From NCBI RefSeq assembly GCF_900115975.1, contig NZ_FOYM01000036.1, positions 1 to 35,103 on the forward strand: DNA of 35,103 bases. The letters run 5' to 3'. The notes under the pieces were generated by a model. It saw only the letters and a program-made list of their open reading frames with translations, did not search any database and was not told the DNA's origin. Source of the DNA: Desulfoscipio geothermicus DSM 3669 (lineage in GTDB: Bacteria; Bacillota; Desulfotomaculia; Desulfotomaculales; Desulfallaceae). The position numbers were made by a program, and so were the translations under genes. This document shows, in pieces, positions 1 through 35,103 of this stretch; positions within the stretch are counted from its first letter, which is position 1; the number at the start of each line of letters is the position of its first letter.

Positions 1-1
1 T

Positions 2-98
2 TAATGACATACAGCAAATATTTATTGATATGTTATGGCAGTTAATTCCATTATTTTGCTGCTATTATTGCTAATTATGATATTTTCACGGATTCAGG
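2..98. repeat. Dispersed intergenic repeat, copy A
   Basis: This stretch aligns without gaps to 20585-20681. Over its best 84 bases (from base 15) I count about 11 mismatches, nearly all transitions. Both copies contain an ATG-led hydrophobic reading frame of about 20 codons, but most differences between the copies change the amino acid and no ribosome binding site precedes either ATG, so conservation looks to be at the DNA or RNA level. Identity unknown; copy A may extend left of the window. Confidence 0.7.
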
Positions 99-132
99 AG
101 TAATTTAACTTAATAAGTATTGAAAATATTGT

Positions 133-161
133 TCGACAATCAATGAAATTCACTGTAAAAT
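133..161 (+). promoter_or_regulatory. Possible sigmaA promoter of the HD-domain gene
   Basis: A TCGACA -35-like hexamer (133-138) and a TAAAAT -10-like hexamer (156-161) are separated by 17 bases, about 80 bases upstream of the HD-domain gene. The match is moderate and the region is AT-rich, so chance similarity is possible. Confidence 0.35.
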
Positions 162-240
162 AACATGTAAACTAGTGGTTGATATCGCCCACACTGGCGC
201 TTGGAATAAAACCGTTTAAGAAGGACGTGAGGATAGGCAT

Positions 241-741
241 ATGAAAAACATTATAAGTGATACTATTAAAAAAATGATATTATATTTTGATGGTGATGTT
301 AAGCGAATAAACCATGCATTAAAGGTGTATGCATTCGCAAAAAGCATAGGAGAACTTGAGGGCATTCCAGAAGAAAAACTTAATATACTTGAAGTGGCTG
401 CTGTTTTACATGATATTGGAATTAAAGAAAGTGAAATAAAATACTCATCATCTTCCGGGAAATACCAGCAGATAGAAGGACCACCTGTAGCATGTGCTAT
501 TTTAGAGGAATTTAATTTAATTAAAGGTTTTATTGACAGAGTCAGTTATTTGATAGGTAACCATCATACATACAGCAAAATAGACGATATAGATTTTCAA
601 ATTCTTGTTGAAGCAGATTTTCTTGTCAATATCTTTGAAGATGATATTGGAAAAGAACAAGTAAAAGCTATAAAACAGAAATACTTTAAAACAAATACAG
701 GAATATGTTACCTAGAAAGCTTATATAGTATGGAATCATAA
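241..741 (+). CDS. HD-domain phosphohydrolase-like protein
   Basis: The 166-residue product has the metal-binding pattern of the HD superfamily: a first His near residue 25 in INHALKV, the His-Asp pair in VLHDIG near residue 57, a histidine pair in GNHHTYS near residue 109 and an Asp in EADFLV near residue 126. This covers a complete small stand-alone HD domain with no partner domain. Family members hydrolyse phosphate esters of nucleotides or related compounds; the substrate cannot be told from sequence. The ATG is preceded by GAGG eight bases upstream. Codon use is much more AT-rich than in the nif genes and the gene lies between a dispersed repeat and a group II intron remnant, which suggests an acquired segment (inference). 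Confidence 0.8.
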   Translation: MKNIISDTIKKMILYFDGDVKRINHALKVYAFAKSIGELEGIPEEKLNILEVAAVLHDIGIKESEIKYSSSSGKYQQIEGPPVACAILEEFNLIKGFIDRVSYLIGNHHTYSKIDDIDFQILVEADFLVNIFEDDIGKEQVKAIKQKYFKTNTGICYLESLYSMES

Positions 742-903
742 TAGAAACGCACCCTAAAAATACAATTTGCCCCACCAGCAGAGCAAATTACGAGGAGAGA
801 ATTTTTCTTGGCTCCAATACGTGAGCTTAGCTGTGAAATCCGTAATTGATATGCTTTTAATGTGAGATAATGACCTGAGCCTTAACTGGTCTCTTGTAAT
901 GGA

Positions 904-990
904 GAGCCAGATGCGGTGAAAATCGCACGCCCGGTTCGGGAAAGGGCATGGGAAAACCGGCTTAAGCCAGGTGTCCCATGCCTACTTCAC
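904..990 (+). mobile_element. Group II intron 3' end (domains V and VI), truncated
   Basis: Bases 904-937 form a classical 34-base domain V: GAGCC at the 5' end (containing the AGC triad) pairs with GGTTC at the 3' end, and the tip is GCGGT-GAAA-ATCGC with a GAAA tetraloop. Domain VI follows as a GGCATGGGA/TCCCATGCC stem, and the element ends in CCTACTTCAC (981-990), the same 3' end seen in bacterial group II introns such as Ll.LtrB, with the probable branch-point A in CTACTT. No reverse transcriptase and no recognisable domains I-III precede it within the window; 742-903 may hold residual domain IV sequence but shows no gene. This is a dead 3' remnant. Confidence 0.85.
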
Positions 991-1068
991 CATATTAAAA
1001 TATTATAATTTAATCATTTTTTAGTTTTATTCTTTATTCTTTCTAAATCCTCGATTGTAAGTGTTAAA

Positions 1069-1323
1069 TCATTTTTTGCATTTGCACTTATAAGCTTTGT
1101 AAGAATCGCTGACTTTAATAGTACACACAGTACAAATATCCTTAGTAGATGGTATTTCACCACCTGGATTCAATTGTTCATCTTCCTTGTTTGTTCTAAT
1201 CCGGGTATCGATTTCTTCAACTCTTGAATCCACTATTGTTCCTTCAATAATTATATCTGCTTTTGCAGCTAAAGCATCTATGCTTGAATAATGCGGATAA
1301 TCTGCAGATAACCACACGGTCAA
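1069..1323 (-). pseudogene. Fragment of an unidentified protein (84 codons)
   Basis: The frame begins at a TTG with no ribosome binding site and stays open upstream for about ten codons to a TGA. Its body (ADIIIEGTIVDSRVEEIDTR) looks like a real folded-protein segment, whereas the Lys/Cys-rich end looks out of frame. No signal peptide or complete domain is visible. I read it as an internal piece of a longer, probably secreted or surface protein, decayed beside the broken modB. Family not recognised. Confidence 0.35.
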
Positions 1324-1353
1324 TTTTTCTTTTGGTTCAATTGAATTAAGTTG

Positions 1354-1830
1354 TCAAGGTGTTGACACTTTGGGAATAAATAACAGCTCCCCTATTAAGA
1401 TGATCAGGAAGCTAAATACGGTAATTATTGCATCCAGTATTTTTGCGGTAGCGTCATCCCCGGACTCTACGGCAAAATAAATGGCCAGCGGTATGGTTTG
1501 AGTCTACCCGGGTATATTACCCGCGACCATTAACGTAGCGCCAAACTCTCCCAGTGCCCGAGCGAAGGAAAGCACCAGTCCGGCAATTATGCCCGGCCGG
1601 GCCAGGGGAAGGGTAACGATGAAGAATATCCTGAACTCACTCGCTCCCAGGGTCTTGCCGCTTTCTCATAATTAATATCCACACTTTTAAAAGCTGCTCT
1701 GGCGCTCTGGTACATTAACGGGAAGGCAACCACAGCAGCCGCCAAAACCGCCGCCCACCAGGTAAATATAAGCGAAATGCCCATATTAGCCAGAATATGC
1801 CCCAACAGGCCGTTTTTACCGACTTTTGCA
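1354..1830 (-). pseudogene. modB: Broken molybdate ABC transporter permease (modB)
   Basis: Read across frames, this encodes the central and C-terminal part of ModB: the FTWWAAVLAAAVVAFPLMYQ membrane segment, the ARAAFKSVD...EKAARTLGASEF cytoplasmic coupling loop that contacts the ATPase, [18 protein letters not shown], and a C-terminal segment ending PKVSTP. There are three lesions. The N-terminal third is missing and its site is fused to the anfO end. A one-base deletion near 1665 shifts the frame inside EKAAR. CAG has become TAG directly after NIPG near 1507. The protein cannot be made, so molybdate for the nitrogenase next door must enter by another route (inference). Confidence 0.85.
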
Positions 1831-2448
1831 GCAGCTTTTTGTGATGATAATTTCCAGCTCACCAGAGCCAATATTATTAACCTCACCGCATAATTTACCG
1901 GTCAAAAATTCTGCTTCCAACCACGGGGGAATATGGTTGCAAAGTACCTTCAGTTCATAAAAGTTCCCCTGGCGGAGAAACGGCAGCAGCACCTGTTTTG
2001 AGGTAACCCCGATATTGTTTTCCTGGATTTCCTTAATCGAAATACGGTAACACCCGGCGCCGGTTTCCTCCGGCACCGGTACCACCACGACTGCGCTTTT
2101 CTCTTCCCGCCGGTGCTCCTCTTCTTCCCGGGTCAGGATGTAATCCAGGAAATCCCTGGGTTTGCCCTGCATTTCCCAGACCGCGCAATTTGACTTTTCC
2201 AGCTCAAAATAAGGTATCCCCGTAACAGTATTGCCCACGAATACTCTGCACCCGCCCATAAATTCCAGAACCTCGCCCATTAGCCGGCGCAGCCCGCTCA
2301 TGCCCTCTGCGGGGACCGGTCTGAACTCTTTTTCCCGACATACTTTCCAGCGGCCCTGCCTTTTACGGTGCACCACCAGCTTTCCCGGGTCGTTCAGCGA
2401 TGTTGTTTCGCCGTTCTCATCTATGTAAACAGCTATGTCAAAGGCCAT
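1816..2448 (-). CDS. AnfO-like nitrogenase accessory protein
   Basis: The 210-residue protein starts IAVYIDENGETTSLNDPGKL and continues with segments typical of the AnfO family: RKRQGRWKV, GLRRLMGEVLEFMGGCRVFVGN, TGIPYFELEKS and GKPRDFLDYILTREEEE. AnfO was named from iron-only nitrogenase operons but also occurs in Mo-nif clusters of anaerobes; its biochemical role is not established. No anfHDGK genes are present here. The start is supported by AAGGAGGG before the ATG. The last residues (SCCKSR after EIIITK) are read from the edge of the modB remnant, so the original stop was lost in the deletion that removed the modB 5' end. It is the last intact gene after nifB and the ferredoxin in the nif operon. 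Confidence 0.75.
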   Translation of the reverse strand: MAFDIAVYIDENGETTSLNDPGKLVVHRKRQGRWKVCREKEFRPVPAEGMSGLRRLMGEVLEFMGGCRVFVGNTVTGIPYFELEKSNCAVWEMQGKPRDFLDYILTREEEEHRREEKSAVVVVPVPEETGAGCYRISIKEIQENNIGVTSKQVLLPFLRQGNFYELKVLCNHIPPWLEAEFLTGKLCGEVNNIGSGELEIIITKSCCKSR

Positions 2449-2534
2449 GGGAGCCCTCCTTTCAAGCTCTGGAGCCAGGTGTTAAATGTTAAATTTGTTA
2501 AGACACATAGTTCCTGTCCGGCTCTGGGGTAAGA

Positions 2535-2846
2535 CTATTTTATAAGCAAACGCTCCACGACATTGCCACCCAGGATGTGTTCCTCCATGATCTCCTCCAC
2601 GTCGTCGGGAGATACGCCTCCGTACCAAACGTTGTCCGGGTAAACTATCACCACGGAACCCTGCTCGCAGAGGCCCAGGCAGCCGGTGTTGGAGATAAAG
2701 ATTTCCCCGGACAGCCCCTGGTCTTCAATTTCCTCCAGGAAAGCGGACAGTATTTCCACCGAGGACTTGCCGTGGCACAGGCCTTTGAGCTGGCCGGTGG
2801 CCCTGGTGCTGGTGCAGACGAATATGTGGTGTTTGGGCTTGTTCAT
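2535..2846 (-). CDS. Thioredoxin-like [2Fe-2S] ferredoxin, nif-associated
   Basis: This 103-residue soluble protein has four cysteines placed as in the clostridial thioredoxin-fold [2Fe-2S] ferredoxins: C11 (FVCTS), C24 (GLCHGK), and C56 and C60 (NTGCLGLCEQG). Such ferredoxins sit in nif clusters of Clostridium and Azotobacter and are thought to serve nitrogenase assembly or electron supply; the exact step is not settled. It follows nifB by about 60 bases and has AAGGAGG before its ATG. Length is normal and the gene looks intact. Confidence 0.88.
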   Translation of the reverse strand: MNKPKHHIFVCTSTRATGQLKGLCHGKSSVEILSAFLEEIEDQGLSGEIFISNTGCLGLCEQGSVVIVYPDNVWYGGVSPDDVEEIMEEHILGGNVVERLLIK

Positions 2847-2903
2847 GCTTCAAACCTCCTTTTGCTACCATCCTTTGGCTTCAGACGTTGCATTATTGAA
2901 ATT

Positions 2904-3857
2904 CTAAGAAGCTGCCGCGATCTTTGATGTCCGGTTGCTACCGCCGCAACCGGCGTTTGGCTCCGCCGGGGCGGTGTCAAACTCACGAGACCGGTCTTCG
3001 TTCAGCAGGCCGATGGCGTCGGCCCGGCATTGTTTGCAGTGGCGCATTTGCTGCATGTCCTGGCCGCAGAGGTCACGCATGCGGTCCAGTTCCGCGGCGT
3101 CGGTGGGGGCATAGTCCTGGAACACGCTGCCCGGGGCCGGTACCAGCGGCATGATGTTGGTGATAAACGCGCCCAGTTCCTTCACCCGCCGCACCACTTC
3201 CGGGATCCGGTCGTCGTTGACACCTTTGACCATTACAATGTTCACTTTCACCAGCACCCCGTTCCGGGACAGGTACTCGATACCTTTTTGCTGGTTGTGC
3301 AGCAGGATCTCCGCCCCTGCCGCCCCCCGGTGTACTTTGCCCCGGTAATTAACGTGCCGGTAAATGAGGGACCCGGTAACAGAATCGAGGCAGTTGACGG
3401 TTACCGTTACGTGCTTTACACCCAGTTCCACGATCTCCCGGGCATAGTCCGGCAGCATCAGGCCGTTGGAGGACAGGCAGAAAATTACTTCCGGATCGGC
3501 TTCCTTAATTAGTTCAATGGTTCTCCTGGTGCTGCCCCAGTTGGCCAGGGCATCCCCCGGCCCGGCGATACCCACTACGCTGAGGTTGGCCACCTTTTCC
3601 CGCACCAGCAGGAATTTGTTCCTGGCAGCCTCGGGGGTCAACACCTCGCTGGTCACACCGGGCCTGCTTTCGCTCACGCAGTCAAACTTGCGGTTGCAGT
3701 AATTGCAGCCGATGTTGCACCGGGGCGCCACCGGCAGGTGCATCCGGGCGTACTTGTGATGGGCTTCGTATGAATAACAGGGGTGCCGGCCGGTCATCTC
3801 CAGGGTGCCGGCCTCCACCCGCTCCGATTGAGTGCTTCTTGCACAGCCACAGGTCAA
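2904..3857 (-). CDS. nifB: Radical SAM FeMo-cofactor core synthase NifB
   Basis: NifB builds NifB-co, the 8Fe core of the nitrogenase cofactor, from two 4Fe clusters using S-adenosylmethionine. The radical SAM motif is CNIGCNYC (C47, C51 and C54 from this start), preceded by HPCYSYEAHHKYARMHLPVA and followed by GIAGPGDALAN, all typical of NifB. Near the C-terminus a CKQCRADAIG segment carries further cluster ligands. There is no fused NifX/NafY domain, giving about 317 residues, as usual in clostridia and archaea. I chose the TTG at 3857 because GAGGTG lies seven bases upstream; the frame is open further to 3905 inside nifN, without a ribosome site. It is probably translationally coupled to nifN. 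Confidence 0.93.
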   Translation of the reverse strand: MTCGCARSTQSERVEAGTLEMTGRHPCYSYEAHHKYARMHLPVAPRCNIGCNYCNRKFDCVSESRPGVTSEVLTPEAARNKFLLVREKVANLSVVGIAGPGDALANWGSTRRTIELIKEADPEVIFCLSSNGLMLPDYAREIVELGVKHVTVTVNCLDSVTGSLIYRHVNYRGKVHRGAAGAEILLHNQQKGIEYLSRNGVLVKVNIVMVKGVNDDRIPEVVRRVKELGAFITNIMPLVPAPGSVFQDYAPTDAAELDRMRDLCGQDMQQMRHCKQCRADAIGLLNEDRSREFDTAPAEPNAGCGGSNRTSKIAAAS

Positions 3858-3862
3858 TGTAT

Positions 3863-5329
3863 TCACCTCAACTCCCCGCGTAGTACCGGTATCAATTGGG
3901 GACATTCCTCCGACCCAAAAGCTTGACCCATTAGAGAGGTGTGTCCCCTTTCCTCTATACCGGTGTTCCGGTAAAACTTCCGGTACATGGCGGCGCGGTA
4001 GTTTTTATGCTTGTATTCCAACAAAGTGTTGGTGATCCGGTCCAGGAACATGGTGGTGCCGGTATACCCCACCGAGAGCAGCCGCTGGCCGCCCACCCGG
4101 TCGTGGATGGGAAAGCCCATCCTGGCCAGGGGTATGCCTTCCTTTTCAGTCAGGTATTTGCCGTCGGAATGGCCGATGGCAATGTTTACCCCGGTTTCCC
4201 TGCATGTTGTCCTGATTTGGGCAAAATCGGTCTCGTTATGAAATCGCACCTCTCCGGGGCAATCCGCCAGCACGGGTTCCAGCAGATCTTCCAGCCCGGT
4301 GTTCCCGCTGCCGGTGGCCACAACCGCCGGGTACAGTCCGTTTTCCGCACAGGTCCGCACCACGGCGTACACCAGTTCGGGATCCCCGAACACGGCTCCC
4401 CGGCCCTGGGCGTTGTACTTGTGGGAATCCACCATGCAGTCCAGTAAACGGCCCCGTTCCAGTTCCAGCGTTTTGGGCACGCTGCCGCCGGCAAGGCCCG
4501 CCAACAGGCCCACAAACATATCGGTGGCCTCCACGCCCATGGGCACGGGCAGGTTATACAGCGGCACCCCGAATTGCGATTGCAGGTAACGACCCGGCGA
4601 AACATTTTCCTCTACCGTTATGCCGAATTGGATGGTGGCCGCGGCCCCAGGCATGCGCCGGATGGCCTCCACCTTCGTGCCGCCGGGCGGAATCTTGGTA
4701 TATGGCCGGGCAATGGGCCGGTCCAGGGTTTCCGAAATGTCGGGCAGCAGGGTATATTTGATATCCATTAGTTCCAGGATACGCTTGATTTCCCGGATAT
4801 CGGCGGGGCTCAGGTTCGGTACAATAACGTTGATCCCGTCGTGTTTTTCCGTGGGCCGGGCCAGCGCGACGACAGTCTTTTTCACTGCCAGCCAGTAACC
4901 CTCGCTGTGGGTGCCCCCGTAACCGGGGGTGGAAACCGCCACCAGGGGAAAATCATCCAGGCCCCGCTGTTTCAGGTAGTCCCGGGCAATGCCCTCCACG
5001 TCCTCGCCGATGGTTTCCGCCAGGCAGGAGGTAAGAATGCCGATCAACCGAGGTTTATATACCTTGCGGATGTTATCCAGGGCCTGAAACAGGTTTTGCG
5101 AACCGCCGTAAATAGTACCCTTTTCGTTCAGGGAGGAAGACCCCACGTCAATGGGCTCGTTATAGTGCTCGGCGATGTGCCGCCGCATGTAAGTACTGCA
5201 GCCCTGGGAACCGTGGATGATCACCATGGCGTCCTCGATGCCCTTAAAAGGCAGGATCCCGCCCATGGGCATGCACATGTTGCAGGGGTTCTCGTTAACG
5301 TTCCGGTAGTGCTTTGTTTCCCGCGGCAT
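3863..5329 (-). CDS. nifN: FeMo-cofactor scaffold subunit NifN
   Basis: NifN pairs with NifE as the scaffold on which the NifB product is matured. Early motifs are NPCNMCMPMGG, GIEDAMVIIHGSQGCSTYMRRH and LTSCLAETIGEDVEGI, the NifK/NifN pattern with conserved cysteines. The start at 5329 has GGGAGGT seven bases upstream and overlaps the end of nifE by about 35 bases, implying translational coupling; the frame is open upstream to 5401 but without support. At 488 residues it is long. After NYRAAMYRKFYR the last 30 or so residues are encoded by a GGGGACA-type repeat (3896-3955), so this tail is probably not native NifN sequence. Confidence 0.9.
   Translation of the reverse strand: MPRETKHYRNVNENPCNMCMPMGGILPFKGIEDAMVIIHGSQGCSTYMRRHIAEHYNEPIDVGSSSLNEKGTIYGGSQNLFQALDNIRKVYKPRLIGILTSCLAETIGEDVEGIARDYLKQRGLDDFPLVAVSTPGYGGTHSEGYWLAVKKTVVALARPTEKHDGINVIVPNLSPADIREIKRILELMDIKYTLLPDISETLDRPIARPYTKIPPGGTKVEAIRRMPGAAATIQFGITVEENVSPGRYLQSQFGVPLYNLPVPMGVEATDMFVGLLAGLAGGSVPKTLELERGRLLDCMVDSHKYNAQGRGAVFGDPELVYAVVRTCAENGLYPAVVATGSGNTGLEDLLEPVLADCPGEVRFHNETDFAQIRTTCRETGVNIAIGHSDGKYLTEKEGIPLARMGFPIHDRVGGQRLLSVGYTGTTMFLDRITNTLLEYKHKNYRAAMYRKFYRNTGIEERGHTSLMGQAFGSEECPQLIPVLRGELR
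3896..3955 (-). repeat. GGGGACA-type repeat inside the end of nifN
   Basis: On the minus strand this reads AAAGGGGACACACCT, then GGGTCGGAGGAATGTCCCC. Both halves recur in the nifI1-nifI2 spacer (10440-10574), and AAAGGGAACACACCT recurs in the nifI2-nifD spacer (9901-10042). Here the element is translated as part of the NifN C-terminus. Confidence 0.75.
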
Positions 5330-6719
5330 ACAGTCCACCTCCCACGTCCCGGGCATATTTCCAAACCGGCGAGCACACCGTGGAGTATACCTCCCGGGCA
5401 AAGTTAACCGCTCCCACGTAACCGCTCAGAGGATGCTTGCGATCGTGGTTATGGTCGATGAAGGCCACCCCCAGTTTATAAGCCAGGGGCCTTTCTTTAA
5501 CGCCGCCCACCAGCAGGTGGGCGCCCTGTTCGATCATGAACCGCTCCAGTTCGGAGGGGTTGGCGTCGTCCAGGATCACCGTGCCGTCGTCAGAGATATC
5601 ATGCAGGGTCTGGTATTCCTCTTCCCGGCCGGTTTGAGTCCCTACCATCACCACGTCGATACCAATTTCCCTGAACTGCTTAATTAAAGAAATGGCTTTG
5701 AATCCGCCGCCAACGTAAATCGCAGCCTTTTTACCCGATAGTTTTTCGCGGTAACGTTCAATCTCCGGCCGGACAGCAGCAGTTTCCTGCTCGATCAGTT
5801 CCTCAGCCCGGCGCATCATCTCCGGGTCGTCGAAGAAAGCGGCAATCCTGCGTAGTGACGCCGCGGTGTCCTCCAGTCCCAGGAAGGAGATCCGCATGGA
5901 GGGGATGCCGTACAGTACCTCCATGCGCCGGGCCAGGTAGGCCATGGAACCGGCGCACTGCATGATATTCAGCGAGGCCTCCGGCGCCTTTTTCAGGTCC
6001 CGGTAATTACTGTCACCGGTAAACACCACGTTGACTTCCACACCGATGCGCTTCAGGTAATCTTTGATAATCCAGGCTTCCCCGGCCAGGTTAAAGTCCC
6101 CCAGGTAATTGACGCTTTTCACCAGGCGCCCGTTGTTAAGCGGGCGCGGGCCGCCCGGCGGCTCTATGAGGCGAAGCAGCGCATCACAGGCCGCCCGGTA
6201 ACCGGCCGACTTATTGCCGATAAACCCGCTGGATTGGACGGGGATCACCTGGATGCCATGCTTTTGGGCCGCCGCCTTGCAAACCGCTTCCAGGTCGTCA
6301 CCGATCACCCCCACCACGCAGGTGGAGTAAACGAATACCAATTCCGCCTTATACTTTTCCACTAATTCGTCAATGGCCCGGGCCAGTTTCTTTTCGCCGC
6401 CGAAGATGACGTCGTTCTCCTTCAGGTCGGTGGAGAAGCTGTTGCGGTACAGTTCCGACCCGCTGCTCAGGCTGCCCCGGATATCCCAGGTATAACTGGC
6501 GCAACCGATAGGGCCGTGCACCAGGTGAATGGCGTCGGTAACCGGGTTCAGTACCACCCTGGCCCCGCAATAAACGCAGGCCCGTTGGCTGACACACCCC
6601 GCGATGCTTTCGGCATCGCACTTGAGCTGGTTTTTCCTTTGTCGTCCCTTGACCAGGATGGAAGATTGCCTTTCCACTATCAAGTTGTCATTCGGTACAG
6701 CCGTTGACACGTTTATCAC
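5295..6719 (-). CDS. nifE: FeMo-cofactor scaffold subunit NifE
   Basis: NifE forms the alpha2beta2 scaffold with NifN for cofactor maturation before transfer to NifDK. The 474-residue product has GCVSQRACVYCGARVVL and HLVHGPIGCASYTWDIRG (cluster-ligand cysteines), FGGEKKLARAIDELVE and the Rossmann-like YVGGGFKAISLIKQF segment. Unlike NifD it lacks the clostridial insertion. The start is GTG with a weak GGAAAG close upstream; a second in-frame GTG three codons on is an alternative. It lies about 135 bases after nifK, the spacer holding a long inverted repeat (6752-6846), and overlaps nifN at its end. Confidence 0.92.
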   Translation of the reverse strand: MINVSTAVPNDNLIVERQSSILVKGRQRKNQLKCDAESIAGCVSQRACVYCGARVVLNPVTDAIHLVHGPIGCASYTWDIRGSLSSGSELYRNSFSTDLKENDVIFGGEKKLARAIDELVEKYKAELVFVYSTCVVGVIGDDLEAVCKAAAQKHGIQVIPVQSSGFIGNKSAGYRAACDALLRLIEPPGGPRPLNNGRLVKSVNYLGDFNLAGEAWIIKDYLKRIGVEVNVVFTGDSNYRDLKKAPEASLNIMQCAGSMAYLARRMEVLYGIPSMRISFLGLEDTAASLRRIAAFFDDPEMMRRAEELIEQETAAVRPEIERYREKLSGKKAAIYVGGGFKAISLIKQFREIGIDVVMVGTQTGREEEYQTLHDISDDGTVILDDANPSELERFMIEQGAHLLVGGVKERPLAYKLGVAFIDHNHDRKHPLSGYVGAVNFAREVYSTVCSPVWKYARDVGGGLYAAGNKALPER

Positions 6720-6751
6720 ATCTTTCCATTATTTAAGAATTCAGGAGTCAC

Positions 6752-6846
6752 CCAGCACTCACCGAGCAGCACGCTCAAAAAGAGATTCCGGCTCCGCCCA
6801 GCATCCTGCACCTCCAAAAAGGGTTCGGATTCCAGTGAGTGCTTGG
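6752..6846. repeat. Long imperfect inverted repeat between nifK and nifE
   Basis: The ends CCAGCACTCACCG (6752-6764) and CAGTGAGTGCTTGG (6833-6846) are inverted repeats. Inside, two arms repeat a motif of the type CAAAAAGNG followed by TTC and GG. As RNA this would make a roughly 95-base stem-loop. It could be a small palindromic mobile element, or an RNA processing or stabilising structure that sets the ratio of nifHDK to nifEN message. Confidence 0.65.
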
Positions 6847-6856
6847 CTGCTTCCCC

Positions 6857-8242
6857 CTACATCACCAGTTCAAAATCTTCATCAGCGGCGTCGCGGTCCT
6901 GGCGATCGAGCAGCGCGCTGCTGATCATCTCCACCAGTCGCATGGCGCCCCGGTAACCCACGATAGGCATATAGGGATGGACGCCCCGATCCAGGATGGG
7001 GAACCCCACCCGCACGAAGGGCAGGTCCTCCGCCCGGGCGATGTACTTGCCGTAAGTGTTGCCCATCAAAAGGTCCACGGGCTCGTTCTTGATCCACTGG
7101 TGCAGTTCGAACAGGTCGCCCGCCGCTTTTACCCGGCCCTCCAGGCCGGCCGCCGCCAGCATTTCCTTAATTTCCTTTTCAAATATACCCTGGGGTCCGC
7201 CCAATGTGCCGCTGGGGGTACCGGTGAGCACATGTACCGGCCGCATGCCCAGGCTTAAAACAAACTCCGTCAGCCCGGTGAGAATATCCGGATCGCCGAA
7301 CAGGGCCACTTTTTTACCGTAAAAGTGGTGGTGGTTATCGGTGATCACATCCACCAGTTGGCCGCGCTCTTCCTCCAGTTCGTAAGGTATCTCCTGCACG
7401 AATTTACTCCGTAACGTCATTAACAACTCATCGGTGGCCTTGATACCAATAGGTGTTTTGAGAGTGATAGCCGGCACCCGGCAGTTCCGCTCCAACAGGT
7501 GGGCGGCGTCGCTTGAAGCGTAATAACCCAGGGCAATGGTCAGCTTGGAGTTGCCCGAGTCGCGGATATCCTCCACTTTGGCGCCGCCGGCGGGGAACAT
7601 TTCAAACTTGCCGGTCATGGGGGAGTCCAGCACCCCTGAAGTGTCCGGGAACATGATGAACCTGATACCCATCTTGCCCGCCAGCCGCTTGATTTCCCGC
7701 ATGTCCCCGGGATTGACGAAACCGGGGATGATGTTCACCTGCTCCTTTTTCTCGTCCGTCGTTGCTTCCGCCAGGTAGGCAACCATGCCCTTGACCATGT
7801 TGGAGAAACCGGTAATATGCGAGCCCTGATAGCTGGGCGTATTGGCATGGATTACCAGTTTGCCTTCGGGAACCTCGGCACCCTTGATGATGGTGGGTAT
7901 ATCGTCCCCGATGGTCTCCGACAGGCAGGTAGTGTGCACCGCCATGATATCGGGATCATAGATGGCAAACACGTTCTTGATGGCGGTTTTCAAGTTGCCG
8001 CCACCCCCGAACACCGAGGCGCCCTCGGTAAAAGAACTGGTGGTGGCCATCACCGGCTCCCGGAAATGCCTGGTCAGGTGCGAACGGTGATAAGCGCAGC
8101 AGCCCTGGGAACCGTGGCTGTGGGGCAGGCAATTGTGGATGCCCAGGGCGGCGTACATAGCCCCGATGGGCTGGCAGGTCTTGGCGGGGTTGATCATCCC
8201 GCCGGTGCGTTTTATTATCTTCTTCGGCGTGCAATCCAACAT
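6857..8242 (-). CDS. nifK: Nitrogenase MoFe protein beta subunit NifK
   Basis: NifK is the beta chain of dinitrogenase and shares the P-cluster with NifD. The N-terminus holds the ligand cysteines in CQPIGAMYAALGIHNCLP and HGSQGCCAYHRSH, followed by SFTEGASVFGGGGNL and TTCLSETIGDDI, diagnostic of NifK. At 461 residues it is the short form lacking the long N-terminal extension of Azotobacter NifK, as in Clostridium. Its ATG comes one base after the nifD stop, so it is translated in a coupled manner. Intact. Confidence 0.96.
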   Translation of the reverse strand: MLDCTPKKIIKRTGGMINPAKTCQPIGAMYAALGIHNCLPHSHGSQGCCAYHRSHLTRHFREPVMATTSSFTEGASVFGGGGNLKTAIKNVFAIYDPDIMAVHTTCLSETIGDDIPTIIKGAEVPEGKLVIHANTPSYQGSHITGFSNMVKGMVAYLAEATTDEKKEQVNIIPGFVNPGDMREIKRLAGKMGIRFIMFPDTSGVLDSPMTGKFEMFPAGGAKVEDIRDSGNSKLTIALGYYASSDAAHLLERNCRVPAITLKTPIGIKATDELLMTLRSKFVQEIPYELEEERGQLVDVITDNHHHFYGKKVALFGDPDILTGLTEFVLSLGMRPVHVLTGTPSGTLGGPQGIFEKEIKEMLAAAGLEGRVKAAGDLFELHQWIKNEPVDLLMGNTYGKYIARAEDLPFVRVGFPILDRGVHPYMPIVGYRGAMRLVEMISSALLDRQDRDAADEDFELVM

Positions 8243-8243
8243 T

Positions 8244-9881
8244 TTATGCTCCTACCTCCTCAACGCATGTATCATCCGAGCATTGCTCGATGCTGCCCTC
8301 CAGCAGCGGCTTATCCTTCCACGGCGGCACGATGAAGTTCCAGGTGGGGGTGGCAAAACCCATGGCCACGTCCCGGGCAAAATTTATAGCGCCGCGGAAA
8401 CCCGCATAGGGTCCGCTGTAATCGTAATTGTGCAGCTGCTTGGTGGGAATGCCCATCTTCTGGGGGATATACTTATCCTTGATCCCCGAGGAAAAGATGT
8501 CGGGTTTAAGGATCCTGATAAACTCCTCGGTTTCATAGTGGTTCAGGTCGTCTACCACGATACTGCCGTCCATCATGTCCTTAATCATGCCCTTGTAATT
8601 GCTTAAAGGGATTTTCTTCTGCAATTCTTCCATTCTCTCAACAGGTATTTTTAACCGGTAGCGCCGCTCGTCCGGGGTCACGTGCAGGTCGGGAATATTT
8701 TTGCTATCCGCATCGGACTTGATGTGCGGCAGCACGTCCCGGCCCTCGTAATCGTCCCGGTGGGCGAACTCGTAGCCCGCCAGCACCGTGGTTATACCCA
8801 GTTCCTCGTACAGCCCCTGGTAATGGTGGCCGCGGGAACCGCCCACAAAGCAGAAAGCTGTTTTACCCGAGCATATTTTCTTGTACGGTTCCAGCTGCGG
8901 CTCGATTTCCGCCAGTTCCTTTTCAATGACCTCCTCAGTACGCTTAATCAGGGCCTCGTCACCGAAGTACAGGGCCATATTGCGCAGCGACTCGATGGTA
9001 GCCCGAATACCGATGAAGTTCACTTTCAACCACGGAGTGCCGTATTTCTTTTCCAGCATGTCGGCGATGTAGTTGATGGAGCGGTGGCACTGCACCAGGT
9101 TCAGCTGCGCCACGTGGGCGTTCTTAAGTTTCTCATAAGAGCCGTTTCCGGTCATCACCACCTGGACCTCGTAACCGATCTCGTTCAGTACCCGTTCAAC
9201 TTCCCAGCTGTCGCCGCCGATATTGTACTCGCCCAGGATATTGATGGTATACTTGCTGGGCGGCTCCTCCCAGTCACCCTCACCGACGATATTCTCCATC
9301 AGGCCGTTGTTGGCGATGTGGTGGCCGGCGGACTGGCTGACCCCCTTGTATCCCTCGCAACTGTATGCCGTAATGTTCAGGCCGTGTTTGGCCCGGGCCG
9401 CCTTGGCCACCGCCTGGATATCGTCGCCGATGAGGCCCACCGGGCAAGTGGCGGAGATGGTGATAGCGTTGGGTTTGAATATCTCCACCACCTCGTCGAT
9501 CATGCGAGCCAGTTTCTTCTCGCCGCCGAACACGATGTCGCTTTCCTGCATGTCGGTGGACACGCAGTAGGCCAGGAAGTTTTTCTTCGGGTCGTCCGTC
9601 TTGGCTTTATTGCGCCGGGTCAGCCAGCTATAGTAGGCGCACCCGATGGGCCCGTGTACAATGTGCACCATGTCCTTGAGCGGGCCCAACACCACGCCTT
9701 TGCAGCCGGCAAAGGCGCAGCCGCGGTTGGTGACGATCCCCGGGATAGTCCGGGTATTGGCTTCTATTTCCTGGTTCTCCCGGGCGGAGTCCCTGATCAC
9801 GATGTGTTTTTTCCGGTTGCGCTTCACCTTGGCGGGGTACTTATTGAGAATCTCCTCGATCATTTTTTCGTTGATAGCCAA
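8244..9881 (-). CDS. nifD: Nitrogenase MoFe protein alpha subunit NifD
   Basis: NifD carries FeMo-co and half of the P-cluster. Visible motifs are NRGCAFAGCKGVVLGP and HGPIGCAYYSW (P-cluster ligands), VQCHRSINYIAD (the FeMo-co cysteine region) and KQLHNYDYSGPYAGF (the FeMo-co histidine). Between the HRDDYEGRD segment and IKDMMDGSIV lies an insertion of about 50 residues (DVLPHIKSDADSKN through NYKGM) typical of clostridial NifD and absent from proteobacterial forms, giving 545 residues. The start is TTG preceded by GGGGGCGG. The upstream spacer to nifI2 is filled with GGGGACA-type repeats. Confidence 0.96.
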   Translation of the reverse strand: MAINEKMIEEILNKYPAKVKRNRKKHIVIRDSARENQEIEANTRTIPGIVTNRGCAFAGCKGVVLGPLKDMVHIVHGPIGCAYYSWLTRRNKAKTDDPKKNFLAYCVSTDMQESDIVFGGEKKLARMIDEVVEIFKPNAITISATCPVGLIGDDIQAVAKAARAKHGLNITAYSCEGYKGVSQSAGHHIANNGLMENIVGEGDWEEPPSKYTINILGEYNIGGDSWEVERVLNEIGYEVQVVMTGNGSYEKLKNAHVAQLNLVQCHRSINYIADMLEKKYGTPWLKVNFIGIRATIESLRNMALYFGDEALIKRTEEVIEKELAEIEPQLEPYKKICSGKTAFCFVGGSRGHHYQGLYEELGITTVLAGYEFAHRDDYEGRDVLPHIKSDADSKNIPDLHVTPDERRYRLKIPVERMEELQKKIPLSNYKGMIKDMMDGSIVVDDLNHYETEEFIRILKPDIFSSGIKDKYIPQKMGIPTKQLHNYDYSGPYAGFRGAINFARDVAMGFATPTWNFIVPPWKDKPLLEGSIEQCSDDTCVEEVGA

Positions 9882-9900
9882 ATTAACCGCCCCCTTTAAT

Positions 9901-10042
9901 CATTTGGGGATATTCCTGTCCCCAAAGCCTTGACACATAAGCAAAGGTGTGTTCCCTTTCCGCTGATGGTGTGTCCCCTGTTCAATCGGGGACATTCCTG
10001 TCCCCAGAGGAATACCCCAGCTTCAGCAGGTGTGTCCCCATA
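9901..10042 (-). repeat. GGGGACA-type repeats in the nifI2-nifD spacer
   Basis: On the minus strand the spacer reads GGGGACACACCTGCTGAAGC, GGGTATTCCTCTGGGGACAG, ATGTCCCCGATTG, then further GGGGACACACC and GGGGACAGGAATATCCCC units. The first part is nearly identical to the nifI1-nifI2 spacer. The units are short palindromes that can fold into hairpins. They have no U-tracts, so they should not stop transcription of the downstream nifDK. Confidence 0.8.
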
Positions 10043-10044
10043 CC

Positions 10045-10425
10045 TTAAACTGCCGCCTCGCCCCGCTCGCCGGTCCTTAGCCGGACGGCGTCCAGAACGG
10101 GGCAAATGAATATCTTGCCGTCACCCTTATTGCCTTCCTTGTTTACGCTGATGATGGTATTAACAACTTTATCAATCTCGTTGTCCTGGACCAGAATGGT
10201 GAGCATGCGCTTGGGGATCAGCCGGCTGCCCTGGGACAAGCTTTCGGTAACGATACCGGCTATTTCCTCGCTGGCGCCCATCTCATGCAGTACTGACAGG
10301 TCCACGTGAATCTTGCCCCGGCCCAACACTTTCATGGCATGCAGGCCGCAGACCCCGATATCGGCCAGAGCTTTTTTGGTGGCATTGACTTTGTTCATCC
10401 GAATAATAGCGATAATTTCCTTCAT
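10045..10425 (-). CDS. nifI2: P-II-like nitrogenase regulator NifI2
   Basis: NifI2 and NifI1 together bind and inhibit dinitrogenase when ammonium is added and release it when 2-oxoglutarate rises, as shown in methanogens. The 126-residue product begins MKEIIAIIRMNKVNATKKAL, has the P-II fold ending GDGKIFICPVLDAVRLRTGE, and has a modified T-loop region (DLSVLHEMGASEEIAG) that lacks the uridylylated tyrosine context of GlnB. Its position between nifH and nifD is diagnostic. AAGGAGG precedes the ATG. Confidence 0.93.
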   Translation of the reverse strand: MKEIIAIIRMNKVNATKKALADIGVCGLHAMKVLGRGKIHVDLSVLHEMGASEEIAGIVTESLSQGSRLIPKRMLTILVQDNEIDKVVNTIISVNKEGNKGDGKIFICPVLDAVRLRTGERGEAAV

Positions 10426-10439
10426 GGTGGTCCTCCTTT

Positions 10440-10574
10440 TCGACCGTTAATTGGAGACATTCCTCCGACCCCAGAGCCAGGCTCCTATCGGGGACATGCA
10501 TATTGGGGAAATCCATTCGTTGGGTCCTGTCCCCAGAGGAATACCCAAGCTTCAGCAGGTGTGTCCCCTTTCCT
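10440..10574 (-). repeat. GGGGACA-type repeats in the nifI1-nifI2 spacer
   Basis: The minus strand reads AAAGGGGACACACCTGCTG, AAGCTTGGGTATTCCTCTGG, GGACAGG, then GGGGTCGGAGGAATGTCTCC. The first half matches the nifI2-nifD spacer and the last part matches the repeat in the nifN tail, so one element family has inserted at three places in this operon. Confidence 0.8.
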
Positions 10575-10902
10575 ATAACCCCTTGGTGCCGCTGCTGATG
10601 GTGTAAGCCTCTTCAACCGGGGTGACGAAAATTTTGCCGTCACCGAAGGCGCCCTTTTCTCCGGTCTTGGCGTACTTGGAAATGATGCTGATCACGTCTT
10701 CCTTGTCCTTCTCGTCCTGTACCACCAGCATCAACATATCCTTGGGTATCTCGTCGTAAACCACTTCGCCCACTTTCACACCCCGCTGTTTGCCTCGACC
10801 CACCACGTCAATCCTGGTTACCGCGGGAAATCCGGCGCTGTTCAGTTCAGCCAGGATGGTGTTGGTTTTTTCAGGGCGCACAATGGCTCTGATCATAAAC
10901 AT
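10573..10902 (-). CDS. nifI1: P-II-like nitrogenase regulator NifI1
   Basis: At 109 residues this is the first of the two nif-specific P-II proteins. It opens MFMIRAIVRPEKTNTILAEL, contains VVGRGKQRGVKVGEVVYDE in the T-loop region (the NifI1 pattern, without the GlnB YRG tyrosine motif) and ends with GDGKIFVTPVEEAYTI. It acts with NifI2 to switch off nitrogenase in response to ammonium. It follows nifH after a 58-base spacer holding the perfect palindrome AGGGGTCAGACCCCT (10938-10952), with AGGAG before the ATG. The palindrome lacks a U-tract; such hairpins after nifH may stabilise the abundant nifH message (inference). Confidence 0.93.
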   Translation of the reverse strand: MFMIRAIVRPEKTNTILAELNSAGFPAVTRIDVVGRGKQRGVKVGEVVYDEIPKDMLMLVVQDEKDKEDVISIISKYAKTGEKGAFGDGKIFVTPVEEAYTISSGTKGL

Positions 10903-10960
10903 TGGTAATCACTCCTAATCAAGATAATTAATCTTTTAGGGGTCAGACCCCTGGCTACAC

Positions 10961-11875
<915 letters not shown>

Positions 11876-11909
11876 TCTCAGGTAATAATAACTGGCAACT
11901 CCCCTTATA

Positions 11910-11978
11910 ACAGTACAGCGCCGGCAATGAATTCATGCCGGCACCTTCGCCCTAACCTGACAGATACATCAATGTATC
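11910..11978 (-). promoter_or_regulatory. ANTAR-type antiterminator module 2 of the nifH leader
   Basis: P1 is GATAC[ATTGAT]GTATC (11963-11978) and P2 is GGC[GAAGGT]GCC (11940-11951), overlapping the GCCGGCA...TGCCGGC stem (11920-11942). Unlike the neighbouring modules the stem is followed only by GCUGUACUGUU, a poor U-tract, so termination here may be weak or the site may mainly provide another binding platform. Confidence 0.8.
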
Positions 11979-11992
11979 CAATATTTGTTTTG

Positions 11993-12059
11993 CAAAAATA
12001 AAAACACCGGTAAAATTACCGGCCACTTTGCCATAAAACCTTTGATACCACATCGTATC
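11993..12059 (-). promoter_or_regulatory. ANTAR-type antiterminator module 1 of the nifH leader
   Basis: P1 is GATAC[GATGTG]GTATC (12044-12059), only about 15 bases after the -10 box, and P2 is GGC[AAAGTG]GCC (12021-12032). P2 overlaps GGCCGGTAA, the 5' arm of a terminator with CCGG-rich stem and a U-rich tail (GTTTTTATTTTT). Loop position 1 is a purine and position 4 is G in both hairpins. Confidence 0.88.
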
Positions 12060-12074
12060 TCTTAATTTATATTA

Positions 12075-12103
12075 ATTATAACATACCCTATGTAATAACA
12101 CAA
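12075..12103 (-). promoter_or_regulatory. SigmaA-like promoter of the nifH operon
   Basis: On the minus strand TTGTGT (12098-12103) and a perfect TATAAT (12075-12080) are spaced by 17 bases, placing the transcript start just before module 1 of the leader. I found no -24/-12 sequence of the sigma54 type (TGGCAC-N5-TTGC) in the 12060-12218 region. Control would therefore act after initiation, through the leader. Confidence 0.72.
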
Positions 12104-12218
12104 TAGGAAAATATCAAAATATAATTTGAAACAATATTTAAAATTTTAACATAAACCTTTAATTAACTATCAAATAGATCCCTGCCAATATCCAAGAACA
12201 CTTAAATACAACCTAATT

Positions 12219-13673
12219 TCAATTGTCTTTGACCATAGATGTATTAGCCGTTTCCAACGTGTTCTTTGCATATTTATGAAGTTTACGTACCACCGTGGGC
12301 TGGCTCACCCCCAGAATACTGGCCGCCTTATATGTACTTCCATACATATCCACGGCATTTTTAATCAACTCAAATTCCAGTTCCGCAACAGCTTCTTTAA
12401 GTGTTTTGAAATTATTAGTTCCCTTTGCGCCGATATTTTTACAGATATAGGCAGGCAGATGTTTAGGAAGAATTAATTTATGTTCCACTGTAATCAACAG
12501 CCTTTCCACCAAGTTAACCAGTTCCCGGACATTTTCCGGCCATTCATAATCAACGAGCAACTCCATTGTTTTGACAGAAAAGCCCTTTTTAAGTTTATAC
12601 ATCTTGTTATAAACCCGAGTGTAATGCTGGATTAAAACCGGTATATCCTCCTTACGCTTGTGCAAAGGCGGTATAGGTATGGTAACTGTACTTAAACTGT
12701 CGTATAAATCCTTTTTAAACTTGCCTTTTCTTATCATTTTTTTAAGATCCTTATTTGATGACGCAATGATGCGAACATTTATATTGTTTTCAGGTTCTGT
12801 TACGCCTGTCCGGACTTTTTCCTGCATCCGGATTACCCCCAGCAATTTTTCCTGCAGGTCTGGAGGAAGATCCGCCACCTCTTTTATAAAAAGTGTTCCT
12901 TCATGGGCCATTTCCCAGAGGCCTTTTTCCCCTCTTGTGCCGTACTTCCGGGAATCAACCGGGTCATAACCAAACAGGATGGGTCTTAAAACTCCGGTAG
13001 GTATAGCCTGGCAATTAATTTTAATAAACGAACCGTTTTGCCTGCCCGACATGTGGATCTGTCTTGCTATGCTCTCCTTTCCCACTCCTGTCTTACCTAA
13101 AATCAGCACATTCGTTTTCACCTGCGAGACTTTGCAAGCGACATCCAAAACATTCTGCATCGCTTTACTTCTGGCCACTATTTGCTCTGCATTCACTTTC
13201 CGACACCTTAATGCGTCAATTTCCTTTTTATACCTTTCCGTCAACCGGCGGGCCAGTTCCAGTTTCGACCTCAGTTCATTTAACTCCGTCAGTTCCTGTA
13301 GATTTGTGACCACCCCCGATATATTCCCCTTATCATCAAAAATGGGAAGGCCTGATACTATAACCTGCTTACCGTTAGCGAAACTTTGCGTTAATGTTAA
13401 GGGCTCTTTTTGCTTTAATACCTCCAGGGCGGCGCTGCGGTCTATAAGCCCTTCCTCCACCAGTTCCCACATATTTTTCCCCATCACCAACCCGGATTTC
13501 AGGCCTGTTATCCTTTCAACGGCCCTATTCACTTTGATTGTTGTCCCTGTTACGTCAGTAATCCAAATACCGTCATGGGAGGATTCGATAACGGTGTCCA
13601 GTTCCCGTTTGATCTGTTGAATGCACCCAAGTTGCTGTGCCAGGGAAATAAACACTTTTAATAAATCCTGCAA
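12219..13673 (-). CDS. Sigma54-activator-like regulator with degenerate AAA+ domain
   Basis: The 484-residue protein has an N-terminal PAS domain (about residues 22-130: IESSHDGIWITDVTGTTIKV, ITGLKSGLVMGKNMWEL), a coiled linker (130-160), an AAA+ domain (165-395) and a C-terminal HTH (447-466, TYKAASILGVSQPTVVRKL). Walker A is intact (GKTGVGKE, 193-200). GAFTGA, which contacts sigma54, aligns with VDSRKY near 239. Walker B reads LFIKEV instead of LFLDEI. FREDLYYRL reads FKKDLYDSL, so both arginine-finger positions are changed. It probably binds nucleotide but cannot remodel sigma54 promoter complexes, so it may act as a TyrR-like DNA-binding regulator. The TTG start has a GGGGGG site. It lies between nifV and the nifH leader. 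Confidence 0.85.
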   Translation of the reverse strand: MQDLLKVFISLAQQLGCIQQIKRELDTVIESSHDGIWITDVTGTTIKVNRAVERITGLKSGLVMGKNMWELVEEGLIDRSAALEVLKQKEPLTLTQSFANGKQVIVSGLPIFDDKGNISGVVTNLQELTELNELRSKLELARRLTERYKKEIDALRCRKVNAEQIVARSKAMQNVLDVACKVSQVKTNVLILGKTGVGKESIARQIHMSGRQNGSFIKINCQAIPTGVLRPILFGYDPVDSRKYGTRGEKGLWEMAHEGTLFIKEVADLPPDLQEKLLGVIRMQEKVRTGVTEPENNINVRIIASSNKDLKKMIRKGKFKKDLYDSLSTVTIPIPPLHKRKEDIPVLIQHYTRVYNKMYKLKKGFSVKTMELLVDYEWPENVRELVNLVERLLITVEHKLILPKHLPAYICKNIGAKGTNNFKTLKEAVAELEFELIKNAVDMYGSTYKAASILGVSQPTVVRKLHKYAKNTLETANTSMVKDN

Positions 13674-13741
13674 GGTTACCCCCCCGTATAGATTCCGTTT
13701 GGAACTTCTCTAAATTGAAATTATATATATTCTAATTCCAT

Positions 13742-13764
13742 AAAAACGGGACCACCGGCCCGGT
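13742..13764 (-). terminator. Possible second terminator in the regulator leader
   Basis: On the minus strand CGGGCC-GGT-GGTCCCG forms a short hairpin with one bulged base, followed by TTTTTAT. It lies between the antiterminator module and the regulator gene, and no ANTAR hairpin overlaps it. Confidence 0.4.
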
Positions 13765-13767
13765 AAA

Positions 13768-13834
13768 ATAAAAAAGAGCCACTGGTTTTCTTCTTCCTGT
13801 AGCGGCCCCTTCGCCCTATGTCCAACGCTGGACA
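13768..13834 (-). promoter_or_regulatory. ANTAR-type antiterminator module before the regulator gene
   Basis: P1 is TGTCC[AGCGTT]GGACA (13819-13834), a stem sequence unlike the common GATAC/GTATC but with the same loop rule. P2 is GGC[GAAGGG]GCC (13804-13815). P2 overlaps the terminator arm GCCGCT, which pairs imperfectly with AGTGGC before TCTTTTTT. The different stem with conserved loop positions 1 and 4 argues for RNA-structure recognition rather than a DNA operator. Confidence 0.85.
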
Positions 13835-13905
13835 AATCGTGTTAAACGCCAAAAACTATAAATCAAATATCATATTACAATACATAAAATATTTTTTAAC
13901 CTTCA

Positions 13906-14808
13906 CTATAACTGAAATGGGTGTGCCGGGTAATTAACCTTTTTACGATTTTTTTGCTTGACTGGTATGTTGTAACCAGGCCGGCTTGCCGCCCTGGCCA
14001 CGTATCTGCTCAGTGATTCTAGCACGCGTGATTTAAACCTGCCCGGAGAATGGAAACCACTCCAAAACAACCCCAGCATATCCTCCAGACTGGCGTTACC
14101 GGCCCGTTCCCCCAACCCCCCTACAGTGGTACTGATGTAAGCTGCGCCGGCCCCAAAAGCTGCCAGGCTGTTAGCCGTTGCCAGTCCGAAATCATTATGA
14201 CCGTGAAACTCCACCGGAATAGACAGGTTACTTACCAGCAACCCTACCTGCCTCCTGGTGGCGAAGGGTTCAAGGATACCCACCGTATCAGCATAACGCA
14301 GCCTCTCCACACCAGCTTCCTGCGCCAGCAAGGCAAACTCAAGCAAAAAGTTAAAATCTGCCCGGGAAGCATCCTCGGCCCCCACAGACACCCGGCACCC
14401 GTAATCGCGGGCATAACGTACGGCCCTCACCAGGCAATCCAACACCCATTGCCTGCTTTTTCCTAGTTTTTTCGTAATATGCAAATCTGAAACAGGGGCG
14501 GATATGTGCAGGTCCCGAACGCCACAGGCTATTGAGACCCTGATGTCGGCCAGAAGCAACCGGTTCCAGGACGCAACCCTGGCCCTGAGACCGAGGCTGC
14601 AAATAGCCCGGAGCGTTTCCTGCTCTATTTCTCCCATTACGGGAATCCCGGCCTCTATCACTTCTACTCCCAGCAGATCAAGCATTCTGGCAATGGTAAC
14701 TTTCTCTTTCAAAGTGAACGCCACACCCGGAGCCTGTTCCCCATCCCTTAAGGTCGTATCCACTATGGCCGGGCAGCGCAACGCCAGTGTTTTCGTGTTT
14801 GCCGCCAT
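13906..14808 (-). CDS. nifV: Homocitrate synthase NifV, short form
   Basis: NifV condenses acetyl-CoA with 2-oxoglutarate to give homocitrate, the organic ligand of FeMo-co. The TIM-barrel motifs are clear: DTTLRDGEQAPGVAF near residue 17, HISAPVSDLHITKKLGKSR, RYADTVGILEP and the metal-binding EFHGHNDFGLATANSLAA, then GLGERAGNASLED. It stops at 300 residues, shortly after the barrel, whereas most NifV proteins run to about 370-380 with a further C-terminal helical region. Clostridium pasteurianum is known for a split NifV (alpha and omega), but no second part is seen here. It follows the P-II gene and has its own antiterminator module. Confidence 0.88.
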   Translation of the reverse strand: MAANTKTLALRCPAIVDTTLRDGEQAPGVAFTLKEKVTIARMLDLLGVEVIEAGIPVMGEIEQETLRAICSLGLRARVASWNRLLLADIRVSIACGVRDLHISAPVSDLHITKKLGKSRQWVLDCLVRAVRYARDYGCRVSVGAEDASRADFNFLLEFALLAQEAGVERLRYADTVGILEPFATRRQVGLLVSNLSIPVEFHGHNDFGLATANSLAAFGAGAAYISTTVGGLGERAGNASLEDMLGLFWSGFHSPGRFKSRVLESLSRYVARAASRPGYNIPVKQKNRKKVNYPAHPFQL

Positions 14809-14839
14809 TTTTACTCCCTTTCATGAAAAATACCTTTAT

Positions 14840-14909
14840 GACGAGAAAAGCCCCGGCACCTGTATCAGGTATCGGGACCTCGTCATCCCCATTAGCACAA
14901 ACCACGTAC
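14840..14909 (-). promoter_or_regulatory. ANTAR-type antiterminator module before nifV (P1 degenerate)
   Basis: P2 is clear: GGGAT[GACGAG]GTCCC (14874-14889). It overlaps a long terminator whose outer arms are GACGAG and CTCGTC (14840-14884) with a UUUU run within the 3' side. P1 is poor: the best candidate is GTAC-7 bases-GTGC (14895-14909), with a seven-base loop. The site may have lost the first hairpin or use a variant. Confidence 0.65.
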
Positions 14910-14988
14910 CGCCATTTTTTTAATTCCTCATAATGAATATCAATAAGCATGCAGCCCCAAAATATATTAACTTAATGACAATACACTG

Positions 14989-15327
14989 TTATAAAGCACT
15001 TTCACCCTTTTCACCGGTGCGTATACGTATAGCATCCTCCATACGGGACACAAATATCTTCCCGTCGCCAATTTCCCCAGTTCTGGCTACCTTGGTTACG
15101 ACATCAGTTACACCGTCTAAATGCTTATCCGCTATAATAATTTCTATCTTTACTTTTGGCAATAAATTAATACTGTACTCTGTCCCCCGATAAACTTCAG
15201 TCCTGCCCTTCTGCAGGCCGCAACCCATAACCTGTGACACTGTCATGCCGTGAATGCCGAACTTGGCCAGCCCTTCTTTGATATCTTCCAACACTCCCGG
15301 CCTTATAATAGCTTCTATTTTTAACAT
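14989..15327 (-). CDS. P-II nitrogen regulatory protein (GlnB/GlnK type), copy 1
   Basis: P-II proteins bind ATP/ADP and 2-oxoglutarate and control AmtB and other targets. This 112-residue copy starts MLKIEAIIRPGVLEDIKEGL, has the T-loop tyrosine in TEVYRGTEYSINLLPK and the C-terminal GDGKIFVSRMEDAIRIRTGE. I place the start at 15327, where AAGGA lies upstream and the length is exactly that of the family; the frame is open to a TTG at 15357 without support. It follows amtB copy 1, the usual amtB-glnK pairing, so blocking that ammonium channel is its likely main task. Confidence 0.93.
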   Translation of the reverse strand: MLKIEAIIRPGVLEDIKEGLAKFGIHGMTVSQVMGCGLQKGRTEVYRGTEYSINLLPKVKIEIIIADKHLDGVTDVVTKVARTGEIGDGKIFVSRMEDAIRIRTGEKGESAL

Positions 15328-15361
15328 ACCAAAAACATCCTTTTCTTTTGTAATCAATAAA

Positions 15362-15398
15362 TTTTAGTTGTCCGGGTGTTTATTTACCCGGACAACTC
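15362..15398 (-). terminator. Hairpin between amtB-1 and its P-II gene
   Basis: GTTGTCCGGGT and ACCCGGACAAC form a perfect 11-base-pair stem with an eight-base loop, followed on the transcript by TAAAATTTATT. It could attenuate read-through from amtB to the P-II gene or protect the amtB 3' end. No ANTAR hairpins overlap it, so it differs from the other leader terminators here. Confidence 0.65.
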
Positions 15399-15422
15399 TT
15401 AATATGGGAAAGAGGGTAGTCA

Positions 15423-16790
15423 TTATATCGTCACCTGTTCCCGATTAATACCCATTAGCCCCGGAACACCCGATGAGCGAAGCATAAAGTCGCCGTAGGC
15501 TTCCATACCGTGTTCGCCTATATCCAGTCCTTCCATTTCTTCTTCCGGGCTTACCCGGAGTCCTACAATCAAGCCGATAACCTTAAAAGCAACGAAACCA
15601 AGTACCAAAGACCAGGCCAGCACAGCCACTACCCCCGTGGCCTGTACGGCCAGCTGGGCAACGCCGCCGCCGTAGAACAGGCCTCCGTCCACAGCAAACA
15701 GTCCCACGGCCAGGGTCCCGAAAAGGCCGCACACCCCGTGTACCGATATGGCACCCACCGGGTCGTCTATTTTGAGCACCCGGTCAAAGAAGGCTACCGA
15801 AAGGGGTAGTATAATTCCGGAAATTAATCCGATAACAATTGCTCCTATGGGACTCACCGCCGCACAGCCGGCGGTTATACCTACCAGTCCGCCCAGGGCG
15901 CCGTTTAATGTCAGGGCCAGGTCCGGCTTGCCGTGACGCATCCAGGTTACAATCATGGCGCCCACGGTGCCCGCCGAAGCGGCCAGCATAGTGGTTGTTG
16001 CTATTAAGGCAATATCTGCGGTGGTCCCGCTGAGGGTGCTGCCGGGGTTGAACCCAAACCAGCCCAACCAGAGCAGCAGTGTACCCAGAGTGCCCAGGGC
16101 GATGTTATGGCCGGGAATAGCCCTGATCTCACCGTTCTTACCGTATTTGCCTATCCTGGCTCCCAGCAGCCAAGCGCCGACCAGAGCGGACCAACCGCCC
16201 ACTCCGTGCACCACGGTAGAACCGGCAAAGTCAATAAAACCTTTTTGGGCCAGCCAGCCGTCACCGTTCCACACCCAGTGCACCACTACCGGGTAAATAA
16301 ATGCTGTAATCACTACGGTAAAAAGGACGTAAGCAATAAACTTAATGCGTTCAGCCACAGCCCCGGAAACGATTGTTGCGGCAGTGGCACAAAAGACGGC
16401 CTGGAAAAACCAGAAACCATAGGTGGGGATACCAAAATCCAGATCAGCAATATCACTGAGTGCAAAGCCTTTGATACCGATAAAACCGTTGGCATCCCCG
16501 CCAAAAGCCAGGGCAAAACCTATCACAAAAAACAGGATCATACCCAATGATATGGTTAAAAGGTTCTTCATCATGATGTTAACTGTATTTTTAGCTCTGG
16601 TGAATCCAGCCTCTACCAGGCTGAAACCGGCGTGCATCAGAAAAACCAGGTAGGCACAGATAAGCACCCAAACGGTGTCAATGGCTACTGCGTTGCTCTC
16701 GACCGTAGGACCGTCATCCGCCAGGGCCGACCCGGGGAATAAAGCCCCCAGCACTAAAAGCAGCAACAGCATCGTAAATCTTTTTATCAT
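15423..16790 (-). CDS. amtB: Ammonium transporter AmtB, copy 1
   Basis: This 455-residue Amt/Rh-family channel has a cleavable signal peptide (MLLLLLVLGALFPGSALADD, residues 7-26) followed by eleven expected membrane helices. Family signatures are VEAGFTRAKNTVNIMMKN, the first pore histidine in VVHGVGGWSALVG, LGWFGFNPGSTLSG, and the second pore histidine in SVHGVCGLFGTLAVG. The cytoplasmic tail carries SPEEEMEGLDIGEHGMEAY, the conserved segment after the last helix. It is 130 bases downstream of glnA with an antiterminator module between, and is followed by a P-II gene. Confidence 0.95.
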   Translation of the reverse strand: MIKRFTMLLLLLVLGALFPGSALADDGPTVESNAVAIDTVWVLICAYLVFLMHAGFSLVEAGFTRAKNTVNIMMKNLLTISLGMILFFVIGFALAFGGDANGFIGIKGFALSDIADLDFGIPTYGFWFFQAVFCATAATIVSGAVAERIKFIAYVLFTVVITAFIYPVVVHWVWNGDGWLAQKGFIDFAGSTVVHGVGGWSALVGAWLLGARIGKYGKNGEIRAIPGHNIALGTLGTLLLWLGWFGFNPGSTLSGTTADIALIATTTMLAASAGTVGAMIVTWMRHGKPDLALTLNGALGGLVGITAGCAAVSPIGAIVIGLISGIILPLSVAFFDRVLKIDDPVGAISVHGVCGLFGTLAVGLFAVDGGLFYGGGVAQLAVQATGVVAVLAWSLVLGFVAFKVIGLIVGLRVSPEEEMEGLDIGEHGMEAYGDFMLRSSGVPGLMGINREQVTI

Positions 16791-16834
16791 TTTTAATATC
16801 TCCTTATATATTTTTACTCGATAACCCCAAAAAC

Positions 16835-16900
16835 AAGAAAAGTCCCGACACCTCGAAGGTGTAAGGACTTCTTCATCCGGGCTTGATACAACAATGTATC
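16835..16900 (-). promoter_or_regulatory. ANTAR-type antiterminator module before amtB-1
   Basis: P1 is GATAC[ATTGTT]GTATC (16885-16900) and P2 is GGAT[GAAGAA]GTCC (16865-16878). The P2 3' strand is part of the terminator stem AAGTCC...GGACTT, with ACACC/GGTGT at its tip and a UUUUCUU tail (16835-16873). P1 starts only 20 bases after the glnA stop and no promoter is visible between, so the module gates read-through from glnA into amtB. Confidence 0.9.
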
Positions 16901-16919
16901 GTTTAACATTAATTTAAAA

Positions 16920-18242
16920 CTAAAACATGGTCAGGTACCGGTCAATTTCCCACTGGTGCACCTGCATGCGGAAGCTATTCCACTCCGTTTGCTTGGCTTC
17001 GGTTAACTTCTCATAAATATGATCTCCAAGCGCACCTCGCACAACCTCATCTTTAGCCAGTTCGGCAAATGCTTCCTGCAAGCTGGCAGGCAAAGAGCCA
17101 ATACCGAGTTCCTTAAGTTCAGCGTCCGTCATTTGGTAGATATTCCTATCGCAAGCCGGTGGCGGCTCTATCTGGTTATTAATGCCGTCAAGTCCTGCGG
17201 TCAAGCATGCAGCCAGGGCCAGATAGGGGTTGCAGGAGGGGTCCGGGTTGCGGAGTTCAACCCGGGTGCTCTGTCCCCGCTTGGCGGGTATACGAATCAG
17301 CGGGCTGCGGTTGCGACCGCTCCAGGCCAGATAAACCGGCGCTTCGTAACCGGGAACAAGCCGTTTATACGAGTTTACGGTGGGGTTGGTAATAGCCGCC
17401 AAAGCGCGGGCATGTTTCAGCAGTCCACCGATATAATAGTAAGCTTCCTTACTAAGCTGCATAGGGCCATTCTCATCATAGAATGCGTTGCTATTACCTT
17501 TAAACAATGACTGGTTGGTGTGCATGCCACTACCATTGATGCCAAAAACCGGCTTTGGCATGAAGGTGGCATGCAGACCGTGCTGCTGGGCAATGGTTCG
17601 CACCACGAATTTAAAGGTCATTATTTTATCGGCTGTGTCCAGAGCGTCCGAATATTTAAAGTCTATTTCATGCTGGCCGGGCGCCACTTCGTGGTGGGAA
17701 GCTTCAATTTCAAACCCCATTTCTTCCAAAGTTAAAACTATATCCCTGCGGGCCTGTTCCCCCAGATCCACCGGTGAAAGATCAAAATACCCGGCCTGGT
17801 CGTGGGTTTTTAGAGTCGGCTTCTCATCTTCATCCAGGCAAAACAGGAAAAATTCCAACTCCGGGCCAACATGCATGGTATAACCCAGTTCCGCTGCCTT
17901 GGCCAGCGCACGCTTTAAAGTCAACCTGGGGCAACCTTCAAAGGGCGTGCCGTCAGGGTTATAAATATCGCACATTAACCTCGCCACCCCACCGTCCCGG
18001 GGCCGCCACGGGAACACCACAAAGGTATCGGGGTCGGGTCGCAGGTACATATCAGACTCCTCGATTCTCGTAAAACCATATATTGAGGAACCGTCAAACA
18101 TCAACTCCCCGTCCAGGGCCTTTTCCAGTTGATCAACGGTGATGGCTACGTTTTTCATCACCCCCAGCAAGTCGGTAAACTGCAAGCGAATAAACTTAAC
18201 ACCTTCTTCCCTGGCCCGGGCTATCACATCCCTTTTATCCAT
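16920..18242 (-). CDS. glnA: Glutamine synthetase type I, GlnA
   Basis: GlnA makes glutamine from glutamate, ammonia and ATP and is the entry point for fixed nitrogen. The 440-residue product has GSI signatures: [13 protein letters not shown], the [21 protein letters not shown] latch region, [38 protein letters not shown], and [20 protein letters not shown]. Length and the lack of the 25-residue insertion and adenylylation motif fit the GSI-alpha form of Firmicutes, which is feedback-inhibited rather than adenylylated. The start at 18242 has AAGGTGG upstream; the frame opens to 18260 without a site. Two tandem antiterminator modules and a promoter precede it. Confidence 0.96.
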
Positions 18243-18284
18243 GGCCAAACCACCTTTCATTAAATAAATGATTATTTACAACAA

Positions 18285-18357
18285 ATTAATCCGGCAAAAG
18301 GCCCGCTCCTGAACCTTTTGCCGGCTTCTTCGCCGATTACCAGACACCGTTGTCGGT
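18285..18357 (-). promoter_or_regulatory. ANTAR-type antiterminator module 2 of the glnA leader
   Basis: P1 is ACCGAC[AACGGT]GTCTGGT (18339-18357) with one bulged U in the 3' strand. P2 is CGGC[GAAGAA]GCCG (18322-18335), overlapping the terminator stem CCGGCAAAAGG/CCTTTTGCCGG (18291-18324), which is followed by ATTAATTTG, a weak U-tract. Confidence 0.85.
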
Positions 18358-18433
18358 AAAATTAAAAACCCGCAAACAGATTTCGTTTAAACCTGTTTGC
18401 GGGCATCATTGCCTTTAATACAACGTTGTATTA
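18358..18433 (-). promoter_or_regulatory. ANTAR-type antiterminator module 1 of the glnA leader
   Basis: P1 is TAATAC[AACGTT]GTATTA (18416-18433) and P2 is GGC[AATGAT]GCC (18402-18413). P2 overlaps CCCGCAAACAG, the arm of a strong terminator CCCGCAAACAG/CTGTTTGCGGG with a TTTTTAATTTT tail (18364-18403). This is one of the cleanest copies. Confidence 0.92.
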
Positions 18434-18457
18434 GTCAATATTAAATTAGCTATATAC

Positions 18458-18485
18458 ATTATAGCAAACCACACAAAAAAATCAA
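18458..18485 (-). promoter_or_regulatory. SigmaA-like promoter of glnA
   Basis: On the minus strand TTGATT (18480-18485) and a perfect TATAAT (18458-18463) are 16 bases apart, about 25 bases upstream of the first P1 hairpin of the glnA leader. Confidence 0.68.
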
Positions 18486-18573
18486 TAGGCATTTTTCACT
18501 TTTGAATTATTTTTTATGAACCAATTTTCATGAAGCAAACATTCGCAACCGGGCTGCTTTGTCATTTAATCTT

Positions 18574-18825
18574 CTCTGGTGGGCCTGGGCGTGCTGGCGG
18601 ACGTGCCCAAGGTAATGGTGTACGAGCTGGCCAAGTACATCAACCGGGAAAAGGAAATCATCCCCCGCAGCGTGATCACCAAATCCCCTCGGCGGAACTG
18701 AAGCCGGGTCAAAAAGACGAAGACAGCCTACCCCCCTACCCGGTCTTGGATCAAATCCTCCGGGCTTGCATGGAAGACATCAAATCCATAGCCGCTATGG
18801 GGTACAGCAGAAAGCGAGTCGCAAC
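18574..18825 (+). pseudogene. nadE: Remnant of NAD+ synthetase (nadE), C-terminal part
   Basis: Read over two frames, this encodes [32 protein letters not shown], then [18 protein letters not shown] and [13 protein letters not shown]...IAAMGYS, the C-terminal part of NadE (NAD synthesis from deamido-NAD). There is a frameshift near 18585 and another near 18688, and both the N-terminal ATP-binding region and the C-terminus are missing. It lies on the plus strand between the glnA and chemoreceptor promoters. The rest of the gap (to about 18970) shows no gene. Confidence 0.85.
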
Positions 18826-18971
18826 CCGGAAATTAACACGAAACCCCCAATGCAGACTTTTTCAGGGGGAACTAACTACGTTGATCAATTCCTTGGCTAT
18901 ACGAAACGCTTCCGGCCGAGAGGCATATAACCCCAAGCGATTTAAATCTGTTAAATTTATCTAAATTTTTA

Positions 18972-19001
18972 TTGACAAAAAATAATAACTTGCAATATAA
19001 T
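18972..19001 (+). promoter_or_regulatory. SigmaA-like promoter of the chemoreceptor-like gene
   Basis: A perfect TTGACA (18972-18977) and a perfect TATAAT (18996-19001) are separated by 18 bases. The first antiterminator hairpin begins about 20 bases downstream. This is the strongest promoter in the window by consensus match. Confidence 0.82.
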
Positions 19002-19020
19002 TTGACCGAAACACCCAATA

Positions 19021-19088
19021 AATACACTGGTGTATCAATAAAGCAAAGAAGCTGTCTGATACCGTTTTTCAGACAGCTTTGTTTTTTT
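19021..19088 (+). promoter_or_regulatory. ANTAR-type antiterminator module before the chemoreceptor-like gene
   Basis: P1 is AATAC[ACTGGT]GTATC (19021-19036; the outermost pair is A-C, so four pairs form) and P2 is AGC[AAAGAA]GCT (19042-19053). P2 overlaps the terminator AGCTGTCTGA/TCAGACAGCT followed by TTGTTTTTTT (19050-19088). It is the only module on the plus strand. Confidence 0.9.
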
Positions 19089-19115
19089 ATTTTGCATTTA
19101 GAAGGTGATTCTTTC

Positions 19116-20501
19116 ATGGCAATGGCAGAAATAATTTACGGCGCAATCCTATCCGTAGCGGTAGGCTATTTTACTTATCGCTTTGTTAAAAACAGATTCT
19201 TTTATTACATGAATAACCTAAATAAAGAAATATCCGACTGGCAACAGGTTACATTACCTCCTACCGAGCGAAGCGAATCAACGAGAATTTTTCCCATTGG
19301 CGACAAAGTCTTTGAATTAATAAACAAAGCCAGAATTTTGACCCAGGAGATACATCTAACCTCCCAGCAAGTGCGAGCCGCCTCCAACCAGGTGGAAGCA
19401 TCAGCCCGTTCAGCCATGGACATTGATACGGCCATTGACCGTATGCAAAACACAGCTGCCGGAATGCAACAGACCAGTATAGCATTGGAACAGGACTTTG
19501 ATGCCAGTCAATCAGCTACACAGGAAATAGACACCGCCATAAAACAAATCCAAGATTCGGTCAGTAAAATATCCGACAACACCAACACATTAAAAAACCA
19601 AACCACCACATTACAAACCGCTGTTGATCAAGTAAAGTTAATTGCGCAAAACATCAATGAAATTTCCGATCAAACCAAGCTATTGGCCTTAAACGCCGCC
19701 ATTGAGGCAGCCCGGGCCGGGGAACACGGCAAAGGGTTCACGGTGGTAGCCGAGGAAATCGGCAAATTGTCCGATCGCACCGCCGCCGCGGTGCAGCAGG
19801 CTTTTGGCATATTGGAAGACATGAAAGGCAACGTTGGCATGGTGATTAACAATATAACGGAAAGTATTAATTCTTCCAGTACAGCCACCGGACAAGTGAA
19901 ACATATCGAAACTGTATTAACCCACAGCTTCGATTTAATTCAACGAGCAAACAACACCGCCCGGGAGACCTTTTACGAGGTTAACGGCAGCCTGCAGCAA
20001 ATGGCTGCCACATTACAGTCCTGTCGCAAAGAACTGGAACCAATTATCCATACGGGCACACTTATGCAAAGCCTGTCCGATAAATTGGAGCAAACCGCAA
20101 AGCAAAACCGGATTCATTACGTGCTGGAAGCCCAGGTTACATCACAGGTGGAAACTATAAAATCTTTATTGGCCCGGGCCTCCGAAAAAGACTGCATTGC
20201 CACTCTTGATACCGCCCAGCATAAGGAAACACTGACACGGTTAAAAAAGGAAAACCCCGGCATTGAGGCCATTTGGTCCAACGATGCAACGGGCCATTTT
20301 TTGTACTCCGAGCCACCTGCCGCCCTGGCTAACGGCAAAGTGCGGGAATGGTGGCAAAGGGCCGTTGCAGGTGAAATATTTGTTTCTCCCGTTTACATAT
20401 CCGCCATCACCAGACAGCCCTGCCTGACAGTATCAGTCCCCATTATTCGTGACGGCATAGTATGCGGTGTTTTGGGCGCCGATTTAAGAGCTTTAAACTA
20501 A
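19116..20501 (+). CDS. Methyl-accepting-chemotaxis-type receptor with C-terminal Cache-like sensor
   Basis: The 461-residue protein has one N-terminal membrane helix (about residues 5-24), a long coiled coil with the MCP signalling tip ([17 protein letters not shown], 192-208, followed by [13 protein letters not shown]) and, after the signalling hairpin, a C-terminal domain (about 345-461) resembling a PDC/Cache fold: [57 protein letters not shown]. With one membrane helix the sensor would be cytoplasmic. The order membrane-signalling-sensor is the reverse of classical receptors. The start at 19116 has GAAGGTGATT upstream. It is led by a promoter and an antiterminator module shared with the nitrogen genes, so its signal is probably linked to nitrogen status (inference). 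Confidence 0.88.
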
Positions 20502-20584
20502 ACACTGGTTCTTGGCAAAATGTTAATGTGATATAACCTACCAAAACTGTTATTTGGTTGGGCTTCTTGCTTATTGCCTAAAAT

Positions 20585-20681
20585 TAGTGCCATATGGCAA
20601 ACATTTATTGACATATCATGGCAGCTACTTCCATTACTTTGCCGCTATTATTGCTGATTGTGATACTTTCACGGATTCAGG
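20585..20681. repeat. Dispersed intergenic repeat, copy B
   Basis: Second copy of the element at 2-98, aligned without gaps, with almost only transition differences. It ends seven bases before the stop codon of the copper chaperone gene on the minus strand, so it could serve as 3' flank of that transcript. No gene or recognisable RNA family. Confidence 0.7.
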
Positions 20682-20687
20682 TATATA

Positions 20688-20888
20688 TTAACCCACCACA
20701 GTATAACCGGCTTCTTCCACAGCTTTGGCCAGTTGGCCGCGATCGGCGGAACCGGAGACCACCACTTCCTTTTGGGCCAGGTCAACCTGCACACTTTCCA
20801 CACCGCTAATATTCCGGAGGGCCTTTTCCACGGCCATCTTGCAGTGGTTGCAACTCATACCCTCAACCTTGAGTACAGTTTGAGCCAA
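20688..20888 (-). CDS. copZ: CopZ-like copper chaperone (HMA domain)
   Basis: The 66-residue protein is a single heavy-metal-associated domain: VLKVEGMSCNHCKMAVEKAL with the CxxC metal site, then SGVESVQVDLAQKEVVVSG and the C-terminal AVEEAGYTVVG. It binds Cu(I) in the cytosol and hands it to a P-type ATPase or repressor; neither is nearby. I chose the TTG at 20888 because GGGAGGTG precedes it by six bases; the frame extends to 20927 without support. Confidence 0.88.
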   Translation of the reverse strand: MAQTVLKVEGMSCNHCKMAVEKALRNISGVESVQVDLAQKEVVVSGSADRGQLAKAVEEAGYTVVG

Positions 20889-21124
20889 TACCTTCACCTC
20901 CCTATTATTATAAATACCTTTTTTCATTACATTTATACCAGTTCAATATATTAAGATATTATCATATATTTTCGCTTTATACAATAAAATTCCCCTCTCT
21001 TTAGAAGTATTGGTGTCAATGGATTTAATTTGTTAACATCGCTTATCAAAACATGGCTTTGTTTTTTAGTAATGCTTAATAAATCCTTTCCCGCCCGGGG
21101 ATATTATTTTGTGGAGGTGTTGAT

Positions 21125-21277
21125 ATGAGACGGCGTATCCGCAACATTAAACCACCGGGATCAAGAAACGGGTTAAAAAAGTATCAAGCCAAGTCCGCAA
21201 AAATTAAAGATCCCCACGGCCAAACCGCCCCACCGGAACCCGGCAGCGGCGTTATTACCGGGATGGAAGAAGATTAA
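21125..21277 (+). CDS. Small basic hypothetical protein (50 residues)
   Basis: An ATG with GGAGGTG six bases upstream opens a 50-codon frame. The product begins MRRRIRNIKPPGSRNGLKKY, is Lys/Arg-rich in its first half, and has a Pro/Gly-rich acidic tail ending GVITGMEED. No membrane segment or known motif. The strong ribosome site and balanced codon use support a real gene. The basic N-terminus could bind nucleic acid; function unknown. Confidence 0.65.
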   Translation: MRRRIRNIKPPGSRNGLKKYQAKSAKIKDPHGQTAPPEPGSGVITGMEED

Positions 21278-21394
21278 CCGCAGGCTAAAGGCGCTGCGGT
21301 TATTACATATGCCATCCACTGCCATCCGCCGTTAAACGTTTACATTTAACAAATAATAGTATAAGTATAAGAACTTCTCACAGGAGGCGTTAGT

Positions 21395-21880
21395 ATGTCC
21401 GGAAATGAACTTACCGAAGTGGATGTTTACAAAATTGCACTGACCAATGAATTACGGGGCGCATCTTTTTATTCATCCATGGCTGCTAAAAGCCGGGACC
21501 AGAGAACCAAGGATATTTTTCATAAACTGGCGGAAGAAGAAAAAGAACACCATAAACTGTTCCAGAACATGCTTGAACTGGCGGAAAAAAAACCGGCCAA
21601 CAAGCCGCTGAACCGGGGAACCGCTTCATACTTAAAAACCCTGGTGCAAAATAATGTTTTCCCGGTGGATATAGAAGGGTTAGCCCGGAAAACCAGCCCC
21701 GAACAGGCTCTGGTCATGGGTATCCAGGCCGAGAAAGATTCTATTTTGCTTTACCAGGAACTTTATTCTTACACTGACAATGAAAACGTTAAAGATATGT
21801 TAAGCAAACTGTTACAGGAAGAAAAAATACACCTGGTGGAATTACGGGAGCAGTACGAAGAAATGCAAAACCTTTTATGA
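21395..21880 (+). CDS. Ferritin-like diiron protein (rubrerythrin-type four-helix bundle)
   Basis: The 161-residue product is all helical with carboxylate/His pairs expected for a diiron centre: NELRGASFYSSMA, EEEKEHHKLFQNML, GIQAEKDSILLYQELY and LQEEKIHLVELREQY, i.e. two E-x(n)-ExxH repeats. It lacks the C-terminal rubredoxin domain of true rubrerythrin. Such proteins reduce peroxide or handle iron in anaerobes. ATG with AGGAGGCG upstream. The neighbours give no further clue, although nitrogenase-containing cells need protection from oxygen. Confidence 0.85.
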   Translation: MSGNELTEVDVYKIALTNELRGASFYSSMAAKSRDQRTKDIFHKLAEEEKEHHKLFQNMLELAEKKPANKPLNRGTASYLKTLVQNNVFPVDIEGLARKTSPEQALVMGIQAEKDSILLYQELYSYTDNENVKDMLSKLLQEEKIHLVELREQYEEMQNLL

Positions 21881-21900
21881 TCCAAACACTATATTTGCTG

Positions 21901-22185
21901 TTACTCTTCAACAATATTTGTTTCCGAGAATGCTTGGACTATCGCTTCGTCCACCTGCTTCATAATGTCGGGCCTGGCATACAACAGCCGGGCAACACCT
22001 TCAAAGGTAAGGTCGGGGTCGTCTTCGGCCAAAAGCGCCCACACAACCGTGATGAAAGCGTGGATATTCAGTTTTTTTAATTCTTGCACCGCAATTTCCA
22101 GGGAACCATACTTATCGTTAATGCGCTCAATGGTTTCGCCGGTAACCTGAAAATTCCGCTCCCTGTCCAATGTTACTACAGCCAC
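21901..22185 (-). CDS. Hypothetical 94-residue protein
   Basis: GTG start with GGAGGTATTCAG upstream. The sequence (AVVTLDRERNFQVTGETI, then ELKKLNIHAFITVVWALLA, and DDPDLTFEGVARLL) is soluble and mostly helical. The pattern of a short strand-rich N-terminus, a W-containing helix and DPDLT-x-E-x-V-x-x-LL resembles small phage tail assembly chaperone-like proteins found singly in clostridial genomes, but no other phage genes are near. Treat as unknown. Confidence 0.65.
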   Translation of the reverse strand: MAVVTLDRERNFQVTGETIERINDKYGSLEIAVQELKKLNIHAFITVVWALLAEDDPDLTFEGVARLLYARPDIMKQVDEAIVQAFSETNIVEE

Positions 22186-22292
22186 CTGAATACCTCCTCA
22201 ATTAATAAAGCTCAAAATATATAATATCCGTAATCCGGCTGCCATTTACAGGCAACATCATTTATCATTATACACTATTGCCGTTTTACCGA

Positions 22293-22334
22293 CAAAAAAG
22301 TGCTGAATCTTTTTAAACAAACGACTCAGCACTT
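22293..22334 (-). terminator. Intrinsic terminator after amtB-2
   Basis: AAGTGCTGA pairs with TCAGCACTT on the minus strand, followed by TTTT, about 45 bases after the amtB-2 stop. No ANTAR hairpins overlap it. Confidence 0.85.
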
Positions 22335-22379
22335 GATATTGTTGCATTACATGCTAATTATAAAGTAATGCTTGCTAAC

Positions 22380-23702
22380 TTACCGGACAGTTAACGGGTT
22401 GCTTACCGGCATACCGACACCCTCGGCGCCATGCGCGGCACTGTCCCCGACCCTTTTTAACGAACCGGCCGCCAACCCTGTGTAAGCCGTGATGCCGTGC
22501 TCGTTAAGATCAAGACCTTCCATTTCTTCCTGCGGGGAAACACGCACGCCCATGGTAGCCTTGAGCAATAAAAATACCAGGTAGGTTACGCCAAAGGCCC
22601 ACAGAGACACGCTGGCCGCCCCCAGCGCCTGCACCAGCAATTGATGCGCTCCACCGCCAAAGAACAGTCCCCCTTCCCGGGCAAACAGCCCCACGGCCAA
22701 TACGCCCCAGGTACCCCCGACACCGTGCACGGCAATGGCCCCCACCGGGTCATCAGCCTTGATGCGGTCAAAGAATTCAACGGCCAGTACCACCAACACC
22801 CCGGCCACCAGGCCGATGATCACGGCGCTTCCGGGGCCGACAAAGGCAGTGCCCGCGGTGATGGCCGCCAGGCCGGCCAGGGCCCCGTTGGCCGCCATAC
22901 TGGGGTCGGCCTTGCCATAACGGCGCATGGTGAACAATATACCGGCAGTGCCGCCCGCCGCCGCAGCAAGGTTGGTGGTCAGAGCAATACGGGCAATATT
23001 CAAATCCAGGCCGGAAAGTGAACTGCCCGGGTTGAAACCGAACCAACCAAACCAGAGGATAAACGTACCCAAAAAGGCCAGGTGCATATTATGGGCGGGG
23101 AGCACATTGACGCTACCGTCTTCATTATACTTGCCGGATCGGGGACCTAACACCAGCACCGCAGCCAGGGCAGCCCAACCGCCCACTGCATGCACGGCCG
23201 CCGAACCGGCAAAATCCAGCATACCCAGTTCGCCCAGCCAACCCCCGGCGCCCCAAATCCAGTGGCCCGCCACCGGGTACATAAAGGCCGTGCAAGTCAG
23301 GGTAAAAATAATATAAGAACTGAACTTCATCCGTTCCGCCACGGCACCGGAAATAATGGACGCCACCACCATGGCAAAGGCCGCCTGGAAAATCCAGAAG
23401 GCGGGGATAGGTATACGCAAGTCAATGTGTTCCAGGCTGCCGCCCAGAAAAAACCCGCTACCTCCGAAAAGACCGGCTACATCCATACCGTACATGATAC
23501 CGAATCCAACGGCCCAAAACCCCAGCATCCCCACGGTGGTGTCGGTAAACACCTTCATCACTATATTCAATGAATTTTTGGCCCTGATGAATCCCGCTTC
23601 CAGAAAAGCAAATCCCGCTTCCATGAACAGCACCAGCGCGGCGCACAACAGTACCCACACCGTGTCGATACCCGCCGCCAATTCTTTTATGCCCAGTTCC
23701 AT
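22380..23702 (-). CDS. amtB: Ammonium transporter AmtB, copy 2
   Basis: This second Amt channel has 440 residues and, unlike copy 1, no cleavable signal peptide; it begins MELGIKELAAGIDTVWVLLC. Signatures are LEAGFIRAKNSLNIVMKV, the pore histidines in AVHAVGGWAALAAV and AVHGVGGTWGVLAVG, FGWFGFNPGSSLSG, and the tail SPQEEMEGLDLNEHGITAY. The C-terminus adds about 30 residues after the family end. Here the P-II gene precedes the transporter, the reverse of copy 1, and an antiterminator module separates the two. Confidence 0.95.
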   Translation of the reverse strand: MELGIKELAAGIDTVWVLLCAALVLFMEAGFAFLEAGFIRAKNSLNIVMKVFTDTTVGMLGFWAVGFGIMYGMDVAGLFGGSGFFLGGSLEHIDLRIPIPAFWIFQAAFAMVVASIISGAVAERMKFSSYIIFTLTCTAFMYPVAGHWIWGAGGWLGELGMLDFAGSAAVHAVGGWAALAAVLVLGPRSGKYNEDGSVNVLPAHNMHLAFLGTFILWFGWFGFNPGSSLSGLDLNIARIALTTNLAAAAGGTAGILFTMRRYGKADPSMAANGALAGLAAITAGTAFVGPGSAVIIGLVAGVLVVLAVEFFDRIKADDPVGAIAVHGVGGTWGVLAVGLFAREGGLFFGGGAHQLLVQALGAASVSLWAFGVTYLVFLLLKATMGVRVSPQEEMEGLDLNEHGITAYTGLAAGSLKRVGDSAAHGAEGVGMPVSNPLTVR

Positions 23703-23734
23703 ATATTTACACCCCTTTAATTATCTTAGTAAAA

Positions 23735-23803
23735 AACAAAACAAGGGCGCCCGCGGTTTCAACCGCCGTGAGCACCCTTGCCCTGTACCCCAACCCTGGG
23801 ATA
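23735..23803 (-). promoter_or_regulatory. ANTAR-type antiterminator module before amtB-2
   Basis: P1 is TATCCC[AGGGTT]GGGGTA (23786-23803), a six-pair stem with one G-U, and P2 is GGGC[AAGGGT]GCTC (23770-23783). P2 overlaps the terminator AAGGGTGCTC...GGGCGCCCTT with a UGUUUUGUUUUUU tail (23735-23779). It starts just after the stop codon of the preceding P-II gene. Confidence 0.87.
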
Positions 23804-23818
23804 TGCAATTGTTATAAC

Positions 23819-24157
23819 CTATATGGCGTCTTCATCCTTTTCCCCGGTACGAATGCGGACGGCGCTTTCCAACTGACAAATGAAAATTTTACCGTCCCCC
23901 ACCTCTCCGGTGCGGGCAACCTCAATTATGATGCGCACCACGTCGTCCACCCACCGGTCCTCGGTGACAATTTCCAGCTTTACTTTAGGCAGCAAGTTGA
24001 TACTGTATTTATGTCCGCGATACACACCCAACCAACCGCCCTGCAGCCCGCAACCAAACACCTGGTTTACCGTCATGCCGTGAATGCCGTAGCGTGAAAG
24101 CGCTTCCTTGACATCTTCCAGCCTGGCGGGGCGAATTATGGCTTCAATTTTTTTCAT
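23819..24157 (-). CDS. P-II nitrogen regulatory protein (GlnB/GlnK type), copy 2
   Basis: The 112-residue product starts MKKIEAIIRPARLEDVKEAL, carries the T-loop GVYRGHKYSINLLPK and ends GDGKIFICQLESAVRIRTGE. It should regulate the adjacent AmtB-2 in response to ATP and 2-oxoglutarate. The start at 24157 has GGAGGTTTAC upstream and gives the exact family length; the frame is open to 24238 but runs through the leader terminator. A promoter and antiterminator module lie directly upstream. Confidence 0.93.
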   Translation of the reverse strand: MKKIEAIIRPARLEDVKEALSRYGIHGMTVNQVFGCGLQGGWLGVYRGHKYSINLLPKVKLEIVTEDRWVDDVVRIIIEVARTGEVGDGKIFICQLESAVRIRTGEKDEDAI

Positions 24158-24174
24158 GCAGGTAAACCTCCAAT

Positions 24175-24247
24175 AAAAAAGCCCTAATCCGCACACCACA
24201 CGGCATAAGGGCCCTCTTTGGCCAATAACTTGATACATCTTCGTATC
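24175..24247 (-). promoter_or_regulatory. ANTAR-type antiterminator module before P-II copy 2
   Basis: P1 is GATAC[GAAGAT]GTATC (24232-24247) and P2 is GGCC[AAAGAG]GGCC (24210-24223). P2 overlaps the terminator GCCCTTATGCCG...GGATTAGGGC with a TTTTTT tail (24175-24212). Confidence 0.9.
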
Positions 24248-24256
24248 ACTTGTTAT

Positions 24257-24285
24257 ATTATATACGGTTCAGTCCCATATAGCAA
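24257..24285 (-). promoter_or_regulatory. SigmaA-like promoter of the P-II-2/amtB-2 unit
   Basis: On the minus strand TTGCTA (24280-24285) and TATAAT (24257-24262) are 17 bases apart, ten bases upstream of the P1 hairpin. Confidence 0.7.
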
Positions 24286-24303
24286 GTAGTTTCCATATTG
24301 TGA

Positions 24304-24366
24304 AAAAGGGGACAGGCTGCTTTTTCTGGTTATAAATACCAGAAAACGTGGCCTGTCCCCTTTTTC
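24304..24366. terminator. GGGGACAGG palindrome, likely adhE terminator
   Basis: AAAAAGGGGACAGGC pairs with GCCTGTCCCCTTTTT around an inner CTGGT/ACCAG stem, giving a long hairpin with U-runs in both directions. It lies eight bases after the adhE stop and faces the P-II-2 promoter. Its GGGGACAGG core is shared with 31983-32087 and the nif spacer repeats. Confidence 0.8.
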
Positions 24367-24373
24367 CTTTTGG

Positions 24374-26980
24374 CTAGGCATGGGGGTTATCGTACGCTCT
24401 TATCAATATGTCCGCCAACTCGCTGATCAGGGGCATGCGGGGGTTGGCCGTGGTGGCCTGGTCCACAAAAGCCTTTTCGGCCAGTTCCGGCACCTTTTGT
24501 TTGAATATAGCCGCATCCACCCCGCATTCCGCGATGGTGGCCGGAACGCCTACATCAGCCCGTAATCTTTCCACCGCCGCTATCAAATTGTTGACCCCCT
24601 CTTCCACCGTTGCCGCCGGCAGACCCAGAAACGCCGCCATCTGCCGGTATTTTTCCGGTGCCTCGAAGTATTCGTACTGCGGGAAAGCGGCAAACTTGCT
24701 GGGCAGGCCGGCATTGTACCGAATCACGTGGGGCAACAGGATGGCGTTGGCCCGGCCGTGCGGAATGTGAAACTCGCCGCCCAACTTGTGGGCCAGGCTG
24801 TGGCAAACCCCCAAAAAAGCGTTGGTAAAAGCCATGCCGGCAATACAGGAAGCGTTATGCATTTTGCTGCGGGCTTCATAGTTATCCTGCCCCCCGTAAC
24901 TTTCAGGCAGGTACTTGAATACCAGTTCCGTGGCTTTTTGCGACATGGCGTCCGTGTAATCCGAAGCCATCACCGAAACATATGCTTCCAGGGCGTGGGT
25001 TAAAACATCCAATCCGGTGTCCGCCGTTACTTTCGGCGGCAGGGTGCTGACAAAATCGGGGTCAATAATGGCCACGTCGGGCGTCAGTTCGTAGTCGGCC
25101 AGGGGATACTTAACGTCCTCGCCCCTGTGGGTGATCACCGCAAAGGCGCTGACCTCCGACCCCGTACCGCTGGTGGTGGGAATGGCCACCAGTTGGGCCT
25201 GCCGCCCCAGTTTGGGGTATTTGTAGGTGCGTTTGCGGATATCCAGAAACTTCAGGCGCAGGAAATCAAATTCCACTTCCGGGTGTTCATAAAACAACCA
25301 CATGGCCTTGGCGGCATCTATGGGCGACCCCCCGCCCAGGGCGATAATGGTATCCGGGCGAAACTGCTTCATCACTTCAACGCCCTTTTGCACCGTTTCC
25401 ACCGAGGGATCGGGTTCCACTTCGGAAAATATTTCAATGTTCACCGGGTTATTGCGCTTATTTAAATGATAAATCACCTTGTCCACAAAGCCCAGCTTGA
25501 CAATCCCCGGGTCCGTAACAATCAGCGCCCGCTCCACGCCCTGTATTTTTTGCAGGTACTGGATGGACCCGGGGGCGAAGTAAATGCGCTCCGGCACCCG
25601 AAACCACTGCAGTTTTTCCCGTCGGCCGGTCACCCGCTTAATATTGATCAGGTTGTCCACGCTGACGTTGGAAGTGGTGGCGTTATGTCCCATGGAGCCG
25701 CACCCCAGGGTCAGCGAAGGCACGTTTACATTGTAGAGATCCCCGATAGCCCCGTGGGTGGCCGGTGCGTTGATGATTATGCGGCCGGCCCGCATCCGCC
25801 GGGAGAACAGGGCCACTACCTCTTTATCCTCCGAATGCAATACTGCGGAGTGCCCCAGGCCGCCAAAGCCGATCACCTCTTCACAAAGATTGATCCCCTC
25901 ATGGTAATCGGCCACCTGGTAACAGGCCAGAATGGGGCTTAGTTTTTCCATGGACAGGGGGTGCTGGGGACCGACGCCCTGCTGGGGCGCCACCAGCACC
26001 TTGGTATCCTTCGGCACTTCAAAGCCCGCCATTCGGGCAATCTCATAGGCGGGCCGGCCCACAACAGCCGGATTCAGGCTGCAGTCCCCCCCCTTGACCG
26101 CCATGGACTCCAGTTTGGCCGTTTCTTCCTCATTCAAGAAATAACAGCCGTATTCCCGCATCAGCCCGGTAGCTTCCCGGTAAATATCCCGGTCAATGAT
26201 CACGGACTGCTCCGAGGCGCAGATCATGCCGTTGTCGAAGGTCTTGCTTAAAATAAGGTCGGTTACCGCTCGCTTAATTTTAGCCGTTTTTTCAATATAA
26301 CAGGGTACGTTGCCCGGCCCCACTCCCAGGGCGGGTTTGCCCGTGCTGTATGCAGCCCGCACCAGACCGGCGCCCCCCGTGGCCAGGATCAGATGCACCC
26401 CATCGTTGTGCATTAAATAACGGGTGGCCTCAATGGTTGATTCCTCGATCCAGCCAATGCAATCCTCCGGCGCCCCGGCGGCCACCGCCGCTTCCAGCAT
26501 CACCCGGGCGGCCGCGGCGCTGCATTTTTGCGCCCCCGGGTGGAAGCTAAAGATCACCGGGTTGGCCGTTTTCAGGCAGATCAACGCTTTGAACATGGTG
26601 GTGGATGTGGGGTTGGTAACGGGTACTATGGCGGCGATCACCCCCACGGGCTCGGCCACCTCCATGAGGTCCTCCTCCTCATCCACCCTGATCACGCCCA
26701 CGGTTTTCTTGTACTTGATGCTGTGGTACACCGATTCCGTGGCAAATATGTTCTTAATCATCTTATCTTCGTATACGCCCCGCCCGGTTTCCTCCACCGC
26801 CATCCGGGCCAGTTCCATGTGCTTGTCCAGACCGGCCAGGGCCATGGCCCGGACCACCTTGTCAATTTCCTCCTGCGACAGGCGCTGCAGCGCTACGCGC
26901 GCCCTTTCTGCTTTCTCCACCAGGCGGTCCACCATCAACTTGCGCTCGTCGCCTATATACTCCAGTTTCTGCTCGGTCAC
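24374..26980 (-). CDS. adhE: Bifunctional acetaldehyde-CoA/alcohol dehydrogenase AdhE
   Basis: AdhE reduces acetyl-CoA to acetaldehyde and then ethanol with NADH, or runs in reverse for ethanol use. The 868-residue protein has an N-terminal CoA-acylating aldehyde dehydrogenase domain (about 1-445: [20 protein letters not shown], and the catalytic cysteine in [11 protein letters not shown]), a linker and a C-terminal iron alcohol dehydrogenase domain (about 460-868: [33 protein letters not shown], and metal ligands in [10 protein letters not shown] and [17 protein letters not shown]). Full length. It follows the BON-domain gene by 18 bases, likely as one operon. No antiterminator module is seen before it, so it seems outside the nitrogen regulon. 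Confidence 0.96.
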
Positions 26981-26998
26981 CGGTACGCTCCCCCTCCG

Positions 26999-27526
26999 TC
27001 AAAATATCCTGGTATCATCCACTTCCTCGCGGTCATTGTTCACCTGGTGGTGAAAGATGGCTTCCAGACTTTCGTCGTCATAACCACCGCCGGGGTCAAC
27101 CTTAAGCTGGCTGACCACATTTTTAACCCCCCGGGCCTTTTCCGCAATCCCGATAGCCTCCTGCTCCTCTTCCGGGGTGTCCACCCGGCCCATGAGAAAA
27201 ACCGTGCCGTCAACAGATTTGGCCCCCACATGACGCAGGCTGACCCGGGGATTGGCGTTCAGTTCTTCCATAACCTCATCGGTAACGGACTTGTCGTTTA
27301 TGGCCCCGTCGGTGCTGACGGCCAGCCCCGGTTCCACCCTTTTAACCCCCGGCATTTTGACCAGGCTTTCTTTTAAACGACTTTGCTCAGCCAGGGTGTC
27401 AACAATACCGCTTACCTGCACCTCGCCGTCAATTACATTGGCTTTCAATCCGTAACCTTTTAAATCCTTATCATTATCCAGCATTTCCTGTACTTTGCGC
27501 TGCAGGTTGTTATCCTTTTCCGACAC
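26999..27526 (-). CDS. BON-domain protein, two BON repeats
   Basis: The 175-residue protein carries two BON domains: about 8-75 (LQRKVQEMLDNDKDLKGYGL, VDTLAEQSRLKESLVKMPGV) and 80-150 (VTDEVMEELNANPRVSLRHV, GRVDTPEEEQEAIGIAEKA, GVKNVVSQL). BON modules are thought to bind phospholipid or other ligands at membranes; no signal peptide is present, so this form is cytoplasmic. The tail is acidic. GTG start with GGAGGTGA seven bases upstream. Being just upstream of adhE, it may serve the ethanol pathway or a stress response (inference). Confidence 0.82.
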   Translation of the reverse strand: MSEKDNNLQRKVQEMLDNDKDLKGYGLKANVIDGEVQVSGIVDTLAEQSRLKESLVKMPGVKRVEPGLAVSTDGAINDKSVTDEVMEELNANPRVSLRHVGAKSVDGTVFLMGRVDTPEEEQEAIGIAEKARGVKNVVSQLKVDPGGGYDDESLEAIFHHQVNNDREEVDDTRIF

Positions 27527-27642
27527 AAAGTCACCTCCAAAATATTATCCAAACCTTTTGTTTATTATTGCCGGGGCAATGCAGGTATATGATGCAACAA
27601 AACCTGTAAATATAAAAAACCGGGCTCACTCAAAAATCCGGC

Positions 27643-27969
27643 TCAGCCAACCTTATCCTCGCCCTGGCTGTCACATCCCCTTTCATATAAATCCATCACG
27701 TAACGGGTGGCCATATCATTGTCCCGCATAATCAGGCCAAAGGCAAAGGCGGTGAACAAATAACGTCGAAATGCCTCCACCAGGTCCTCGCAACCCATCT
27801 GGTTTTCCAGAAAAGGCAGAACGAAATAAGTGGCCAGTTGAGCAGTAAGCACATGCATCAAATTATCCACCCCGGGGTATTGTTCAATCACTTCCAGGAT
27901 ACTCGGTGCGTCCTTCAACATGGCAAAAAAATGCCGGGCCGAACTTTCATCAATTTCCCTGAAATGCAC
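27643..27969 (-). CDS. Hypothetical helical protein (108 residues)
   Basis: GTG start with GGGAGG upstream. The product is helical with a hydrophobic central part (NLMHVLTAQLATYFVLPFLE and YLFTAFAFGLIMRDND) and an acidic C-terminus with one Cys. No known motif. Downstream, a weak CCGG/CCGG hairpin with a TTTTTT run near 27615-27640 could end the transcript. Function unknown. Confidence 0.65.
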   Translation of the reverse strand: MHFREIDESSARHFFAMLKDAPSILEVIEQYPGVDNLMHVLTAQLATYFVLPFLENQMGCEDLVEAFRRYLFTAFAFGLIMRDNDMATRYVMDLYERGCDSQGEDKVG

Positions 27970-28135
27970 AGTTTAAACCTCCCTTCAGGATAATTCCCAT
28001 CCTGTTACTAGATTTGCCATCCCCGGGGATTAGTAAACCCGGGCTATTTAATACTAAATGCTTGATATTCCCAGCAATTAACGGAATTTATAAGTAGTTT
28101 GGAGGAAATATAAAAAAAAGATGGAGGTGATCAGT

Positions 28136-28264
28136 TTGTTTAACCCCAAGGAAATGGATATTGTCAACAGGGAAGCATATGAAGAAGCGGCGCAGGATTA
28201 TTTGCGCATCCAAATGGACCTTCAGGAACAGCACGGCGATGCCGCAGAATACCGGCACAGTTAA
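28136..28264 (+). CDS. Small hypothetical acidic protein (42 residues)
   Basis: A TTG with GGAGGTGA five bases upstream opens a 42-codon frame: LFNPKEMDIVNREAYEEAAQ, then a Gln-rich helical end closing EYRHS. An in-frame ATG at 28121 is an alternative start (GGAGGA 14 bases upstream). A strong bidirectional terminator follows at 28319-28346. Soluble, one amphipathic helix; function unknown. Confidence 0.6.
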   Translation: MFNPKEMDIVNREAYEEAAQDYLRIQMDLQEQHGDAAEYRHS

Positions 28265-28318
28265 TTTTACGGCCCGGCCAAAAGGAGCGGCAGGCTGCAT
28301 AGCAATTTCCCCAAATAT

Positions 28319-28346
28319 GAAAGACCACCCCGCGGGGTGGTCTTTC
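28319..28346. terminator. Bidirectional terminator
   Basis: GAAAGACCACCCCGCGGGGTGGTCTTTC is a perfect 28-base palindrome standing between the small plus-strand gene and the convergent minus-strand gene, so it can end both transcripts, although its U-runs are short. Confidence 0.8.
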
Positions 28347-28361
28347 AACTTCAAGGATTTA

Positions 28362-28559
28362 TCATTCGTTTTTCAGTCCGGTTTTTTCAGACATGCCCAG
28401 CTTAATACCCTTGTTGTTGCCGTGCCGGTGCGCGCTTTTCAGCTGGGCCTTCTGGGACTTTATTTCCCGGGCCCTCGGCGCGCCCACGGGACGGTGCAGG
28501 TCTTCCTGCAGTTCCGGTTCCCGGTAGCTGTAATCCGGGTGATAAGGTCTTTCAGTCAA
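28362..28559 (-). CDS. Small basic hypothetical protein (65 residues)
   Basis: TTG start behind GGGGGGG. The product begins TERPYHPDYSYREPELQED, has a Lys/Gln/His-rich middle (KSQKAQLKSAHRHGNNKG) and no hydrophobic segment. It is likely disordered. It resembles small spore- or stress-associated proteins in composition only; not recognised. Confidence 0.5.
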   Translation of the reverse strand: MTERPYHPDYSYREPELQEDLHRPVGAPRAREIKSQKAQLKSAHRHGNNKGIKLGMSEKTGLKNE

Positions 28560-28779
28560 GTAATTCCCCCCCTTTTCATTGCTGAAATTATGTGACGGTG
28601 CAGCAGTTTTAAATAGCCGGCTTACAAAGTATTAACCTATTTGTTTTTTTTCATAGGCGGTAATATTTAACTGGCCTCTTAGGAACCATTGCCAATTAAA
28701 CATATTTTTAACCAATGGTTTGACTGGTTAGATACTTTATAATTTTTTTGTGCATTTAAAACGGCTTGAGGAGAAAGTT

Positions 28780-28940
28780 ATGACATCAAAGAAAAAAAAG
28801 CTGCTATCTCTGGCCTTAACCTTCATTTTTTTCATGTTATTTAACGTCTCGGTTACAGCGTCTACTTTGAAAATGCCAGCAGCACAGCCGCCAAGCTCGA
28901 GGCAATCAACAAGTATAATTTAGGGGGCATTGCCCTCTAA
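28780..28940 (+). pseudogene. Collapsed remnant of a spore-type GH18 glycosidase
   Basis: An ATG with GAGGAG upstream starts a clean signal peptide (KKKKLLSLALTFIFFMLFNV), which runs into a stop after 47 codons. In another frame the 3' part reads KLEAINKYNLGGIAL, the conserved end of GH18 glycosidases of the SleL/YaaH type that degrade spore cortex. The gene has lost nearly all of its middle. Flanking stretches 28565-28779 and 28941-29130 show no gene. Confidence 0.65.
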
Positions 28941-29130
28941 AAACAGTGAACCGGATTTATTTACTGAAAACCATAGATCTATTTTTTGCAAGAAGTTAAC
29001 ATTTATACTTATAAAACAAGCCGCAAACATTGCAACAACTACACTTTCACTTCGTTGTTTTGATGATCAACAATAACATTTAATATTATCACCTTAATCT
29101 TTTGGTATAGCAGTGTTGGCTGAGGCTGCT

Positions 29131-29484
29131 TTAATCAGGTCGTGCATTGACATTTACTCTTAAATAACGGTGTAGAAACCATTCACCGTAGGTAGTTATT
29201 GCAGTAATTAATAGCGACTCAGGAACGGAAAGGCCGATCCCGACAAAAAATCTTACACCCGCCCATAATACAAGAGTGATGATTATTACATCTGCGGCGG
29301 TGGCCGCCAAGATGGTTACCCTCGGCAATAATATCAAATCAGCGGCGTATGTGAAAAAGGACATGGCCAATCCAATAATTATAGCTTGGAATATGCTAAT
29401 GGCCGAGAATAGTGGCAAAAAGAGTGTGGCTACACCGGTAATAAACAATGTTTTTAGTACTATGACCGACAATGTCAGATTCAA
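29131..29484 (-). CDS. DUF2512-family membrane protein
   Basis: The 117-residue protein has four predicted membrane helices and the family pattern: FSAISIFQAIIIGLAMSFFT, AADLILLPRVTILAATAADV, and the end TTYGEWFLHRYLRV. This matches the YndM/DUF2512 family of spore formers, whose role is unknown. TTG start behind GGGGGCG. Codon use is AT-richer than in the nif region. Confidence 0.75.
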   Translation of the reverse strand: MNLTLSVIVLKTLFITGVATLFLPLFSAISIFQAIIIGLAMSFFTYAADLILLPRVTILAATAADVIIITLVLWAGVRFFVGIGLSVPESLLITAITTYGEWFLHRYLRVNVNARPD

Positions 29485-29723
29485 TATTTTCGCCCCCGTA
29501 GTTCTTTTGATAGTTATGGTAATTTTAATTAATTTTTCCCAAATTTATTATTCTTATTAATTGCTACCTTTAGATTTTAAAGATCTCAAAGCAAAAACCC
29601 AAATCTTCACTTTGAACCTAGTTGAGACCTGTTTTGATGAAAATGATGTGCAGTTGATTATCCCCTTATGTTGATATGAGACCGCAGTTTTGAGTCGCTG
29701 CAGTGATCAATAAGAAAGACGAC

Positions 29724-30896
29724 TTATTGGGGGTTAGCCTCATATTCTAAATTAGTTCTTGGATTAGGCTCTTTTAATAAGTGATAATAAATATTTATTG
29801 TTTTTTGGATCATTTTTTGAGCATCAAATTTATCAGATACTCTTTGTCTGCCTCTGTTTCTAAGTTCATCTCTTATGCTGGGGCAATCAAGAAGGTAAGC
29901 AATTTTAGATGCTAGTTCTTTGTGGTTATCCGGTGGGACTAGAAATCCACATTCACCGTGTTTAATTATCTCTGGTACCCCTCCGACAGAGGTGGCCACA
30001 ACGGGTAAGGAAAAGGCCATTGCTTCTAATATGGTAAGAGGTAAACCCTCTGTTATTGACGGTAGAACAAATATATCCATTGCGGCGTATGCCTGAGCGA
30101 TATTGTCAACCACGCCAGTAAAAGTAAAGTAATCATCCATTGATGACAAACGTATTTCTTCTTCCAGTTTGTCCCTTAAGGGTCCATCACCAACTATTAA
30201 AAAGTGTATGTCATATTTATCAATAAGCTGTTCTGCAGCTTTTATTAGCACGGAAAGCCCCTTCTGAGGCGCCATTCTAGCCACAGTTCCAACTACGGTA
30301 CGATTTGGGGGGATATTCCACTTTTCCTTAAAATTATATTGAATATTACATTTATTAAAATTGCTGAGAAGGATTCCATTATGTATTACTTTTATTTTAG
30401 ATGGAGAGATTTTTTGTCTATATTTAATTTCTTCACATAAGGCATTGGAAACAGCTAAGATGCAATCGGTTGACCACGAAAGGACGTACTCTACAGCAGC
30501 TGCAATATTGTTTTTCCAGGCTGGCCAGTTTTCGTTAAAAATAGAGTTATGCACTGTATATACAGAGGGCACCCCTGCCCAAAGAGCTGCTGGCCTGGCA
30601 ATGAGGGCTGCTTTAGCCCCGTGCGCGTGTGCCAGGTGAATACGTTCCTTACGCATGAAATTGCGAAGAATGTTAAATGAAGTGTAGTCTCTTTTTAAAG
30701 AAACTTCTCCAGCTAAAGGCAATGGCAATGTCTTTATATTTTCTGAAAGGAGTTTATCTTCTAGGGAGCTTTTTTGCGGACAAGCTACCGTAACATCAAA
30801 TTCTTCCTTTAACCCGCTTACTAAAGTTATTATGTGCCTTCCTATACCGCCTTCCGTAGGCCTAACAATCTGCAGTAGCTTCGGTTTTGGGTTCAT
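29724..30896 (-). CDS. GT4-family glycosyltransferase
   Basis: The 390-residue product is a GT-B fold retaining glycosyltransferase: N-terminal KLLQIVRPTEGGIGRHIITL (acceptor side), HAHGAKAALIARPAALWAG, the donor-domain RTVVGTVARMAPQKGLSVLI, FLIVGDGPLRDKLEEE, and the EX7E motif in SITEGLPLTILEAMAFSLPV. Such enzymes add sugars to surface polysaccharide or lipid carriers; donor and acceptor are unknown. I place the start at 30896, where GGGGGG lies upstream and the family's N-terminus begins; the frame is open to 30989. It stands alone, and its lower GC suggests acquisition. Confidence 0.9.
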   Translation of the reverse strand: MNPKPKLLQIVRPTEGGIGRHIITLVSGLKEEFDVTVACPQKSSLEDKLLSENIKTLPLPLAGEVSLKRDYTSFNILRNFMRKERIHLAHAHGAKAALIARPAALWAGVPSVYTVHNSIFNENWPAWKNNIAAAVEYVLSWSTDCILAVSNALCEEIKYRQKISPSKIKVIHNGILLSNFNKCNIQYNFKEKWNIPPNRTVVGTVARMAPQKGLSVLIKAAEQLIDKYDIHFLIVGDGPLRDKLEEEIRLSSMDDYFTFTGVVDNIAQAYAAMDIFVLPSITEGLPLTILEAMAFSLPVVATSVGGVPEIIKHGECGFLVPPDNHKELASKIAYLLDCPSIRDELRNRGRQRVSDKFDAQKMIQKTINIYYHLLKEPNPRTNLEYEANPQ

Positions 30897-31021
30897 AATT
30901 GGCCCCCCATCATTGTAAAATCTAACAGGTGCAGACAATGGCAATTTGTTACCAGATCTATTGTTTACCATAATTTTAAAAAAATCCAAGTAATATATAT
31001 CAACCGGCGGTCAACAAATAA

Positions 31022-31058
31022 ACAGGGCACCCACTACTGTTACAGGCGCCCTGTTTTT
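31022..31058. terminator. Terminator-like hairpin with flanking A/T runs
   Basis: ACAGGGC and GCCCTGT enclose an 18-base loop, with AAATA on the left and TTTTTATT on the right, so it could act on either strand. It lies upstream of the glycosyltransferase and of the divergent coat genes; no gene ends directly at it. The rest of 30990-31268 shows no gene. Confidence 0.55.
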
Positions 31059-31268
31059 ATTATCATTTTTGAATGATTACGGGAGTGCCCACTCCGGCTT
31101 GTGATAATCATTATGCAGTATGGAAGCCATTTGAGGCCAGAAAAAAACCGCTCTCCTTCCGCCATTGAGGGTGAGTGGCTACACCTTGTTATTTCCCTTT
31201 TTTTGTACATACTATTACGCCGTTAAGGTAAACTATTCTAAACATCAATAAAAGGGGATGATACATTA

Positions 31269-31526
31269 ATGAACGCACAATTATACCGGCAGCAACCGGG
31301 GCAAATAATGCCCGAACCACCCAACGTCAACAGCACCAAAGATCATCTATACCTCAAGGACGCTCTGTCCTGGCAACTTACCGCCATGAAAATGCTGCGC
31401 CATGGCGCAGATAACTGCAACGACCCGGAAATCAGGGAGTTCCTGCACAGGGCGGGCCAGATGCACCAAAAGCACTATCAGGTATTACTAAGCCACCTTA
31501 ACCCAGCCAACGTAGCCAACCATTAA
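31269..31526 (+). CDS. Small spore coat-associated protein
   Basis: The 85-residue product has a Pro/Gln-rich start (QLYRQQPGQIMPEPPNVN) and a helical core (LKDALSWQLTAMKMLRHGAD, then LHRAGQMHQKHYQVLLSHL) like the ferritin-like helical hairpin of CotF-type coat proteins. It sits 14 bases before a CotF gene, with AAGGGGATG upstream of its ATG. Coat location is inferred from this pairing. Confidence 0.72.
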   Translation: MNAQLYRQQPGQIMPEPPNVNSTKDHLYLKDALSWQLTAMKMLRHGADNCNDPEIREFLHRAGQMHQKHYQVLLSHLNPANVANH

Positions 31527-31540
31527 GGAGGTTTAAAAAA

Positions 31541-31975
31541 ATGTACAACCAGCAATGGCAAAATTACAACCCGCAAAGCATGGCGCAAAATATGCAAAGT
31601 TATCAGTTCATGACGGGTCAGCAGGGCATGCAGGGCCAGCAGCAACAAAATACCATTAAAAACCTGCAGTCCGGCCTTTTACCCCAGGTCAAAGGACCGC
31701 AAATCAATGACCGGGATACCGTCAACTTCGCCCTGGCCCAAGAAAAATATATTACCGATAACCTTAATGTCTTTGCCAGGGAAGCCGGCCACAGGCTGTT
31801 GCACAATGACGTAATGAACATCCTGAATGAAACCCACGCCATGACCCGGGAACTTTTCGACCTGATGTTTCGAAAGGGCTGGTACACACTGGAAGCAGAA
31901 CAACCGCAAAAACTGGCCCGGACCCACCAGCAATTTACCCAGTACAGCACCCAGTTTCCATATCCAATGCAGTAA
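31541..31975 (+). CDS. cotF: CotF-family spore coat protein
   Basis: The 144-residue product has a Gln/Asn/Met-rich N-terminus (NQQWQNYNPQSMAQNMQSYQ) and a CotF domain: NDRDTVNFALAQEKYITDNL, REAGHRLLHNDVMNILNETH, LFDLMFRKGWYTLEAEQP. CotF-type proteins are assembled into the coat of the endospore. AAGGAGG precedes the ATG. Together with the gene before it, this shows that the host forms spores. Confidence 0.88.
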   Translation: MYNQQWQNYNPQSMAQNMQSYQFMTGQQGMQGQQQQNTIKNLQSGLLPQVKGPQINDRDTVNFALAQEKYITDNLNVFAREAGHRLLHNDVMNILNETHAMTRELFDLMFRKGWYTLEAEQPQKLARTHQQFTQYSTQFPYPMQ

Positions 31976-31982
31976 TAACCAT

Positions 31983-32087
31983 AGGGGACAGGCACCTTTT
32001 TCAAAATGCGAAAAAAGAGCCAGTCCCTTTTTTCAGGCGATTTTTTTAAAAAACGAAAAATCAGCCTATCCCTGTCCCCCTTCCTTG
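31983..32087. repeat. GGGGACAGG-type palindromic repeat
   Basis: AGGGGACAGGCACCTTTTTC is followed by an inverted GAAAAAAGAGCCAGTCCC, then a second palindromic unit ending ATCCCTGTCCCC. The element overlaps the region where the cotF transcript should end and can serve as terminator. It shares its core with 24304-24366 and, more loosely, with the nif spacer repeats. Confidence 0.75.
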
Positions 32088-32092
32088 ACAAA

Positions 32093-32250
32093 TCAATACA
32101 TGAACTCCACCAGCTGTCTGACAGAATCTTCAAAAGTTAATTCATTGTCCAGTATAAACTTAGGGTTAATAACAGCCTGAATGGAAGCTATAAAGGCTGC
32201 CGTAAAAATCCAGACGTCGACGGCTAAATTTAGAAGTAACCGGTTAAGCA
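32093..32250 (-). pseudogene. C-terminal remnant of a TetR-type regulator
   Basis: Minus-strand translation gives DVWIFTAAFIASIQAVINPK and LTFEDSVRQLVEFMY then stop, which looks like the ligand-domain end of a TetR-family repressor. The DNA-binding part is gone. The upstream end merges into the ABC-2 permease remnant. Confidence 0.55.
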
Positions 32251-32396
32251 ATTTTTTTCTTGAACTTCAAGACACTCAGTGTCAAAAGTACCAGCGAGAA
32301 AACCAGCAATGCAACCACCTGGCCGACCAAGTAAGGAAAACCGATGCCTTTTAATACTATACCCCTGATTAGGTGAACTATTAACACTGATATAGT
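32244..32396 (-). pseudogene. C-terminal remnant of an ABC-2 type permease
   Basis: The minus strand encodes VHLIRGIVLKGIGFPYLVGQ and VVALLVFSLVLLTLSVLKF then KKKIA and stop, the last helix and tail of an ABC-2 export permease. Everything upstream is missing. Together with the TetR remnant it records loss of a drug- or lipid-export operon. Confidence 0.7.
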
Positions 32397-32450
32397 TTAC
32401 CTTGTTTGCATGGTAGCAACGTTACAAAGAAAATGCAATATACTTAATCC

Positions 32451-32501
32451 AAAAATAAAGGCAATTGCCAACCTTATATGTTAAAGGCCCGGCAATTGCC
32501 T
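32451..32501 (-). terminator. Intrinsic terminator after the MBL-fold hydrolase
   Basis: AGGCAATTGCC occurs twice in inverted arrangement around a 21-base loop and is followed on the minus strand by TTTATTTTT, 60 bases after the hydrolase stop. Confidence 0.8.
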
Positions 32502-32560
32502 GTAATACTGTGGTTTAGCCTTTTGAACAACCCTGCCCCGTGAATAGATAAAACCCTTTG

Positions 32561-33409
32561 CTATAGTTCCACTACACTTCCGGCGTTGTTGAAAAAGAAC
32601 CGGTCACCGAATTCCCGCGCCAGCACCGATGCCGCCGGCAGCCCGGTGCAGTGGGAGACGCCGATTTTTTCCACGCCCATTTTACGCAGCGCGGCAATTG
32701 TTTCCCTGAGCTGTTGTTCCCCGGCGCGGATCAGGTGGGTGCCCCCCACCACGGCATGTATCTTTTCCGTACCGGTGATTTTTTGCGCGTGCAGCATGGT
32801 ATTCACCATACCGCGGTGGGCGCAGCCCAGAACCACCACCAGCCCCTTGTCCGTCTTGACAATCAACGACTGGTCATCTGGCATGGTATCGGGTAAAAAA
32901 CTGTCTCCGTCCCGAACGTACATGTTATCGTCCACCTTCTCAAATGAGGTGACCATGGGCACTTCCCCGGTGGTCACCACATAATCATTCAGCCACACCG
33001 GTTCCTTGGTAAATATGAAAGAAGCCCCCAGGCCCTCCAGTTCCTCGCGGCAAAAGGGCACCCCGACGTAACGGTAGCTCGTATCCTTACTTCCCGGTTG
33101 CGAAATACGAGCATATTTTCCACCCCACATCTCCGGGTGCGCGTAAATATCCACCTTTTTCCTCATCACCTGCAACAGCAAGCGCAGACCCCCGGTATGG
33201 TCCATGTGGCCGTGGCTGATGACTATTTTGCTTACTTTGCCCAGGTCAACACCGCCGGCCAGGGCATTGCGCATTATCGAATCGCTGAAACCGGCATCCA
33301 AAAGCACCGCCTCGCCGCCCGCTTCCACCAAAATACTCAAACCCCACTCGCCGGTAAAACCGATCTCCCCGGCGGCATTTTCACAAAGCGTAGTTAAGCG
33401 CACCTGCAT
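32561..33409 (-). CDS. MBL-fold metallo-hydrolase
   Basis: The 282-residue protein has the metallo-beta-lactamase fold signature: VLLDAGFSDSIMRNAL, the dinuclear metal motif ISHGHMDHTGGLRLLL (HxHxDH), LIVKTDKGLVVVLGCAHRG, and a late histidine in GVSHCTGLPA. The overall pattern is that of the group annotated as dihydropteridine-phosphate synthase-like (MJ0301 type). The substrate is unknown. GGAGGTTTTGCC precedes the ATG. It has its own terminator and is probably monocistronic. Confidence 0.85.
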   Translation of the reverse strand: MQVRLTTLCENAAGEIGFTGEWGLSILVEAGGEAVLLDAGFSDSIMRNALAGGVDLGKVSKIVISHGHMDHTGGLRLLLQVMRKKVDIYAHPEMWGGKYARISQPGSKDTSYRYVGVPFCREELEGLGASFIFTKEPVWLNDYVVTTGEVPMVTSFEKVDDNMYVRDGDSFLPDTMPDDQSLIVKTDKGLVVVLGCAHRGMVNTMLHAQKITGTEKIHAVVGGTHLIRAGEQQLRETIAALRKMGVEKIGVSHCTGLPAASVLAREFGDRFFFNNAGSVVEL

Positions 33410-33452
33410 GGCAAAACCTCCTGCTTTAGTTTTAATTTATTCCCAGCATCTT

Positions 33453-34028
33453 TTAATCAACATCAACATAAAGCCCGTAAAGGATAACCATATCAACCGC
33501 TGCGTGCGCGCTGACGGCCGCAACCAAACCAACCCGCTCGTAAAGAAAACCCAACCCCACACTTACCAGAAACATCAATAAACCGTACAAACTTGTCCGC
33601 CGGTTGCGGGGATTGAAATAGCCGTGCAGGCTGATAAACAACAGCGACGACCACCAGATGCCGATAAGCGGTTGAATACCGGCCCGGAAGAGTATTTCTT
33701 CACTCACGCCGGCGACCAGTGAAATAAAGAATATATCGAATACTGATAATTTCGGCTCTGTTATCACGTACTGAAAAAGTTTACGCAATTCCCGGAAAAC
33801 AGGTTTTTTCAACAAAAACAAACTAAAAAAGCCTGCCGTCACCCCAAAAAGCAATCCTGGCAAAAGCTGCCGGTCTATAGCCTGGCCATGGGCAAATATG
33901 GAAAGAAAATGTATCTTTTGCAACAGGACTATGACAAACCAGGATAATACCAGGCACGCCGTCGCAAAAACGATACTGAGGGCAAGCAATGATTTGCGCG
34001 TCAGTTCAATAACGAATTTGCCTTTCAT
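33453..34028 (-). CDS. CPBP-family intramembrane metalloprotease
   Basis: The 191-residue membrane protein has about six helices and the CPBP (Abi/CAAX-type) motifs: AGVSEEILFRAGIQPL (EExxxR), FISLHGYFN (His), and SAHAAVDMVIL (HxxxD-like). Members cleave peptides in the membrane or act in prenyl-protein processing or bacteriocin self-immunity. No bacteriocin gene is seen nearby. The ATG has GAAAGG upstream. Intact. Confidence 0.85.
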   Translation of the reverse strand: MKGKFVIELTRKSLLALSIVFATACLVLSWFVIVLLQKIHFLSIFAHGQAIDRQLLPGLLFGVTAGFFSLFLLKKPVFRELRKLFQYVITEPKLSVFDIFFISLVAGVSEEILFRAGIQPLIGIWWSSLLFISLHGYFNPRNRRTSLYGLLMFLVSVGLGFLYERVGLVAAVSAHAAVDMVILYGLYVDVD

Positions 34029-34092
34029 TGGTTACCTTTCCCATATCTAAATTACCTGTCAATTCTGGTATATAGATTAGCTTACCACAAAA

Positions 34093-34236
34093 ATGTCTTC
34101 CCTGGATATCGTAATAGCACTGCATGAAGGGATCAGGTCAGGCAGAGTACGCCCCGGGCACATGGTAGTTGCAGCCGGCGCCGGAACAGGTTATACCTGG
34201 GGAGCAAATGTCTTCAAGTGGGGTAAATGCGAATAG
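34093..34236 (+). pseudogene. C-terminal remnant of a ketoacyl-ACP synthase III (FabH-like)
   Basis: A 47-codon frame reads DIVIALHEGIRSGRVRPGHM then VVAAGAGTGYTWGANVFKWG, the typical end of KAS III enzymes (the GxGxxWG turn). There is no ribosome site and the catalytic Cys/His/Asn parts are missing. Confidence 0.75.
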
Positions 34237-34263
34237 GCCTTCCGGCAAGGAAGGCCTGCTTTT
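34235..34263. terminator. Bidirectional terminator between convergent remnants
   Basis: AGGCCTTCC and GGAAGGCCT form a nine-pair stem with a five-base loop followed by GCTTTTA; it begins at the stop codon of the FabH remnant and faces the cupin pseudogene. Confidence 0.75.
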
Positions 34264-34265
34264 AT

Positions 34266-34600
34266 TCAAGAGCGTATCATAATCAGCAGCATCTTAAACT
34301 TATCCACCGCACGCAGGGCATGGGGCTCATTGGCCGGCATGATTATCAGTTCACCCTTTTGCAGGCGATACCTTTCACCGGAAATTGTCACCTCCGCTTC
34401 GCCATCCAGGATATATACCAGAGCGTCAAAGGGCGCCGTGTGTTCGCTTAATCCCTGGCCCCGGCAAAAGCAAACAAGGTTACCGTGCCCACCTTCTTAT
34501 CCACCAGGGTCTTGCTCACCACGGAGCCTTCCTGGTAGTCGATAAATCCGTTTAACTCAATTACCCGGGCCGTGAGTGTTGAGACGTTATTTTCCGCCAT
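34266..34600 (-). pseudogene. Cupin-domain protein with a frameshift
   Basis: GGAGG eight bases before an ATG at 34600 starts a cupin: VSTLTARVIELNGFIDYQEG, SVVSKTLVDKKVGTVTLFAF, then after a one-base deletion near 34466 QGLSEHTAPFDALVYILDGE and PANEPHALRAVDKFKMLLIM to a stop at 34266. Apart from that single base the reading frame and ribosome site are complete, so this is either a recent inactivation or a sequencing error. Confidence 0.8.
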
Positions 34601-34707
34601 ATTTCAACAACCTCCAAATTTTTAAAATTATTTTATTTCTTTCGTAAGATAATATTTTTAACCGGTATTGCAAAATTGCTGCAAATAAAATGCTGGAGGC
34701 CAGGTTA

Positions 34708-34758
34708 ATGCAACTGTGTTTCAACGATAAATTAAAAGACTACGCCCCCGGCCTATAA
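34708..34758 (+). CDS. Possible 16-residue peptide frame
   Basis: An ATG behind GGAGG opens a 16-codon frame (QLCFNDKLKDYAPG core), just before the insertion sequence. It could be a leader peptide, the start of a gene cut by the insertion, or chance. Confidence 0.2.
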   Translation: MQLCFNDKLKDYAPGL

Positions 34759-34790
34759 AAGCCCGTAACAAATGTCATGGGTCTTTTCTT

Positions 34791-35103
34791 ATAGAGTCTG
34801 TTCGAAAAGTTAAAACTTTAGGCAGCCATAAATAGGAAATGCACCGTCACTTGTCGAATTAGGTAGTAATTTACGAGAAAACTACCAATTACCAAGCGAG
34901 GTGCATACTTATGGCGAAGATGCAGTTGGATCTATTTCCAATGTCATATTATAACACACTTGGCTTTGATAGAGAACTCATTGACTATATTGATATTGTG
35001 GATGATTCAATTATTTATGATTTGGTTTTACCGTTATACAGGCAAGGCGGACGCAATCCACACAACCCGGTAACTATGTTCCGGGCTCATTACTTGTATT
35101 TTG
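34791..35103 (+). mobile_element. Left end of an insertion sequence
   Basis: The element begins near the AGAGTCTGTTCGAAAAGT stretch, where the terminal inverted repeat is expected, then has about 100 bases of non-coding lead with an internal AGTAATTTACG region and a GAGGTG ribosome site before the transposase. The right end lies outside the window, so the inverted repeat cannot be verified. Confidence 0.7.
34911..35103 (+). CDS. Transposase, N-terminal part (cut by window edge)
   Basis: The 64 visible codons begin AKMQLDLFPMSYYNTLGFDR and continue YRQGGRNPHNPVTMFRAHYL, resembling the N-terminal region of IS1182/IS5-like DDE transposases (the domain preceding the catalytic core, with the GRNP-hP motif). 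GAGGTG lies upstream of the ATG. The catalytic residues are outside the window. Confidence 0.75.
   Translation, partial: MAKMQLDLFPMSYYNTLGFDRELIDYIDIVDDSIIYDLVLPLYRQGGRNPHNPVTMFRAHYLYF

Follow-up and report, generated by a model that had tools for sequence, protein, structure and literature searches.

A nif-linked regulator of Desulfoscipio geothermicus without its sigma54-remodelling motifs: a probable DNA-binding co-regulator in a nitrogen locus probably under ANTAR control

TyrR is a protein of the enhancer-binding type that lacks GAFTGA and acts at sigma70 promoters. Other GAFTGA-less enhancer-binding proteins are known at such promoters, including NtrC of Rhodobacter capsulatus, NtrC of Caulobacter and VpsR of Vibrio cholerae; these combine AAA+ and HTH domains of that type without the sigma54 contact loop, and two of them are nitrogen-related (PMC10274813). 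A second group of described systems comprises the ANTAR target RNAs (of the EutV, NasR and AmiR type), whose two short hexaloop hairpins have an A at loop position 1 and a G at position 4, with the second hairpin, P2, overlapping a terminator (PMC3369931). According to the predictions of Ramesh et al. 2012, ANTAR antiterminators stand before genes for nitrogenase, P-II proteins, ammonium transporters and glutamine synthetase, with at least 13 predicted in Desulfotomaculum acetoxidans (PMC3369931). Nitrogenase control in anaerobic Bacillota is poorly known, and the regulator described here would show, in nature, an AAA+ activator reduced to DNA binding, its paralog and ortholog being available for comparison. 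Both this reduction and the proposed control by sigmaA and ANTAR antitermination are open to standard methods.

The window, i.e., the whole stretch of 35,103 nucleotides of D. geothermicus DSM 3669 that was analysed, carries at 12219..13673 on the minus strand a gene for a degenerate PAS-AAA+-HTH regulator of 484 aa with a TTG start, as delimited by its reading frame, Pfam and alignment. All three domains originally predicted for it are recovered by Pfam (PAS_9 at residues 34–130, Sigma54_activat at 165–332, AAA_lid_14 at 339–413 and HTH_50 at 423–468). The PAS domain spans residues about 18–131 (13281..13622, minus strand, converted from the residue positions of the PAS_9/PAS matches), the Sigma54_activat (PF00158) AAA+ domain scores 145 bits, and the HTH domain, delimited by alignment, occupies residues 420–470 (12264..12416, minus strand). 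The start, TTG-CAG/CAA-GA(T/C) behind a G-rich Shine-Dalgarno-like stretch, is common to the two degenerate relatives considered below.

Alignment with intact enhancer-binding proteins bears out the prediction that the parts needed for sigma54 remodelling have been lost from this protein. At the GAFTGA position in the L1 loop stands VDSRKY (residues 239–244; 12942..12959, minus strand), with equal spacing and other residues, the window regulator reading FGYDPVDSRKYG against the FGYEKGAFTGAQ of the same length in intact relatives. Walker B is TLFIKE (residues 260–265; 12879..12896, minus strand), i.e., LFIKE vs LFLDE, with the Asp changed to Lys and the Glu retained, and FREDLYYRL is replaced by FKKDLYDSL (residues 319–327; 12693..12719, minus strand), with both arginine-finger positions lost. 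Walker A is intact, as had been claimed, in the form GKTGVGKE (residues 193–200; 13074..13097, minus strand) vs GESGVGKE in the intact relatives, and the sensor II NVREL and the switch Asn are retained as well. Without GAFTGA, the Asp of Walker B or the arginine fingers, the regulator would be unable to remodel the sigma54 holoenzyme, and the loss of the latter two makes it probable that its ATP hydrolysis is poor or nil. The retention of Walker A and sensor II suggests that it may still bind nucleotide, which along with the PAS domain would provide a conformational signal; Walker A might also be kept for folding instead of sensing. An AlphaFold2 model built from 12 sequences, which says nothing on activity, keeps the AAA+ fold (mean pLDDT 80.9, pTM 0.52) and resembles solved enhancer-binding proteins, e.g., NtrX, ZraR, FleQ and NtrC1, and VpsR is among the PDB sequence matches of the regulator. 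In lacking GAFTGA while keeping AAA+ and HTH, the window regulator resembles the TyrR/VpsR/R. capsulatus NtrC type, from which it differs in having PAS input and no receiver, in the additional loss of the arginine fingers and of the Asp in Walker B, and in being nif-linked, ANTAR-controlled and of an unrelated lineage in Bacillota. The literature searched yielded no nif-linked GAFTGA-less regulators in that phylum.

The same classes of loss recur in a paralog in the same genome (G000), at C40:139845-141263 (59% identical to the window regulator), and in an ortholog from another genus of the family, at G008:C10:40863-42257 (56% identical), which sits between nifV and nifH just as the window gene does. 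Walker B is LFITE in the paralog and LFIKE in the ortholog, and the arginine-finger segment is FLRDLSKEL and VRKDFCTGL, respectively, such that the second finger is lost in all three degenerate proteins and the first in two of them. In both relatives the L1 loop is five residues shorter and without GAFTGA, and the sensor I Asn has become Glu. Losses shared in this manner by paralog and ortholog point to neither a sequence error nor a pseudogene, and the latter possibility was rejected given that the reading frames are intact in all three copies. That the regulator still activates sigma54 promoters by means of unorthodox motifs is scarcely credible: rpoN is intact, and the protein retains Walker A and, in Walker B, the Glu, but all three copies lack GAFTGA, the second arginine finger and the Asp of Walker B, two have a shorter L1 loop, and no -24/-12 site lies near nifH.

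In the tree, the trio is monophyletic (support 100/100) among the PAS enhancer-binding proteins of Bacillota, with the window gene as the outgroup to the paralog and the ortholog (100/95); this order is at odds with gene position, and therefore duplication plus loss or replacement happened. The degenerate family is defined by three sequences only. Identity among them is 50–64% in AAA+, 70–76% in the lid and 86–92% in the HTH, the reverse of the pattern in the closest intact relatives (G001, G002, G034), with 79–91% in AAA+ and 71–84% in the HTH. The dN(AAA+)/dN(lid+HTH) ratio is 2.6–3.4 in the trio vs 0.6–0.8 in the intact relatives (a rough measure from pairwise counts, with synonymous sites near saturation), and the HTH dN in the trio is 0.04–0.06, again with synonymous sites near saturation. 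The HTH core is identical at 23/25 positions in the trio, and none of the intact enhancer-binding proteins of this genome that were compared exceeds 15/25. Because domain conservation, dN ratio and HTH-core identity agree, the DNA-binding end is, as far as comparison of these sequences goes, what selection keeps. A decaying gene without remaining function might account for the lost catalytic motifs and for the fact that nifH is found in 47 of the 113 genomes of the order (at the threshold used) and the regulator in only two; but three copies with intact frames, strong purifying selection on the HTH and lid, and the ANTAR modules kept before the gene render this very unlikely. The intact relatives themselves are PAS enhancer-binding proteins of roughly 700 aa that adjoin fatty-acid oxidation genes and have an N-terminus that, read by eye, is CBS-like.

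The regulator had been taken for a former NifA, and here the original prediction fails. Its likeness to NifA is confined to the AAA+ domain and the nif gene neighbourhood, whereas it differs in the lack of GAFTGA, in a PAS domain in the place of the N-terminal GAF domain, which Pfam does not detect, and in a score of 211.5 bits, mostly from the AAA+ part, with NCBIfam nifA (TIGR01817), whose cut-off is 528.85. The best NCBIfam model is instead PrdR, at 312.9 bits, which is also far below its cut-off of 795. The PrdR-type PAS enhancer-binding proteins of Clostridia resemble the window regulator in PAS-AAA+-HTH order and tree neighbourhood; PrdR itself, unlike the window regulator, is a named sigma54-dependent regulator. 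In view of the nifA score and the position in the tree, a NifA decayed in place was rejected: apparently, a PAS-type enhancer-binding protein was recruited, ceased to work with sigma54 and was brought under the antitermination of the nif genes.

A loss of sigma54 from the genome at large, for which a check of rpoN had been proposed, must likewise be rejected. The gene is present and full length (470 aa), alongside 21 other enhancer-binding proteins that score 231–261 bits with Sigma54_activat vs 147–148 for the two degenerate ones. Those full-length members that were read (L020 not in full) show either GAFTGA itself or a form differing in one letter (SAFTGA, GAFTGG), with the FLDE Walker B wherever the motif matched. 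In such company the regulator could serve as a partner or decoy, assembling into rings together with an intact enhancer-binding protein or blocking its sites, and so tuning sigma54 promoters indirectly. The 21 potential partners and the AAA+ fold that the structural model appears to keep would be in accord with this, and interactions of paralogous enhancer-binding proteins have been reported (PMC9542535). Nevertheless, such a role is unlikely, as the HTH is unlike that of every intact enhancer-binding protein compared in the genome and the AAA+ domain diverges fastest, which ill suits a conserved ring interface.

The regulator gene lies between a gene for a nifV-like homocitrate synthase of 300 aa (13906..14808, minus strand; best NCBIfam match nifV, at 338.7 bits below the 462.9 cut-off) and nifH (10961..11833, minus strand; NCBIfam nifH above cut-off), the true start of which is likely inside the reading frame. 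For nifH a sigmaA promoter is presumed, with an extended -10 (TGTTATAAT; 12075..12083, minus strand) and a poor -35 box, TTGTGT. A -24/-12 site was looked for near the window nifH and none was seen, and sigma54 sites with up to two mismatches are not above chance across the window (35 vs 41). The nifH leader contains three ANTAR modules in tandem: the first has an overlapping terminator (12021..12060, minus strand, 33.3 bits), the second is followed by a hairpin without a long U run (11940..11979, minus strand, 31.6 bits), and the third, again with an overlapping terminator, stands just before nifH (11846..11877, minus strand, 35.1 bits).

That the regulator is itself under an antiterminator module proved to be real: its leader has a covariance-model match from 13835 to 13804 on the minus strand, the two-hairpin element TGTCC[AGCGTT]GGACA ... 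GGC[GAAGGG]GCC (37.1 bits; a training sequence), and by folding a terminator at 13770..13812 (minus strand), which shares its 5' arm in part with the P2 hairpin and is followed by a U run. Comparable modules precede glnA (18402..18433, minus strand, 40.3 bits, with a promoter TTGATT-16-TATAAT at 18485-18458), glnB2, which amtB2 follows (24211..24248, minus strand, 24.7 bits), amtB1 (16866..16901, minus strand, 21.2 bits, with a terminator) and an MCP gene (19020..19053, plus strand, 22.5 bits). The model was trained on 13 modules from this genome and G008, and the last three modules lie outside the training set (the amtB1 module, read by eye earlier, was kept out of it), as do those that the model finds at the ANTAR and glutamine synthetase genes of contig C55. 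The 13 aligned modules show compensatory changes in helix 1, with 97% of cells paired and 15 changes on both sides vs 4.2 in shuffles; both hairpins have hexaloops, and the loop G4 is invariant in 13/13. In nearly every window leader the 3' side of P2 doubles as the 5' side of the terminator, the second nifH module being the one without a U run. Thus, the window modules match the known ANTAR targets in hairpins, loop G4, terminator overlap and target genes, while loop position 1 may be A or G; they depart from them further in the threefold array before nifH and in their presence before the degenerate regulator and the MCP gene. Such modules precede both degenerate regulator genes of this genome and that of G008, and none of the model matches in this genome is near a gene for an intact enhancer-binding protein. 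No ANTAR family of Rfam matches the window at the gathering cut-off. A single pattern, TAGGGCGAAGGNGCC, was dropped for the two-hairpin model as it has only two occurrences in the genome.

Three ANTAR proteins are encoded in the genome (PF03861 matches), two of them just upstream of glutamine synthetase genes. On contig C55 (L121, G000:C55) two regulators of the REC-ANTAR type occupy such positions, and modules at 2543-2578 and 4816-4851 stand before one ANTAR gene and one glutamine synthetase gene; for this reason, the circuit seems to regulate itself. Between glnB2 and amtB2 there is a weaker ANTAR-like module (23771-23803, minus strand, 17.2 bits) that a terminator overlaps and through which amtB2 would be controlled separately. 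The MCP gene has, in 18972-19116 on the plus strand, a TTGACA-type promoter with TATAAT, its ANTAR module and a terminator, and therefore chemotaxis appears to be linked to nitrogen shortage; the reading frame as listed begins too early, at 18972, the true start probably being the ATG at 19116. In G008 a divergent MCP-like gene has a module at the matching place.

Across the order, ANTAR modules (E<=0.01, sense strand, no more than about 350 bases before the gene) were found at 23 of 29 nifH loci, a set that excludes that of the window and includes that of G008, whose modules helped build the model. Among the remainder, L142, L144, L145 and L150 have weaker matches, while L146 and L152 lack a match. 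Of the 29 loci, one (L143) shows a -24/-12-like site less than 500 bases from nifH, and another (G008) has the degenerate regulator; within the order, the latter was found only in G000 and G008, i.e., 45 of the 47 nifH genomes are without it. In a sample of 398 genomes from the phylum, those of the best other matches that were read proved to be intact enhancer-binding proteins. Given modules at most loci, the near absence of -24/-12 sites and the rarity of the regulator, nif control by sigmaA with ANTAR antitermination, not by NifA with sigma54, appears to be the rule in the order, and the degenerate regulator appears to be a rare addition, or else one lost in the other genomes. The earlier view that the nif system here works without sigma54 is supported by the sigmaA-like nifH promoter without a -24/-12 site, but its attribution to the decay of the regulator is not, as the modules are widespread and only G008 shares the regulator. 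At one locus, L134 (G056), the region some hundreds of bases ahead of nifH encodes another enhancer-binding protein, which looks intact (FGYVEGSFTGA, LFLDE).

The regulator might also be a dedicated nif activator at sigmaA promoters, in series with ANTAR antitermination. Its place between nifV and nifH in two genera and the poor -35 of nifH, which suits an activator, speak for this, as does the NtrC of R. capsulatus, which activates the housekeeping polymerase without GAFTGA (PMC10274813). It is nonetheless doubtful, since nearly all nifH genomes of the order do without the regulator, several with the same gene order (nifV is directly upstream of nifH in five family members, G004, G007, G003, G013 and G001), the extended -10 may need no activator, and the search for a shared operator found none: among dyads and k-mers in the upstream regions, only sigmaA -35 boxes rise above shuffles. 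Upstream of nifH, the string TTAAAGGTTTA is confined to the two loci that have the regulator, a weak sign, as shuffled sequences reach the same sharing.

The favoured reading, with a probability of roughly 0.6, is that of a sigma54-independent, TyrR/VpsR-like DNA-binding co-regulator in a locus where nif expression is most likely driven by sigmaA and ANTAR antitermination. As its mRNA, like those of nifH, glnA, amtB, glnB and MCP, carries ANTAR two-hairpin elements, in which P2 would compete with the terminator, the regulator would be made when nitrogen is short. With no sigma54 route, an intact HTH and nif-tied expression, its most likely mode of action would be the binding of one fixed operator by the almost unchanged HTH at sigmaA promoters, as in TyrR, VpsR and the NtrC of R. 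capsulatus. By this means it may modulate a few nitrogen genes, a repressor or fine-tuner being somewhat likelier than an activator. More tentatively, it may be a catalytically dead enhancer-binding protein turned into a nucleotide- and PAS-gated switch that lays a DNA-level layer over an RNA-antitermination nif circuit, a layer of which no description was found in the literature searched.

Three other features of the window were noted. A short dispersed repeat (around TCCTGTCCCCAGAGGAATACCC.AGCTTCAGCAGGTGTGTCCCC) lies in gaps between nif genes at 9885-10097 and 10515-10577, and the same repeat also adjoins the paralog on C40. At 18582-18841 (plus strand) lies a frame-shifted remnant of the C-terminal part of a NAD synthetase-like gene, with 58–65% protein identity to its intact counterpart, a neighbour of the paralog on C40, and 82% DNA identity over 158 bases; the remnant and the C40 gene suggest a shared, rearranged nitrogen locus. 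A group II intron match of Rfam (47.2 bits) is present at 902-990 on the plus strand.
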